45,013 nt of DNA from an uncultured Gammaproteobacteria bacterium (lineage in GTDB: Bacteria; Pseudomonadota; Gammaproteobacteria; CAMYKB01): contig CAMYKB010000036.1 in assembly GCA_947258875.1 (NCBI GenBank), positions 1-45,013 on the forward strand, written 5' to 3'. Numbering within the stretch: the stretch's first letter is position 1; every line of letters starts with the position of its first letter. Positions 1-45,013 of this stretch are shown piece by piece. Under the pieces are notes generated by a model. That model saw only the letters and a program-made list of their open reading frames with translations. It had not been told where the DNA came from and made no database searches. A program made the translations under genes and the position numbers.

Positions 1-5
1 AAAAT

Positions 6-45
6 GTATAACGAGACAGGGGGTCTCGTTAATTAACTGTTATAC
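6..45 (+). repeat. attC site (cassette boundary, possibly incomplete)
   Basis: GTATAAC (6-12) and GTTATAC (39-45) are exact reverse complements and serve as candidate R'' and R' boxes. An inner stem of CGAGAC with GTCTCG lies between them. The site is only 40 bp, short for attC, so its left part may be degenerate or the true R'' box may lie off the window. The R' box is well supported, because the next attC starts with the complementary GGCGTATAAC. Confidence 0.55.
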
Positions 46-63
46 GCCTTTGGACAGCGAAAC

Positions 64-456
64 GTGAAAGCTCGTGGTCATATAAAGATATTCGGCGTTG
101 TAACCGCAGCGTGGGCAATCTTTTGGTTAATCGGGTGGCCCGAATACTATCGCCAGTATTCATTTCGCTTCATGGTTCTGTTCGATACGGCCATCCTTGC
201 ACCGCTCTGGTTCGTGGTGTACTGGGTATTGAGACGGACTCCGCAGAAGTACCGAGCCTCACTTTCGTTATGGCTAGCCTTCTACATATCCGTCCCTTTG
301 TTCATATATGACTATTTATACTGTGGGGTCTATTTGGGGTATAGGTGGTCTTTTATTTCGGAATTCTGGTTCTTGAGCATCTACTACGTGATACCTTGGA
401 TACTATGCCCGGTTACCGCAATGTGGCTGAGTCGCCGTCATGCCACGCCGAGATAA
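64..456 (+). CDS. cassette-encoded small polytopic membrane protein, function unknown
   Basis: The product has 130 residues with about four hydrophobic segments: near residues 9-25 (following a basic MKARGHIK start), 36-56, 67-87 and 100-121. It ends in a basic tail containing SRRHATPR, and is rich in Trp, Tyr and Phe. The start is a GTG at 64, only 19 bases after the R' box of the preceding attC, as is usual for cassette genes; I see no strong ribosome binding site. Its attC follows 22 bases after the stop. I do not recognise the family, and nothing in the sequence gives a substrate or partner. It is a complete cassette gene rather than a fragment, since both cassette ends are matched. Confidence 0.75.
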   Translation: MKARGHIKIFGVVTAAWAIFWLIGWPEYYRQYSFRFMVLFDTAILAPLWFVVYWVLRRTPQKYRASLSLWLAFYISVPLFIYDYLYCGVYLGYRWSFISEFWFLSIYYVIPWILCPVTAMWLSRRHATPR

Positions 457-478
457 GCCAGAAAGTACATAAAGCGGC

Positions 479-536
479 GTATAACCAATCACTCCAGCCG
501 ACGCAAAAACCGCGCGGCTGAGCTCAGCCGTTAGGG
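479..536 (+). repeat. attC site of cassette 1
   Basis: The R'' box is GTATAAC (479-485) and the R' box is GTTAGGG (530-536), a 58-bp site with a strong internal GGCTGAGCTCAGCC palindrome next to R'. The R'' box is complementary to the start of its own cassette (GTTATAC at 39-45). Confidence 0.85.
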
Positions 537-547
537 AGCCAATCTCG

Positions 548-970
548 ATGCGTCAGTTTTTCTTGGTAGTTTTGTTCTCTCAATGTATTTATGCGGGAGA
601 GGCCATCGCGTGCAGTCCGCCACCACCACTTTCTGTTATTGAAGGTCCGAACGGTACGTTGGTTCCAAACCGGGAGCCCTCGTACTACGCGTTCCTTGGC
701 AAGGTAGTTGGTCATACCCGAAATGGACGAGGAGTACCGGCGCTGTCGGTTAAAGTCATTGACGCCTGGACAACAAGACAACGAGTAGGTGAGGTTATCG
801 TCATCGCTGTTGAACAATGGCAGGGTTGTGGTTTACCAGAAGCAATGGGCGAGCCATTTCAGCCTCAAGCATATCCGCTGGGCACGAGGCTGCGTATTGT
901 GTCTAGAGAATCAACAATGTTCACGTGGGATGTTGAGAATGGAATTTCAGTGCTCGGAGCTGCTCCCTAA
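548..970 (+). CDS. cassette-encoded secreted protein, function unknown
   Basis: The product has 140 residues with an N-terminal signal sequence (hydrophobic residues 2-18, likely cut near AIA-C at about residue 21). A Cys-Ser-Pro-Pro-Pro-Pro segment follows at the mature start. The remainder looks like a compact beta-rich domain with one further cysteine pair region (WQGCGLP). The mature cysteine directly after the cleavage site could suggest a lipoprotein, but the preceding residues do not form a clean lipobox; an NTR/TIMP-like domain, which also begins with Cys, is another speculative option. The ATG lies 12 bases after the attC R' box. The stop codon TAA (968-970) lies inside the R'' box of its own attC, so gene and recombination site are tightly fused. 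Confidence 0.7.
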   Translation: MRQFFLVVLFSQCIYAGEAIACSPPPPLSVIEGPNGTLVPNREPSYYAFLGKVVGHTRNGRGVPALSVKVIDAWTTRQRVGEVIVIAVEQWQGCGLPEAMGEPFQPQAYPLGTRLRIVSRESTMFTWDVENGISVLGAAP

Positions 971-1051
971 CCACGCCATCAACGCTGACAGTGGAAAGCG
1001 GCGCGCCTTCGTTGCACCGATTTTCACTGCCGGTTATGGCGAACGTTGGGC
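965..1051 (+). repeat. attC site of cassette 2
   Basis: The R'' box is CCCTAAC (965-971), which overlaps the stop codon of the preceding gene. The R' box is GTTGGGC (1045-1051). Length is 87 bp. The R'' box and neighbouring bases (GCTCCCTAAC) are the reverse complement of the cassette start GTTAGGGAGC. Confidence 0.88.
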
Positions 1052-1146
1052 AGTACTGATGTGGTGTGCGTGGTTTTGTTAAGGCAGAAAATGCTCATAT
1101 TGGATATTTCAACACGAGATACCAACTCAACCAGTAGGAATTCAAA

Positions 1147-1770
1147 ATGACTATTGAAGCATGGGCTCTATATGTCGGTACGGTGCTGCTGTTCATGTGT
1201 ACACCGGGGCCGAGTCACTTGCTCATGCTTTCTGTCAGTACGTCGAATGGCTTTCAAAGGTCGCTTGCCACGGCCGCAGGCGACTTAACGGCAAATGCCA
1301 TTCAGATTGTCTTGGCAGGGCTTGGATTGGCAGCGGCTTTGAGCGCCTCCAAATATGGGTTCTCCATTGTGAAATGGCTTGGCGTGAGCTATTTGATTTG
1401 GCTCGGCACTAGTCAGATTATCAGGTCGTTCACAACGCGTGGCGTAGCCGCACCTGCCAGCAAAGCATCGCTGAAAACTCTGTGGGCTCGCGGATTCATC
1501 ACATCAGCCGCTAATCCCAAGGCAGTTGTATTCTTTGCCGCTCTATTTCCACAATTTCTGAGCTCTACTCATAGCTTGTTCCCACAAATTCTCGTGCTGG
1601 GCTTTTCCTACATCGTGATCGACGGCATATTTCTTAGCGTCTACGGTAAGTGTGGGAACTGGATAGCAGCGAAATTAAGCAACAGAAAGCAGGTATGGGT
1701 TGAGAGATTTTCAGGAGCGGGCCTAATTGGCACAGCCCTCTTACTTGGGCTCAAGTCCCAGCGCTCATAG
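1147..1770 (+). CDS. LysE/RhtB-family amino acid exporter (cassette gene)
   Basis: The product has 207 residues, the normal length for LysE/RhtB translocators, with about six hydrophobic segments. The conserved N-terminal signature is present: a first membrane helix ending in CTPGPSHLLML, then the G-x-x-x-x-x-x-A-A-G-D segment. The characteristic SAANPKAVVFFAALFPQF motif lies near residues 118-135. Family members export amino acids or related small molecules across the inner membrane using proton motive force; the substrate here cannot be read from the sequence. The ATG at 1147 follows a TAGGAAT ribosome-binding-like stretch. The gene sits 95 bases after the preceding attC, a long leader that could hold its own promoter. 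Its presence as a mobile cassette implies horizontal acquisition. Confidence 0.9.
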   Translation: MTIEAWALYVGTVLLFMCTPGPSHLLMLSVSTSNGFQRSLATAAGDLTANAIQIVLAGLGLAAALSASKYGFSIVKWLGVSYLIWLGTSQIIRSFTTRGVAAPASKASLKTLWARGFITSAANPKAVVFFAALFPQFLSSTHSLFPQILVLGFSYIVIDGIFLSVYGKCGNWIAAKLSNRKQVWVERFSGAGLIGTALLLGLKSQRS

Positions 1771-1806
1771 GCTCGAAGCGATACAACTGAGAGTAGTGGC
1801 GGTGCC

Positions 1807-1892
1807 GCCCAACAAGTCAATCAAGTTTGTTCCGGCCCTGGCGGGCCCCCACCGGACGCGCTAAGGCGCGCCGCTTATTTTCGGCGTTGGTT
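1807..1892 (+). repeat. attC site of cassette 3 (LysE cassette)
   Basis: The R'' box is GCCCAAC (1807-1813), complementary to the cassette start GTTGGGC at 1045-1051. The R' box is GTTGGTT (1886-1892). The 86-bp middle holds GC-rich stems (GGCCCTGGCGGGCC and GCGCTAAGGCGC). Confidence 0.9.
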
Positions 1893-1906
1893 TGTAAAAA
1901 CAAAGC

Positions 1907-2137
1907 ATGAATTACTCGGATGGAAACGAAGCAAGAGTAGGAGACAGAGTTCAGTTCTCTGATGGTAGCAATGGAATAGTCGTATGTTCTATCGAGACAG
2001 GTGAATATTCTGAAGAGTATCCAAGAGAAGAATGGGAATATCTTAAAGAAGGTATTATGGTCAATAGTGAAACAATGGGCTTAGTTCACTATAATGAACC
2101 AGAGCTAGGAATGGTGCTAATTGAAAGACATAAGTAA
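1907..2137 (+). CDS. small acidic soluble protein in a cassette, function unknown
   Basis: The product has 76 residues, is hydrophilic and acidic, and has no signal or membrane segment. The N-terminal part (RVGDRVQFSDGSNGIVVCSI) looks like a small beta-barrel of the KOW/SH3 type, and a run of Glu and Tyr (EYSEEYPREEWEYL) follows. Proteins of this size and style are common cargo of environmental integrons, and some cassette proteins of this kind resemble immunity proteins, but I cannot assign a family. The ATG lies 14 bases after the attC R' box. The gene is AT-rich compared with the flanking chromosome. Confidence 0.7.
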   Translation: MNYSDGNEARVGDRVQFSDGSNGIVVCSIETGEYSEEYPREEWEYLKEGIMVNSETMGLVHYNEPELGMVLIERHK

Positions 2138-2212
2138 ACCTAACAACTCATTCGTGTGTGATCGTCAAAAGCGCGTTGCGATTTTTCCGGGCCCACAATT
2201 CAATCGTTATGC
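2138..2212 (+). repeat. attC site of cassette 4
   Basis: The R'' box is ACCTAAC (2138-2144), starting directly after the stop codon of the preceding gene. The R' box is GTTATGC (2206-2212). Length is 75 bp. The complement with the cassette start (GTTGGTT) is imperfect, with a one-base register difference. Confidence 0.82.
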
Positions 2213-2219
2213 GTAAAAA

Positions 2220-2483
2220 ATGAATACTTGGATTACAAGAGTTGGGATAGGTTTGGTAGTAGTTGCACTAATATGTGCATCACCTATTATGGATCTACTT
2301 CCTGTGGATTGGTGGTATTCACTAAGTCACATTTTTAGAAAAAAAAGTGAAATGACTTATTTAAAGATTGTTCCGAGCGCTCCGAACTACACGGTACCTA
2401 TAATTCTCACATCTATTGGTATTTTATTAATTGTAATTGCTAAGTTAACGAAGTCTAAACTGGGTAAGAACAATCATGCATGA
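2220..2483 (+). CDS. cassette-encoded two-helix membrane protein, function unknown
   Basis: The product has 87 residues with two clear hydrophobic helices: residues about 7-27 (VGIGLVVVALICASPIMDLL) and about 57-75 (a Thr-Val-Pro-Ile-Ile-Leu stretch). A Trp-rich loop joins them, and the protein ends in a basic tail (KLTKSKLGKNNHA). The ATG lies 7 bases after the R' box of the preceding attC, so the message may be essentially leaderless within the cassette. It is AT-rich. No family is recognised. An immunity or small inner-membrane role is possible but unproven. Confidence 0.68.
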   Translation: MNTWITRVGIGLVVVALICASPIMDLLPVDWWYSLSHIFRKKSEMTYLKIVPSAPNYTVPIILTSIGILLIVIAKLTKSKLGKNNHA

Positions 2484-2495
2484 AATTCGAGTAAT

Positions 2496-2560
2496 GCATA
2501 ACACGCGGGTCAAGTTCGTTCCGGTTGGTCGCTGGGACTGAACTTACCCCATCGTTATGC
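2496..2560 (+). repeat. attC site of cassette 5
   Basis: The R'' box GCATAAC (2496-2502) is the exact complement of the cassette start GTTATGC. The R' box is GTTATGC (2554-2560). Length is 65 bp, with AAGTTC (2512-2517) pairing with GAACTT. Confidence 0.88.
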
Positions 2561-2583
2561 ATAAGAAACAAAAGGAGAAGGAA

Positions 2584-3027
2584 ATGCATTTAGGTGGTTG
2601 TGAGTGCAAAGCCATTCAATATAAATATACTGGTGAGCCTCTTACATGCTACGCCTGCCATTGTACCGATTGCCAAACTTCGTCAGGTTCTGCGTTTGGT
2701 TTATCGATGATTGCAAACGACAAAGACATAGAAATAGTAAAAGGTGAGATGGCCACAAATACTATTGATGTTAATGGTACAAAAGTTCAAAAGCATCATT
2801 GTGCTCAATGCGGCACAGCATTTTGGTTTTCAGCAGATGAATATCCAGGCATAGTGGCTTTAAAACCAGGTACATTTGAAGATACTTCATGGTTCAAGCC
2901 AGTGGCACATTTGTGGGTCCGTAGTGCTCAGTCTTGGGTAACATTAGATAGCTCCATACCACAATATGAAAAACAACCTGAAATATCTGAACTGATAGAA
3001 TTATGGTCATCAAGAGAAAATACATGA
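2584..3027 (+). CDS. GFA-fold zinc protein (glutathione-dependent formaldehyde-activating enzyme family), cassette gene
   Basis: The product has 147 residues with the zinc-ligand pattern of the Gfa/CENP-V family: GGCECKA near residue 5, CYACHCTDCQ near residues 22-31, and HHCAQCGTAFWF near residues 80-91. Members are small beta-tent zinc proteins. A few catalyse glutathione-formaldehyde adduct formation, but most are uncharacterised, so the reaction here is not certain. An upstream in-frame ATG at 2557 lies inside the attC R' box. I chose 2584 because AAGGAG (2572-2577) is an excellent ribosome binding site six bases before it, and because the family consensus starts at this point. It is soluble, with no signal peptide. 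Mobile, AT-rich cassette cargo. Confidence 0.9.
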   Translation: MHLGGCECKAIQYKYTGEPLTCYACHCTDCQTSSGSAFGLSMIANDKDIEIVKGEMATNTIDVNGTKVQKHHCAQCGTAFWFSADEYPGIVALKPGTFEDTSWFKPVAHLWVRSAQSWVTLDSSIPQYEKQPEISELIELWSSRENT

Positions 3028-3033
3028 CATGCC

Positions 3034-3132
3034 ACTCAACACGAACATCCAAAAGCGCGCACCTTTTGTGCAGTCGCTGTGCTCAGCACAAAAGCCGCCC
3101 ACTTTTGCCTGCGGGTTGGCTTGTCGTTAGGC
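3034..3132 (+). repeat. attC site of cassette 6 (GFA cassette)
   Basis: The R'' box is ACTCAAC (3034-3040) and the R' box is GTTAGGC (3126-3132). At 99 bp it is the longest in the array, with extended pairing between CTTTTGTGC and GCACAAAAG. The R'' box does not match the cassette start GTTATGC, so this attC may have been exchanged or have diverged. Confidence 0.78.
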
Positions 3133-3147
3133 AAGGAACGCGCGGTC

Positions 3148-3885
3148 GTGAGTCAAATTCTTCATACGCGAGATTTTATTAAATCTCAGTTGATTAAATT
3201 GGGGGTAGGCCATTATCCAGCATTGATGCTTCATGCAAGTTTGCGCAAAATTGGCCCCATACAGGGCGGCGCAGAAGCTTTATTGGATATTTTAATTGAA
3301 ACTTTACCCGATAACTCAGCGTTAATAATGCCGCTTGGCTCCAATGATGGAGAATCATTTGACGCAAAAAAATCAGCAGCAGAAAAAGATATCGGGATAC
3401 TTGCAGAAATTTTTCGGTGTCGCAAAGAAACACTAGTCAACGATCATGTTGCTGGACGTTTTGGCGCCATAGGAAAGTTGAGTCTAAAATTACTAAACCC
3501 TACTCCTTTGAACGATTATTTGGGGCCAGGATCATTGTTGGAGAGGTTTACTCAGCTGAATGGTATTGTACTTAGAATTGGCGCCGACTTGGATACTGTA
3601 ACACTGACGCACTATGCCGAATATCTAGCTAATATTCCAAATAAAAAGCGTGTTAAGAGAAAATATGTCCGTTCAGATATAGGCACACAAATAATTGAAA
3701 GTTTAGATGACACAAATGGTATTTTTGCATGGGAAAAGGGAGACTATTTTTCACAAATCTTGAAAGACTATCTTTCAGAGGGGAGGGCAACTGTTGGAAA
3801 AGTGGGTAACTCTAAGGCAGAAGTACTAAAAGCGAAGGATTTCGTTAATTATTCTACAAAATGGTTGGAGTCCAATTTTTCATGA
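3148..3885 (+). CDS. AAC(3)-family aminoglycoside N-acetyltransferase homologue (cassette gene)
   Basis: The product has 245 residues. It shows the block order of the antibiotic N-acetyltransferase (AAC(3)/YokD) fold: LMLHASLRKIGPIQGGAEA near the N-terminus, DIGILAEIFR with a following VNDHVAGRFGAIG, and LGPGSLLERF followed by RIGADLDTVTLTHYAEYLA. Family enzymes acetylate the 3-amino group of 2-deoxystreptamine aminoglycosides with acetyl-CoA; many environmental members have no proven drug activity. The usual catalytic His-Pro is His-Val here, which is a reason for caution. An open frame from 3079 runs through the attC. I prefer the GTG at 3148, preceded by AAGGA at 3134-3138. It is AT-rich and cytoplasmic. 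Confidence 0.85.
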   Translation: MSQILHTRDFIKSQLIKLGVGHYPALMLHASLRKIGPIQGGAEALLDILIETLPDNSALIMPLGSNDGESFDAKKSAAEKDIGILAEIFRCRKETLVNDHVAGRFGAIGKLSLKLLNPTPLNDYLGPGSLLERFTQLNGIVLRIGADLDTVTLTHYAEYLANIPNKKRVKRKYVRSDIGTQIIESLDDTNGIFAWEKGDYFSQILKDYLSEGRATVGKVGNSKAEVLKAKDFVNYSTKWLESNFS

Positions 3886-3916
3886 AATTAGAGAAAGATA
3901 TCAAAGTGGTATCTTT

Positions 3917-3994
3917 GCCTAACAAGTGCATTAATTCGTTCGCTTCGCTCACTGTGGCGCACCTGACATCGTGCCCATTATGCCAGCGTTAGAA
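3917..3994 (+). repeat. attC site of cassette 7 (AAC(3) cassette)
   Basis: The R'' box GCCTAAC (3917-3923) with preceding TT is the reverse complement of the cassette start GTTAGGCAA. The R' box is GTTAGAA (3988-3994). Length is 78 bp. This is the last attC in the array. Confidence 0.9.
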
Positions 3995-4007
3995 GCACAA
4001 GAAGGTT

Positions 4008-4142
4008 ATGAGTATTCAGCTAGAAATTGAGCAATGGGACGGGAAGTCAGTAAATGACATTGGCAAAATTTATAACCGTCATCGTCAGGATGAGTCTTTT
4101 GTATCAACGGTAATCGAATGTATTGGTGATGGTTCTTTATAA
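4008..4142 (+). pseudogene. truncated last cassette gene (44-residue remnant)
   Basis: An ATG 13 bases after the last attC R' box, preceded by GAAGG, opens a 44-residue frame (starts MSIQLEIEQWDGK, ends ECIGDGSL). The reading frame ends at a TAA inside the hexamer TTATAA (4137-4142), which on the other strand is also the stop codon of the neighbouring chromosomal gene. No attC follows. The simplest reading is that the 3' part of this cassette and its attC were deleted when the array was joined to the chromosome here. The remnant looks helical and soluble; the family cannot be named. Confidence 0.6.
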
Positions 4143-4424
4143 AAAGCTGCATTTTTCGCGTAGTTTTTTACGGTAATACCGGCGCTTTTCTTCCAGGCTG
4201 TTGTAGCGTGAGGGTTTGTATCCGGCGCGCATTACTGAAGTGTAGTAGTCGAGTCGCTCCTGGTAATATGTGCAGCGTTCAGTGTGCTTCTCGGTTGGTG
4301 TTCCTGTTTTGCCGGTGAGGAGTTGTTCTGCGGCCACTGCCGTTGCTTGTGTGAGGGCTATGATCAGGATTACGCTTAGTGAGACTGCTGGCAATCTTCC
4401 GGTATATAAAACACGGCTTCTCAT
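4137..4424 (-). CDS. small secreted basic protein, last gene of the MoxR/DUF58 operon
   Basis: The product has 95 residues. After a basic start (MRSRVLYTGR) there is a hydrophobic segment (VSLSVILIIALTQATAVAA) typical of a signal peptide, cut near residue 32. The mature part is short, basic and Tyr/Arg-rich, with two cysteines (RCTYYQERLDYY near the start and EKCSFL at the end) that could form one disulfide in the periplasm. The ATG follows the DUF58 stop codon by one base, so translation is probably coupled. The function is unknown. Its last codons touch the cassette-array junction, so the C-terminus may have been altered by that event, although the final cysteine looks native. Confidence 0.72.
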   Translation of the reverse strand: MRSRVLYTGRLPAVSLSVILIIALTQATAVAAEQLLTGKTGTPTEKHTERCTYYQERLDYYTSVMRAGYKPSRYNSLEEKRRYYRKKLREKCSFL

Positions 4425-4425
4425 C

Positions 4426-5730
4426 CTAAAGCGCTCCGCTGCTCTTGATCTGTAAATAGTGATTGACCAGTGAAACCGACAGATTTGCGGGCGTCACATC
4501 CAGACTGAGGATACCGTTAGCGCGGATTTCTTCGAAGGTGCGTTGACGGTAACCCAGGTAGTCGTGGGTCGCGGTAAGTCGCAGCGCATCGTCGAAGTCA
4601 TGGACCTGTTTCTCCAGTACGTCTTGAATGGCTTGTTCCTGCATGCTGGCCAGTAATACCAGATGTCGGTGTTTGAGTGTTTTCAGCGCGGGCAGCAATT
4701 CACTGCTGTCTTCGTCACGCAGGTTGGTGATGACAACCACCAATGAACGTTTGCGCTGCCGCAGTAGTAATTGTGTTACGGCCTCGGAGTAATCCGGTGT
4801 CTGTGTGCTGGGATATAGATCGTAAACCGAATTTAGTATGCGGTTTACGTTTGCAACACCCTTGGCAGGCGGCAGCCAACGCGGTTCGCCGCTGAAGGTG
4901 CCCAGGCCGACGGCATCGCCCTGGCGTAGTGCGACATAGGCCATTAGTAACACCGCGTTAAGAGTGTGGTCAAAATGCGAAAGCTCGTCATCCTGCGCCA
5001 GCATGCGGCGACCACAATCAACCAGGAACACAATTTCCTGATCGCGTTCATCCTGGTATTCGCGCGAGATCAACTTGCGCATACGTGACGTGGCCTTCCA
5101 GTCGATTTGCCGCAATGAATCACCTTCGCGGTATTCGCGCAATTGATGAAAATCCTGGCCTTCGCCGCGCCGCCTGCGTTTGCGTATACCCATCTGACTG
5201 AGGTTGTTGTCGGTCGCCAGCAGGATGTATTTGGTGACGGCGGAAAAGTTGGGGTACACCTTGATACTACTCGGATTGTCGAGCAGGTGATTGCGTTTCC
5301 ATAGACCCAGTGGTGAATAGCGGCGAACCTGGGTTTTGCGGAAATCCTGATCGCCACGCCGCACCGGTTTTAGGCGGTATTGTAGTAGTGCGTGAGTGTC
5401 GGGTGCCAGTTCGAGTGTCTGCGGCATGCCGTGGACGATACAACCGTCAGGGTAGTGGTCGTAGACCTCGAGTTTAAGTGCTTGTTTGCTACTGTTATCC
5501 AGGCGCAATCCAGCATCGCGCCATACACCTACGGGTAGTGATCCAGGCAGGTTACGGCTCAGCGTCAGCTGTATCGGGCGTAGCAGTAATGTGATGTCAG
5601 CGATTGCGATGAGTACGACTGCAGCAATAGCGTAATGCCACAGGCCGGCAAAATGTGGCCAGATACTGGCGGCAAGTGCCGCTGCGGCCAGCAGCCATAG
5701 GACAATGAGCAGACGTCGCGTGGGTATCAT
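4426..5730 (-). CDS. DUF58 domain protein (MoxR-associated)
   Basis: The product has 434 residues. Two hydrophobic segments near residues 8-25 and 30-50 anchor it in the inner membrane. A beta-rich stretch follows, then the DUF58 signature near residues 190-235: GEGQDFHQLREYREGD, then RQIDWKATSR, then ISREYQDERDQEIVFLVDCG. The last part resembles a von Willebrand A-like fold (FLVDCGRRM instead of a perfect DxSxS MIDAS). DUF58 proteins are nearly always encoded next to MoxR ATPases and are thought to work with them as chaperone or assembly partners. The start overlaps the moxR stop by four bases (ATGA-type coupling). Confidence 0.93.
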   Translation of the reverse strand: MIPTRRLLIVLWLLAAAALAASIWPHFAGLWHYAIAAVVLIAIADITLLLRPIQLTLSRNLPGSLPVGVWRDAGLRLDNSSKQALKLEVYDHYPDGCIVHGMPQTLELAPDTHALLQYRLKPVRRGDQDFRKTQVRRYSPLGLWKRNHLLDNPSSIKVYPNFSAVTKYILLATDNNLSQMGIRKRRRRGEGQDFHQLREYREGDSLRQIDWKATSRMRKLISREYQDERDQEIVFLVDCGRRMLAQDDELSHFDHTLNAVLLMAYVALRQGDAVGLGTFSGEPRWLPPAKGVANVNRILNSVYDLYPSTQTPDYSEAVTQLLLRQRKRSLVVVITNLRDEDSSELLPALKTLKHRHLVLLASMQEQAIQDVLEKQVHDFDDALRLTATHDYLGYRQRTFEEIRANGILSLDVTPANLSVSLVNHYLQIKSSGAL

Positions 5731-6728
5731 TGCCGTGGTGCGTCGACCTTTTCGAGGATGGTGCTGAGCACAAAGTCAGTATTGTGCCCTTCCAGTTCCA
5801 GTTCGGGTGACAGTGCAACGCGGTGGCGCAGCGCGGGCAGGGCAATGGTCTTGATATCATCGGGTGTCACATAATCGCGCCCTGCCAGTAAGGCGGCGGC
5901 GCGTGCGGCACGGATCAAGGCGATACCGCCACGCGGCCCGGCGCCCAGGCTGATGCCTTGCCAGTTGCGTGTGGCGCGAGTGATGCGGACTGCATATTCA
6001 TTAACTTGTGCATCCACCTGGATGCGTGCAGCGATCTTTTGCAGGGCCAGAATGGTTTCCGGTTTTACCACGCTGGCAACTTCTGAGACATCCAGTACGT
6101 CACCGATATGACCCGTGGTCACGGCCTTGACCATTGCGGCTTCCTCTTGCTCGCTGGGGTAGTCAAGTTGAATCTTGAGCAGGAAACGATCCAGCTGTGC
6201 CTCGGGCAAGGGATAGGTGCCTTCCTGTTCGATCGGGTTCTGGGTTGCCAAGGTCATGAAGGGGCGTGGCACCGGCATCGCCTTGCCCTCGATAGTGACC
6301 TGTTGTTCCTGCATCACTTCAAGCAAAGACGACTGTGTTTTGGCGGGCGCGCGATTGATTTCGTCGGCCAGTAGCAGGTTGGTAAACACCGGGCCGCGGC
6401 GGATATTGAAACGTTCGCTGCGTTGGTCATACATGACGTGGCCACTGACATCGCTGGGCATCAGGTCCGGAGTGAACTGGATGCGGGAAAAGGCGCCATC
6501 GAAGGTTTTGCTCAGCGCTTTCACCAGCAAGGTCTTGCCCAGGCCGGGTACACCTTCAATCAGCACGTGGCCTGCCGCGAACAGGGCGATCAGCACCTGG
6601 TCAATGACGTCACGTTGACCAATGATGGCCTTGCCGATCTCATCTCGAATTTGCTGGATAACGTGGCTGGCCTTGTCAACCTGTATATCGTTTTGTGTGC
6701 TGTTGGTTTCGATTGGGTTATCGCTCAT
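5727..6728 (-). CDS. MoxR-type AAA+ ATPase
   Basis: The product has 333 residues, standard for the family. Walker A GVPGLGKT lies near residue 61, Walker B LLLADEINRAP near 120, and the sensor region ATQNPIEQEGTYPLPEAQLDRF near 162-183. A C-terminal lid follows (RGGIALIRAARAAALLAGRDYVTPDD). MoxR proteins are ATP-driven chaperones that help mature or activate partner proteins, typically von Willebrand A-like proteins such as the DUF58 product encoded just downstream. It is cytoplasmic. It overlaps both neighbours by four bases, so it belongs to one transcript with the RDD-SpoIIM-DUF4129-DUF4350 genes. Confidence 0.96.
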   Translation of the reverse strand: MSDNPIETNSTQNDIQVDKASHVIQQIRDEIGKAIIGQRDVIDQVLIALFAAGHVLIEGVPGLGKTLLVKALSKTFDGAFSRIQFTPDLMPSDVSGHVMYDQRSERFNIRRGPVFTNLLLADEINRAPAKTQSSLLEVMQEQQVTIEGKAMPVPRPFMTLATQNPIEQEGTYPLPEAQLDRFLLKIQLDYPSEQEEAAMVKAVTTGHIGDVLDVSEVASVVKPETILALQKIAARIQVDAQVNEYAVRITRATRNWQGISLGAGPRGGIALIRAARAAALLAGRDYVTPDDIKTIALPALRHRVALSPELELEGHNTDFVLSTILEKVDAPRQ

Positions 6729-7954
6729 AGTGATTTCCTGATTGCTTCCAGACGTTGAACGCTACGTGTGAATTCCTGCGCTGTGTTCATGGACGGTTTA
6801 TGTAATAAATTCATGACGTCTTGCTCTGCTACGTTGGTGATGCTGGCGAGCAGCGCCTCCTTCTCTTCCTGGTCGTACACAGACCAGCCGGGGTGCAGCG
6901 CTGCAATACGTTTGTTGAGCGCACGTTGCAGACCCGACATCAGGCGGTCAGGTTGTTTCTGTGTCCACAGGAAATGGCCGCTGGCCTCGATGTGCTCGAG
7001 GATGCGGCGGCGCTGTGGTGGGGGTTCGCGTTTAATGGGCCCGAAACGGCGAGCAATGCCGAGTAGCCAGAAGAATAACAGCAGGGCTAGGGTGGTCAGC
7101 AGATAGTGCAGGTGTTGCCATAGCCACTTCCATAACGGCGGCATGTCGTCATTGTGCGCCAGCCACACCTTCTCCGGTATCCCGCTGAGATGCACCAGGT
7201 GCCAGAAAAAGCGTGCATGGTTATATTCTTGTATGTTCCAGTTATCGAGAAACGACAGGTCGGTGCTTACGGTGACCGCACCTGCGCCATGGCGCAGGTG
7301 TAACAGGCGTATGCCGTAGACATCATCGATAATAAAATCCGGTGTGATGTGTTGGTATTCCAGGCGCTGAAACTGGTCATACTCCACCTGGACAATGTTG
7401 TCTTCACCTGGGAAGCTCACATCCAGCAAGCTTGAGTCATAGTACTCGTAGTCGAATTCAAATTCCGCTTCAGATTCGAGCATTTCCTCATCATGATCAA
7501 CTTCATTTTCAGTCTCTTCCATATCCTCCTCAATATAATCAATATTGTGCGCGGAGATGCTGAGCTTGCTTAGGATGTCATCTTCGACTTCGTTATCATC
7601 GTAATCGAAACCCCATTTTGGCAGCATGACTAAATGCCCGCCGGCACTCACCCAGTCCAGTAGTTCCTCGCTACGTTGAGGGCTGAGTGTATCGCGCCGG
7701 ATGGCGAGCACCATGACGTCATTGTTTCCAGCCGGCAAACTGTCGACCTGTAGTAGGCTGTCAATGCTTTCCGCCTCGATGCCCATACCCTTGAGGAAGC
7801 GACGTGCGGCAAGTAACGAGTTGCTGCGGGCCTCACCCTTGTAACCAATGGGGATCTCGATTTCGCGACGTTCGTTATTGTCGAGGAACCATTTCACGGC
7901 AAGCGCGAGGGCGATTAAGACCAGGCCGGTGAATATAAGGCCGTTGCGATTCAT
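6725..7954 (-). CDS. DUF4350 membrane protein with an acidic insertion
   Basis: The product has 409 residues. There is an N-terminal membrane helix (LIFTGLVLIALALAVKWFL, residues 5-23), a periplasmic domain with the DUF4350 core (SLLAARRFLKGMGIEAE, then WVSAGGHLVMLPKWG), and a second membrane helix near residues 283-300 (LLTTLALLLFFWLLGIARRFG). A cytoplasmic tail follows (HFLWTQKQPDRLMSGLQRAL). Residues about 140-176 form a highly acidic stretch rich in Glu, Asp and Tyr that looks like an insertion in the periplasmic domain. The family is always found with MoxR/DUF58 operons; its role is unknown. Start and stop both overlap neighbours by four bases. Confidence 0.9.
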   Translation of the reverse strand: MNRNGLIFTGLVLIALALAVKWFLDNNERREIEIPIGYKGEARSNSLLAARRFLKGMGIEAESIDSLLQVDSLPAGNNDVMVLAIRRDTLSPQRSEELLDWVSAGGHLVMLPKWGFDYDDNEVEDDILSKLSISAHNIDYIEEDMEETENEVDHDEEMLESEAEFEFDYEYYDSSLLDVSFPGEDNIVQVEYDQFQRLEYQHITPDFIIDDVYGIRLLHLRHGAGAVTVSTDLSFLDNWNIQEYNHARFFWHLVHLSGIPEKVWLAHNDDMPPLWKWLWQHLHYLLTTLALLLFFWLLGIARRFGPIKREPPPQRRRILEHIEASGHFLWTQKQPDRLMSGLQRALNKRIAALHPGWSVYDQEEKEALLASITNVAEQDVMNLLHKPSMNTAQEFTRSVQRLEAIRKSL

Positions 7955-9489
7955 GCCGGCTCACCAAAATAGGTTTGCCAGTCGTTGCACAGTGTGAGTG
8001 CCTCATCTGCAGCCGGGGTGCGGTGTGCATAGGCGATGTTCTGCCAGTTGTGGGTCAGGCGCGCAAGGTAGGTCGATTGCATGTTATCCAGATGCTGCTT
8101 GCATAATTTGAGTACATCGCCTTCGGTGTGACTTTCCAGTAACTCAAGTTGCTCGCGATTAACGAGCACCATAAGGCTGCCGCGATAAAGCAGGCTGAGC
8201 GCTTCTCGAGCCTGTCCTTGTTGCCATAAATTTCGTGCGGCAGCACCGATATCGTCCGGTAATGATTGCGGGCGGATATCCATACCGAACAGCGTCTCGG
8301 GCGGCTGGTAGTCGTTACGTACCCGTTTGCTTGCGGACAACAATGGCAACCAGCGATCCCGGTGCACAATAATCATCGCTACCACAAAGACGGCCAAAGC
8401 CCATAGCAGCGCTTCTGATACCTGCGCAACACCGTTCATAAAGCGTCCAACGGCATCCAGGTCGACATCGTCGGGGTTGGTTGTTTCATCTTCGCGCAGC
8501 GGAAACCAGGTTTTTATTTTTTTAATGTTTTGGAATTCATCCTGCGCTAAGACGGCGTCGATTACTTCGCGGGAGTGCCCGGCATGCAGGCGTTCGCTGG
8601 CGACTACTTCAGGGGTTGGTCCGTTTTTTTCGGCATGAGCAGGCTCGCTCAATAAAGGGTTAAAGGAAACTAGGAGTAGGCAGGCAGTGATCACAAAAGA
8701 GGTGACGGTGGATGACGCCAATCTTGCAAGGCGTGCCGCCATGCGACGAAAAATCAATTCGATATCCCAGCCCTCGAGCAGGGTGCGTCGATTGATGTAG
8801 AGTGTGAAGCCGGCGGCAGCAAACAGGGGTTCAATGATGCTGACGGCAATGAAATAGCTGATATTCGAGGCTAGCTGGAACCAGGTGGCGGTGTCCGGGT
8901 TGGTGAATTGGGCCCACAGTCCACTCTGGTAACCTTCGGGTAGAAACAGGTAAGCCGTGCCGAAGATCGTAAAACAAAGTATGGATTCCATCAAGGAGCA
9001 GGCGAACAGTAACATTACACCAGTGCTGTGTACGCGTTGTCCCAGGATTGCATGACGCGCACGACGTTGCTTGCCGCGTAGCCCTTCGAGTTGCCACACC
9101 GGCAGTTTGAATGTGCGCAGCAACACATCAATACGGTAAAAGGTGAGATTGGTCAGCAGGCCACTTTTGAAGATAGATGGCAGTGCAGAGAATGTTTGCC
9201 TGACACCCGGTACTTCGCCAAACATAGCGCGGCTGAGGATATGCAACACAATACGGTCATAAAAAGGTTTAAGCCACCAAAAGACAACCACCGCCAGGAA
9301 CAAATTGTCTTTGAGCACAATGTTCAAAATGACAAAGAGTGGCAAAACAATCGCAAACCAAGAAGCAAACACCGGGCGCCAGTATTCGCGGATCAGGACG
9401 AAGCCAAGATCCAGTGCCTCGTAATTATTGCGCGGCCGAATTGCAGCGCTAACGTTATCAAGTTGCACGGCCGCGACCCGCGATTGCAA
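7951..9489 (-). CDS. DUF4129 domain multi-pass membrane protein
   Basis: The product has up to 512 residues. Several hydrophobic segments occupy the N-terminal two thirds (around residues 35-75, 155-185, 205-235 and 262-280), and another membrane helix lies near residues 364-380. The C-terminal soluble DUF4129 domain follows (ARNLWQQGQAREALSLLYRG, then a helical tail to WQTYFGEPA). This family accompanies MoxR operons and may have a link to transglutaminase-like proteins. The frame opens with a TTG at 9489 that overlaps the SpoIIM gene by 32 bases. A GTG at 9468 with an 11-base overlap is an equally plausible start, and neither has a clear ribosome binding site. Confidence 0.85.
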   Translation of the reverse strand: MQSRVAAVQLDNVSAAIRPRNNYEALDLGFVLIREYWRPVFASWFAIVLPLFVILNIVLKDNLFLAVVVFWWLKPFYDRIVLHILSRAMFGEVPGVRQTFSALPSIFKSGLLTNLTFYRIDVLLRTFKLPVWQLEGLRGKQRRARHAILGQRVHSTGVMLLFACSLMESILCFTIFGTAYLFLPEGYQSGLWAQFTNPDTATWFQLASNISYFIAVSIIEPLFAAAGFTLYINRRTLLEGWDIELIFRRMAARLARLASSTVTSFVITACLLLVSFNPLLSEPAHAEKNGPTPEVVASERLHAGHSREVIDAVLAQDEFQNIKKIKTWFPLREDETTNPDDVDLDAVGRFMNGVAQVSEALLWALAVFVVAMIIVHRDRWLPLLSASKRVRNDYQPPETLFGMDIRPQSLPDDIGAAARNLWQQGQAREALSLLYRGSLMVLVNREQLELLESHTEGDVLKLCKQHLDNMQSTYLARLTHNWQNIAYAHRTPAADEALTLCNDWQTYFGEPA

Positions 9490-10444
9490 AATAGGCGATT
9501 ACCACTAACCACAAGCCGATACCGACAGTGTATTTAGTGGTTGGTGGTAACCATGCGATCGATGACCAGAAGGCCTCGATAAATGCGGCGATCAGAAACA
9601 TCAGGGCGGCGCCATATATAATGCGCACGGCATCACGCCCAGCTTCGATAAGCGACAGCATGCGGCTGTTACGCCCGGGTCTTATCAATGCAATGGCAAG
9701 TTTTAAACCCGCCGCACCGGACAGGGCAATGGCAGTCAGTTCCATGGCGCTGTGACCGGAAACGAAACTCCAGAACGGTGTGCCGGAACCAATACTGGTA
9801 AGATGTCCTGCAATGGCGCCTATGTACAGACCGTTGAACAACAAGGTGATGATAGTGATCGTGCCGAATAACAGGCCGCCCGCGAAGGTGCGAAAACCTA
9901 TACCGGTATTATTTCTGATATAGAAGCCGAACATCATGAAATCGCTATCTGCTTCGCGCTCGCGTCCGTATCGCTCCTGCAGGTTCGGGTCATACATCTG
10001 TTCCATCGAGCGCACCTGGTCCGCATCCATGACGGTATAAATCATATCGGGATACAGCTGTGTTGCGATTAACATGACCAGTAACGGACCATAAAACAGC
10101 AGTGAAGAGACTGAGAGTAATCGCCATTCCTTGCGGACCAGCGCCGGGAAGCCGGCGGCGATGAAATCAAAAACCTTTTCGCGCAAACCGCTTTTGCGCC
10201 GATAGAACTGCTGGTGAGCCCTTAATACCAGGCGGTTGAGTCGTTCGATGATTTGCTGGCTGTAGAGGCGGCTGCGCGCGAGTGCCAAGTGGTGGCAGAC
10301 GCGCCGATAGAGATAGGGGTAGTCGATTCCCAACGTCGCGTGTTGTTCAGCGTCTTTTTTACGGTTGGTTTTTTTTGCGTCGAGCCAGGTTTCAAGTTGT
10401 TGCCATTCCTGTTCGTGCAAGCGAATAAACTGCTCCTGGTTCAT
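9458..10444 (-). CDS. stage II sporulation protein M (SpoIIM/DUF95) family membrane protein
   Basis: The product has 328 residues. The N-terminal 115 residues are cytoplasmic and helical, with conserved WQQLETWLDA and YPYLYRRVCHHLALARSR. Several membrane segments follow, near residues 115-130, 190-215, 235-255, 272-290 and 300-322. The family motif SGHSAMELTAIALSGAAGLKLA lies near residues 228-249. In Firmicutes SpoIIM takes part in peptidoglycan remodelling during engulfment. In Gram-negative genomes the paralogue sits in MoxR operons and has no defined role, so sporulation is not implied. The ATG overlaps the stop of the RDD gene by four bases. Confidence 0.93.
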   Translation of the reverse strand: MNQEQFIRLHEQEWQQLETWLDAKKTNRKKDAEQHATLGIDYPYLYRRVCHHLALARSRLYSQQIIERLNRLVLRAHQQFYRRKSGLREKVFDFIAAGFPALVRKEWRLLSVSSLLFYGPLLVMLIATQLYPDMIYTVMDADQVRSMEQMYDPNLQERYGREREADSDFMMFGFYIRNNTGIGFRTFAGGLLFGTITIITLLFNGLYIGAIAGHLTSIGSGTPFWSFVSGHSAMELTAIALSGAAGLKLAIALIRPGRNSRMLSLIEAGRDAVRIIYGAALMFLIAAFIEAFWSSIAWLPPTTKYTVGIGLWLVVIAYFAIAGRGRAT

Positions 10445-11124
10445 CGTTTACCTGCTATCCAATTGGCCACCCCATAAATCTCCTGAGCGCTGTGATGTTG
10501 CTTGCCAGTAAGCGGACCTACCAGTTCGGCCAACTCGCTGCTGCGTTCTTCGTTGAGTACCCGGCTGCGTTCGGCAAAACTCAGCAACGCCTGTTGCTCC
10601 AATTGGTTGAGCGCGAAATGGGGGGCGACCGGTTTGGTGTCCGGGAGCTGCGCCGCAGATTTTGAGGCGTCGCGGTAGACCACGACTGTAGCGGCAACCA
10701 TATCGCCCATACGCTTGAAATCCTTGTTGAGCAACATAGCGATAAGTCCAAAACCATTCAGTACGGGCAGGAAGTCGACAACCCTCAGCATGTTACGGAT
10801 GATCGAACCGGAGAGGCTGACGGGTGTGCCGTCGTCATGAATTACCCGCAGGTCGAAGGCTGATTTTCCCGGCGTTTGTCCATCGCGCAGCACCTCAAAA
10901 AAAACCGGATAAAACCATTCCATCAGGAAAATGCTGATTAAATAAAGGCCCTGACCTAACGGCGTAGCGCCTTGCAAGACGAGCACGAATGACAGGGCGA
11001 TATAAATCCCCAGGCGAATCAACAGGTCGACGCCATAAGCCAGACCGCGAGCAACCGGGCCTGCGATGGCCAGTTGTAGTTCGATACCTTCCGGTGTTTC
11101 GACGTTACGCAAAGTATCATGCAT
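10441..11124 (-). CDS. RDD family membrane protein, first gene of the MoxR operon
   Basis: The product has 227 residues with the RDD domain in residues about 20-150. Marks are the first conserved segment with Arg and Asp in a membrane helix (ARGLAYGVDLLIRLG), two to three further helices, and the highly typical DGQTPGKSAFDLRVIHDDG motif. A soluble C-terminal tail of about 75 residues follows. RDD proteins are integral membrane proteins; some have been linked to ion exchange, but the role in MoxR operons is unknown. As the first gene of the block it lies 119 bases downstream of apaH in the same direction. It could be read from an own promoter in that gap or through apaH. Confidence 0.92.
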   Translation of the reverse strand: MHDTLRNVETPEGIELQLAIAGPVARGLAYGVDLLIRLGIYIALSFVLVLQGATPLGQGLYLISIFLMEWFYPVFFEVLRDGQTPGKSAFDLRVIHDDGTPVSLSGSIIRNMLRVVDFLPVLNGFGLIAMLLNKDFKRMGDMVAATVVVYRDASKSAAQLPDTKPVAPHFALNQLEQQALLSFAERSRVLNEERSSELAELVGPLTGKQHHSAQEIYGVANWIAGKR

Positions 11125-11243
11125 TGGCGGATATAAGGCGTAAAAAGGTTATTGTTTGCTTGATGAGGAAATGCTTTGGGGTTTCACGATACCTGTCCAT
11201 GCGCTGTGTTATTTCCCTGTGCGTGCTTTCCGTGGGCAGATTA

Positions 11244-12083
11244 TTACAGAACTGCACTCGGTTCGGCAAAACCCGCGCAGTCTATGGAGGTGCGGATGAT
11301 TGGCTGACTGTCAAGCCGCACTGCAGTCAGGCATCCCCCCCAGAGGCAGCCCGAATCCAGAGCGATAATGCCCGGTTGTTGACGGTAACCGAGTGTCGAC
11401 CAGTGACCAAAAATAATATTCATCCCGGCATTCCTGCGGTTGGCCACTTCAAACCAGGGTGTTAAGCCCGCTGCCTGTTGGCCCGGGGCGCTTTTGTCAG
11501 ATAAATTCATATGCCCATCCGCTGTGCAGTAACGTAAACGTGTAAAGCCATTAGTGATCACACGCAAGCGTTCCCAGCCTGTGAGGTCATTAGACCAGAT
11601 AGATGGTTCATTGCCGTACATGTTCTGTAGGAAGTCGATGTAGTCATCGCTTTGCAGCACAACCTCGAGTTCACGTGCGCAGTGCTGTGATAGGGCGAGA
11701 TCCCACTGTGGCAGCAATCCGGCATGTACCAGGGTATAACCAAGGGTAGGGTCATGATGCAATATCGGTCTGCGGCGTAACCAGTCGAGCAGTTCATCGC
11801 AATCAGGTGCTTGTAATATGCCTTCAAGGGTGTCGTTGCGTTTGCCTGTGCGCACAGCGGCGTGTGTTGCCAGCAGGTGCAGGTCGTGGTTTCCCAGCAC
11901 ACACACAACACTGTTATCCAGTGTTTTGATATAGCGAAGCGTATCCAGTGATCTGGGGCCGCGGTTGACCAGGTCGCCGACCAGCCAGAGTGTATCGTTC
12001 TCTGCCGAGAACCTGATCTTGTCCAGCAATGACTGGAATTCATCATAACAGCCCTGGATGTCACCGATTGCGTATGTGGCCAT
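11244..12083 (-). CDS. apaH: symmetrical bis(5'-nucleosyl)-tetraphosphatase ApaH
   Basis: The product has 279 residues, the usual ApaH length. The metallophosphatase motifs are GDIQGC (residues 7-12), VGDLVNRGP (35-43) and GNHDLHLL (64-71), with later HAGLLPQWD and FGHWSTLG. The Gln in GDIQG replaces the canonical His and is common in ApaH of this group. The enzyme hydrolyses Ap4A to two ADP and so controls alarmone and Np4-RNA cap levels in the cytoplasm. It is the last gene of the conserved lptD-surA-pdxA-rsmA-apaG-apaH cluster, here separated from apaG by a methyltransferase gene. Confidence 0.97.
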   Translation of the reverse strand: MATYAIGDIQGCYDEFQSLLDKIRFSAENDTLWLVGDLVNRGPRSLDTLRYIKTLDNSVVCVLGNHDLHLLATHAAVRTGKRNDTLEGILQAPDCDELLDWLRRRPILHHDPTLGYTLVHAGLLPQWDLALSQHCARELEVVLQSDDYIDFLQNMYGNEPSIWSNDLTGWERLRVITNGFTRLRYCTADGHMNLSDKSAPGQQAAGLTPWFEVANRRNAGMNIIFGHWSTLGYRQQPGIIALDSGCLWGGCLTAVRLDSQPIIRTSIDCAGFAEPSAVL

Positions 12084-12133
12084 GGAGTTTTAGATTTGGC
12101 TGTGTATGCCCGTCATGAGGCAGTCGCAAATGC

Positions 12134-12739
12134 TCAGGCGAGCTTTTGTAAAACAATATGCCGGAACCAGCCGCCGGGGAAGGCGGGTTTGTCTTCGAGC
12201 ACTCGTATGTTGGGACTGTGCGGGAGTAGGTCTTCAAATACAACATCCGTACGTGTCGCAATATGACGTATAAAAAAATTCAGCAGGCGACGCATGGGGG
12301 CGCGTTGTCCCGGACGTAGAAACTTATCCAGCACAATGATCTGTCCACCGGGCTTCAGTACGCGCGTGGCTTCGGATAAAGCCTTCTCGGGTGTGGCTAC
12401 CACAGCGAGGATCAGGTGCATGAGTACGACATCGAAATGCTCATCGGCAAATTCCAGATCCATTACGTTTCCCTTTTGCAGGTCGATCTCGACATGTTGC
12501 TGCGCAGCGCGCTGGCGGGCGCGTTTAAGCATGGCGGGCGTGATATCGATACCGGTATAGTTTGCGCCCACGGGTAAATACGGAATATCAAGTCCGGTGC
12601 CAACACCACAGATTAATATTTTCTTGTCACTGACATTGCTCAGTTGTTCCAGGCTGCGTTCACGCATCGGCTGCGTAGCGGCGGCCACGATCCGGTCATA
12701 GATAGGTGCAAGAAGAGTGTAGCTGTGATGCAGCGCCAT
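12134..12739 (-). CDS. class I SAM-dependent methyltransferase
   Basis: The product has 201 residues with a Rossmann-type methyltransferase core. Motif I is ILICGVGTGLDIPYLP (residues 41-56), the acidic residue after strand 2 is in TGIDITPAMLKRAR, and the motif II/III region is GNVMDLEFADEHFDVVLM. The post-motif RVLKPGGQIIVLDKFLRPG lies near 125-144. It resembles UbiE/phospholipid N-methyltransferase-like proteins, but the substrate cannot be fixed. It sits between apaG and apaH, which are normally adjacent, with gaps of 15 and 50 bases, so it is an insertion into an otherwise conserved operon. Cytoplasmic or membrane-peripheral. Confidence 0.9.
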   Translation of the reverse strand: MALHHSYTLLAPIYDRIVAAATQPMRERSLEQLSNVSDKKILICGVGTGLDIPYLPVGANYTGIDITPAMLKRARQRAAQQHVEIDLQKGNVMDLEFADEHFDVVLMHLILAVVATPEKALSEATRVLKPGGQIIVLDKFLRPGQRAPMRRLLNFFIRHIATRTDVVFEDLLPHSPNIRVLEDKPAFPGGWFRHIVLQKLA

Positions 12740-12754
12740 TGCTGCGGTACTACT

Positions 12755-13147
12755 TCAGTGCAGTATGCGTGGGATGGACAGCGTGAACGCTGAGATTTGG
12801 GCGTCAAACTCGGTGCCATCGTCGGCAAGCATCTGGTAAGTACCTTGCATGCTACCGACAGGCGTCTCCAGCATGGTGCCACTGGTATATTGAAAACCTT
12901 CACCAGGCTGGAGGTAAGGTTGTTCTCCGACCACACCTTCACCGCGTACTTCCTGTACCTTGCCATTGGCGTCGGTGATGACCCAGTGGCGTGTCAGTAA
13001 TTTAGCCGGTACGTCACCTTCGTTCTTGATCAGAATGGTATAGGCGAAGACGTAGCGGCCATTCTCGGTGTCAGATTGCTCTTCCACGAATGCGGTGTTG
13101 ACTTCAACTTGTATATTGTGATGACTTAATTCATTCATGGTGAGCAT
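12755..13147 (-). CDS. apaG: ApaG domain protein
   Basis: The product has 130 residues (127 if translation starts at the second ATG, 13138). It is a fibronectin type III-like ApaG fold with the family segments [59 protein letters not shown] and a final [14 protein letters not shown]. ApaG has been linked to cobalt and magnesium efflux phenotypes and binds pyrophosphate-containing nucleotides in some species; its biochemical role is unsettled. It lies downstream of rsmA with a 125-base gap, and directly upstream of the methyltransferase gene. Confidence 0.95.
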
Positions 13148-13272
13148 TATAACCGAATTGTTGCCCTGGCTTAATGGATAGCCAAGGTACTTGATTGTTA
13201 AACGGTTTTGCCGAAATTCGAATCATTTTCACGATCTGCTGCGGATTCCCGCACATTGTCCAGGTTTTTCGC

Positions 13273-14064
13273 TTATTGCTCCTCTGTTGGCGGTAGCTGG
13301 TTTGCGAGTGCGGCAAAATCTCCTACAGACAGCATTTCGGGGCGTAACCCCGGGTCGATCCCGGCGTGTTCTATTTGGGTAGCATCCAACAGGGTCTTGA
13401 GCGCGTTGCGCAAGGTCTTGCGACGCTGTGAGAATGCCTGATTGACGAGTTGAGCGAGCTGGCGTGGATCATTGACCTGTGCAGGTGGTGATGCATGTGG
13501 AACCAGTCGCACCAGTGCCGACTCAACCCTGGGTGGCGGTTTAAATGCATTGGCACCTACATTGAACAAATGCTGTGTGCTGCAATAAAACTGTACCATC
13601 ACCGACAGGCGGCCATAACGTTTGGTGCCCGGAGAGGCGCTGAGACGTTCCACGACTTCTTTCTGCAACAGAAAATGCATGTCCTTGATCATGGCGGCTG
13701 ATTCCAGTAGGTGAAAGATCAGTGGTGTCGAAATGTTATACGGCAAATTGCCGACGATACGGAGATCATGCTGCCCATGACTCAGGCTGCGTATGTCAAA
13801 CTTTAGTGCATCAATTTCGTGCACCGTGAGTTCTCCTATATTACAGCAGGCCTGCTGCAGTGTCGGGATGACATCGCGATCCAGCTCGATCACATCAAGC
13901 TGCCCCAGCTTTTCTAGCAACGGCAAGGTGATGGCGCCCAGGCCAGGACCTATCTCGATCATGCGGTCGCCTTTGACAGGCGCTATTGCCGCTACAATAT
14001 TGCAGATGATATTCGGATCATGCAGAAAGTGTTGTCCGAATCGTTTGCGTGCACGATGTTCCAT
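13273..14064 (-). CDS. rsmA: 16S rRNA dimethyladenosine transferase RsmA (KsgA)
   Basis: The product has 263 residues. The N-terminal RKRFGQHFLHDPNII, the SAM-binding IEIGPGLGAITLPLLEK, the acidic IELDRDVIP and the catalytic NLPYNIST motif are all present. A helical C-terminal rRNA-binding part follows (NQAFSQRRKTLRNAL). It dimethylates the two adjacent adenines in the 3' hairpin loop of 16S rRNA (helix 45) during late 30S subunit assembly. It is in the usual order before apaG. Upstream, the two genes between rsmA and pdxA are not part of the classical cluster. Confidence 0.98.
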   Translation of the reverse strand: MEHRARKRFGQHFLHDPNIICNIVAAIAPVKGDRMIEIGPGLGAITLPLLEKLGQLDVIELDRDVIPTLQQACCNIGELTVHEIDALKFDIRSLSHGQHDLRIVGNLPYNISTPLIFHLLESAAMIKDMHFLLQKEVVERLSASPGTKRYGRLSVMVQFYCSTQHLFNVGANAFKPPPRVESALVRLVPHASPPAQVNDPRQLAQLVNQAFSQRRKTLRNALKTLLDATQIEHAGIDPGLRPEMLSVGDFAALANQLPPTEEQ

Positions 14065-14086
14065 TAGGCGAGTCTGTATAAAAAGC

Positions 14087-14974
14087 TTATTGAGGGTTGG
14101 TCTTGCGCAATCGCGCCTCTACCAAGGCCTTGTTGATGAGGTCATGATGAATGATTTTTGGGTAGAGTCGGTGCATATCGTCCACCGCTAGGGCGTTACT
14201 GCAGGCTGCCTGCTCAAGGTTTTCCCGTGTCACGTCGTCGAGGTTTGTCAGAGTCAATAGGTACGGAGCTTGCCAGTCGTGAAATGCCTTAACCAGTCGC
14301 CGTGCGTTTTCGTCTGGCCAGTGCTCGCGTAAGGGTAGCGATGGAAATTGTCCATACTCCAAAATGCGTCCTGCTAGTTTTATGTCGATACGCATGCCGT
14401 GTAGACCGATACCAGCACCGCTGTTATCACGTCTGAACCATTGTGCACGCGCCGGGTGGCCAGTCGTTTTTTGGATTAACGCCAGCAGTTGCTCCTTGGA
14501 GGGTTTTGCGCTCGTACCCGTTTTGTCTTGCCGGGCAGCGGCTGGCACCTGCAGGTATATTTCCTGAGAACCCAGACACCACTGCGTGTCACGATTGCGC
14601 GCGGCCTGGTTTGCTTCCACGACACTGGCTATCAGAGCCACAGGTAAATTGTTGTCTCTGTCCAATAGCCATAATTCGATATGATCACGGCCGGGAAAGG
14701 GCGCCTCGCTAATCAGGTTTGTAATGCGGTGCAAAAACGTCTCGGCCTTGTTACAGATGTTTTTGATATCCAGGTTCGGTGGCAGGGGTAAGCGGTTAAG
14801 CCCGGTCTGCTTGCTCCACAAGCCATAGCGTATAAAACGTCGTGTCAGGATAATATTTTCCAGACTGCCCCAGCCCGGGTTGGGCATTTGATGACGCGTC
14901 TGGATTTGCCAGCTAACACCATCGGTGCTCAGCGCGCGGTTATCCATATCTTCAATGACCTGTGTCGTCCCCAT
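14087..14974 (-). CDS. hypothetical protein of about 295 residues
   Basis: The open frame extends to 15154, but its first 60 codons lie opposite or across the better-supported small gene at 15024-15203 and read like out-of-frame sequence (Arg, Thr, Ser and Cys rich). I therefore place the start at the ATG at 14974; an ATG at 14947 is an alternative. The product has a distinct SWQIQTRHQMPNPGWGSLENIIL segment near the start, a central IELWLLDRDNN, and an Arg-rich C-terminus (ARLRKTNPQ). There is no signal peptide or membrane helix, so it is probably cytoplasmic. I do not recognise the family. It ends 22 bases before rsmA, which suggests co-transcription with rsmA. Confidence 0.75.
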   Translation of the reverse strand: MGTTQVIEDMDNRALSTDGVSWQIQTRHQMPNPGWGSLENIILTRRFIRYGLWSKQTGLNRLPLPPNLDIKNICNKAETFLHRITNLISEAPFPGRDHIELWLLDRDNNLPVALIASVVEANQAARNRDTQWCLGSQEIYLQVPAAARQDKTGTSAKPSKEQLLALIQKTTGHPARAQWFRRDNSGAGIGLHGMRIDIKLAGRILEYGQFPSLPLREHWPDENARRLVKAFHDWQAPYLLTLTNLDDVTRENLEQAACSNALAVDDMHRLYPKIIHHDLINKALVEARLRKTNPQ

Positions 14975-15023
14975 AAAAGGGGACAGTCGCCTGACACAGT
15001 AACAGGTAGGCTTTACGGTGCTT

Positions 15024-15203
15024 TCAGAGGGTTTTGAGGCGCGCATTAAAACGAGACATGAGATCCTCGGCCAGGTTCTGGTGTTCCGGGTCAAGTAACT
15101 CAAAGATAAATTCGAGTTCATCAATAACCTTGTTGATTTCTTCGCTACTGTCAAGGGTATCCAGGGCTACTGATGCCTGTTGGAGATATTGGTAGGGTTC
15201 CAT
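15024..15203 (-). CDS. small acidic helical protein, function unknown
   Basis: The product has 59 residues (MEPYQYLQQASVALDTLD at the start, DLMSRFNARLKTL at the end) and is rich in Glu, Asp and Leu, suggesting two or three amphipathic helices. The ATG at 15203 has GAGG eight bases upstream. An in-frame upstream ATG at 15263 would add a Ser/Asn-rich extension with no merit. It lies 49 bases upstream of the preferred start of the next unknown gene and probably shares its transcript. No family is recognised. Confidence 0.65.
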   Translation of the reverse strand: MEPYQYLQQASVALDTLDSSEEINKVIDELEFIFELLDPEHQNLAEDLMSRFNARLKTL

Positions 15204-15645
15204 TACTGACCTCGCATGGCTATTAGATCGGCTTGTGTTCCCACTGTGATTGCATACTAGCAAGTTTGCAGGTAATTGGCTTGTTTGTGTGCTGTGGTTT
15301 TGCCAGGATTGATCGGGTTGCGCTACTGGGGATTGTTGATGAAATGTGTGATTTGGTCGTTTGTTACCAGTTTGTCATAATCAATGCCGAAAGACTCGGC
15401 ACAACCGATGATTGAATTGTAACTCACTGTGAGAGCGGGTCGCCTCGTGTTTGTGTCTAAAGCGTGCCGCATTAAAGCACAGTACTCTCAGAAGTGTTTT
15501 CTCTAAGAGCTGTAAATGAGGCGTAATTGGAATTCTCGTACCTGCCTGCGCTGGCAGGTATTTTGGTTTTGTCGACGAACTTTGCGTAAGCATGCTGCGC
15601 CAGTAGAAGGCGAACAAGGTCGTTTTGATGTATCAGTACGCTGTA
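15204..15645. other. 442-base gap without a supported gene
   Basis: Neither strand has an ORF with family-like composition; the longest (minus strand, 15381-15617) is rich in His, Arg and Ser and overlaps a hairpin. The gap must contain the promoter for the 15203 gene. Its only structural feature is the hairpin at 15539-15560. Confidence 0.5.
15539..15560 (+). terminator. hairpin followed by a T-rich stretch
   Basis: TACCTGCC (15539-15546) and GGCAGGTA (15553-15560) form a perfect eight-base stem with a six-base loop, followed on the plus strand by TTTTGGTTTT. It looks like a factor-independent terminator for plus-strand transcription, but no plus-strand gene precedes it. It could instead end an unannotated small transcript or block antisense reading. 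Confidence 0.4.
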
Positions 15646-16275
15646 TTAGATGCCATTGGTCCTTATGAAGTAGTCGATTTTGCTGGCTGGCACCGACATG
15701 GAGAGGTTTTTGATCTTCACCAGGCCGTTCTCCGAGCGGTAGGCGCCAAAGCCGCGCACCATACCGGCTAGTTCATACTTTCCACTATGACACCGCAATA
15801 AGCCGCCGCCGGAGTTGCCGAAATTGATGTCCGCTGTGGTATGCAGCGTACCTCGGTCTGTCGTCTTGAAATAGCCTGATGTCAGGGTTTTGGATGTTGC
15901 CAACGGAAAACCGACTGCCCACACGGGTTCCAGAAAGGACAATTCTGCTTTGCTCAGGCGTATGGGTTTGAGGTTACCGGTGTTGACGACCAGTAGTGCC
16001 ATGTCGTTGGGTTTGTCGACTGCGATGATTGCAGCAATCGAAGATGTGTTCTCACTTAACTTGACTTTAGCGGTTTGTAAATCTTCAATGACGTGTGCTG
16101 CCGTGAGTACCCGGTTATGGCCGACGACCACACCGCTTGCCTCGCCGCCATCTTGTGTTGAAATACGTACGATAGGCGCAACATCTTTGTCTGCCGGTGT
16201 AGTGCAGGCCACTTGTTGAGGCTGGCTGGCACATCCGGCGAGTAGGCCAAGAGTTACCACTATTAATATCCGCAT
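15646..16275 (-). CDS. trypsin-like serine protease, lipoprotein
   Basis: The product has 209 residues from the ATG at 16275, which has GGAGGG four bases upstream. The frame continues up to 16341, but that extension lacks support. The lipoprotein signal MRILIVVTLGLLAGC has its lipobox LAGC at Cys15. The catalytic triad of the chymotrypsin fold is visible: His61 in VLTAAHVIED, Asp91 in KPNDMALLVV and Ser155 in FGNSGGGLLRC. It has no PDZ domain, so it is not DegP-like. It is probably anchored in the outer or inner membrane facing the periplasm. It interrupts the conserved pdxA-rsmA order, and its targets are unknown. Confidence 0.9.
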   Translation of the reverse strand: MRILIVVTLGLLAGCASQPQQVACTTPADKDVAPIVRISTQDGGEASGVVVGHNRVLTAAHVIEDLQTAKVKLSENTSSIAAIIAVDKPNDMALLVVNTGNLKPIRLSKAELSFLEPVWAVGFPLATSKTLTSGYFKTTDRGTLHTTADINFGNSGGGLLRCHSGKYELAGMVRGFGAYRSENGLVKIKNLSMSVPASKIDYFIRTNGI

Positions 16276-16460
16276 TAAACCCTCCGTATCCAGAAATCCG
16301 GGGTATTCAGCCTGGAACCAACCTCGGGATCCCTGATTCACATTTTTTTACAATTTCATACAAGCATTACTTTACTTATCGGGCAAGCTGCGTTTTTCTT
16401 AACGGTAGTATTCACTGGTTTTACGGCAGGACTGACAGACCAGTGGCGTAAAAGGTGCTA

Positions 16461-17447
16461 TTAGCGGGATGTGTCTGTCTGGTTGTGCGCGAGCTGGATC
16501 GCGAGCTGCAGCGCCGCTTGCAGGCTGCCGGTGTCTGCTTTGCCGCTGGCGGCGAGATCAAGTGCCGTGCCATGATCTACCGAGGTGCGGATGATGGGTA
16601 ATCCCAATGTGATGTTGATCGCCTTGCCGAAGCCCATGTGCTTGAGTACCGGTAGTCCCTGGTCATGATACATCGCCAGCACGGCGTCCGCAGTGGAGAG
16701 ATTGTCGGGTGTAAACAAGGTGTCGGCCGGTAGCGGCCCGTTCAGTGCTATGCCTTCTGCGCGCAGCACGTCGAGTGCCGGAATGATGGTGTCTATCTCT
16801 TCACGGCCGAGGTGTCCCTGTTCGCCAGCATGCGGGTTCAACCCACAAACCAGGATCCTGGGTCTCTCAAATCCAAAGCGTTCCCGCAAATCGTGATGCA
16901 GCACATGGATGACATCCATGAGGCGCTGCCGCGTGATCTTACGGCTGACCTCTGATAGAGGAAGATGTGTGGTGGTGAGTGCTACGCGCAGACCAGGAGC
17001 GGCAAGCATCATCACCGGATGACCACCGGTCAGATTTGCAATAAATTCAGTGTGGCCGCTGAAGGCGTGGCCGGCATCGTTAATCACACTCTTCTGTACG
17101 GGACCTGTCACCAACGCATCGAATTGATGGTTCAGGCAACCCTGTATGGCGATGCGCAGGGTTTGCAGCACGTAATCGGCGTTCGCAGGATCAAGCTTGC
17201 CGGCGTGAACGGTTTGGTTTAATGGTACAGGCAAAACCTTGAGCTTTCCGGGCACATGGGGCCGTGCATCGTCGCTCAGCCCACTAACCTGGAGCTCGAT
17301 GTCGAGACCAAGTTGAGCGGCCCGTTCCGCGAGTAGTTCAGGGTCTGCTACGGCGACAAGCTCAGCATCATGTGCATGTGCAGCCTGCGATAACACCAGA
17401 TCAGGGCCGATGCCGGAGGGTTCGCCGGGAGTAATGGCTATGCGCAA
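16461..17447 (-). CDS. pdxA: 4-hydroxythreonine-4-phosphate dehydrogenase PdxA
   Basis: The product has 328 residues, the expected length. It opens with [16 protein letters not shown], carries the FSGHTEFIA metal-binding histidine near residue 132, and has the C-terminal [20 protein letters not shown] and [15 protein letters not shown] motifs. It oxidises 4-phosphohydroxy-L-threonine with NAD+ in the DXP-dependent pyridoxal 5'-phosphate pathway, in the cytoplasm as a metal-dependent dimer. It begins 12 bases after surA, in the classical order surA-pdxA. Confidence 0.98.
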
Positions 17448-17459
17448 GATTTTCAGTAC

Positions 17460-18785
17460 TTAACCCTGATCACCGTCGCCGCTGCGGTATTCAACATAGC
17501 TTTCATCGCGTAAGCGTCGCAGCCATAACTCGGTTTCCTCTTCGAGTTTGCGCTCCTGGAGTATCTGTTGAGCGCGTGAGCGCAGATATTCTTTGGAATT
17601 GTCATGCTGACGACGTTCCAGGACCTGCAGGATATGCCAGCCGAAAGGGCTGCGGAAGGGTTCGCTGGTTTGTCCGGGTTCCAGGCTGTTCATGACTTCT
17701 TCAAATTGTGGCACGAAACTGCCGGGATTGGCCCAGCCCAGGTCACCACCGGCTACGGCGCTGGCCTTGTCATCGGAATTCGCCTTTGCCAGTTCAGCGA
17801 AATCCTCGCCATTTTCGATGCGCTGTTTTAACGCAGCGAGTTTGTTGCGTGCGGCATCGTTGTCGAGGATCGCGTTTGGTGTGACAAGTATATGGCGAGC
17901 GTGTGTCTGGTCCACGAGTGCTGATTGACCTCCACGTTTATCAAGTAGTTTGACAATATGGATACCACTGGAACTGCGTATCAGTTCGCTGATACCGCCA
18001 GTCTCCAGGGTTTGAGCGATCTTGGCAAAAATAGTGGGTAACTGTCCGACATTACGCCAACCAAGGTCGCCGCCTTCAAGTGCACGCTGACCATCTGACT
18101 CACTGACAGCCAACTCTGCAAAGTCCTCGCCATTCACAGCGCGCAGTCGTACGCTGTCGGCCTTTTCGCGAGCGGCTTGCAGTTGAGCGGGCGTTGCTGC
18201 CTGTGGCGTAGTAATGAGGATATGGCCAAGGCGGAATTCTGTTTTGGGTGAAAGGGCGTCGCCTTGTTTGCGAATCAGTTCGTCGATCTCTTCATCGGTA
18301 ATCTGAATTTTGCTACCGACCACGCGGTTACGTAGTGAAGTGATCGTGAGTTCACTACGAATCTGTTCGCGGAATTTCACGTAATCGTTACCCTGCGCCA
18401 CCAGTGCGTCACGGAATTCGGGCAGGTTCATGCGGTTACGGGCGGCCATATCGATCATGGCGCGGTTGAGTGCGGCATCATCTACAGCAATGCCGCGTTC
18501 TACAGCGAGCTGTAGCTGCAATTTTTCGATAATCATGCGTTCCAGTACTTGCCGCGTAAGCAGGTCCTGTGGCGGTAGGCGTGCGGAACGCTGCGACAGT
18601 TGTTGTTGAATAAGGGTGAGGCGCTCTGCCAGTTCGGATTGCATGATTGCATCCTCGCCGACAACGGCGACAATGCGGTCCAGCAGTACCCCGTCTAATG
18701 GGCTATCTTCCGCGGCGGCATAAAGTTGCATGGGAACGCAGAGTGAGAGTACGGTAAGCAACAGGGCGAATATAACGTTATACAT
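17460..18785 (-). CDS. surA: periplasmic chaperone / peptidyl-prolyl isomerase SurA
   Basis: The product has 441 residues from the ATG at 18785, giving a clear signal peptide (MYNVIFALLLTVLSLC, cut after QLYA-A) and the length of E. coli SurA. An alternative in-frame ATG at 18827 would overlap lptD by 17 bases, and the frame stays open to 19016 inside lptD; that region is out-of-frame lptD sequence. The N-terminal chaperone domain (IVAVVGEDAIMQSELAERL) is followed by two parvulin domains, each with FRLGHIL or ARHILV and GGDLGW motifs, then a C-terminal helix. SurA guides unfolded outer-membrane proteins, LptD among them, through the periplasm. Confidence 0.96.
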   Translation of the reverse strand: MYNVIFALLLTVLSLCVPMQLYAAAEDSPLDGVLLDRIVAVVGEDAIMQSELAERLTLIQQQLSQRSARLPPQDLLTRQVLERMIIEKLQLQLAVERGIAVDDAALNRAMIDMAARNRMNLPEFRDALVAQGNDYVKFREQIRSELTITSLRNRVVGSKIQITDEEIDELIRKQGDALSPKTEFRLGHILITTPQAATPAQLQAAREKADSVRLRAVNGEDFAELAVSESDGQRALEGGDLGWRNVGQLPTIFAKIAQTLETGGISELIRSSSGIHIVKLLDKRGGQSALVDQTHARHILVTPNAILDNDAARNKLAALKQRIENGEDFAELAKANSDDKASAVAGGDLGWANPGSFVPQFEEVMNSLEPGQTSEPFRSPFGWHILQVLERRQHDNSKEYLRSRAQQILQERKLEEETELWLRRLRDESYVEYRSGDGDQG

Positions 18786-18810
18786 AAGCGGAGTCTTAGG
18801 GTTGTGGGGG

Positions 18811-21054
18811 TTAATAGTCACTTTCATAGCCAAGGATGCCGCTTTCCAGCAATTCACCCAGTGGCGAGCCAATTTGCGACAACCCCTTGAGGATGAGCTG
18901 TGCTTGTATCGACTCATTGTACTCGTCTTCGCTGTCATTGAGGTAGCGTCGTCCCGCCACACGGAATGTCCAGCAGCAACTCTCATACTCAATTCCGGCC
19001 AGCGCTTCCAGGTCACGTTCCTCGATCAGGTCATAATTCCAGCGTCCCAGGATGCGCCAGCGCTGTCCCAGGGGCCAGGCAAAGGCCAGGTCGGTCTGTT
19101 CAAAATCATCACGACGATAGCGGTGCGCCAGGTTGATAATGCGGTTTTGCTCACTCTGGTAGCGTAATCGGACAGAACTACGGCTAGTTTGTTCCAATTC
19201 TGTATCCCGAAGCATGCCTGCCTGTGCGAGCCACCGGTCGTGCAGATTGAGCGACAGTTCAGCAGCCAGGTCGGAGCGGTGGGTCTCTATGGGTGCAGTG
19301 TTATTCAAGGTTACCTTACGGTCCTCGAAGTAGAAAATCTGCCCAACGCTGGCGCTGAAGGTCTGGTGTCCGTCGCCAAGATCGATAAAGCGCGTCGTCA
19401 GTGCGGCGCTCAGTTGGTTGGCGTCAGCGAGCCGGTCGGCATTGCTAAAACGGTTGTTGCGGAATAATTGTGTGAAACTAAAATCCAGTTCACTGGTATC
19501 GAACAAGGGTATATCCGCCTGGTTTTCGAAGGGCACGTAGAGGTAGTGCAAGCGCGGTTCCAGGGTTTGAGCGCTGTTGCCGTTAGCCGCGATGCGCTCA
19601 AAGATCAGGCCGCTATCCAAACTGGCAACGGGTAACCCTCGCCTGGGAGATGCTTCTGACGCGAATGCAGTACCCTCGATATTTTCCAGTTTATACCCTG
19701 TCTCCCGCCAGCTGACAGCGGGTGTAAGAAAGTAACCGGGTGCCACAAATGGCCGTTTCAGTGTCAACGCCAGATCGTAGCGATCGCCCATAACGCGCTG
19801 GTCGCGATCAAAGCTTACCCATTCACTCTCCCACAGCACATCGAACCCCGCCGGGCCATCCAGAAAACGACCGTCGAGAGAGATTTCCGGTAATCGGCGG
19901 TAGGGTCTGCTTGCTTCGGTGATGCTCTCATCGAGTGTCTGATAATCTTGTACCCGCGCCATAAAACGCCAGTAGGCGTCGCTGTAGCGCAAATTAGCCT
20001 GGCGCTCGAGATGAGTGGTGCTGGCAATGCTCAGCGAGTTGCCAAGGTCTTCAAAATAGTTCTCGTCCGATACCTTTTTGTAATCGAGGTTGCCAGTGAA
20101 GTGTAACGGCAGCTTGCTCTGGTGTTTCAGCACCGCGAAGTAGCGTTCATCACCATAGTCATCATCATCTAGATATTCGAGATTCACGATGCCGCTGTTA
20201 TTTTGAGTGAGATAGCGGAACTCGGGTTTAAACTGGGCACCGCGCTTGCTCAAATATCGCGCGGCCAGAGTGGCGTCCAGATTTGGCGCAATGTTCCAGT
20301 AATATGGAATTTCGAGTTCGGCGCCTGAGTCATTGGAGTAACCCACACGCGGGGCTAGTAAGCCGGACTTGCGGCGCTCATCAATAGGAAAGCGGATCCA
20401 GGGTGTGTACATGAAGGGGATGTGCATGAAACGCACCACGACTCCATGCCCCGTGCCATCGCCGGTTTCGCGATCCAGTGTGATCCGGTTCGCGGAGAGT
20501 AACCAGTCATTACTGCCTGGATTACAGGTGGTATAGGTGGCATTGTCCAGTATCAACAGGTCTTGTGAAGGTCGCCTGATCTGGTTCGCTGCACCGCGAG
20601 CGTGCAAGGGTGCAAAGCTGTACTCGGGTTTATCGAAACGCGCCTGTTTGCTGTCGAGATATAATTCAGCCAGGTTTCCGCTGAGGTTTAAACCCTGGTC
20701 GCTGAACAGGACATTACCTTGTGCCCGCAGGTAGGCGTCCTTATGAATATAATCGGCGTAATCCGCACGTAGGTACTGGCTGTCCTGTCTGGCCTCAACG
20801 TTACCGGTCAGTTGGCTGCTGGCATTGAGGTCGAAGTTCGCCTGATTGCTCTTGAGGGTCAGTTGGCTGCTGGCATTGAGGTCGAAGTTCGCCTGATTGC
20901 TCTTGAGGTGTATATATGAATCTTCCTCTGCGGGACCGACTACAGCAGCTTGTATTGTAGATTCCCCACAAAGTTGCCAGTCCGTTTCCTCAGCCCCTGC
21001 GGCACTGGCGACAATAAGGCCTAGTATGTATGTAGTTAATTTGTTAGCGGGCAC
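18811..21054 (-). CDS. lptD: LPS-assembly protein LptD
   Basis: The product has about 747 residues from a GTG at 21054. That start places the signal peptide (ANKLTTYILGLIVASAAGA) at the N-terminus. The frame extends upstream to an ATG at 21180, which would bury the signal 44 residues in; neither start has a good ribosome binding site. The periplasmic OstA/LptA-like beta-jellyroll (GNVEARQDSQYLRADYADY, then AQGNVLFSDQGLNLSGN) is followed by the beta-barrel domain, including MHIPFMYTPWIRFPIDERRKSGLL. The C-terminus resembles a barrel ending. LptD inserts lipopolysaccharide into the outer leaflet together with LptE. Two cysteines (YTTCNPGS and ESCCWTF) remain for disulfide formation. It carries a tandem duplication, annotated separately. 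Confidence 0.95.
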   Translation of the reverse strand: MPANKLTTYILGLIVASAAGAEETDWQLCGESTIQAAVVGPAEEDSYIHLKSNQANFDLNASSQLTLKSNQANFDLNASSQLTGNVEARQDSQYLRADYADYIHKDAYLRAQGNVLFSDQGLNLSGNLAELYLDSKQARFDKPEYSFAPLHARGAANQIRRPSQDLLILDNATYTTCNPGSNDWLLSANRITLDRETGDGTGHGVVVRFMHIPFMYTPWIRFPIDERRKSGLLAPRVGYSNDSGAELEIPYYWNIAPNLDATLAARYLSKRGAQFKPEFRYLTQNNSGIVNLEYLDDDDYGDERYFAVLKHQSKLPLHFTGNLDYKKVSDENYFEDLGNSLSIASTTHLERQANLRYSDAYWRFMARVQDYQTLDESITEASRPYRRLPEISLDGRFLDGPAGFDVLWESEWVSFDRDQRVMGDRYDLALTLKRPFVAPGYFLTPAVSWRETGYKLENIEGTAFASEASPRRGLPVASLDSGLIFERIAANGNSAQTLEPRLHYLYVPFENQADIPLFDTSELDFSFTQLFRNNRFSNADRLADANQLSAALTTRFIDLGDGHQTFSASVGQIFYFEDRKVTLNNTAPIETHRSDLAAELSLNLHDRWLAQAGMLRDTELEQTSRSSVRLRYQSEQNRIINLAHRYRRDDFEQTDLAFAWPLGQRWRILGRWNYDLIEERDLEALAGIEYESCCWTFRVAGRRYLNDSEDEYNESIQAQLILKGLSQIGSPLGELLESGILGYESDY
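20807..20908. repeat. perfect 51-bp tandem duplication inside lptD
   Basis: Two directly adjacent identical 51-base units (20807-20857 and 20858-20908) encode LKSNQANFDLNASSQLT twice in frame, in the periplasmic jellyroll of LptD. Zero differences between the copies indicate a very recent duplication or an assembly artefact. Confidence 0.95.
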
Positions 21055-21329
21055 GAGGTTTTGGCGGGCGCATGTGTCAGGGGTTATTAAACTGGCGCAG
21101 TTTAACCTGCAATTCACACATAATCGAACCGCAAACGTGAACTGGCAATATGGATTTTCAGGCTGACTGCGCATTCTCAATATATTTAGGGTTGCAGACT
21201 GCTACCGTATTGGTATTTGTTGTGCTAACGTGTGAATCCCTGATGGCAAACTGAATGCCGCAACCGTTGCAGGGTATATGGCAGTATGCGCGGTGTTGCG
21301 TCATCTGACGGCCCGATGCAAAGACTCCG

Positions 21330-21347
21330 TGTAGGATTTTTCCTACA
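21330..21347 (+). promoter_or_regulatory. GacA/UvrY-box-like palindrome upstream of the sRNA
   Basis: TGTAGG-N6-CCTACA is a perfect 18-base dyad matching the layout of the GacA upstream activating sequence (TGTAAG-N6-CTTACA). Its centre is about 65 bases upstream of the predicted sRNA start, the spacing seen at rsmY/rsmZ/csrB-type promoters. Confidence 0.82.
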
Positions 21348-21391
21348 CAACTATTCCCTAAACCCTGACATCATCTTCTTTAATCGTCTGA

Positions 21392-21397
21392 TAGCCT
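21392..21397 (+). promoter_or_regulatory. possible -10 element of the sRNA promoter
   Basis: TAGCCT lies 45 bases after the activator dyad and would give a start near 21404. There is no convincing -35 hexamer, as expected for an activator-dependent promoter. The match to consensus is weak. Confidence 0.4.
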
Positions 21398-21403
21398 AAG
21401 CTC

Positions 21404-21723
21404 ATGATTTTGGGCAAACTGTACCTGTCTTCAGAGAAGAGGGCCGGTGACAGGAAGCCACCGATGAAAGGACTCAAATCAGGACGATACCGCAGTCAAG
21501 GTGGGCAGCGGCAAGGCCAGGGCAGGTCACAGGACAGATAAGGAAATACACAGCAAGGATTTACGGACATAGGCGTAGTCGACGGATAGACGAGTAGATT
21601 TTCAGGGTATGCCAGGACGGGTTAAGGATTAGTAGTTATCTCTTAAGTTTAGGTGTTTAAGGACTCGACGTATTATGCGCTAAGGATAGCGTGGACCCGA
21701 CACAGGATGTGTCGGGTTTTTTT
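21404..21723 (+). ncRNA. CsrB/RsmZ-type CsrA-sequestering small RNA
   Basis: The gene-free stretch holds 14 GGA trinucleotides in about 320 bases, most as AGGA (11 copies) or ACGGA (2 copies). They are regularly spaced with short complementary flanks, such as GGTGACAGGAAGCCACC, where the GGA sits in a hairpin loop. This is the hallmark of CsrB/CsrC/RsmX/Y/Z RNAs, which bind several CsrA/RsmA dimers and relieve post-transcriptional repression. It ends in a strong terminator whose loop also contains AGGA, and a GacA-like box lies upstream. The 5' end is inferred from box spacing and could be off by ten or more bases. Length and motif count fit the family; the linear sequence is not one I know. 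Confidence 0.88.
21695..21723 (+). terminator. factor-independent terminator of the sRNA
   Basis: ACCCGACAC (21695-21703) pairs perfectly with GTGTCGGGT (21709-21717) around an AGGAT loop, followed by a run of seven T residues ending at 21723. Confidence 0.93.
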
Positions 21724-21808
21724 ATGTCTGGTGGTTATGTGGTCTGGGTGGAGCGACTCACCTGTGTTTCGTTTGCACAGGCTGATAATTTGTCTTGGTA
21801 TTATGAAA

Positions 21809-21841
21809 GAAGAGGGACCAAAACCGGTTTAGCCCCTCTTC
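21809..21841 (-). terminator. probable terminator hairpin after hppA
   Basis: GAAGAGGG (21809-21816) and CCCTCTTC (21834-21841) are perfect complements, with additional inner pairing ACC/GGT. It lies about 90 bases beyond the hppA stop. The T-tract on the hppA side is poor, so confidence is moderate. Confidence 0.45.
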
Positions 21842-21931
21842 AGTACTACCCACTACACAACCATTTTCACTACAGATGACATTGTCTACAGTGGCGTAGG
21901 TCAGGGTGAGGATCGCACCCCAACGTACGGG

Positions 21932-23935
21932 CTACAGCAACGGCGCGATGACCAAACTCACAATCGCCATAACATTGATAAGAATGTTCATGGACGGGCC
22001 GGAGGTGTCCTTGAAGGGATCACCTACGGTGTCACCCACGACTACTGCGGTATGCACATCGGAACCCTTGCCGCCGAGATTGCCTTTTTCGACGTACTTC
22101 TTGGCGTTATCCCAGGCGCCACCGGCATTGGCCATCATCAGTGCCAGCAGTACACAGCCCAGCAGGGCGCCGCCCAGCATGCCGCCGAGGGTTTGTGCCC
22201 CCATGCCGAAGCCGACAATCACCGGGGCCATAACCGCCAATACACCCGGCAGAATCATGCGTTTAAGTGCAGCGGTGGTGGCGATATCCACGCAACGCAC
22301 GTTGTCGGGCTGTGCCGTACCTTCGAGCAAGCCCGGTATCTCGTGGAACTGACGGCGGATTTCCTTGATCATGTCGAAGGCCGCGTCGCCCACCGCGGTC
22401 ATGGTGATCGAGGCGACCAGGAAGGGGAAGATACCGCCGATGAAGAGCCCGATCAGCACCTTGGGCTCACTGAGATCGAGGCTGATGCTTTCGCCGCCGT
22501 GAGCAACCTCGGCGAGAAATGCGGTGATGATGGCCAGTGCCGCCAGCGCGGCAGCACCGATGGCAAAGCCTTTACCAATGGCGGCCGTGGTGTTACCGAC
22601 CTCATCCAGGCCATCGGTAATCTTGCGGGTGTCTTCGCCAAGCCCGGCCATTTCGGCGATGCCGCCGGCATTATCGGCAACCGGGCCATAGGCATCGATT
22701 GCCATGGTGATGCCGACCGTGGCGAGCATGCCGACTGCAGCAATACCCACGCCATACAGATTGGACCACAGATTGGAGAAAAAGATGATGCCTGCAATCG
22801 TGAGTATCGGGACCACCACCGACTGCATGCCGAGTGCAAGACCGCTGATCATGACGGTTGCCGGTCCGGTTTCACCACTTTTGGCGAGCTTACGCACGGG
22901 GCCGCCGCCAGTGTAGTACTCGGTGACCAGGCCGATGATGACGCCACCCAGCGCACCGGCAAACACTGCGCCCCACACGCCCTTGCTGATACCGAGCGAT
23001 GTAATGATCACGAAGGCGACAAACATGAAGAGTATGGCTGCAGTAAAAGTGCCTATACGCAATGCGACCTCGGGTGATTTGTTGGCAACCAGTTTGACCA
23101 GCAGGATGCCCAGGAAGGAGCAGGCTATGCCCGCGGAGGCCAGTGCCAGCGGCAGGAACATGAGTTTTTCCTGGGGACCGAGCTGACTGATAATCGCGGG
23201 TGACAGTGTCGATGCGATGGCAATGGTGGCAATAATCGAGCCGCAATAGGATTCGAAGATATCGGAGCCCATGCCGGCCACGTCGCCGACGTTGTCACCG
23301 ACATTATCGGCGATCACACCGGGATTACGCGGGTCGTCTTCGGGGATACCGGCCTCGATCTTGCCGACCAGGTCGGCGCCGACATCGGCGCTCTTGGTGT
23401 AGATACCGCCGCCGACACGTGAGAACAGGGCGACGGTGGAGGCGCCCATGCCAAAGCCATGAATGACCCTTGCGGTTTCCGGATCACCACCAAATATTAA
23501 GTACAGAATGCCCAGACCAAGTAGGCCCATGGCGGCCACAGTCAGGCCCATGATAGAGCCGCCGAAAAAGGCGACATTGAGTGCAGCGGCGGCACCCTTG
23601 TCATGGGCGGCCGTGGTGGTACGGACATTGGCGCGGGTCGCCGCGTGCATGCCAATATAGCCTGCAGCTGCGGAACAGATTGCGCCAACGGCAAAGGCGA
23701 AGGTGGTGCGTGCGCCCAGATCGGAGATCCATATCGCGGCGGCGACTACCAGGGCAAAGATCGCCAGGATCGAATATTCCCGCTTCATGAAGGTCATGGC
23801 GCCCAGGTGGATGGCATCACCGATTTCCACGATCTTGCCGGATCCGGCTGGGAAGCGCATGATATATTGATAAATCGAAAAGGCGGCTATTAATCCGCCG
23901 ACACCCATTACTACCGGTAGCCATTCCAAGATCAT
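21932..23935 (-). CDS. hppA: membrane-bound ion-pumping pyrophosphatase
   Basis: The product has 667 residues and about 16 membrane helices. Catalytic motifs are [18 protein letters not shown] near residues 175-192, [16 protein letters not shown] near 210-225, and the C-terminal [13 protein letters not shown] followed by [17 protein letters not shown]. It hydrolyses cytoplasmic pyrophosphate and uses the energy to move H+ (or Na+) across the inner membrane. The diagnostic segment [14 protein letters not shown] has Ala where K+-independent pumps have Lys, so I infer the K+-stimulated class. AGAGGGC before the ATG is a good ribosome binding site. It is divergent from the soluble pyrophosphatase gene, with a shared 206-base promoter region. 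Confidence 0.97.
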
Positions 23936-24141
23936 CTGTTTGCCCTCTGTCGTTATTATGTCTTAATAAGGATATTCTAATTTACAAGGTATCTGGTTAA
24001 TGGGGAATAATAATTATACTAATTTCTATAAGGTCACTTGATGTCGCTCAATAAAAATCCTGATATCGCTTTTGTGATAGATCATGGTCCTCTCCGAGCG
24101 GCTATAATGCGCCGTTTTGCGTGCCCTCAGGAGATAAATGA

Positions 24142-24675
24142 ATGATTCTGGACAATATTAGTCCTGGTGCGAATCCGCCCGATGAAGTGAACGTAGTAAT
24201 CGAGATACCCTCTCATGCTGATCCCGTCAAATACGAGATGGATAAGGACACAGGGGCGTTGTTTGTCGACCGCTTCATGAACGTGGCCATGTTTTATCCC
24301 TGTAATTATGGTTTTGTGCCCAAGACACTGTCGGAAGACGGTGATCCGGTGGACGTACTCGTCGTGACACCAGTGCCTGTGATGAGCGGTTGTATAATCA
24401 GTTGTAGGCCGGTAGGTGTGCTCAATATGACTGATGAGTCCGGTCCCGATGCCAAGATCCTGGCGGTCCCCTCCACCAAATTGCACACCATGTACGATAA
24501 TGTGAACTCCATGGCTGATTTACCCAGCGAATTACTACACCAGATTACGCATTTTTTCGAACAGTACAAGGTGCTGGAGCCCGATAAATGGGTCAGGGTT
24601 GAAGCCTGGGCAGGGCCGGATGATGCCAAGGCCGAAATCGTCGCCAGTATGGAGCGCTACACCAATAGTCAGTGA
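24142..24675 (+). CDS. ppa: soluble inorganic pyrophosphatase, family I
   Basis: The product has 177 residues with the family I active site: [36 protein letters not shown], and the signature DGDPVDVLV with its metal-binding aspartates. A later aspartate and lysine follow near [10 protein letters not shown]. It splits PPi to two phosphates in the cytoplasm and pulls biosynthetic reactions forward. The start ATG at 24142 follows CAGGAG; a second ATG four bases earlier is out of frame. It is transcribed away from hppA, so the cell can either waste or harvest pyrophosphate energy from genes on both sides of one promoter region. Confidence 0.97.
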
Positions 24676-24780
24676 AACAGTGTGTTTGCAACCGGATTAA
24701 CTTGGTCATGATCCGGTTGCTCCATATAATGTCCCGTCCAGTAACCGTGTTTCTGGTGTTAACTACTGACAGCGAAGCCT

Positions 24781-26652
24781 ATGCCGCGACGGGAAGCGAT
24801 TAAAAACCCCTATCTTGAACACCAGTTGTTTAAGGGCCGTGCGTTATTTGCGGCACTGGGTATTCTGGTTCTGGTCGCGGTCGTGCTGGGACGTATGGTT
24901 TATCTGCAGATACTCCAACATGAAGTATTTACGACATTGTCCCAGGATAATCGCGTACGAGTGGTTGCCCTGCCGCCGCCGCGTGGTTTGATTTACGACC
25001 GCAATGGCATTCTACTGGCGGATAATCTGCCAAGTTACAGTCTAGAGATCACGCCGATGGAGGTCGATGATCTTGATGCGACGCTCGCAAAGCTGCAGCG
25101 CATCATTGATTTCGATGAAGACGACGAAAAGCGCTTCCGCAACGAGCTCAAACGCAATCCACGTTTTCAGGGTACCGCGCTGCGTTTTAATCTTTCCGAT
25201 GAGGAAGTGGCGCGTTTTGCAAGTGACCGCCATTTTTTCCCTGGTGTGGATATTGCTGCGCGTTTGAGTCGTCATTACCCGTTGGCCGGTCCTTTTGTGC
25301 ATGCCCTGGGCTATGTGGGGCGAATCAATGAAAAAGAGCTCAAGCGGATTAAAGAGGATAAGCAAATTGGGCCGAATGAGTACAGCGGTACCACGCATAT
25401 CGGCAAGCTAGGGGTTGAGAAACACTACGAAGCACAGTTGCACGGGCAAGTGGGTTTCCAGAAGGTCGAAATTAATGCACAGGGGCGCCGTTTGCGCGTG
25501 CTGGAAGAGCAGGCGCCAGTTCCTGGTACCAACCTTACTCTGAGTCTCGATATAAAACTGCAGTTCGTCGCTGAAAAAGCATTAGGCGATCGCAACGGAG
25601 CGGTGGTGGCCATCGACCCTACCAATGGTGAAGTATTGGCGCTGGTGAGTAAACCGTATTACGACCCTAATCTGTTTGTAAACGGTATCAGCGGTAAGGA
25701 CTACAAGGCGCTGCAACAGGATGACGACCGGCCGCTATTCAATCGTGCCGTAAGCGGACAGTATCCGCCTGGATCGACAGTAAAGCCGATGGTGGCGTTG
25801 GCGGGGCTCGAATATGGCGCTACCTGGGCGGGCAAGACCATGATGGCGGGTGACTATTTCATGTTGCCAAACCAGGAGCGTAAATACCGTGACTGGAAAC
25901 GCGGCGGCCATGGTCTGGTCGACATGGCCAAGTCGATCACGCAATCCTGTGATGTATATTTTTATGATCTTGCAACCCGACTTGGTATTGATCACATACA
26001 TGAATTTCTGAGTCACTTCGGCCTTGGTGCGTCCAATGGCCTGGATGCAACTGGCGAGGCTGACGGATTGTTGCCGTCGCGCGAATGGAAGCGTCGCGCA
26101 CGTGGCCAGGTCTGGTATCCAGGTGAAACTGTTATTACCGGTATTGGTCAAGGCTATATGCTGACAACTCCCTTACAATTGGCCACTTCGACAGGAATGC
26201 TGGCCATGCGGGGCGAGCGCATGCGTCCGCGCATGTTGCGTGCAACGCATGATGCCGTATCAGGAGAGCAAAAATGGACGCCGGGTTACTATGCAACGAG
26301 CCTCGAATTAAAAAGAGACATTTATTGGGATCAGGTCATCAATGCCATGATCGACGTGATACATAAACCCAATGGTACGGCACATGGTATCGGCAAAGAC
26401 ATCAAATATAAGGCGGCCGGGAAAACCGGCACCGCGCAGGTGTTTGGTTTGAAAGAGGATGAGGAATACGACGCTGAAAAGATCGCGGAGAAACTGCGTG
26501 ACCATGCGCTATTTGTTGGTTTTGCACCGGTTGAAGATCCGCGTATTGCCGTGGCCGTTATTGTAGAGAATGGTGGTCATGGCAGCAGAGCTGCAGCCCC
26601 TGTGGCGCGCCAGGTGATGGACCAATATTTGCTGGGTGAGGTGCAGGACTAA
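24781..26652 (+). CDS. mrdA: peptidoglycan D,D-transpeptidase MrdA (PBP2)
   Basis: The product has 623 residues. There is an N-terminal membrane anchor (residues 22-44), a PBP dimerisation domain with PPPRGLIYDRNGILLADN near 66-82, and the transpeptidase domain. Active-site motifs are SxxK in GSTVKPMVAL (Ser332, Lys335), SxN as SCD in KSITQSCDVYFYD, and KTGTAQVFG near residue 549. PBP2 crosslinks lateral-wall peptidoglycan in the periplasm as part of the elongasome with RodA, the gene directly downstream. Start of a plus-strand cluster of wall and lipoate genes. Confidence 0.97.
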   Translation: MPRREAIKNPYLEHQLFKGRALFAALGILVLVAVVLGRMVYLQILQHEVFTTLSQDNRVRVVALPPPRGLIYDRNGILLADNLPSYSLEITPMEVDDLDATLAKLQRIIDFDEDDEKRFRNELKRNPRFQGTALRFNLSDEEVARFASDRHFFPGVDIAARLSRHYPLAGPFVHALGYVGRINEKELKRIKEDKQIGPNEYSGTTHIGKLGVEKHYEAQLHGQVGFQKVEINAQGRRLRVLEEQAPVPGTNLTLSLDIKLQFVAEKALGDRNGAVVAIDPTNGEVLALVSKPYYDPNLFVNGISGKDYKALQQDDDRPLFNRAVSGQYPPGSTVKPMVALAGLEYGATWAGKTMMAGDYFMLPNQERKYRDWKRGGHGLVDMAKSITQSCDVYFYDLATRLGIDHIHEFLSHFGLGASNGLDATGEADGLLPSREWKRRARGQVWYPGETVITGIGQGYMLTTPLQLATSTGMLAMRGERMRPRMLRATHDAVSGEQKWTPGYYATSLELKRDIYWDQVINAMIDVIHKPNGTAHGIGKDIKYKAAGKTGTAQVFGLKEDEEYDAEKIAEKLRDHALFVGFAPVEDPRIAVAVIVENGGHGSRAAAPVARQVMDQYLLGEVQD

Positions 26653-26654
26653 GC

Positions 26655-27788
26655 ATGCTGACTCCCGACTGGTCAGGTGGTTACTCAAGGCGCGATGCGC
26701 GCATGAGTTTTATCTCCGAGGTTTTGCGTGTGGACTTGGTGCTATTCACTGGCCTTTTAGTGTTGATTGCTTGCGGCATGGCGGTGTTATACAGCGCGGG
26801 TGGTGGGGAAAATAGTTTGCTCGTTAAACAAACAGTGCGGTTGGGTGTGGGCATGGTGATTATGCTGGTTATGGCACAAATACCGGCCGAGGACCTGAGG
26901 CTGTGGTCGCCATGGTTTTATGTATTGGGAGTAGTGTTATTGCTGTTTGTCATGTTTGGTGGCGATACCGGCAAGGGCGCACAGCGCTGGCTGGGTGTGG
27001 GTGGTGTACGTTTTCAGCCTTCAGAGATGATGAAGCTTGTGGTGCCGATGACTGTGGCCTGGTTTTTTGCTGATAAACATTTGCCGCCCGGACGGATAGC
27101 GGTACTGATCTCCCTGTTAATCACCATGATTCCCGCGGGGTTGGTTGTGGTGCAGCCGGATCTCGGGACGGCCTTGTTGATCATGAGTGCAGGTGTATTC
27201 GCTATTTTCTTTGCAGGTATTAGCTGGCGCCTGATCGCCAGCGGCTTGTTTACCGCTGTCGCCTGTACACCATTGCTCTGGCATTTCATGCACGATTACC
27301 AGAAACAAAGGGTGTTGACGATGCTCGATCCGCATAGTGACCCGCTGGGCTCCGGTTATCATATTATTCAGTCTGAAATTGCCATCGGCTCTGGTGGGGT
27401 TTATGGCAAAGGCTGGCTCAATGGCACGCAATCACAACTGGAGTTCATACCGGAGCAGGATACCGATTTTATCTTTGCGGTTTTTGGTGAAGAGTTTGGC
27501 TTTTTGGGTGTCGCGCTATTGCTGATGATTTATACTTTTATTGTTTTTCGCGGCCTGGTGATCGCAATACGCGCCCAGGATGCTTACTCACGGCTGCTGG
27601 CAGGCAGCCTGAGTTTGTCTTTTTTTGTGTATTTTTTTGTCAATATTGGCATGGTGTCCGGGTTGTTGCCGGTGGTGGGTGTGCCGCTGCCTTTGATAAG
27701 CCGTGGCGGTACTTCGATGGTGACGTTAATGGCCGCCTTCGGTATGCTGATGTCCATTAGCACACACAGACGATTACTTAGACATTGA
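26655..27788 (+). CDS. rodA: rod-shape peptidoglycan glycosyltransferase RodA
   Basis: The product has 377 residues of the SEDS family with about ten membrane helices. Family signatures include LYSAGGGENSLLVKQ, the GGDTGKGAQRWLGVGGVRFQPSEMMKL region, VQPDLGTALLIM with the essential Asp, and the C-terminal VPLPLISRGGTSM. It polymerises lipid II into glycan strands in partnership with PBP2. The frame opens two bases after mrdA. An internal ATG at 26703 (MSFISEVLRVD) is an alternative start that would remove a 16-residue polar leader. Confidence 0.97.
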   Translation: MLTPDWSGGYSRRDARMSFISEVLRVDLVLFTGLLVLIACGMAVLYSAGGGENSLLVKQTVRLGVGMVIMLVMAQIPAEDLRLWSPWFYVLGVVLLLFVMFGGDTGKGAQRWLGVGGVRFQPSEMMKLVVPMTVAWFFADKHLPPGRIAVLISLLITMIPAGLVVVQPDLGTALLIMSAGVFAIFFAGISWRLIASGLFTAVACTPLLWHFMHDYQKQRVLTMLDPHSDPLGSGYHIIQSEIAIGSGGVYGKGWLNGTQSQLEFIPEQDTDFIFAVFGEEFGFLGVALLLMIYTFIVFRGLVIAIRAQDAYSRLLAGSLSLSFFVYFFVNIGMVSGLLPVVGVPLPLISRGGTSMVTLMAAFGMLMSISTHRRLLRH

Positions 27789-27792
27789 TCCC

Positions 27793-28830
27793 ATGACTCC
27801 ATATAAACGCCTTGTTTGTATCCTGTTGTTGACCGCTGCATGTTTGAGTAACACAGCTACATATGCCGATAATCGCAGCGGGCTTATCAAACGCAGCGAC
27901 TATGTCGGCCGCGAAGATGTGCACGCCTTTATGACTGATCTGGTCAAACGTCACGACTTCGAGATGGCAGAACTAAGACGCTTGTTTGCCGGTGCACAAC
28001 AGCAGGCGAGTGTGCTGGAGGCGATATCACGGCCGGCTGAAGGCAAGCCCTGGCACGAATACCGCAAGATATTTCTTACAAAAAAACGTATTAATGGCGG
28101 TGTTAAATTCTGGGATGAGCACCAGGACTTATTAAAAAAGGCTGAAGAGGTCTATGGTGTGCCACCCGAGATTATCGTTGCCATCATCGGTGTGGAAACA
28201 TTTTATGGTAAACACGCCGGCCGCTACCCAGTGCTGGATACCCTGATTACATTGGGTTTCGATTATCCCCCGCGCAGTAAATTCTTTCGCAGTGAGCTCG
28301 AACACTTCCTGTTGTTGATGCGTGAAGAACAACTGGATCCCGTGTCATTGCAGGGCTCATACGCGGGCGCAATGGGTAAAGGGCAGTTTATATCCAGTAG
28401 TTACCGTCGATACGCTATCGACTTTGATGAGGACGGCAAGCGTGATTTGTGGCAAACCGATGATGCAATCGGCAGTGTCGCACATTACTTCAAGCGCCAT
28501 GGCTGGACCCCGGGTGCGCAAGTAGTATTGCAGGCCAAAATAAGGGGCGAGAGCTATAAGAACCTGATCAAGAAGGGCCTCAAACCTTCAATTGAAAGCG
28601 CCTCGCTCAAGCACAGTGGTGTACTGCCGCGGCATGGAGTGATCGATGAGGCAAAGATCAGTTTGCTGGAATTTGAGTTGGAGAAGGGTCATGAGTATTG
28701 GTTGGCAATGAATAACTTTTATGTGATCACGCGTTATAACCATAGCCAGCTCTATGGCATGGCAGTGTATCAGTTGAGCCAGGAGATCAAGGAGAAACGT
28801 GCACAGGCCTTGGCCGATAAGGGCGAGTAG
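27793..28830 (+). CDS. mltB: membrane-bound lytic murein transglycosylase B
   Basis: The product has 345 residues. It has an N-terminal signal sequence (LVCILLLTAACLSNTATYA), possibly a lipoprotein signal because a Cys follows a Leu-Thr-Ala-Ala stretch. The catalytic domain has the conserved glutamate in IIGVETFYGKHAGRYPVLD near residue 136 and the GSYAGAMGKGQFISSSYRRYA motif. It cleaves the glycan backbone of murein to give 1,6-anhydroMurNAc ends, in the periplasm, and matches the growth role of its elongasome neighbours. It begins four bases after rodA. Confidence 0.95.
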   Translation: MTPYKRLVCILLLTAACLSNTATYADNRSGLIKRSDYVGREDVHAFMTDLVKRHDFEMAELRRLFAGAQQQASVLEAISRPAEGKPWHEYRKIFLTKKRINGGVKFWDEHQDLLKKAEEVYGVPPEIIVAIIGVETFYGKHAGRYPVLDTLITLGFDYPPRSKFFRSELEHFLLLMREEQLDPVSLQGSYAGAMGKGQFISSSYRRYAIDFDEDGKRDLWQTDDAIGSVAHYFKRHGWTPGAQVVLQAKIRGESYKNLIKKGLKPSIESASLKHSGVLPRHGVIDEAKISLLEFELEKGHEYWLAMNNFYVITRYNHSQLYGMAVYQLSQEIKEKRAQALADKGE

Positions 28831-28836
28831 TGCTGT

Positions 28837-29664
28837 ATGCTTAAGCGCCATCAAATGAAATTTCTGGGCCTCGCAATTATGTTGCTGGCGCCGCTGTTGG
28901 TCTCCTGTGGCGGGCCGATCGTCAAGCAGGACGTTGACGGCCCTGGTGATATTGCTCTCAACGACATCAATATTGTGGATGCCGTGCCACGTGACGAATC
29001 CCGCAGTCGTTACGGCAACCCAACCTCTTATGTCGTTTTCGGCAAGACCTATCAGGTGATGGAAAACAGTGACGGGTATGTTGAGCGTGGTATTGCGTCC
29101 TGGTATGGCAAGAAATTTCATGGTCGTCGTACTTCCAGCGGCGAAGCTTATGATATGTATAAGATGACAGCTGCTCACAAAAGCTTGCCGTTGCCCACCT
29201 ATGTGCAAGTGAGCAACCTGAAGAACGGCCGTACGGCGGTGTTGAAGGTGAATGACCGCGGCCCGTTTCATGACAACCGTGTCATAGATCTCTCCTATGC
29301 GGCGGCACACAAGCTTGGCATCCTTGCGGAGGGTACCGGCCTGGTGGAGGTGCGTGCAATCGATACAAACTCAAGTACTATATCCCGGCCTGTGCAAGCC
29401 GCGCCGCTACCGTTGGCGTCTAATGCCAATCCAGCGATGTACATTCAGGTTGGCGCCTTTGCCAGTCGCCAGAATGCCGAGCAATTACGGGAGTCGTTGT
29501 TGCGGCACCAACTGGGCGACATCAATATCAAACCCTTCATGGCGCAACAGACGCGAGTCTACCGGGTGCGCATCGGTCCATTGCTGGGTGTCGAAGCCGC
29601 GGATCAGACCGCCGCGCGCCTTAATGATATGGGTTTGAGCCGGCATCACGTGGTAATTGATTAA
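28837..29664 (+). CDS. rlpA: septal ring / rare lipoprotein A, RlpA
   Basis: The product has 275 residues. The lipoprotein signal has a lipobox ending LLVSC at Cys24. A double-psi beta-barrel domain with GIASWYGKKFHGRRTSSGEAYD and NDRGPFHDNRVIDLSYAAAHKLG follows. The C-terminal SPOR domain (YIQVGAFASRQNAEQLRESL) binds denuded glycan strands. RlpA can act as a lytic transglycosylase on stem-less glycans in some species and localises to division sites; the catalytic His in the FHGRRTSSGE region is present. It follows mltB by six bases. Confidence 0.95.
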   Translation: MLKRHQMKFLGLAIMLLAPLLVSCGGPIVKQDVDGPGDIALNDINIVDAVPRDESRSRYGNPTSYVVFGKTYQVMENSDGYVERGIASWYGKKFHGRRTSSGEAYDMYKMTAAHKSLPLPTYVQVSNLKNGRTAVLKVNDRGPFHDNRVIDLSYAAAHKLGILAEGTGLVEVRAIDTNSSTISRPVQAAPLPLASNANPAMYIQVGAFASRQNAEQLRESLLRHQLGDINIKPFMAQQTRVYRVRIGPLLGVEAADQTAARLNDMGLSRHHVVID

Positions 29665-29754
29665 TCATCGTCATGTGATCTACTCGTTAGCGATTCTGCT
29701 GTGGATTCGTTAGAATCCGATCACTATGTGCACTGCTATTTGACACTTGAGTCC

Positions 29755-30891
29755 ATGTCCCGATTGAAATTCTTATATCTGTTCTTGTTGATGGTGCTGC
29801 TGTCACCCGTTACACATGCTGCACCAGTGCCTGCACCGCCAGCTCTTGATGCCAGTAGTTATTTGCTGGTTGATTACGATAGCGGAACAGCTTTGGTAGA
29901 GCACAATATCGATGAGCGAACCGAACCTGCAAGTATCACTAAGATGATGACCGCCTATGTGATTTACAAGGCATTGGCTGAAGCGCAGGTGAGCAAGGAC
30001 GATCAGGTGCATATCAGCGAGAAGGCGTGGCGCATGATCGGGTCACGCATGTTTGTTAAAGTCGACACACGGGTTAAGTTCTCCGAATTACTCAAAGGTC
30101 TTATAATTCAGTCAGGTAATGATGCGACCGTGGCGCTTGCGGAACACGTTGCTGGTACAGAAGAAGCCTTTGTGGCTCTGATGAATGCTGAGGCGCAAGC
30201 ACTGGGGATGACTGGCACGCATTATGTCAATGTATCCGGGTTGCCCGATGCAGAACATTACACAACGGCGCGTGATATTGCTCACCTCTCGCGTGCGCTG
30301 ATTCGTAATTTTCCCGACGAATATGCGCAGTATGCGGAGCGTGAGTATACCTATAACGATATTAAACAGTACAACCGCAACAAATTGCTGTGGCGCGACC
30401 CCAGTGTCGACGGTATCAAGACCGGTCATACTGATGCGGCGGGTTATTGTCTTGTTGCGTCGGGCAAGCGTGACAACATGCGTTTGATTTCGGTGGTTAT
30501 GGGTGCTGCGAGTGAAAAGGCACGTGCGACCCAGTCACAGGCGTTGTTGAATTATGGTTTCAGGTTCTTTGAAACGCACAAACTTTATGCGGCTGGTGAG
30601 CCCCTCAAGGAACCACGTATCTGGAAGGGCGAAGTGGATAATGTACCTCTGGGGCTGACCCGGGACATGTTTGTAACCATTCCCAAGGGTCAGTACAAGG
30701 CCTTGCAGGCTGGTGTGGAATTCGACGCGCCTTTGGAAGCACCCCTGGACTCGGGGCAGGTGGTGGGCCGTGTCAAGATCAGTCTTAATGGTGATGCCAT
30801 GCAGGAGCAGCCATTGGTAGCCTTGCACCCGGTGGCAAAAGGCGGGTTGTTCAGCCGTGCGCTCGATTCCGTGTTATTAATGTTCGAATAA
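29755..30891 (+). CDS. dacC: D-alanyl-D-alanine carboxypeptidase (PBP5/6 type)
   Basis: The product has 378 residues from the ATG at 29755, which puts the signal peptide (FLYLFLLMVLLSPVTHA) at the N-terminus. The frame extends to a GTG at 29701 without support. The peptidase S11 motifs are SxxK in EPASITKMMTAY, SxN in IQSGNDATVALAEH and KTG in DGIKTGHTDAAGY. The C-terminal PBP5 beta-domain follows, then a short amphipathic helix (GGLFSRALDSVLLMF) for membrane attachment. It trims the terminal D-Ala from pentapeptides in the periplasm. The symbol dacC versus dacA is a convention I cannot resolve. Confidence 0.95.
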   Translation: MSRLKFLYLFLLMVLLSPVTHAAPVPAPPALDASSYLLVDYDSGTALVEHNIDERTEPASITKMMTAYVIYKALAEAQVSKDDQVHISEKAWRMIGSRMFVKVDTRVKFSELLKGLIIQSGNDATVALAEHVAGTEEAFVALMNAEAQALGMTGTHYVNVSGLPDAEHYTTARDIAHLSRALIRNFPDEYAQYAEREYTYNDIKQYNRNKLLWRDPSVDGIKTGHTDAAGYCLVASGKRDNMRLISVVMGAASEKARATQSQALLNYGFRFFETHKLYAAGEPLKEPRIWKGEVDNVPLGLTRDMFVTIPKGQYKALQAGVEFDAPLEAPLDSGQVVGRVKISLNGDAMQEQPLVALHPVAKGGLFSRALDSVLLMFE

Positions 30892-30918
30892 ATTTCTCTA
30901 GAAGGATTTGTCAGTGCG

Positions 30919-31776
30919 ATGAAGGTTTTCCTCAATGGCGAGATTTTACCGCTGGCAGACGCAAAGATTTCGCCGCTGGATCGCGGATTCCTATTCGGTG
31001 ATGGGATTTACGAACTAATTCCGGTTTTCGGCGGACATTTGTTAAGGCTTGAAGCGCACCTGCAACGTCTGGCGCGTAGCCTGGCAGAAATTCGGTTGCC
31101 TAACCCATATAGCAATATCGAGTGGCAAAAGGTATTCACAGATTTGTTGGCGCAAGCGGATGAGGGCGATTATGCGCTATATCTGCAAGTGACGCGTGGT
31201 GTGGCACCGCGCGACCATGCCTTTCCGGGCAAGGTCAGTCCAACTGTGTTCGCCATGATAAATCCCCTCAAACCAGTCTCCGCAGAGTTACTGGCTGATG
31301 GCGCAGCCGCGATTACGCAGGATGATTATCGCTGGGGTCGTTGCGATATTAAGGCGATCAGCTTGTTGGGCAATGTGCTGTTGCGTCAGCAGGCGAGTGA
31401 AGAGAGCGCCGTTGAGGCCATATTGTTGCGGGACGGCATGTTGACTGAGGGTGCCGCGAGTAACGTCTTCATCGTCGAGCAAGGTGTGGTGCTTACGCCA
31501 CCCCAGACCCCGGATTTGTTGCCGGGCATTACACGTGACCTGGTGATTGAGTTGCTGCAGGCCAATGGGTTCAAATATTTAGAAGAGCCCATTAGCGAAG
31601 CACGTTTGCTGGCCGCAGATGAAATCTGGTTGAGCAGCTCCATGAAAGATATCCTGCCGGTGACCTACCTCAACGGCCGCGAAGTGGGTGAAGGCAAACC
31701 GGGGAAGGTTTGGGCCCGCGCCTATGTCGTTTTCCAGGAATATAAATCTGCCTTACGTGCAGGCGCCGCCGCATGA
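30919..31776 (+). CDS. dat: D-amino acid aminotransferase, class IV PLP enzyme
   Basis: The product has 285 residues of the branched-chain/D-alanine aminotransferase fold. Signatures are VFLNGEILPLADAKISPLDRGFLFGDGIYE, the catalytic Lys in RCDIKAISLLGNVLLRQ near residue 147, and LLRDGMLTEGAASNVFIV. It interconverts D-alanine or D-glutamate and keto acids and so can feed peptidoglycan precursors, which fits its place between the carboxypeptidase and lipoate genes. Family members include 4-amino-4-deoxychorismate lyase and BCAT, so the substrate is only probable. Cytoplasmic. Confidence 0.9.
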   Translation: MKVFLNGEILPLADAKISPLDRGFLFGDGIYELIPVFGGHLLRLEAHLQRLARSLAEIRLPNPYSNIEWQKVFTDLLAQADEGDYALYLQVTRGVAPRDHAFPGKVSPTVFAMINPLKPVSAELLADGAAAITQDDYRWGRCDIKAISLLGNVLLRQQASEESAVEAILLRDGMLTEGAASNVFIVEQGVVLTPPQTPDLLPGITRDLVIELLQANGFKYLEEPISEARLLAADEIWLSSSMKDILPVTYLNGREVGEGKPGKVWARAYVVFQEYKSALRAGAAA

Positions 31777-31842
31777 ATCATTCAAGGGTCCTCTCACCGT
31801 TCGCAACGGCAACTTTTGCTGGAATTGTCGGTCTATTTTGTC

Positions 31843-32115
31843 GTGACAGATAACGAGCAAGACCAGATATTTCAATTTCCCTGCGATTTCCCGATCAAGG
31901 CCATGGGCCGCGACGATGGGGAATTCCGTGAGCGCGTTATCGAAATTGTCAAAATGCACGTGGCAGACCTGGACCAACAACAGATTTATGTCGCGCCCAG
32001 TCGCAACGGCAATTTCATTAGCGTGACCATCACAATTACCGCTGTCAGCCGCGACCAACTGGACGCCATCTACATGGATCTCACCGCCTGCGAACAGGTA
32101 ATGATGGCGCTCTAG
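31843..32115 (+). CDS. ybeD: YbeD/DUF493 family protein
   Basis: The product has 90 residues from the GTG at 31843. An upstream TTG (31816) is in frame but adds a hydrophobic leader that the family lacks. The sequence follows the compact ferredoxin-like YbeD fold: FQFPCDFPIKAMG, then GEFRERVIEIV, and SRNGNFISVTITITA. YbeD is a small cytoplasmic protein nearly always encoded between dac and lipB, with a proposed but unproven link to lipoate metabolism. The same order is seen here. Confidence 0.9.
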   Translation: MTDNEQDQIFQFPCDFPIKAMGRDDGEFRERVIEIVKMHVADLDQQQIYVAPSRNGNFISVTITITAVSRDQLDAIYMDLTACEQVMMAL

Positions 32116-32127
32116 CGCTGCATTGAT

Positions 32128-32787
32128 ATGTCTCGCATCGTTATTCGCAACCTAGGCATGCGTGAGTATGTGCCTGTCTGGCAGGCGATGCAGCGCTTCA
32201 CACAGTTGCGAACAGAAGACACCGTCGACGAGCTGTGGCTGGTAGAGCATGCGCCGGTCTATACCCTCGGCCGCAACGGCAAGGCCGAACATATTCTTGA
32301 GAGTGGCGATATACCTGTAGTGCAAGTTGATCGTGGTGGCCAGGTGACATATCACGGCCCGGGTCAGGTGGTGATCTACCCGCTGGTGGATATCGGGCGT
32401 ATGGGTATCGGGGTGCGTGAACTGGTGACTCGTCTTGAACAGGCCGTTATCCAATTCCTAGAAGAACAGGGTATCAAGGCCTCTGCACGGCGCGATGCGC
32501 CCGGCGTCTATGTGGGTGGGCGCAAGATTGCCGCACTGGGACTGCGTATCAGACAAGGCCGCAGTACTCATGGCCTGAGTTTTAATGTGGATATGGATTT
32601 GTCAGCGTTTACGCGTATCAACCCTTGTGGATACGAAGATCTCGAGGTGACCCAGTTGCGGGATCTTGGGGGCTCTAGCGACTGGCAGATCACCGCCGAT
32701 GGCCTCTGCAGGCAACTTGTCGCGCAGTTGGGGTACACTAGATACATTCAAGCAACAGCGGACCAGCATGTCATCAACAACGCATAA
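32128..32787 (+). CDS. lipB: octanoyltransferase LipB
   Basis: The product has 219 residues. Family motifs are [60 protein letters not shown] with the catalytic Lys, and [22 protein letters not shown] with the catalytic Cys. It moves the octanoyl group from acyl carrier protein to a lysine of lipoyl domains, the first step of lipoate synthesis. It overlaps the start of lipA by 20 bases. Confidence 0.97.
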
Positions 32788-33739
32788 CAAGGTCGTGCAG
32801 GGCGAGAAACTGCGCGGCGAAGCCAAGGTGGCGCGGATTCCCGTGAAGATCGAGCCGACCACCAAGCCACGGCGCAAGCCTGCGTGGATACGCGCCAAGT
32901 CACCGGCCACACCGGAAGTGCAGCGGCTTAAGAAAATCCTGCGTGACATGAAGTTGCACACCGTATGTGAGGAGGCCTCCTGCCCCAATCTTGGTGAATG
33001 CTTCGGACATGGCACAGCAACATTTATGATCATGGGTGATATTTGTACGCGGCGTTGCCCATTTTGCGATGTTGCGCACGGGCGTCCCAATCCACTGGAT
33101 ACAGACGAACCGGAAAGTCTTGCACGTACCATAGAAGCCATGGCTTTGCGCTATGTCGTCATCACCTCGGTGGATCGTGATGATTTACGTGATGGAGGTG
33201 CCGGCCACTTTGTGGAGTGCGTAAGCAAAGTGCGTGAATATAATCCACAGACACAGATCGAAATCCTGGTGCCCGATTTCCGTGGTCGCATGGAGGTTGC
33301 GCTGCAACTGATGACACAGGCGCCGCCAGATGTGTTTAATCACAATCTGGAAACCATCCCGCGTCTCTACAAACAGGCGCGCCCGGGTTCGGATTACCAT
33401 TGGTCGCTAAACCTGCTAAAACAATTTAAGGCACAGCATCCGCAGGTGGCCACAAAATCAGGCCTGATGTTAGGTCTGGGAGAAGAGCTTCAGGAAGTGG
33501 AACAGGTGATGCTGGATCTGCGCGCGCATGATTGCGAGATGCTAACGCTGGGGCAATACCTACAACCCAGTCTGCACCATCTTCCGGTATCTCGTTTTGT
33601 CACACCTGATGAATTTGACCGGTTGGCAGCAGTCGGTTACGAAATGGGTTTTTCACATGTGGCCAGCGGGCCGATGGTGCGTTCCTCATATCACGCCGAT
33701 CAACAGGCCGTTGGTGTTGTCGATAACACGCATAACTAA
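32768..33739 (+). CDS. lipA: lipoyl synthase LipA
   Basis: The product has 323 residues from the ATG at 32768. The open frame reaches 32666, inside lipB, and is not supported. It is a radical SAM enzyme with two [4Fe-4S] clusters: the auxiliary cluster motif [12 protein letters not shown] and the SAM cluster motif [15 protein letters not shown]. The GTKS-like end is replaced by [17 protein letters not shown]. It inserts two sulfur atoms into octanoyl chains on lipoyl domains. It overlaps lipB by 20 bases, indicating co-translation. Confidence 0.97.
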
Positions 33740-33770
33740 AAAATAACAATACCGTGTAGGGAGTTTGTGC

Positions 33771-34526
33771 ATGCTTACTAACCGTATTTTCGAATATCTC
33801 TTGCTGCCACCGGGTGGGCCGATAATTCTATTGTCTGTGGGCTTGTTGCTGATTATTCTGCGCAGCCGCAAACTGGGTGGCTTGCTCACCTTTCTTGGTT
33901 TGGCAAGTCTCTATGCCGCCAGCATTCCTGCGGTCTCGTATCGGTTGATTGATGCCTTGCAGTCACAACACCCGCCAGTGGTGTTATTGCCAACTGATTT
34001 GCAGGCTATCGTGGTGCTTGGTGGTGGTCGTTTGACGGATGCTCCTGAATACGATGGTGACACCGTTAAACACTTCACCCTCGAACGTCTGCGCTATGCG
34101 GCGCGCCTGCATCGCGAAACCGGGTTGCCCATCCTGGTTGCGGGTGGCCGTGTCTACAATGAAGAACGCAGCGAGGCAGACTTGATGAAACAAGTGCTGT
34201 CGCAGGATTTTAATGTACCGGTGCAATGGCTGGAGGAAAAAAGCCGTAACACTTATGAAAACGCCAGCTATTCCGCAGAAATATTAAAACAGCAGGAGGT
34301 CAACAAGATCTTGTTGGTGACACATGCGTTTCATATGCCGCGTTCACGGTGGTCCTTTGAGCAGATGGATATACGGGTGACGCCGGCGCCCACCGCATTC
34401 CGCACAGCAGGTCACGCGGAGCATCAGGGCATGAGTTATATGCCACAACATATGGCATTGGAGACGAGCAGTCTTGCCCTGCACGAGTGGCTGGGTTTGG
34501 TCTGGTATAAGTTCAAGTACCGTTAA
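33771..34526 (+). CDS. YdcF/ElyC/SanA (DUF218) family membrane protein
   Basis: The product has 251 residues from the ATG at 33771 with TAGGGAG seven bases upstream. Two N-terminal membrane helices (PIILLSVGLLLIILRS and LLTFLGLASLYAASIPAV) precede the DUF218 domain with AIVVLGGGRL, ILVAGGRVYNEERSEADLM, EEKSRNTYENASYS and VTHAFHMPRSRWSFEQ. ElyC-like members affect envelope integrity and lipid carrier recycling, but the biochemical role is not settled. Its position at the end of the elongation and lipoate block fits an envelope role. Confidence 0.9.
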   Translation: MLTNRIFEYLLLPPGGPIILLSVGLLLIILRSRKLGGLLTFLGLASLYAASIPAVSYRLIDALQSQHPPVVLLPTDLQAIVVLGGGRLTDAPEYDGDTVKHFTLERLRYAARLHRETGLPILVAGGRVYNEERSEADLMKQVLSQDFNVPVQWLEEKSRNTYENASYSAEILKQQEVNKILLVTHAFHMPRSRWSFEQMDIRVTPAPTAFRTAGHAEHQGMSYMPQHMALETSSLALHEWLGLVWYKFKYR

Positions 34527-34546
34527 CAAGATCATCAGTTGTATCC

Positions 34547-34572
34547 CCCCAGCGCCCGACCAGGCGCTGGGG
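34547..34572. terminator. convergent bidirectional hairpin
   Basis: CCCCAGCGCC (34547-34556) pairs perfectly with GGCGCTGGGG (34563-34572) around a six-base loop, in the 55-base space between two convergent genes. No clear T-tract follows on either strand, so it may act as a weak or bidirectional terminator. Confidence 0.6.
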
Positions 34573-34581
34573 AGGTAGTGA

Positions 34582-34992
34582 TTAATTCTTGCTGAGGGTA
34601 TCAACTGCCCGTTGCAGGCGTTCACGCGCTTCTTTGGCGATACCTTTCAACACGTCGTCCTTGCCCATGTCGCCAACCTGTAACAGTATGTCCGGGTCGC
34701 CGATACGTATTATGCTACCGCCATCCTCGGTGGATTCTACCGTGACATTGCAAGGCAGCATCATGCCGACTTCGGCTTTATGTAACAGCGCCTTGTGTGC
34801 GAGTACGGGGTTGCAGGCACCGAGAATGGCATAGGGCCTGAAGTCCGCATCAATCTTTTCCTTTAGGGTGGCCTTGACGTCAATCTTGGTGAGTATGCCG
34901 AAGCCCTCGTTTTTGAGTGCGGCGGTGGCCTTGTCTATGGCTAGTTCATAAGGTTGGTTCAGTTTGACTTCGAAGCCCAGGGATTCGCTCAT
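34582..34992 (-). CDS. DUF302 domain protein
   Basis: The product has 136 residues. The DUF302 core appears as EGFGILTKIDVKATLKEKIDAD, followed by YAILGACNPVLAHKALLHKAEVGMMLPCNVTV, and a helical tail (KEARERLQRAVDTLSKN). There is no signal peptide, so this member is cytoplasmic. The family is widespread in sulfur and anaerobic bacteria, and some have been tied to metal or redox sensing, but no function is proven. It is divergent from soeA, with a 267-base AT-rich space between, and convergent with the YdcF-like gene. Confidence 0.9.
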   Translation of the reverse strand: MSESLGFEVKLNQPYELAIDKATAALKNEGFGILTKIDVKATLKEKIDADFRPYAILGACNPVLAHKALLHKAEVGMMLPCNVTVESTEDGGSIIRIGDPDILLQVGDMGKDDVLKGIAKEARERLQRAVDTLSKN

Positions 34993-35153
34993 GAGTATTC
35001 CTCGTATATCAGTGTGATTGTCTGAATAGGGAGTGGATTCAAGGCGCGCAGTATAAGCTTAAATCTGCGGAATACCCACCCGCATAATGGTCTATTCTCG
35101 TAGGTAAGGGTTTGTAAAATATCGCAATTTTCATAAAAACCAAAGGGTTATGA

Positions 35154-35177
35154 ATTAGACTATTAATAGATTCTAAT
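35154..35177. promoter_or_regulatory. dyad element upstream of soeA
   Basis: ATTAGA (35154-35159) and TCTAAT (35172-35177) flank CTATTAATAG, which is itself a palindrome, so the region forms a nested dyad about 85-105 bases before soeA. It may be an operator or activator site; AT-richness makes chance occurrence more likely. Confidence 0.35.
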
Positions 35178-35204
35178 ATACCATTCATTTTTTTTAGTCC
35201 CCGC

Positions 35205-35221
35205 TATAGAGGAAATCTATA
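35205..35221. promoter_or_regulatory. second inverted repeat upstream of soeA
   Basis: TATAGA (35205-35210) and TCTATA (35216-35221) form a perfect six-base inverted repeat with a five-base spacer. It shares the TAGA/TCTA half-element with the upstream dyad and lies about 40 bases before the soeA start, where a promoter or repressor site could be. Confidence 0.35.
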
Positions 35222-35259
35222 CACTACGCACTCGCCGTTCCCAGCAAGCAAAGGCAATT

Positions 35260-38160
35260 ATGAGAAAAGATCTGGAAAAAGCCGAACCCATCAAGGGGCA
35301 GGTCGAAGTCAAAAACACCACCTGTTATATGTGTGCCTGCCGTTGCGGTATTCGCGTCACCCTGCGTGATGGCGAGGTCCGCTATATCCAGGGTAACCCG
35401 GAACACCCCCTTAACAAGGGTGTGATCTGCGCCAAGGGCGCCTCCGGCATCATGAAGCAATATTCACCGGCACGCCTGACCAAGCCGCTGCGCCGTAAGC
35501 CGGGTAGTGATCGTGGCGATGGCGAGTTCGAGGAAATCTCCTGGGAAGAGGCGTTTTCCACCATGTCGGAGCGTTTGGAGCACATCCGCAAGACTGACCC
35601 CAAGAAATTCGCGCTGTTTACAGGTCGTGACCAGATGCAGGCCATGACCGGGATGTTTGCCAAACAGTATGGCACCCCCAACTATGCGGCCCACGGTGGT
35701 TTCTGTTCCGTGAACATGGCGGCGGGCATGATCTACACCATTGGTGGTTCCTTCTGGGAGTTCGGTGGCCCCGACCTGGAGCGCTCCAAGTTATTCATCA
35801 TGATAGGTACCGCTGAAGACCATCACTCCAATCCACTCAAAATGGCGCTCTCCAAGTTCAAGCGCGATGGTGGCCGTTTTATCTCCATCAATCCGGTGCG
35901 TACCGGCTATTCAGCAATCGCCGACGAGTGGGTGCCGATCAAGCCCGGCACGGACGGCGCATTGTTGTTGGCATTGATCAACGAAATGATCACCCAGGGC
36001 CTCTATGACCGTGACTTCCTGGTTCAGTACACCAACTCGGCGCAACTGGTAAACCTGGATGAAAAGAGTTCTGAATACGGCATGTTCGTGCGTGCCGAAG
36101 TGCCGGTCGAAGAAGGCTGTTTCGATCCGCAAAATAAACTCTGGTGGGACCGTAACGTCAATAAGGCCGTGGTGACACACACAGCAGGTGCCGACCCGCG
36201 CCTGATGGGCGAATTCAAGCTGGAAGACGGTACGCCCGTCAAGCCGGCCTTCCAGATGCTGGTGGACCGGGTCAAGGAATACACACCGGAGTGGGCAGAA
36301 GACATTACCGGTATTCCGGCCGAGACCATCCGGCGGCTTGGCCATGAGATGGGCGTTACCGCGCGCGATCAGAAGATCGAATTACCGATTGCCTGGACCG
36401 ATGTCTGGGGCAAGGACCATGAAACCGTTACCGGCAGCCCGGTATCCTTCCACGCGATGCGCGGTTTGGCCGCACACTCCAACGGTTTCCAGACCATCCG
36501 TGCCCTGTCGATTCTGATGACCATGCTCGGAACTATCGATACCCCGGGAGGCTTCCGTCATAAGGCGCCGTTCCCGCGGCCAATTCCGCCGTGCGCGAAA
36601 ACGCCCCGCGGCCCCGAGGGTGTCAAGCCGAATACGCCACTGGGTGGCATGCCGCTGGGCTGGCCAGCTGAACCGGACGACCTGTTTGTCGATGACAAAG
36701 GTGAGCCGGTGCGTCTCGACAAGGCCTTCTCCTGGGAATATCCATTATCGGTGCACGGCATGATGCACAATGTGATCACCAATGCCTGGCGTGGCGACCC
36801 GTATCCCATCGACACCATGATGATTTTCATGGCCAACATGGCGTGGAACTCTACGATGAACACGGAAGGCGTCCGTAAGATGCTTAATGACAAGAATGAG
36901 GACGGTGAATACAAGATCCCGTTCCTGATTGTCTGCGATGCCTTCCAGTCAGAAATGACATCGTATGCTGATCTGGTGTTGCCGGATACCACTTATCTGG
37001 AGCGGCACGACGTGATGTCTATGCTGGACCGCCCGATTTCAGAATTCGAAGGCCCGGTGGATTCCGTGCGTATCCCGGTGGTGCCGCCCAAGGGTGATTG
37101 TAAGCCTTTTCAGGAAGTACTCATTGAATTGGGTACGCGCCTCAAGTTGCCGGCATTCATCAATGAAAAGGGCGAACGCAAATACCGCGATTACCCGGAT
37201 TTCGTTGTCAACTACGAAACCGAGCCGGGTTCCGGTATCGGCTTCCTCGCCGGCTGGCGTGGCAAGGGTGGTGAAAAGTTCATGAAGGGCGAGCCTAACC
37301 CGAACCAGTGGCAGATGTACGAGCAAAACAACTGCGTCTATCAGCATGAGTTGCCAAAGTCCTACCAGTACATGCGTAACTGGAATAAGGGTTATCTGGA
37401 ATGGGCGCGGCATCACCGCTTGACGCGTTATGCTGAACCGATCCTGTGCCATATTTATTCGGATGTGTTACAGCAATTCCGTCTGGCTGCGCAGGGTAAG
37501 ACCGATGGCAAGCAGCCGCCGGATCATTTACGCAAACGTATTGAAACTTTCTTCGATCCGTTGCCGTTCTATTACGAGACCTTGGAATCGCAGTTGACCG
37601 ACAAGCACAAGTACCCGTTGAATGCGATCACGCAGCGCCCCATGGCGATGTACCATTCCTGGGATTCCCAGAATGCCTGGTTGCGTCAGATCCATACTTA
37701 TAACTATCTTTACATGAGTCCTGAGCTCGGCACTAAAGGTGGCTTTGAAGACGGTGATTGGGTATGGGTTGAATCGCAGTGGGGTAAGGTGCGTTGCCTG
37801 TGCCGTTTCTCCGAAGCGGTTGAGCCGGGCACGGTATGGACCTGGAACGCAATCGGTAAACAGGCTGGTGCCTGGAATCTGGAGCCAAAGGCCGACGAGG
37901 CATCCAAAGGCTTCCTGCTCAATCATGTGATTTCGGAAGAACTGCCACCGACACCTGAAGGTGAGCATCTTTCCAACTCTGATCCGGTCACCGGTCAGGC
38001 GGGTTGGTATGACGTGCGTGTGCGTGTCTACAAGGCCGAGGAGACTGATGAAAAAATCAGTTATCCCCAGTTCAAACCGCTCAAACCCGTACCCGGGCAA
38101 GAGAAGAAACGTAAACCGTGGATGGCTTATTTCGCGGGCAAAGGCAAGAGGGCCTCTTAA
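35260..38160 (+). CDS. soeA: sulfite dehydrogenase-type molybdopterin subunit SoeA
   Basis: The product has 966 residues of the DMSO reductase family. The N-terminal [4Fe-4S] ligands are Cys22, Cys25, Cys29 and Cys57 (CYMCACRCG and GVICAKG). A likely Mo ligand cysteine is Cys148 in AAHGGFCSVN. The bis-MGD domains continue with IGTAEDHHSNPLKMA, SINPVRTGYSAIADEW and, near the C-terminus, QAGAWNLEP. No twin-arginine signal is present, so the enzyme is cytoplasmic, as in SoeABC, which oxidises sulfite to sulfate at the inner face of the membrane. A polysulfide reductase-like role is an alternative. AAGG before the ATG serves as ribosome binding site. First gene of a three-gene operon. Confidence 0.88.
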   Translation: MRKDLEKAEPIKGQVEVKNTTCYMCACRCGIRVTLRDGEVRYIQGNPEHPLNKGVICAKGASGIMKQYSPARLTKPLRRKPGSDRGDGEFEEISWEEAFSTMSERLEHIRKTDPKKFALFTGRDQMQAMTGMFAKQYGTPNYAAHGGFCSVNMAAGMIYTIGGSFWEFGGPDLERSKLFIMIGTAEDHHSNPLKMALSKFKRDGGRFISINPVRTGYSAIADEWVPIKPGTDGALLLALINEMITQGLYDRDFLVQYTNSAQLVNLDEKSSEYGMFVRAEVPVEEGCFDPQNKLWWDRNVNKAVVTHTAGADPRLMGEFKLEDGTPVKPAFQMLVDRVKEYTPEWAEDITGIPAETIRRLGHEMGVTARDQKIELPIAWTDVWGKDHETVTGSPVSFHAMRGLAAHSNGFQTIRALSILMTMLGTIDTPGGFRHKAPFPRPIPPCAKTPRGPEGVKPNTPLGGMPLGWPAEPDDLFVDDKGEPVRLDKAFSWEYPLSVHGMMHNVITNAWRGDPYPIDTMMIFMANMAWNSTMNTEGVRKMLNDKNEDGEYKIPFLIVCDAFQSEMTSYADLVLPDTTYLERHDVMSMLDRPISEFEGPVDSVRIPVVPPKGDCKPFQEVLIELGTRLKLPAFINEKGERKYRDYPDFVVNYETEPGSGIGFLAGWRGKGGEKFMKGEPNPNQWQMYEQNNCVYQHELPKSYQYMRNWNKGYLEWARHHRLTRYAEPILCHIYSDVLQQFRLAAQGKTDGKQPPDHLRKRIETFFDPLPFYYETLESQLTDKHKYPLNAITQRPMAMYHSWDSQNAWLRQIHTYNYLYMSPELGTKGGFEDGDWVWVESQWGKVRCLCRFSEAVEPGTVWTWNAIGKQAGAWNLEPKADEASKGFLLNHVISEELPPTPEGEHLSNSDPVTGQAGWYDVRVRVYKAEETDEKISYPQFKPLKPVPGQEKKRKPWMAYFAGKGKRAS

Positions 38161-38891
38161 TGACCCAGTTAGCATTAGTTATTGACTTGAATGTCTGCGT
38201 TGGTTGTCACGCCTGTGTCACCAGCTGCAAGGAATGGAATACCTCCGGTATTGCTGGTTCCATGTCGGATGATCGGCCCTATGGTGAAAGCCCGACCGGT
38301 AACTTCTTCAATCGCGTGCAGAGTTTCGAGGTGGGCCAGTATCCCAATACCGAAACCGTGCATTTCCCAAAGTCCTGCCTGCACTGTGAAGATCCGCCCT
38401 GTGTACCGGTATGCCCGACGGGCGCCAGTTACAAACGCGAAGAAGACGGTATTGTGCTGGTCGATTATGACAAGTGCATTGGCTGTAAATATTGTTCATG
38501 GGCCTGCCCCTACGGCGTGCGTGAAATTGACGAGCACCAGAAGGTGATGAAGAAGTGCACCTTATGCGTCGACCGCATCTACGACGAAAGTCTGCCGGAG
38601 GCCGAACGCAAGCCCGCTTGTGTGATGGCCTGCCCGACCAGTGCGCGCCTGTTCGGCGATGTGCACGATCCGGATTCGCAGGTTTCTGTGGCGATCCGTG
38701 AAGAGGGCGGTTATCCGTTGATGCCGGAATGGGGTACCAAGCCGGCCAATCACTACCTGCCGCGGCGCAAGACCAAGCTCAAGATTCACGAAGACGAGCT
38801 TATCCGTGCTGATAATCCGCTTAAGAAGGAAGGTCATCTGCCGACGCCGGATGAGAGTACACCGACCCTTGACGATTCCACTACTTGGTAA
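38160..38891 (+). CDS. soeB: iron-sulfur subunit SoeB
   Basis: The product has 243 residues starting at the ATG that shares one base with the soeA stop (TAATG). An in-frame ATG at 38118 lies within soeA and is not favoured. Four cysteine clusters for [4Fe-4S] binding are visible: CVGCHACVTSCKEWN near residue 12, CLHCEDPPCVPVCPTG near 75, CIGCKYCSWACPYG near 104, and CTLCVDR with a later CVMACPTSARLFGD. It passes electrons from the Mo subunit to the membrane anchor. Like SoeA it lacks an export signal. Confidence 0.9.
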   Translation: MTQLALVIDLNVCVGCHACVTSCKEWNTSGIAGSMSDDRPYGESPTGNFFNRVQSFEVGQYPNTETVHFPKSCLHCEDPPCVPVCPTGASYKREEDGIVLVDYDKCIGCKYCSWACPYGVREIDEHQKVMKKCTLCVDRIYDESLPEAERKPACVMACPTSARLFGDVHDPDSQVSVAIREEGGYPLMPEWGTKPANHYLPRRKTKLKIHEDELIRADNPLKKEGHLPTPDESTPTLDDSTTW

Positions 38892-38917
38892 TTCGCAATT
38901 TAAAATTGGAGTTATAA

Positions 38918-39895
38918 ATGCATCCTGCATTTTCAGTTATTTTCTTAACCACCTTGATCGGTGTCGGTCAGGGTCTTTTCCTGGCGCTTTATACGGGTGA
39001 GATTTACTCGACGCTGGACTTGTTGCCTGCTCAGGGCGGCCAGTTCTATGTGATTGGCAGTGTCATCGCCGTCGTGTTTATGGCTGCTGGCCTGCTCGCC
39101 TCTTTCTTTCATCTGGGTCATCCTGAGCGCGCCTGGCGTTCGGCTGCGCGCTGGCGTACCTCCTGGTTGTCGCGTGAAGTCATTGTGTTGCCCGCAGTGA
39201 TATCTGCGACAGTGATATACGGCGGTCTGCATTACTTCGGCTGGGGGATGACTGCTGATGTTTATGCCGTGAAAGGCCTACTTAGCCCGACGATACTCGT
39301 TGGTGCGGCCGGTACGGTTGCCGCGTTCGCATTGTTTCTATGTACAGGCATGATCTACGCCTGTATCAAATTTCTGCAAGAGTGGGCAAGTTCATTGACT
39401 GTTATCAATTACACCTTGTTCGGTTTGGCCTCGGGTTTCGCGCTGGCAACGGCCTACGCGGCTTACTCGGGTAGTGAATTGGTCAGTTTTTACGGTGTAA
39501 TAGCCATTGTGACCACGGTAGTTGCATTCATTACACGCGTGGCGTCACTGTTTCGTAATGCCCGCATCAAACACAAATCCACATTGCAGAGCGCTCTGGG
39601 TGTACGCCATAACCGTATTCAACAACGCTCGCAAGGTTTCATGGGTGGCTCATTCAATACGCGTGAATTTTTCCATGGCGCATCGGTTGTCTGGTTTAAA
39701 TCGATTAAATGGGTTTTCCTGGTGTTGGTGTTCCCAGTGCCGATTGCATTGCTGGTGGCAGGTATTAATGCAGCCTCATTTGATTTACTGGCAGCAGCGT
39801 TTGTCGTTCAATACATTGGCCTCATCGCAGAGCGCTGGTTCTTCTTTGCTCAGGCGAACCATCCTCAGAACTTGTATTATCAGACGGTAGGCTAA
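38918..39895 (+). CDS. soeC: membrane anchor subunit SoeC (DmsC/NrfD-like)
   Basis: The product has 325 residues and about eight membrane helices, with a DmsC-like N-terminus (MHPAFSVIFLTTLIGVGQGLF). It carries the conserved AAGLLASFFHLGHPERAWRSAARWRTSWLSREV segment near residues 47-79, and a late IGLIAERWFFFAQANHPQNLYYQ. It anchors the SoeAB heterodimer on the cytoplasmic face and hands electrons to the quinone pool. TTGGAGTT is a good ribosome binding site, 26 bases after soeB. It ends before a strong terminator. Confidence 0.9.
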   Translation: MHPAFSVIFLTTLIGVGQGLFLALYTGEIYSTLDLLPAQGGQFYVIGSVIAVVFMAAGLLASFFHLGHPERAWRSAARWRTSWLSREVIVLPAVISATVIYGGLHYFGWGMTADVYAVKGLLSPTILVGAAGTVAAFALFLCTGMIYACIKFLQEWASSLTVINYTLFGLASGFALATAYAAYSGSELVSFYGVIAIVTTVVAFITRVASLFRNARIKHKSTLQSALGVRHNRIQQRSQGFMGGSFNTREFFHGASVVWFKSIKWVFLVLVFPVPIALLVAGINAASFDLLAAAFVVQYIGLIAERWFFFAQANHPQNLYYQTVG

Positions 39896-39921
39896 AAAAG
39901 CATTCGCCCGGTTATTTTAAG

Positions 39922-39958
39922 ACGGCGGCACCAGATTCTGGTGGCGCCGTTTTTTTTT
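39922..39958 (+). terminator. factor-independent terminator of the soeABC operon
   Basis: ACGGCGGCACCAG and CTGGTGGCGCCGT form a 13-base stem with one mismatch and a short loop, followed by a run of nine T residues (39950-39958). It lies 27 bases after the soeC stop. Confidence 0.95.
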
Positions 39959-40099
39959 CGTGGTTGTCCGGATTAAATACGCGCCAGTGGCAGATAAAGC
40001 TGGGAGTGGCGCAAGATACAGCAGCTAATTACAATGCTATCATCGGCGGATACGGGATAGGTATCGGCCGAATAACGATACTACGGTTGTTGATCATGC

Positions 40100-43000
40100 A
40101 TGAATAAGACGCAGTGGGAGAAGATCCAGTCGCTATTTGATGCGGCAGTGCAACTTGATGCGCAACAACGTGTCGCGTTTCTCGACTCGGCTTGCAATGG
40201 GGATGACGAGTTACTAAGGGAAGTTCGTTCGCTGCTGGAGGCGGATAATCTCACCAATAATTTCCTGGATAAAATCGATGCCCCTGCAGACGCCCTGAAT
40301 AAATATATCGATTCTGATATCAAGCGGGTAGGCCCCTACGATATTGTCGAGTATCTCGGTTCCGGTGGCATGGGTGTTGTGTATAAGGCCAGGGATACAC
40401 GGCTGGACCGATACGTTGCCCTTAAATTCCTGCCTGCCTACCTGAATAAGAATGCTATTGCTAAAGAGCGGTTGATTGTCGAGGCGAGGGCCGCCTCCCG
40501 TCTGGATCATCCGAATATCTGCACAATTTATGACATTGGTACGTCTGAGGATGGCGGATTTTATATCGCGATGGCGTATTACGATGGCGAAGATCTTTCC
40601 TGTTCGCTTAGGCGTGGCGCATTGAATGTCGCAGAGGTGTTCGATATTGCGATGCAGATTAGCAGGGGCTTATCCGCAGCCCACGCGCAGAGCATTTATC
40701 ATCGCGATATAAAACCCGCCAATATTGTTGTCACTACGGACAAGCAGGTCAGACTGGTGGACTTCGGTATCGCCAAGATGGATAACACCGACCTTACCGT
40801 GACGGGTGAAAAAGTGGGGACCATCGCCTACATGTCGCCGGAGCAGCTCATGGGCCAGGACGCAAGTCCGCAGATGGACGTGTGGTCGCTGGGGGTCGTG
40901 TTATACGAAATGTTGTCTGGGGGCAGGCCGTTCAATACACAGAAAACACATGAATTGATGTATTCAATTCTGCATCAGGAAATCAGACCGCTGGTCGAAC
41001 AGGCTTCGGGAATCCCGCATTCATTGGCGGCTGTCGTCGATCAAATGTTGTCACGTGACCTGGACAAACGTTATGCCTCTGCGCAAGACGTGTTGGAGTC
41101 ACTCCTTGCTGTGCAGGCGGATACCCAGGAAATGGCACGAATGGGTTCTGCGGTACGCCGTGATATTTCAGTACCAGGTGACACAGGTGCTACTAAATCA
41201 GGTCCGGGCCAGGAGGGTGAACTTAGGCAGATCACGGTGATGGCGACAGACCTTTGCGGGTATTCAGGATTAAGAAGTGAGCTCGATTCGGAATCAAGTC
41301 ACCGTTTGCTGATGCGTTATTTTTCCACCATAGAAAATATTGTCAGGATTTATGGCGGTTCGGTTAACCAACGTATTGGCGATACGGTGGTTGCGGCGTT
41401 TGGTATCCCGTTGGCACATGGCAATGATCCTGAACGTGCGGTGCGTGCTGCCACGGCATGTCATGAGGAGATGGCTCGGCTTGCCGATGAGCTGGCACTG
41501 GATTTACAGGTGCATATCGGTGTGGCGAGTGGCGAGGTGGTTACGTCGGGTAGCGGTGACAGCTTTGCTCAGGGTTACTCGGTGATGGGCGAGTCCCTGA
41601 ATACGGCGGTGCGCCTGGACGACCTTGCAATTCCGGGCGAGACCTTGATCACTGATGCCGTATTCGACGAGGTACGGAAAATATTTGATTGCGAACAAAG
41701 TGGCAGTTTTCAGCCGCGTGGCAAAAAGCAGGCCTCGGCAGTCTGGCGGGTTCGTGGTTTTAGCGGCGGCACCGCGGCGGGTGTGCAACCACTGGTCGGG
41801 CGGCGTCTTGAGGTACGTCAGTTCAAGGAGGTGCTGGAACAGTCACGCCAAACGAATACTGGAAACGTGGTTTATGTGAGAGGTGAAGCCGGTTTAGGCA
41901 AGACACGCCTTGCCGGAGCGTTCAAGCGTCTCGCAAGCCGTTTTGGCTATGCCTGCCATAGTGGGCTGATACTCGATTTTGGCGTTTCCCGCGGCGAGGA
42001 CGCCATCCCTGCGCTGGTACGAAGCCTGCTTGATATTAACGCGGGTGCGGATGAGCCTGTCCGCCAAGCGGCGCTTGAAAGTGCGATCGGCGAACAGCTG
42101 GTGGCCCCGGATCAGCGTGTGTTTATGAATGATCTCCTCGATTTGCCGCAACCGGCCAATTTAAAGGTCATTTACGATGCCATGGATCATGTCAAACGTG
42201 ATCTGGGAATTCGCCAGACACTGGTTCGCTTGACACAGTCGGTTGTGAACCGGCATCCGGTGTTTATCCTGATAGAGGATTTGCACTGGTCCGATCGTTC
42301 TGTGCTGGAACACCTTGCCGAGATCATGCGTATCACAATGGAAGCTCCGCTGGTTATCGTACTGACGTCCCGGCACGAAAATGATCCGTTAATGACAGAA
42401 TGGAAACAAATCATCAAAGATATTCCCAGGATAATCATTGATCTCATGCCCTTGCCAAAACGGGATGCAATGACGCTGGCGAAACAGTTCGCCGAGCTCG
42501 ATACCGATTATGGCCGTCAGTGTGTCGAACGTGCCCAGGGTAATCCATTATTCCTTGAACAATTGTTGCACAATGCCAGTAAGGAAAATGAAAATAGTTT
42601 GCCGGCGTCATTGCAGAGTCTGGTGCTGGAGCGCATGGATAAATTATCGCCCAGGGACCGCAAGGCGATACGTGCCGCAGCAATTCTTGGGCAACGCTTT
42701 TCGCTTGAGGCACTGCGTTATGTGATCGATGACCCCAATTATCGTTGCGACGACCTCGTCGAGCATCACATGATTCGTTCGCGTGGGCCGGACTATTTAT
42801 TCGTACATGCGTTGATACAGGAGGGCGTCTATCTCTCTCTGCTTAAAGCAATGAAGCGCGAGCTGCATCACCGCGCCTCCGACTGGTTTATCCATCGCGA
42901 CAGCGTACTGCATGCCGAACACCTGGACAGGGCAGATGATGCCCTTGCGCCAAAGGCCTATTACCGCGCCGCTTCAGAACAGGCGTCGTATTATCATTTT

Positions 43001-44176
43001 GACAAGGCGATACAGCTCATACAGCGAGGGCAGGAGATCGCATCCAGTGAGCAGGACCGCTATGTCCTGAAACGATTGCTGGGTGATGTGCAAAGCGATA
43101 TGGGCGCGATGACGGAAGCGGCCGAGGCCTATGATGGAGCACTGGAGGCGGCCAGTGACGATGCGGAGCGATGCAGCGCGTGGATCGGTCTGGCGCATTG
43201 CTATGATGTGGCCGATCGTCATGATGATGCCATGGCGATGCTCCAACAGGCGGAGCGGGCCGCCACGCAATATAACCAGCTTGAACAACTGGCGCAGGTG
43301 TATTATCAACGTGGCAATTTATTGTTTCCTCGGGGTGAAATCGAGGCCTGCAAGCATGAGCATGGTCTCGCGCTGCAATATGCCAAACAAATCGATTCGC
43401 CGTTGCATGAAGCCCGTGCACTCAGCGGCCTGGGTGATGCGGAATATGCGGCAGGGCGCATGTTAAGTGCCTATGAGTATTTTCAGCGCTGTCTGCAACT
43501 CTGCGAGCAACATGCCCTGGGCCGGGTCGAGGCGGCAAACCGTTTTATGCTTGGTACAGTGCGTATCTACCTCAATGAGCTCGATGGCGCGTTGCAGGAT
43601 TCGCTCGATTCGGCCGAGGCCGCGGCGCGCGTGGGCCACGTGCGCGCGGAAATTGTGTCGCGCCTCACGGCAAGCTGGATTCTGCTGGACCAGGGAAAAC
43701 TGGACCCGGCGCGCGAGCAGGTGGAGCTGGGACTAGCGCTCACCGAAGATCTGGGTGCCAAACGTTTCGAGCCGTTTCTGAATGAAAGTAAAGCGCGTAT
43801 CCTGATTGCCGAAGGTCAGCGCGAAGCCGCATTAAGCCTGGCTGAAGAGGCCATGGCCATCTCGCGCGAAACCGGTGTCGCCTTTATCGGCCCCTGGATA
43901 CTGGGCACCATCGCCCTGGCAAGTGACGATGACACCCAACGCAACGCCGCCCTGGAAGAAGCAGAAGAGCTATTACGCGAAGGCTGCGTGGGCCATAACT
44001 ATTACCGCTTTTACCGTGCCGCGATCGAATGCTCCCTAAAACACAAGGAATGGGACCGCGCTGAGTACTACGCTGACTGCCTCGAAGAATACACATCACC
44101 AGAACCTAACCCGTGGGCGGATTACTATATCGAACGGGGAAGGGTTCTAGCGGCGCAAGGCCGTGGGTCGGGGTAA
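40100..44176 (+). CDS. Ser/Thr kinase - class III cyclase-like - AAA NTPase - TPR hybrid regulator
   Basis: The product has 1358 residues. A helical N-terminus (1-78) precedes a Hanks-type kinase (80-340): GSGGMGVVY (87-95), Lys109, HRDIKPAN (201-208), DFG (221-223) and SPEQ (246-249). A class III cyclase-like domain follows (about 375-553), with a metal-binding Asp in MATDLCGYSG, a second in RIGDTVVAAFG, and NTAVRL for the Asn/Arg pair. The usual substrate Lys before GD is Gln here, so nucleotide choice or activity is uncertain. An ATPase module follows with Walker A GEAGLGKT (595-602) and Walker B FILIEDLHWSD. TPR-like helical repeats fill residues about 960-1350. It has no membrane segment. 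It may be a cytoplasmic signal integrator. The upstream ATG at 40096 is out of frame. Confidence 0.92.
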   Translation: MNKTQWEKIQSLFDAAVQLDAQQRVAFLDSACNGDDELLREVRSLLEADNLTNNFLDKIDAPADALNKYIDSDIKRVGPYDIVEYLGSGGMGVVYKARDTRLDRYVALKFLPAYLNKNAIAKERLIVEARAASRLDHPNICTIYDIGTSEDGGFYIAMAYYDGEDLSCSLRRGALNVAEVFDIAMQISRGLSAAHAQSIYHRDIKPANIVVTTDKQVRLVDFGIAKMDNTDLTVTGEKVGTIAYMSPEQLMGQDASPQMDVWSLGVVLYEMLSGGRPFNTQKTHELMYSILHQEIRPLVEQASGIPHSLAAVVDQMLSRDLDKRYASAQDVLESLLAVQADTQEMARMGSAVRRDISVPGDTGATKSGPGQEGELRQITVMATDLCGYSGLRSELDSESSHRLLMRYFSTIENIVRIYGGSVNQRIGDTVVAAFGIPLAHGNDPERAVRAATACHEEMARLADELALDLQVHIGVASGEVVTSGSGDSFAQGYSVMGESLNTAVRLDDLAIPGETLITDAVFDEVRKIFDCEQSGSFQPRGKKQASAVWRVRGFSGGTAAGVQPLVGRRLEVRQFKEVLEQSRQTNTGNVVYVRGEAGLGKTRLAGAFKRLASRFGYACHSGLILDFGVSRGEDAIPALVRSLLDINAGADEPVRQAALESAIGEQLVAPDQRVFMNDLLDLPQPANLKVIYDAMDHVKRDLGIRQTLVRLTQSVVNRHPVFILIEDLHWSDRSVLEHLAEIMRITMEAPLVIVLTSRHENDPLMTEWKQIIKDIPRIIIDLMPLPKRDAMTLAKQFAELDTDYGRQCVERAQGNPLFLEQLLHNASKENENSLPASLQSLVLERMDKLSPRDRKAIRAAAILGQRFSLEALRYVIDDPNYRCDDLVEHHMIRSRGPDYLFVHALIQEGVYLSLLKAMKRELHHRASDWFIHRDSVLHAEHLDRADDALAPKAYYRAASEQASYYHFDKAIQLIQRGQEIASSEQDRYVLKRLLGDVQSDMGAMTEAAEAYDGALEAASDDAERCSAWIGLAHCYDVADRHDDAMAMLQQAERAATQYNQLEQLAQVYYQRGNLLFPRGEIEACKHEHGLALQYAKQIDSPLHEARALSGLGDAEYAAGRMLSAYEYFQRCLQLCEQHALGRVEAANRFMLGTVRIYLNELDGALQDSLDSAEAAARVGHVRAEIVSRLTASWILLDQGKLDPAREQVELGLALTEDLGAKRFEPFLNESKARILIAEGQREAALSLAEEAMAISRETGVAFIGPWILGTIALASDDDTQRNAALEEAEELLREGCVGHNYYRFYRAAIECSLKHKEWDRAEYYADCLEEYTSPEPNPWADYYIERGRVLAAQGRGSG

Positions 44177-44306
44177 GTTCAGGATATATTTGATTTTGTA
44201 ATGTATCGCCTGAAATAAAGATGAAATGCGAAATGCCCGCATAAATGGCCGAGCGTAAACGAGGCCCGGCGATCGAGGCGAGCGCATGTGATGTGATTGT
44301 TGGGTC

Positions 44307-45013
44307 TCATATGGTGTATTCTGGAGCGCCATTGAATTGAATGGCGACAGGCTTCCAGCTTCTGTTTATTAGCTGTACTAAGGCTGAGTGCCACTGTTCT
44401 AGTTCGCTTATATCAAAGATTCGCACATCTCTGATATTCCAGCCATTGGTTTTCGTCTTATCTAAATAGAACTGATCAACCTCCCAGCGATTATGTAATC
44501 CTAGGTTGCGGATCAATGACATTTCCCGAACATGCCCAAGAGTTTCTTTGTCAAGATGAATCTCTAAATCAATTGAATTTTTAAGAATATCTATTTGTTG
44601 CGTAATCTCTTTGAAACCTATTTTAAAGAGTTCTTTTTGTTTGGTTTTGTTAAGTTTTTGGCCATATGTATATGGGTAGCTCTTGTTAATGAAGGCCCCT
44701 ATATGAGATATGTACCAGTCCCAGTGGCTCCGTAATGTGATTAAAACTGATTGCCGGACATTCTTTGCGAATACATCCTGATACTTTTCAAGATGACTCC
44801 ATCCTTCCTGCCATAATAGCTTGCTCATTCCATTATCCCGTAGTGATTGTTCTATTTCATCTAATGCGCTTGGTTGACGAATTCGTTGGCTTGCTGCTGT
44901 ATCAGATAGGATGTAATAGAAAATAGCGCCCTGCATAAATTCCTGGGTTTGATACGCAATCTGAGCGGGGAAATTATGAGCTTTTGCGCCCGGCTTTGAA
45001 TCGACTTTTGATA
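44307..45013 (-). CDS. 3' part of an unknown gene with a HEPN-like motif, cut by the window edge
   Basis: The first ATG in the window is at 44936, but the frame stays open to the right edge, with plausible coding sequence (KPGAKAHNFPAQIAYQTQEF) before it. The gene therefore probably starts beyond the window. The visible part is about 235 residues, helical and basic. Near its C-terminal third it has SLIRNLGLHNRWEVD, which fits the R-x4-H motif of HEPN-type helical nuclease domains common in defence and toxin systems. That single motif is thin evidence. The gene is clearly more AT-rich than its neighbours, and is convergent with the kinase hybrid gene, which suggests an acquired accessory gene. 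Confidence 0.65.
   Translation of the reverse strand, partial: SKVDSKPGAKAHNFPAQIAYQTQEFMQGAIFYYILSDTAASQRIRQPSALDEIEQSLRDNGMSKLLWQEGWSHLEKYQDVFAKNVRQSVLITLRSHWDWYISHIGAFINKSYPYTYGQKLNKTKQKELFKIGFKEITQQIDILKNSIDLEIHLDKETLGHVREMSLIRNLGLHNRWEVDQFYLDKTKTNGWNIRDVRIFDISELEQWHSALVQLINRSWKPVAIQFNGAPEYTI

Follow-up and report, generated by a model that had tools for sequence, protein, structure and literature searches.

A predicted GacA-activated, CsrB/RsmZ-type CsrA sponge RNA in a gammaproteobacterial sulfur oxidiser, and its counterparts beside ttcA

Does the GGA-rich stretch between lptD and hppA of an uncultured gammaproteobacterium encode one of the RNAs that hold CsrA in check? CsrA is a global RNA-binding regulator whose circuits control lifestyle switching, and their RNA antagonists evolve fast, so family models miss them beyond a few model groups. 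The DNA analysed here, the window, is a stretch of 45,013 nt, in which a sequence-only reading had proposed an unannotated CsrB/RsmZ-like sRNA gene with a GacA box at 21330-21723; these coordinates proved correct on re-reading. We consider it highly probable that 21400-21723 on the plus strand specifies a GacA-activated CsrA sponge RNA of the CsrB/RsmZ type, with transcription and CsrA binding predicted from the sequence. The candidate is a real, hitherto unannotated and very probably functional csr-type gene.

A GGA-rich unit between lptD and hppA

The features of the locus are as follows.

18811-21180, minus strand: lptD, the divergent neighbour, followed by surA and pdxA; outside the sRNA, and may share its operator region
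21330-21347, no strand: GacA/UvrY-type operator TGTAGGATTTTTCCTACA, a perfect dyad TGTAGG-N6-CCTACA (genome pattern search)
21365-21394, plus strand: tentative candidate promoter CTGACA-N17-CTGATAG (from the sequence; both elements follow the box at equal spacing in locus L174)
21400-21723, plus strand: predicted CsrA-sponge sRNA of ~320 nt (from GGA contexts), its 5' end uncertain by tens of nucleotides
21445-21463, plus strand: hairpin CGGTG-ACAGGAAGC-CACCG, predicted CsrA site (local hairpin scan, fold)
21657-21671, plus strand: block TTAAGGACTCGACGT, shared with a second copy in the genome (TTAGGGACTCGACGT; pairwise alignment, blastn)
21676-21693, plus strand: hairpin around CGCT-AAGGAT-AGCG with a canonical ANGGAN hexaloop, predicted CsrA site (local hairpin scan, fold)
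21693-21723, plus strand: intrinsic terminator with AGGA at the loop and 7 T (sequence, fold, terminator scan)
21932-23935, minus strand: hppA, membrane pyrophosphatase, the convergent neighbour

The perfect upstream dyad that had been described is present, and it is the sole exact TGTARG-N6-CYTACA site in the 3.0-Mb genome; its centre lies ~60 nt from the presumed start of the RNA. A scan for sigma-70 consensus promoters at the locus returned none above threshold. The region is gene-free, as had been claimed: the longest plus-strand open reading frame inside the candidate has 45 codons' worth of product (45 aa), and none is convincing. Within the neighbouring lptD coding sequence, at window positions 20810-20910, a tandem duplication of ~51 bp repeats LKSNQANFDLNASSQLT near the N terminus.

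Between 21400 and 21725, GGA occurs 14 times on the plus strand, the number reported from the sequence alone, and 0 times on the minus strand. The bare trinucleotide is in mild excess (14 against 10.1 expected; 326 of 5000 dinucleotide shuffles), and the contexts that CsrA prefers stand out far more clearly, with 11 AGGA against 3.6 expected (1 of 5000 dinucleotide-preserving shuffles) and 13 occurrences of A[AC]GGA or C[AG]GGA against 2.8 (0 of 5000). The runner-up 300-nt stretch of the window holds 5 AGGA. By the identical context measure, E. coli CsrB scores 13 against 3.8 expected (0 of 2000 shuffles), which is comparable. The locus thus combines CsrA-like GGA contexts above composition with a free-standing non-coding gene that ends in an intrinsic terminator.

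The perfect terminator with AGGA in its loop is likewise borne out, with a 12-bp stem (21693-21719), GGA at the tip and a run of 7 T reaching 21723. The further statement that many GGA motifs sit in hairpin loops finds weak support. Clear local loops contain 3 of the 14 (two hairpins and the terminator), a number equalled or exceeded in 109 of 1000 shuffles; accessibility does favour the motifs, the unpaired fraction being 0.62 for GGA and 0.43 for the rest of the RNA (8 of 200 shuffles as high).

No Rfam family matched the window at the gathering threshold, including RF00018 (CsrB), RF00084 (CsrC), RF00166 (PrrB_RsmZ) and RF00195 (RsmY), in line with the guess that the linear sequence is unfamiliar. 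When the cut-off was relaxed to E<=10, no Csr/Rsm family appeared at the locus, only a sub-threshold SdsR match and two chance matches. The candidate is therefore outside the Rfam families by test; yet, bench properties aside, it carries the features by which the functional class is defined, hairpin-loop display of GGA being the weak one among them.

The host circuit and a second copy beside ttcA

The genome to which the window belongs (3.0 Mb, 98.5% complete) was searched for the proteins that such an RNA would serve, as the sequence-only reading had advised, and both csrA and gacA/uvrY were found; the reading thus survives its own refuting case of a genome lacking csrA. csrA is present once (G000:C30:49652-49807), after an aspartokinase gene, and scores 118.7 against a cut-off of 73 with NF002469. 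The GacA/UvrY protein has a best UvrY match of 54% identity and passes the UvrY/SirA/GacA equivalog cut-off (NF007018, 284.8 against 280); its gene is one gene away from uvrC. A hybrid kinase of 913 aa has BarA as its best family across the full length and is below the NCBI BarA cut-off (547.8 against 890); its gene adjoins a cysM-like gene, and the gacS-cysM pairing is familiar from Pseudomonas. The GacS/GacA-plus-operator arrangement is thus represented by a regulator above its cut-off, a full-length kinase under its own and the perfect dyad.

The guess that the host oxidises sulfur also fared well, since soxB and dsrA are both present above cut-off, which justifies the label. The window contains, at 35260-39895, a three-gene molybdopterin oxidoreductase operon (A, B and C subunits) that resembles SoeABC-type sulfite oxidation complexes, with no NCBIfam equivalog above cut-off. 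At 40100-44176 it encodes a 1358-aa protein in which a Ser/Thr kinase is fused to further regions, cyclase-like and of the ATPase/TPR kind; the TOMM system kinase/cyclase fusion family comes closest, but its cut-off is not reached.

Nine TGTARG-N6-CYTACA boxes with one mismatch occur in the genome, and only one of them heads a GGA cluster. It lies on the minus strand at G000:C19:53341, just before ttcA, with the operator CGTAGGACGTTTCCTACA (one mismatch). Seventeen GGA follow within 400 nt, compared with 2-8 at the other one-mismatch boxes, and the unit ends in a strong hairpin-plus-T-run terminator. Operator and terminator are 374 nt apart in this copy and 376 nt apart in the window copy. According to alignment and blastn, the two have in common the operator, GGACTCGACGT/TTARGGACTCGACGT, CAGCAAGGATT and the terminator end, and the remainder has diverged. 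Individually the shared pieces carry little weight (blastn E 0.006-0.07), but their joint occurrence in identical order makes common descent of the two copies likely. The Csr/Rsm assignment draws its strongest single support from the box search, which took no account of GGA content and yet yielded a second unit built alike; the many relatives with matching anatomy described below add further weight. The search covered boxes within one mismatch, so that a third copy with a weaker box could escape it.

Recurrence in other gammaproteobacterial families

Searches of 93 and then 368 other genomes, all class-level relatives of the host, gave no nucleotide homologue of the window copy, only chance matches such as terminators. 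Likewise, 80 hppA loci from named genomes held no GGA-rich unit with a box; a box in L053 was rejected as chance, there being no GGA-rich unit of the expected anatomy at that place. When TtcA served as bait, perfect boxes came to light in two genomes from other families; they lie ~300 bp upstream of ttcA and are accompanied by 10 GGA and a terminator.

The pattern TGTAGGA-N4-TCCTACA was found at 42 sites in 36 of 369 gammaproteobacterial genomes, and a reversed-pattern control gave 2. To count as a unit, a site had to show, 150-470 nt beyond the box, a hairpin and T run resembling a terminator, and to have at least 6 GGA, with GGA at least 2.5 times as frequent as TCC; away from the box, this rule is satisfied at 0.6% (0.006) per strand-site. 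Such a one-sided, GGA-rich, terminated unit follows 18 of the 41 examined boxes, the window included, in 13 families, where ~0.5 would be expected under a rule that was devised after the sequences had been inspected. Homologues of pip, dtd or ttcA, which mark the locus of the host's second copy, flank 14 of the 41, and neighbour and unit occur together in ~8 families, counting the host's second copy and the near-box case L132. No examined box lies beside lptD or hppA except the window's own. Because pip, dtd and ttcA recur at box loci and lptD and hppA do not, the ttcA/pip-linked copy appears to be the ancestral one, from which the window copy would derive, most simply as a relocated, diverged duplicate.

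The relatives are too diverged in sequence for meaningful alignment, and Rfam gave no match on 34 related loci (control E. coli CsrB, 380 bits). L158, L159 and L160 (family f158) have very long GGA-rich units, with motifs beyond 430 nt past the box and a T-run partway, and are possibly giant or tandem csr RNAs. L164 and L181 (family f44) share a nearly identical GGA-rich stretch, GCAGGGTGGCGAGGGAGTGACCCAGGGAAATG..., ~170 nt past the box and after an AT-rich leader, and L187 and L188 (family f155) have units with 14-15 GGA that adjoin dtd and carry the common operator TGTAGGACATRTCCTACA.

What the case adds to the known class is a conserved position for csr sRNA genes, in the order pip-dtd / sRNA / ttcA, together with the TGTAGG operator variant, both missed by Rfam-based annotation; in partial literature coverage, we found no description of this chromosomal position for a csr sRNA. 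Combining operator and synteny, a simple recipe, exposes genes of this type in about a dozen other families in which Rfam reports none. We lean towards the view that these loci represent a broad, Rfam-invisible csr sRNA lineage outside the model groups, with the TGTAGGA-N4-TCCTACA operator, the pip-dtd/sRNA/ttcA anchor in many families and relocated copies such as the window's. If this is true, one could trace where csrB-type genes lay ancestrally in the chromosome even though their sequences cannot be aligned.

Competing readings, proposed role and known systems

Three other readings of the window locus were weighed. The best of them, which we regard as improbable, takes the window copy for a duplicate of the ttcA-linked sRNA that has decayed or fallen silent, its anatomy inherited and the gene no longer of consequence. 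The absence of an orthologue among the 368 other genomes and the weak promoter would fit such a fate. Against it, GGA motifs and dyad would be expected to erode under decay, and the window copy has the better version of most parts: a perfect box, 13 core motifs against 8 in the ttcA-linked copy, and a clean terminator. Even less probable is a GacA-regulated base-pairing sRNA of the Hfq or ProQ type, whose GGA repeats would be incidental to a purine-rich sequence. SdsR/RyeB (RF00111) does match weakly, at 22.2 bits against a cut-off of 38 (E 0.17) and confined to the 3' end and terminator; however, the core motifs are enriched far above composition-preserving shuffles, the second copy retains its GGA sites though most of its sequence differs, and the genome encodes csrA. 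The third reading, a very improbable one, makes the box an operator of the divergent lptD-surA operon and denies that the GGA-rich stretch is a gene. The box does lie ~150-270 bp upstream of lptD on its other side and is elsewhere also divergent to pip, but GGA enrichment and a strong terminator are confined to the sRNA side, with the spacing of the second copy, and the same one-sided arrangement recurs at the 18 boxes counted above. The operator may nonetheless be used in both directions, for the sRNA and for lptD-surA.

As a GacA-activated CsrA sponge, the RNA would act as follows. The BarA/GacS-like kinase would phosphorylate the GacA/UvrY orthologue, which would bind 21330-21347 and activate transcription from ~21400; the transcript would terminate at 21723, its GGA sites would bind several CsrA dimers, and CsrA would thereby be titrated off mRNAs. 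The host would have two such genes, one at the pip-dtd / sRNA / ttcA locus common to several other families and one at the lptD-hppA locus. A single sulfur oxidiser without near relatives in the collection would accordingly possess a full circuit of CsrA, GacA, GacS-like kinase and two predicted sponge RNAs.

The functional class itself (CsrB/CsrC/RsmX/Y/Z) is known, and the candidate most likely adds a member to it, not a new kind of system. Prediction of such RNAs from GGA motifs and structure has already been published for other species (PMC5568370). E. coli CsrB (RF00018) titrates ~18 CsrA subunits through repeated CAGGA(U/A/C)G elements and is activated by phosphorylated UvrY (PMC7652899). 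The candidate resembles it in being intergenic, 300-370 nt long and terminated intrinsically, in its many GGA in A/C-rich context and in an upstream inverted-repeat UvrY/GacA operator, which in csrB is TGTGAGAGATCTCTTACA at -191. It differs in having 14 GGA instead of 22, in their less consistent exposure (unpaired fraction 0.62 against 0.80 in CsrB), in the lack of a covariance-model match, in the TGTAGG/CCTACA operator and in its genomic locus.

RsmX, RsmY and RsmZ of Pseudomonas are ~110-180 nt long. They share with the candidate a GacA upstream activating sequence, GGA sites and membership of a small gene family per genome; the candidate departs from them in its length of ~320 nt, the absence of an Rfam match and half-sites that are each one base different, the Pseudomonas operator being TGTAAG-N6-CTTACA, at -75 for rsmY and -196 for rsmZ (PMC4950607). 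A parallel to a relocated copy is found in Vibrio, where csrB has multiplied through duplication and relocation and synteny distinguishes the several copies per genome (PMC6262261); the host's two copies, by contrast, share little identity except in the operator, in two short blocks and at the terminator end.
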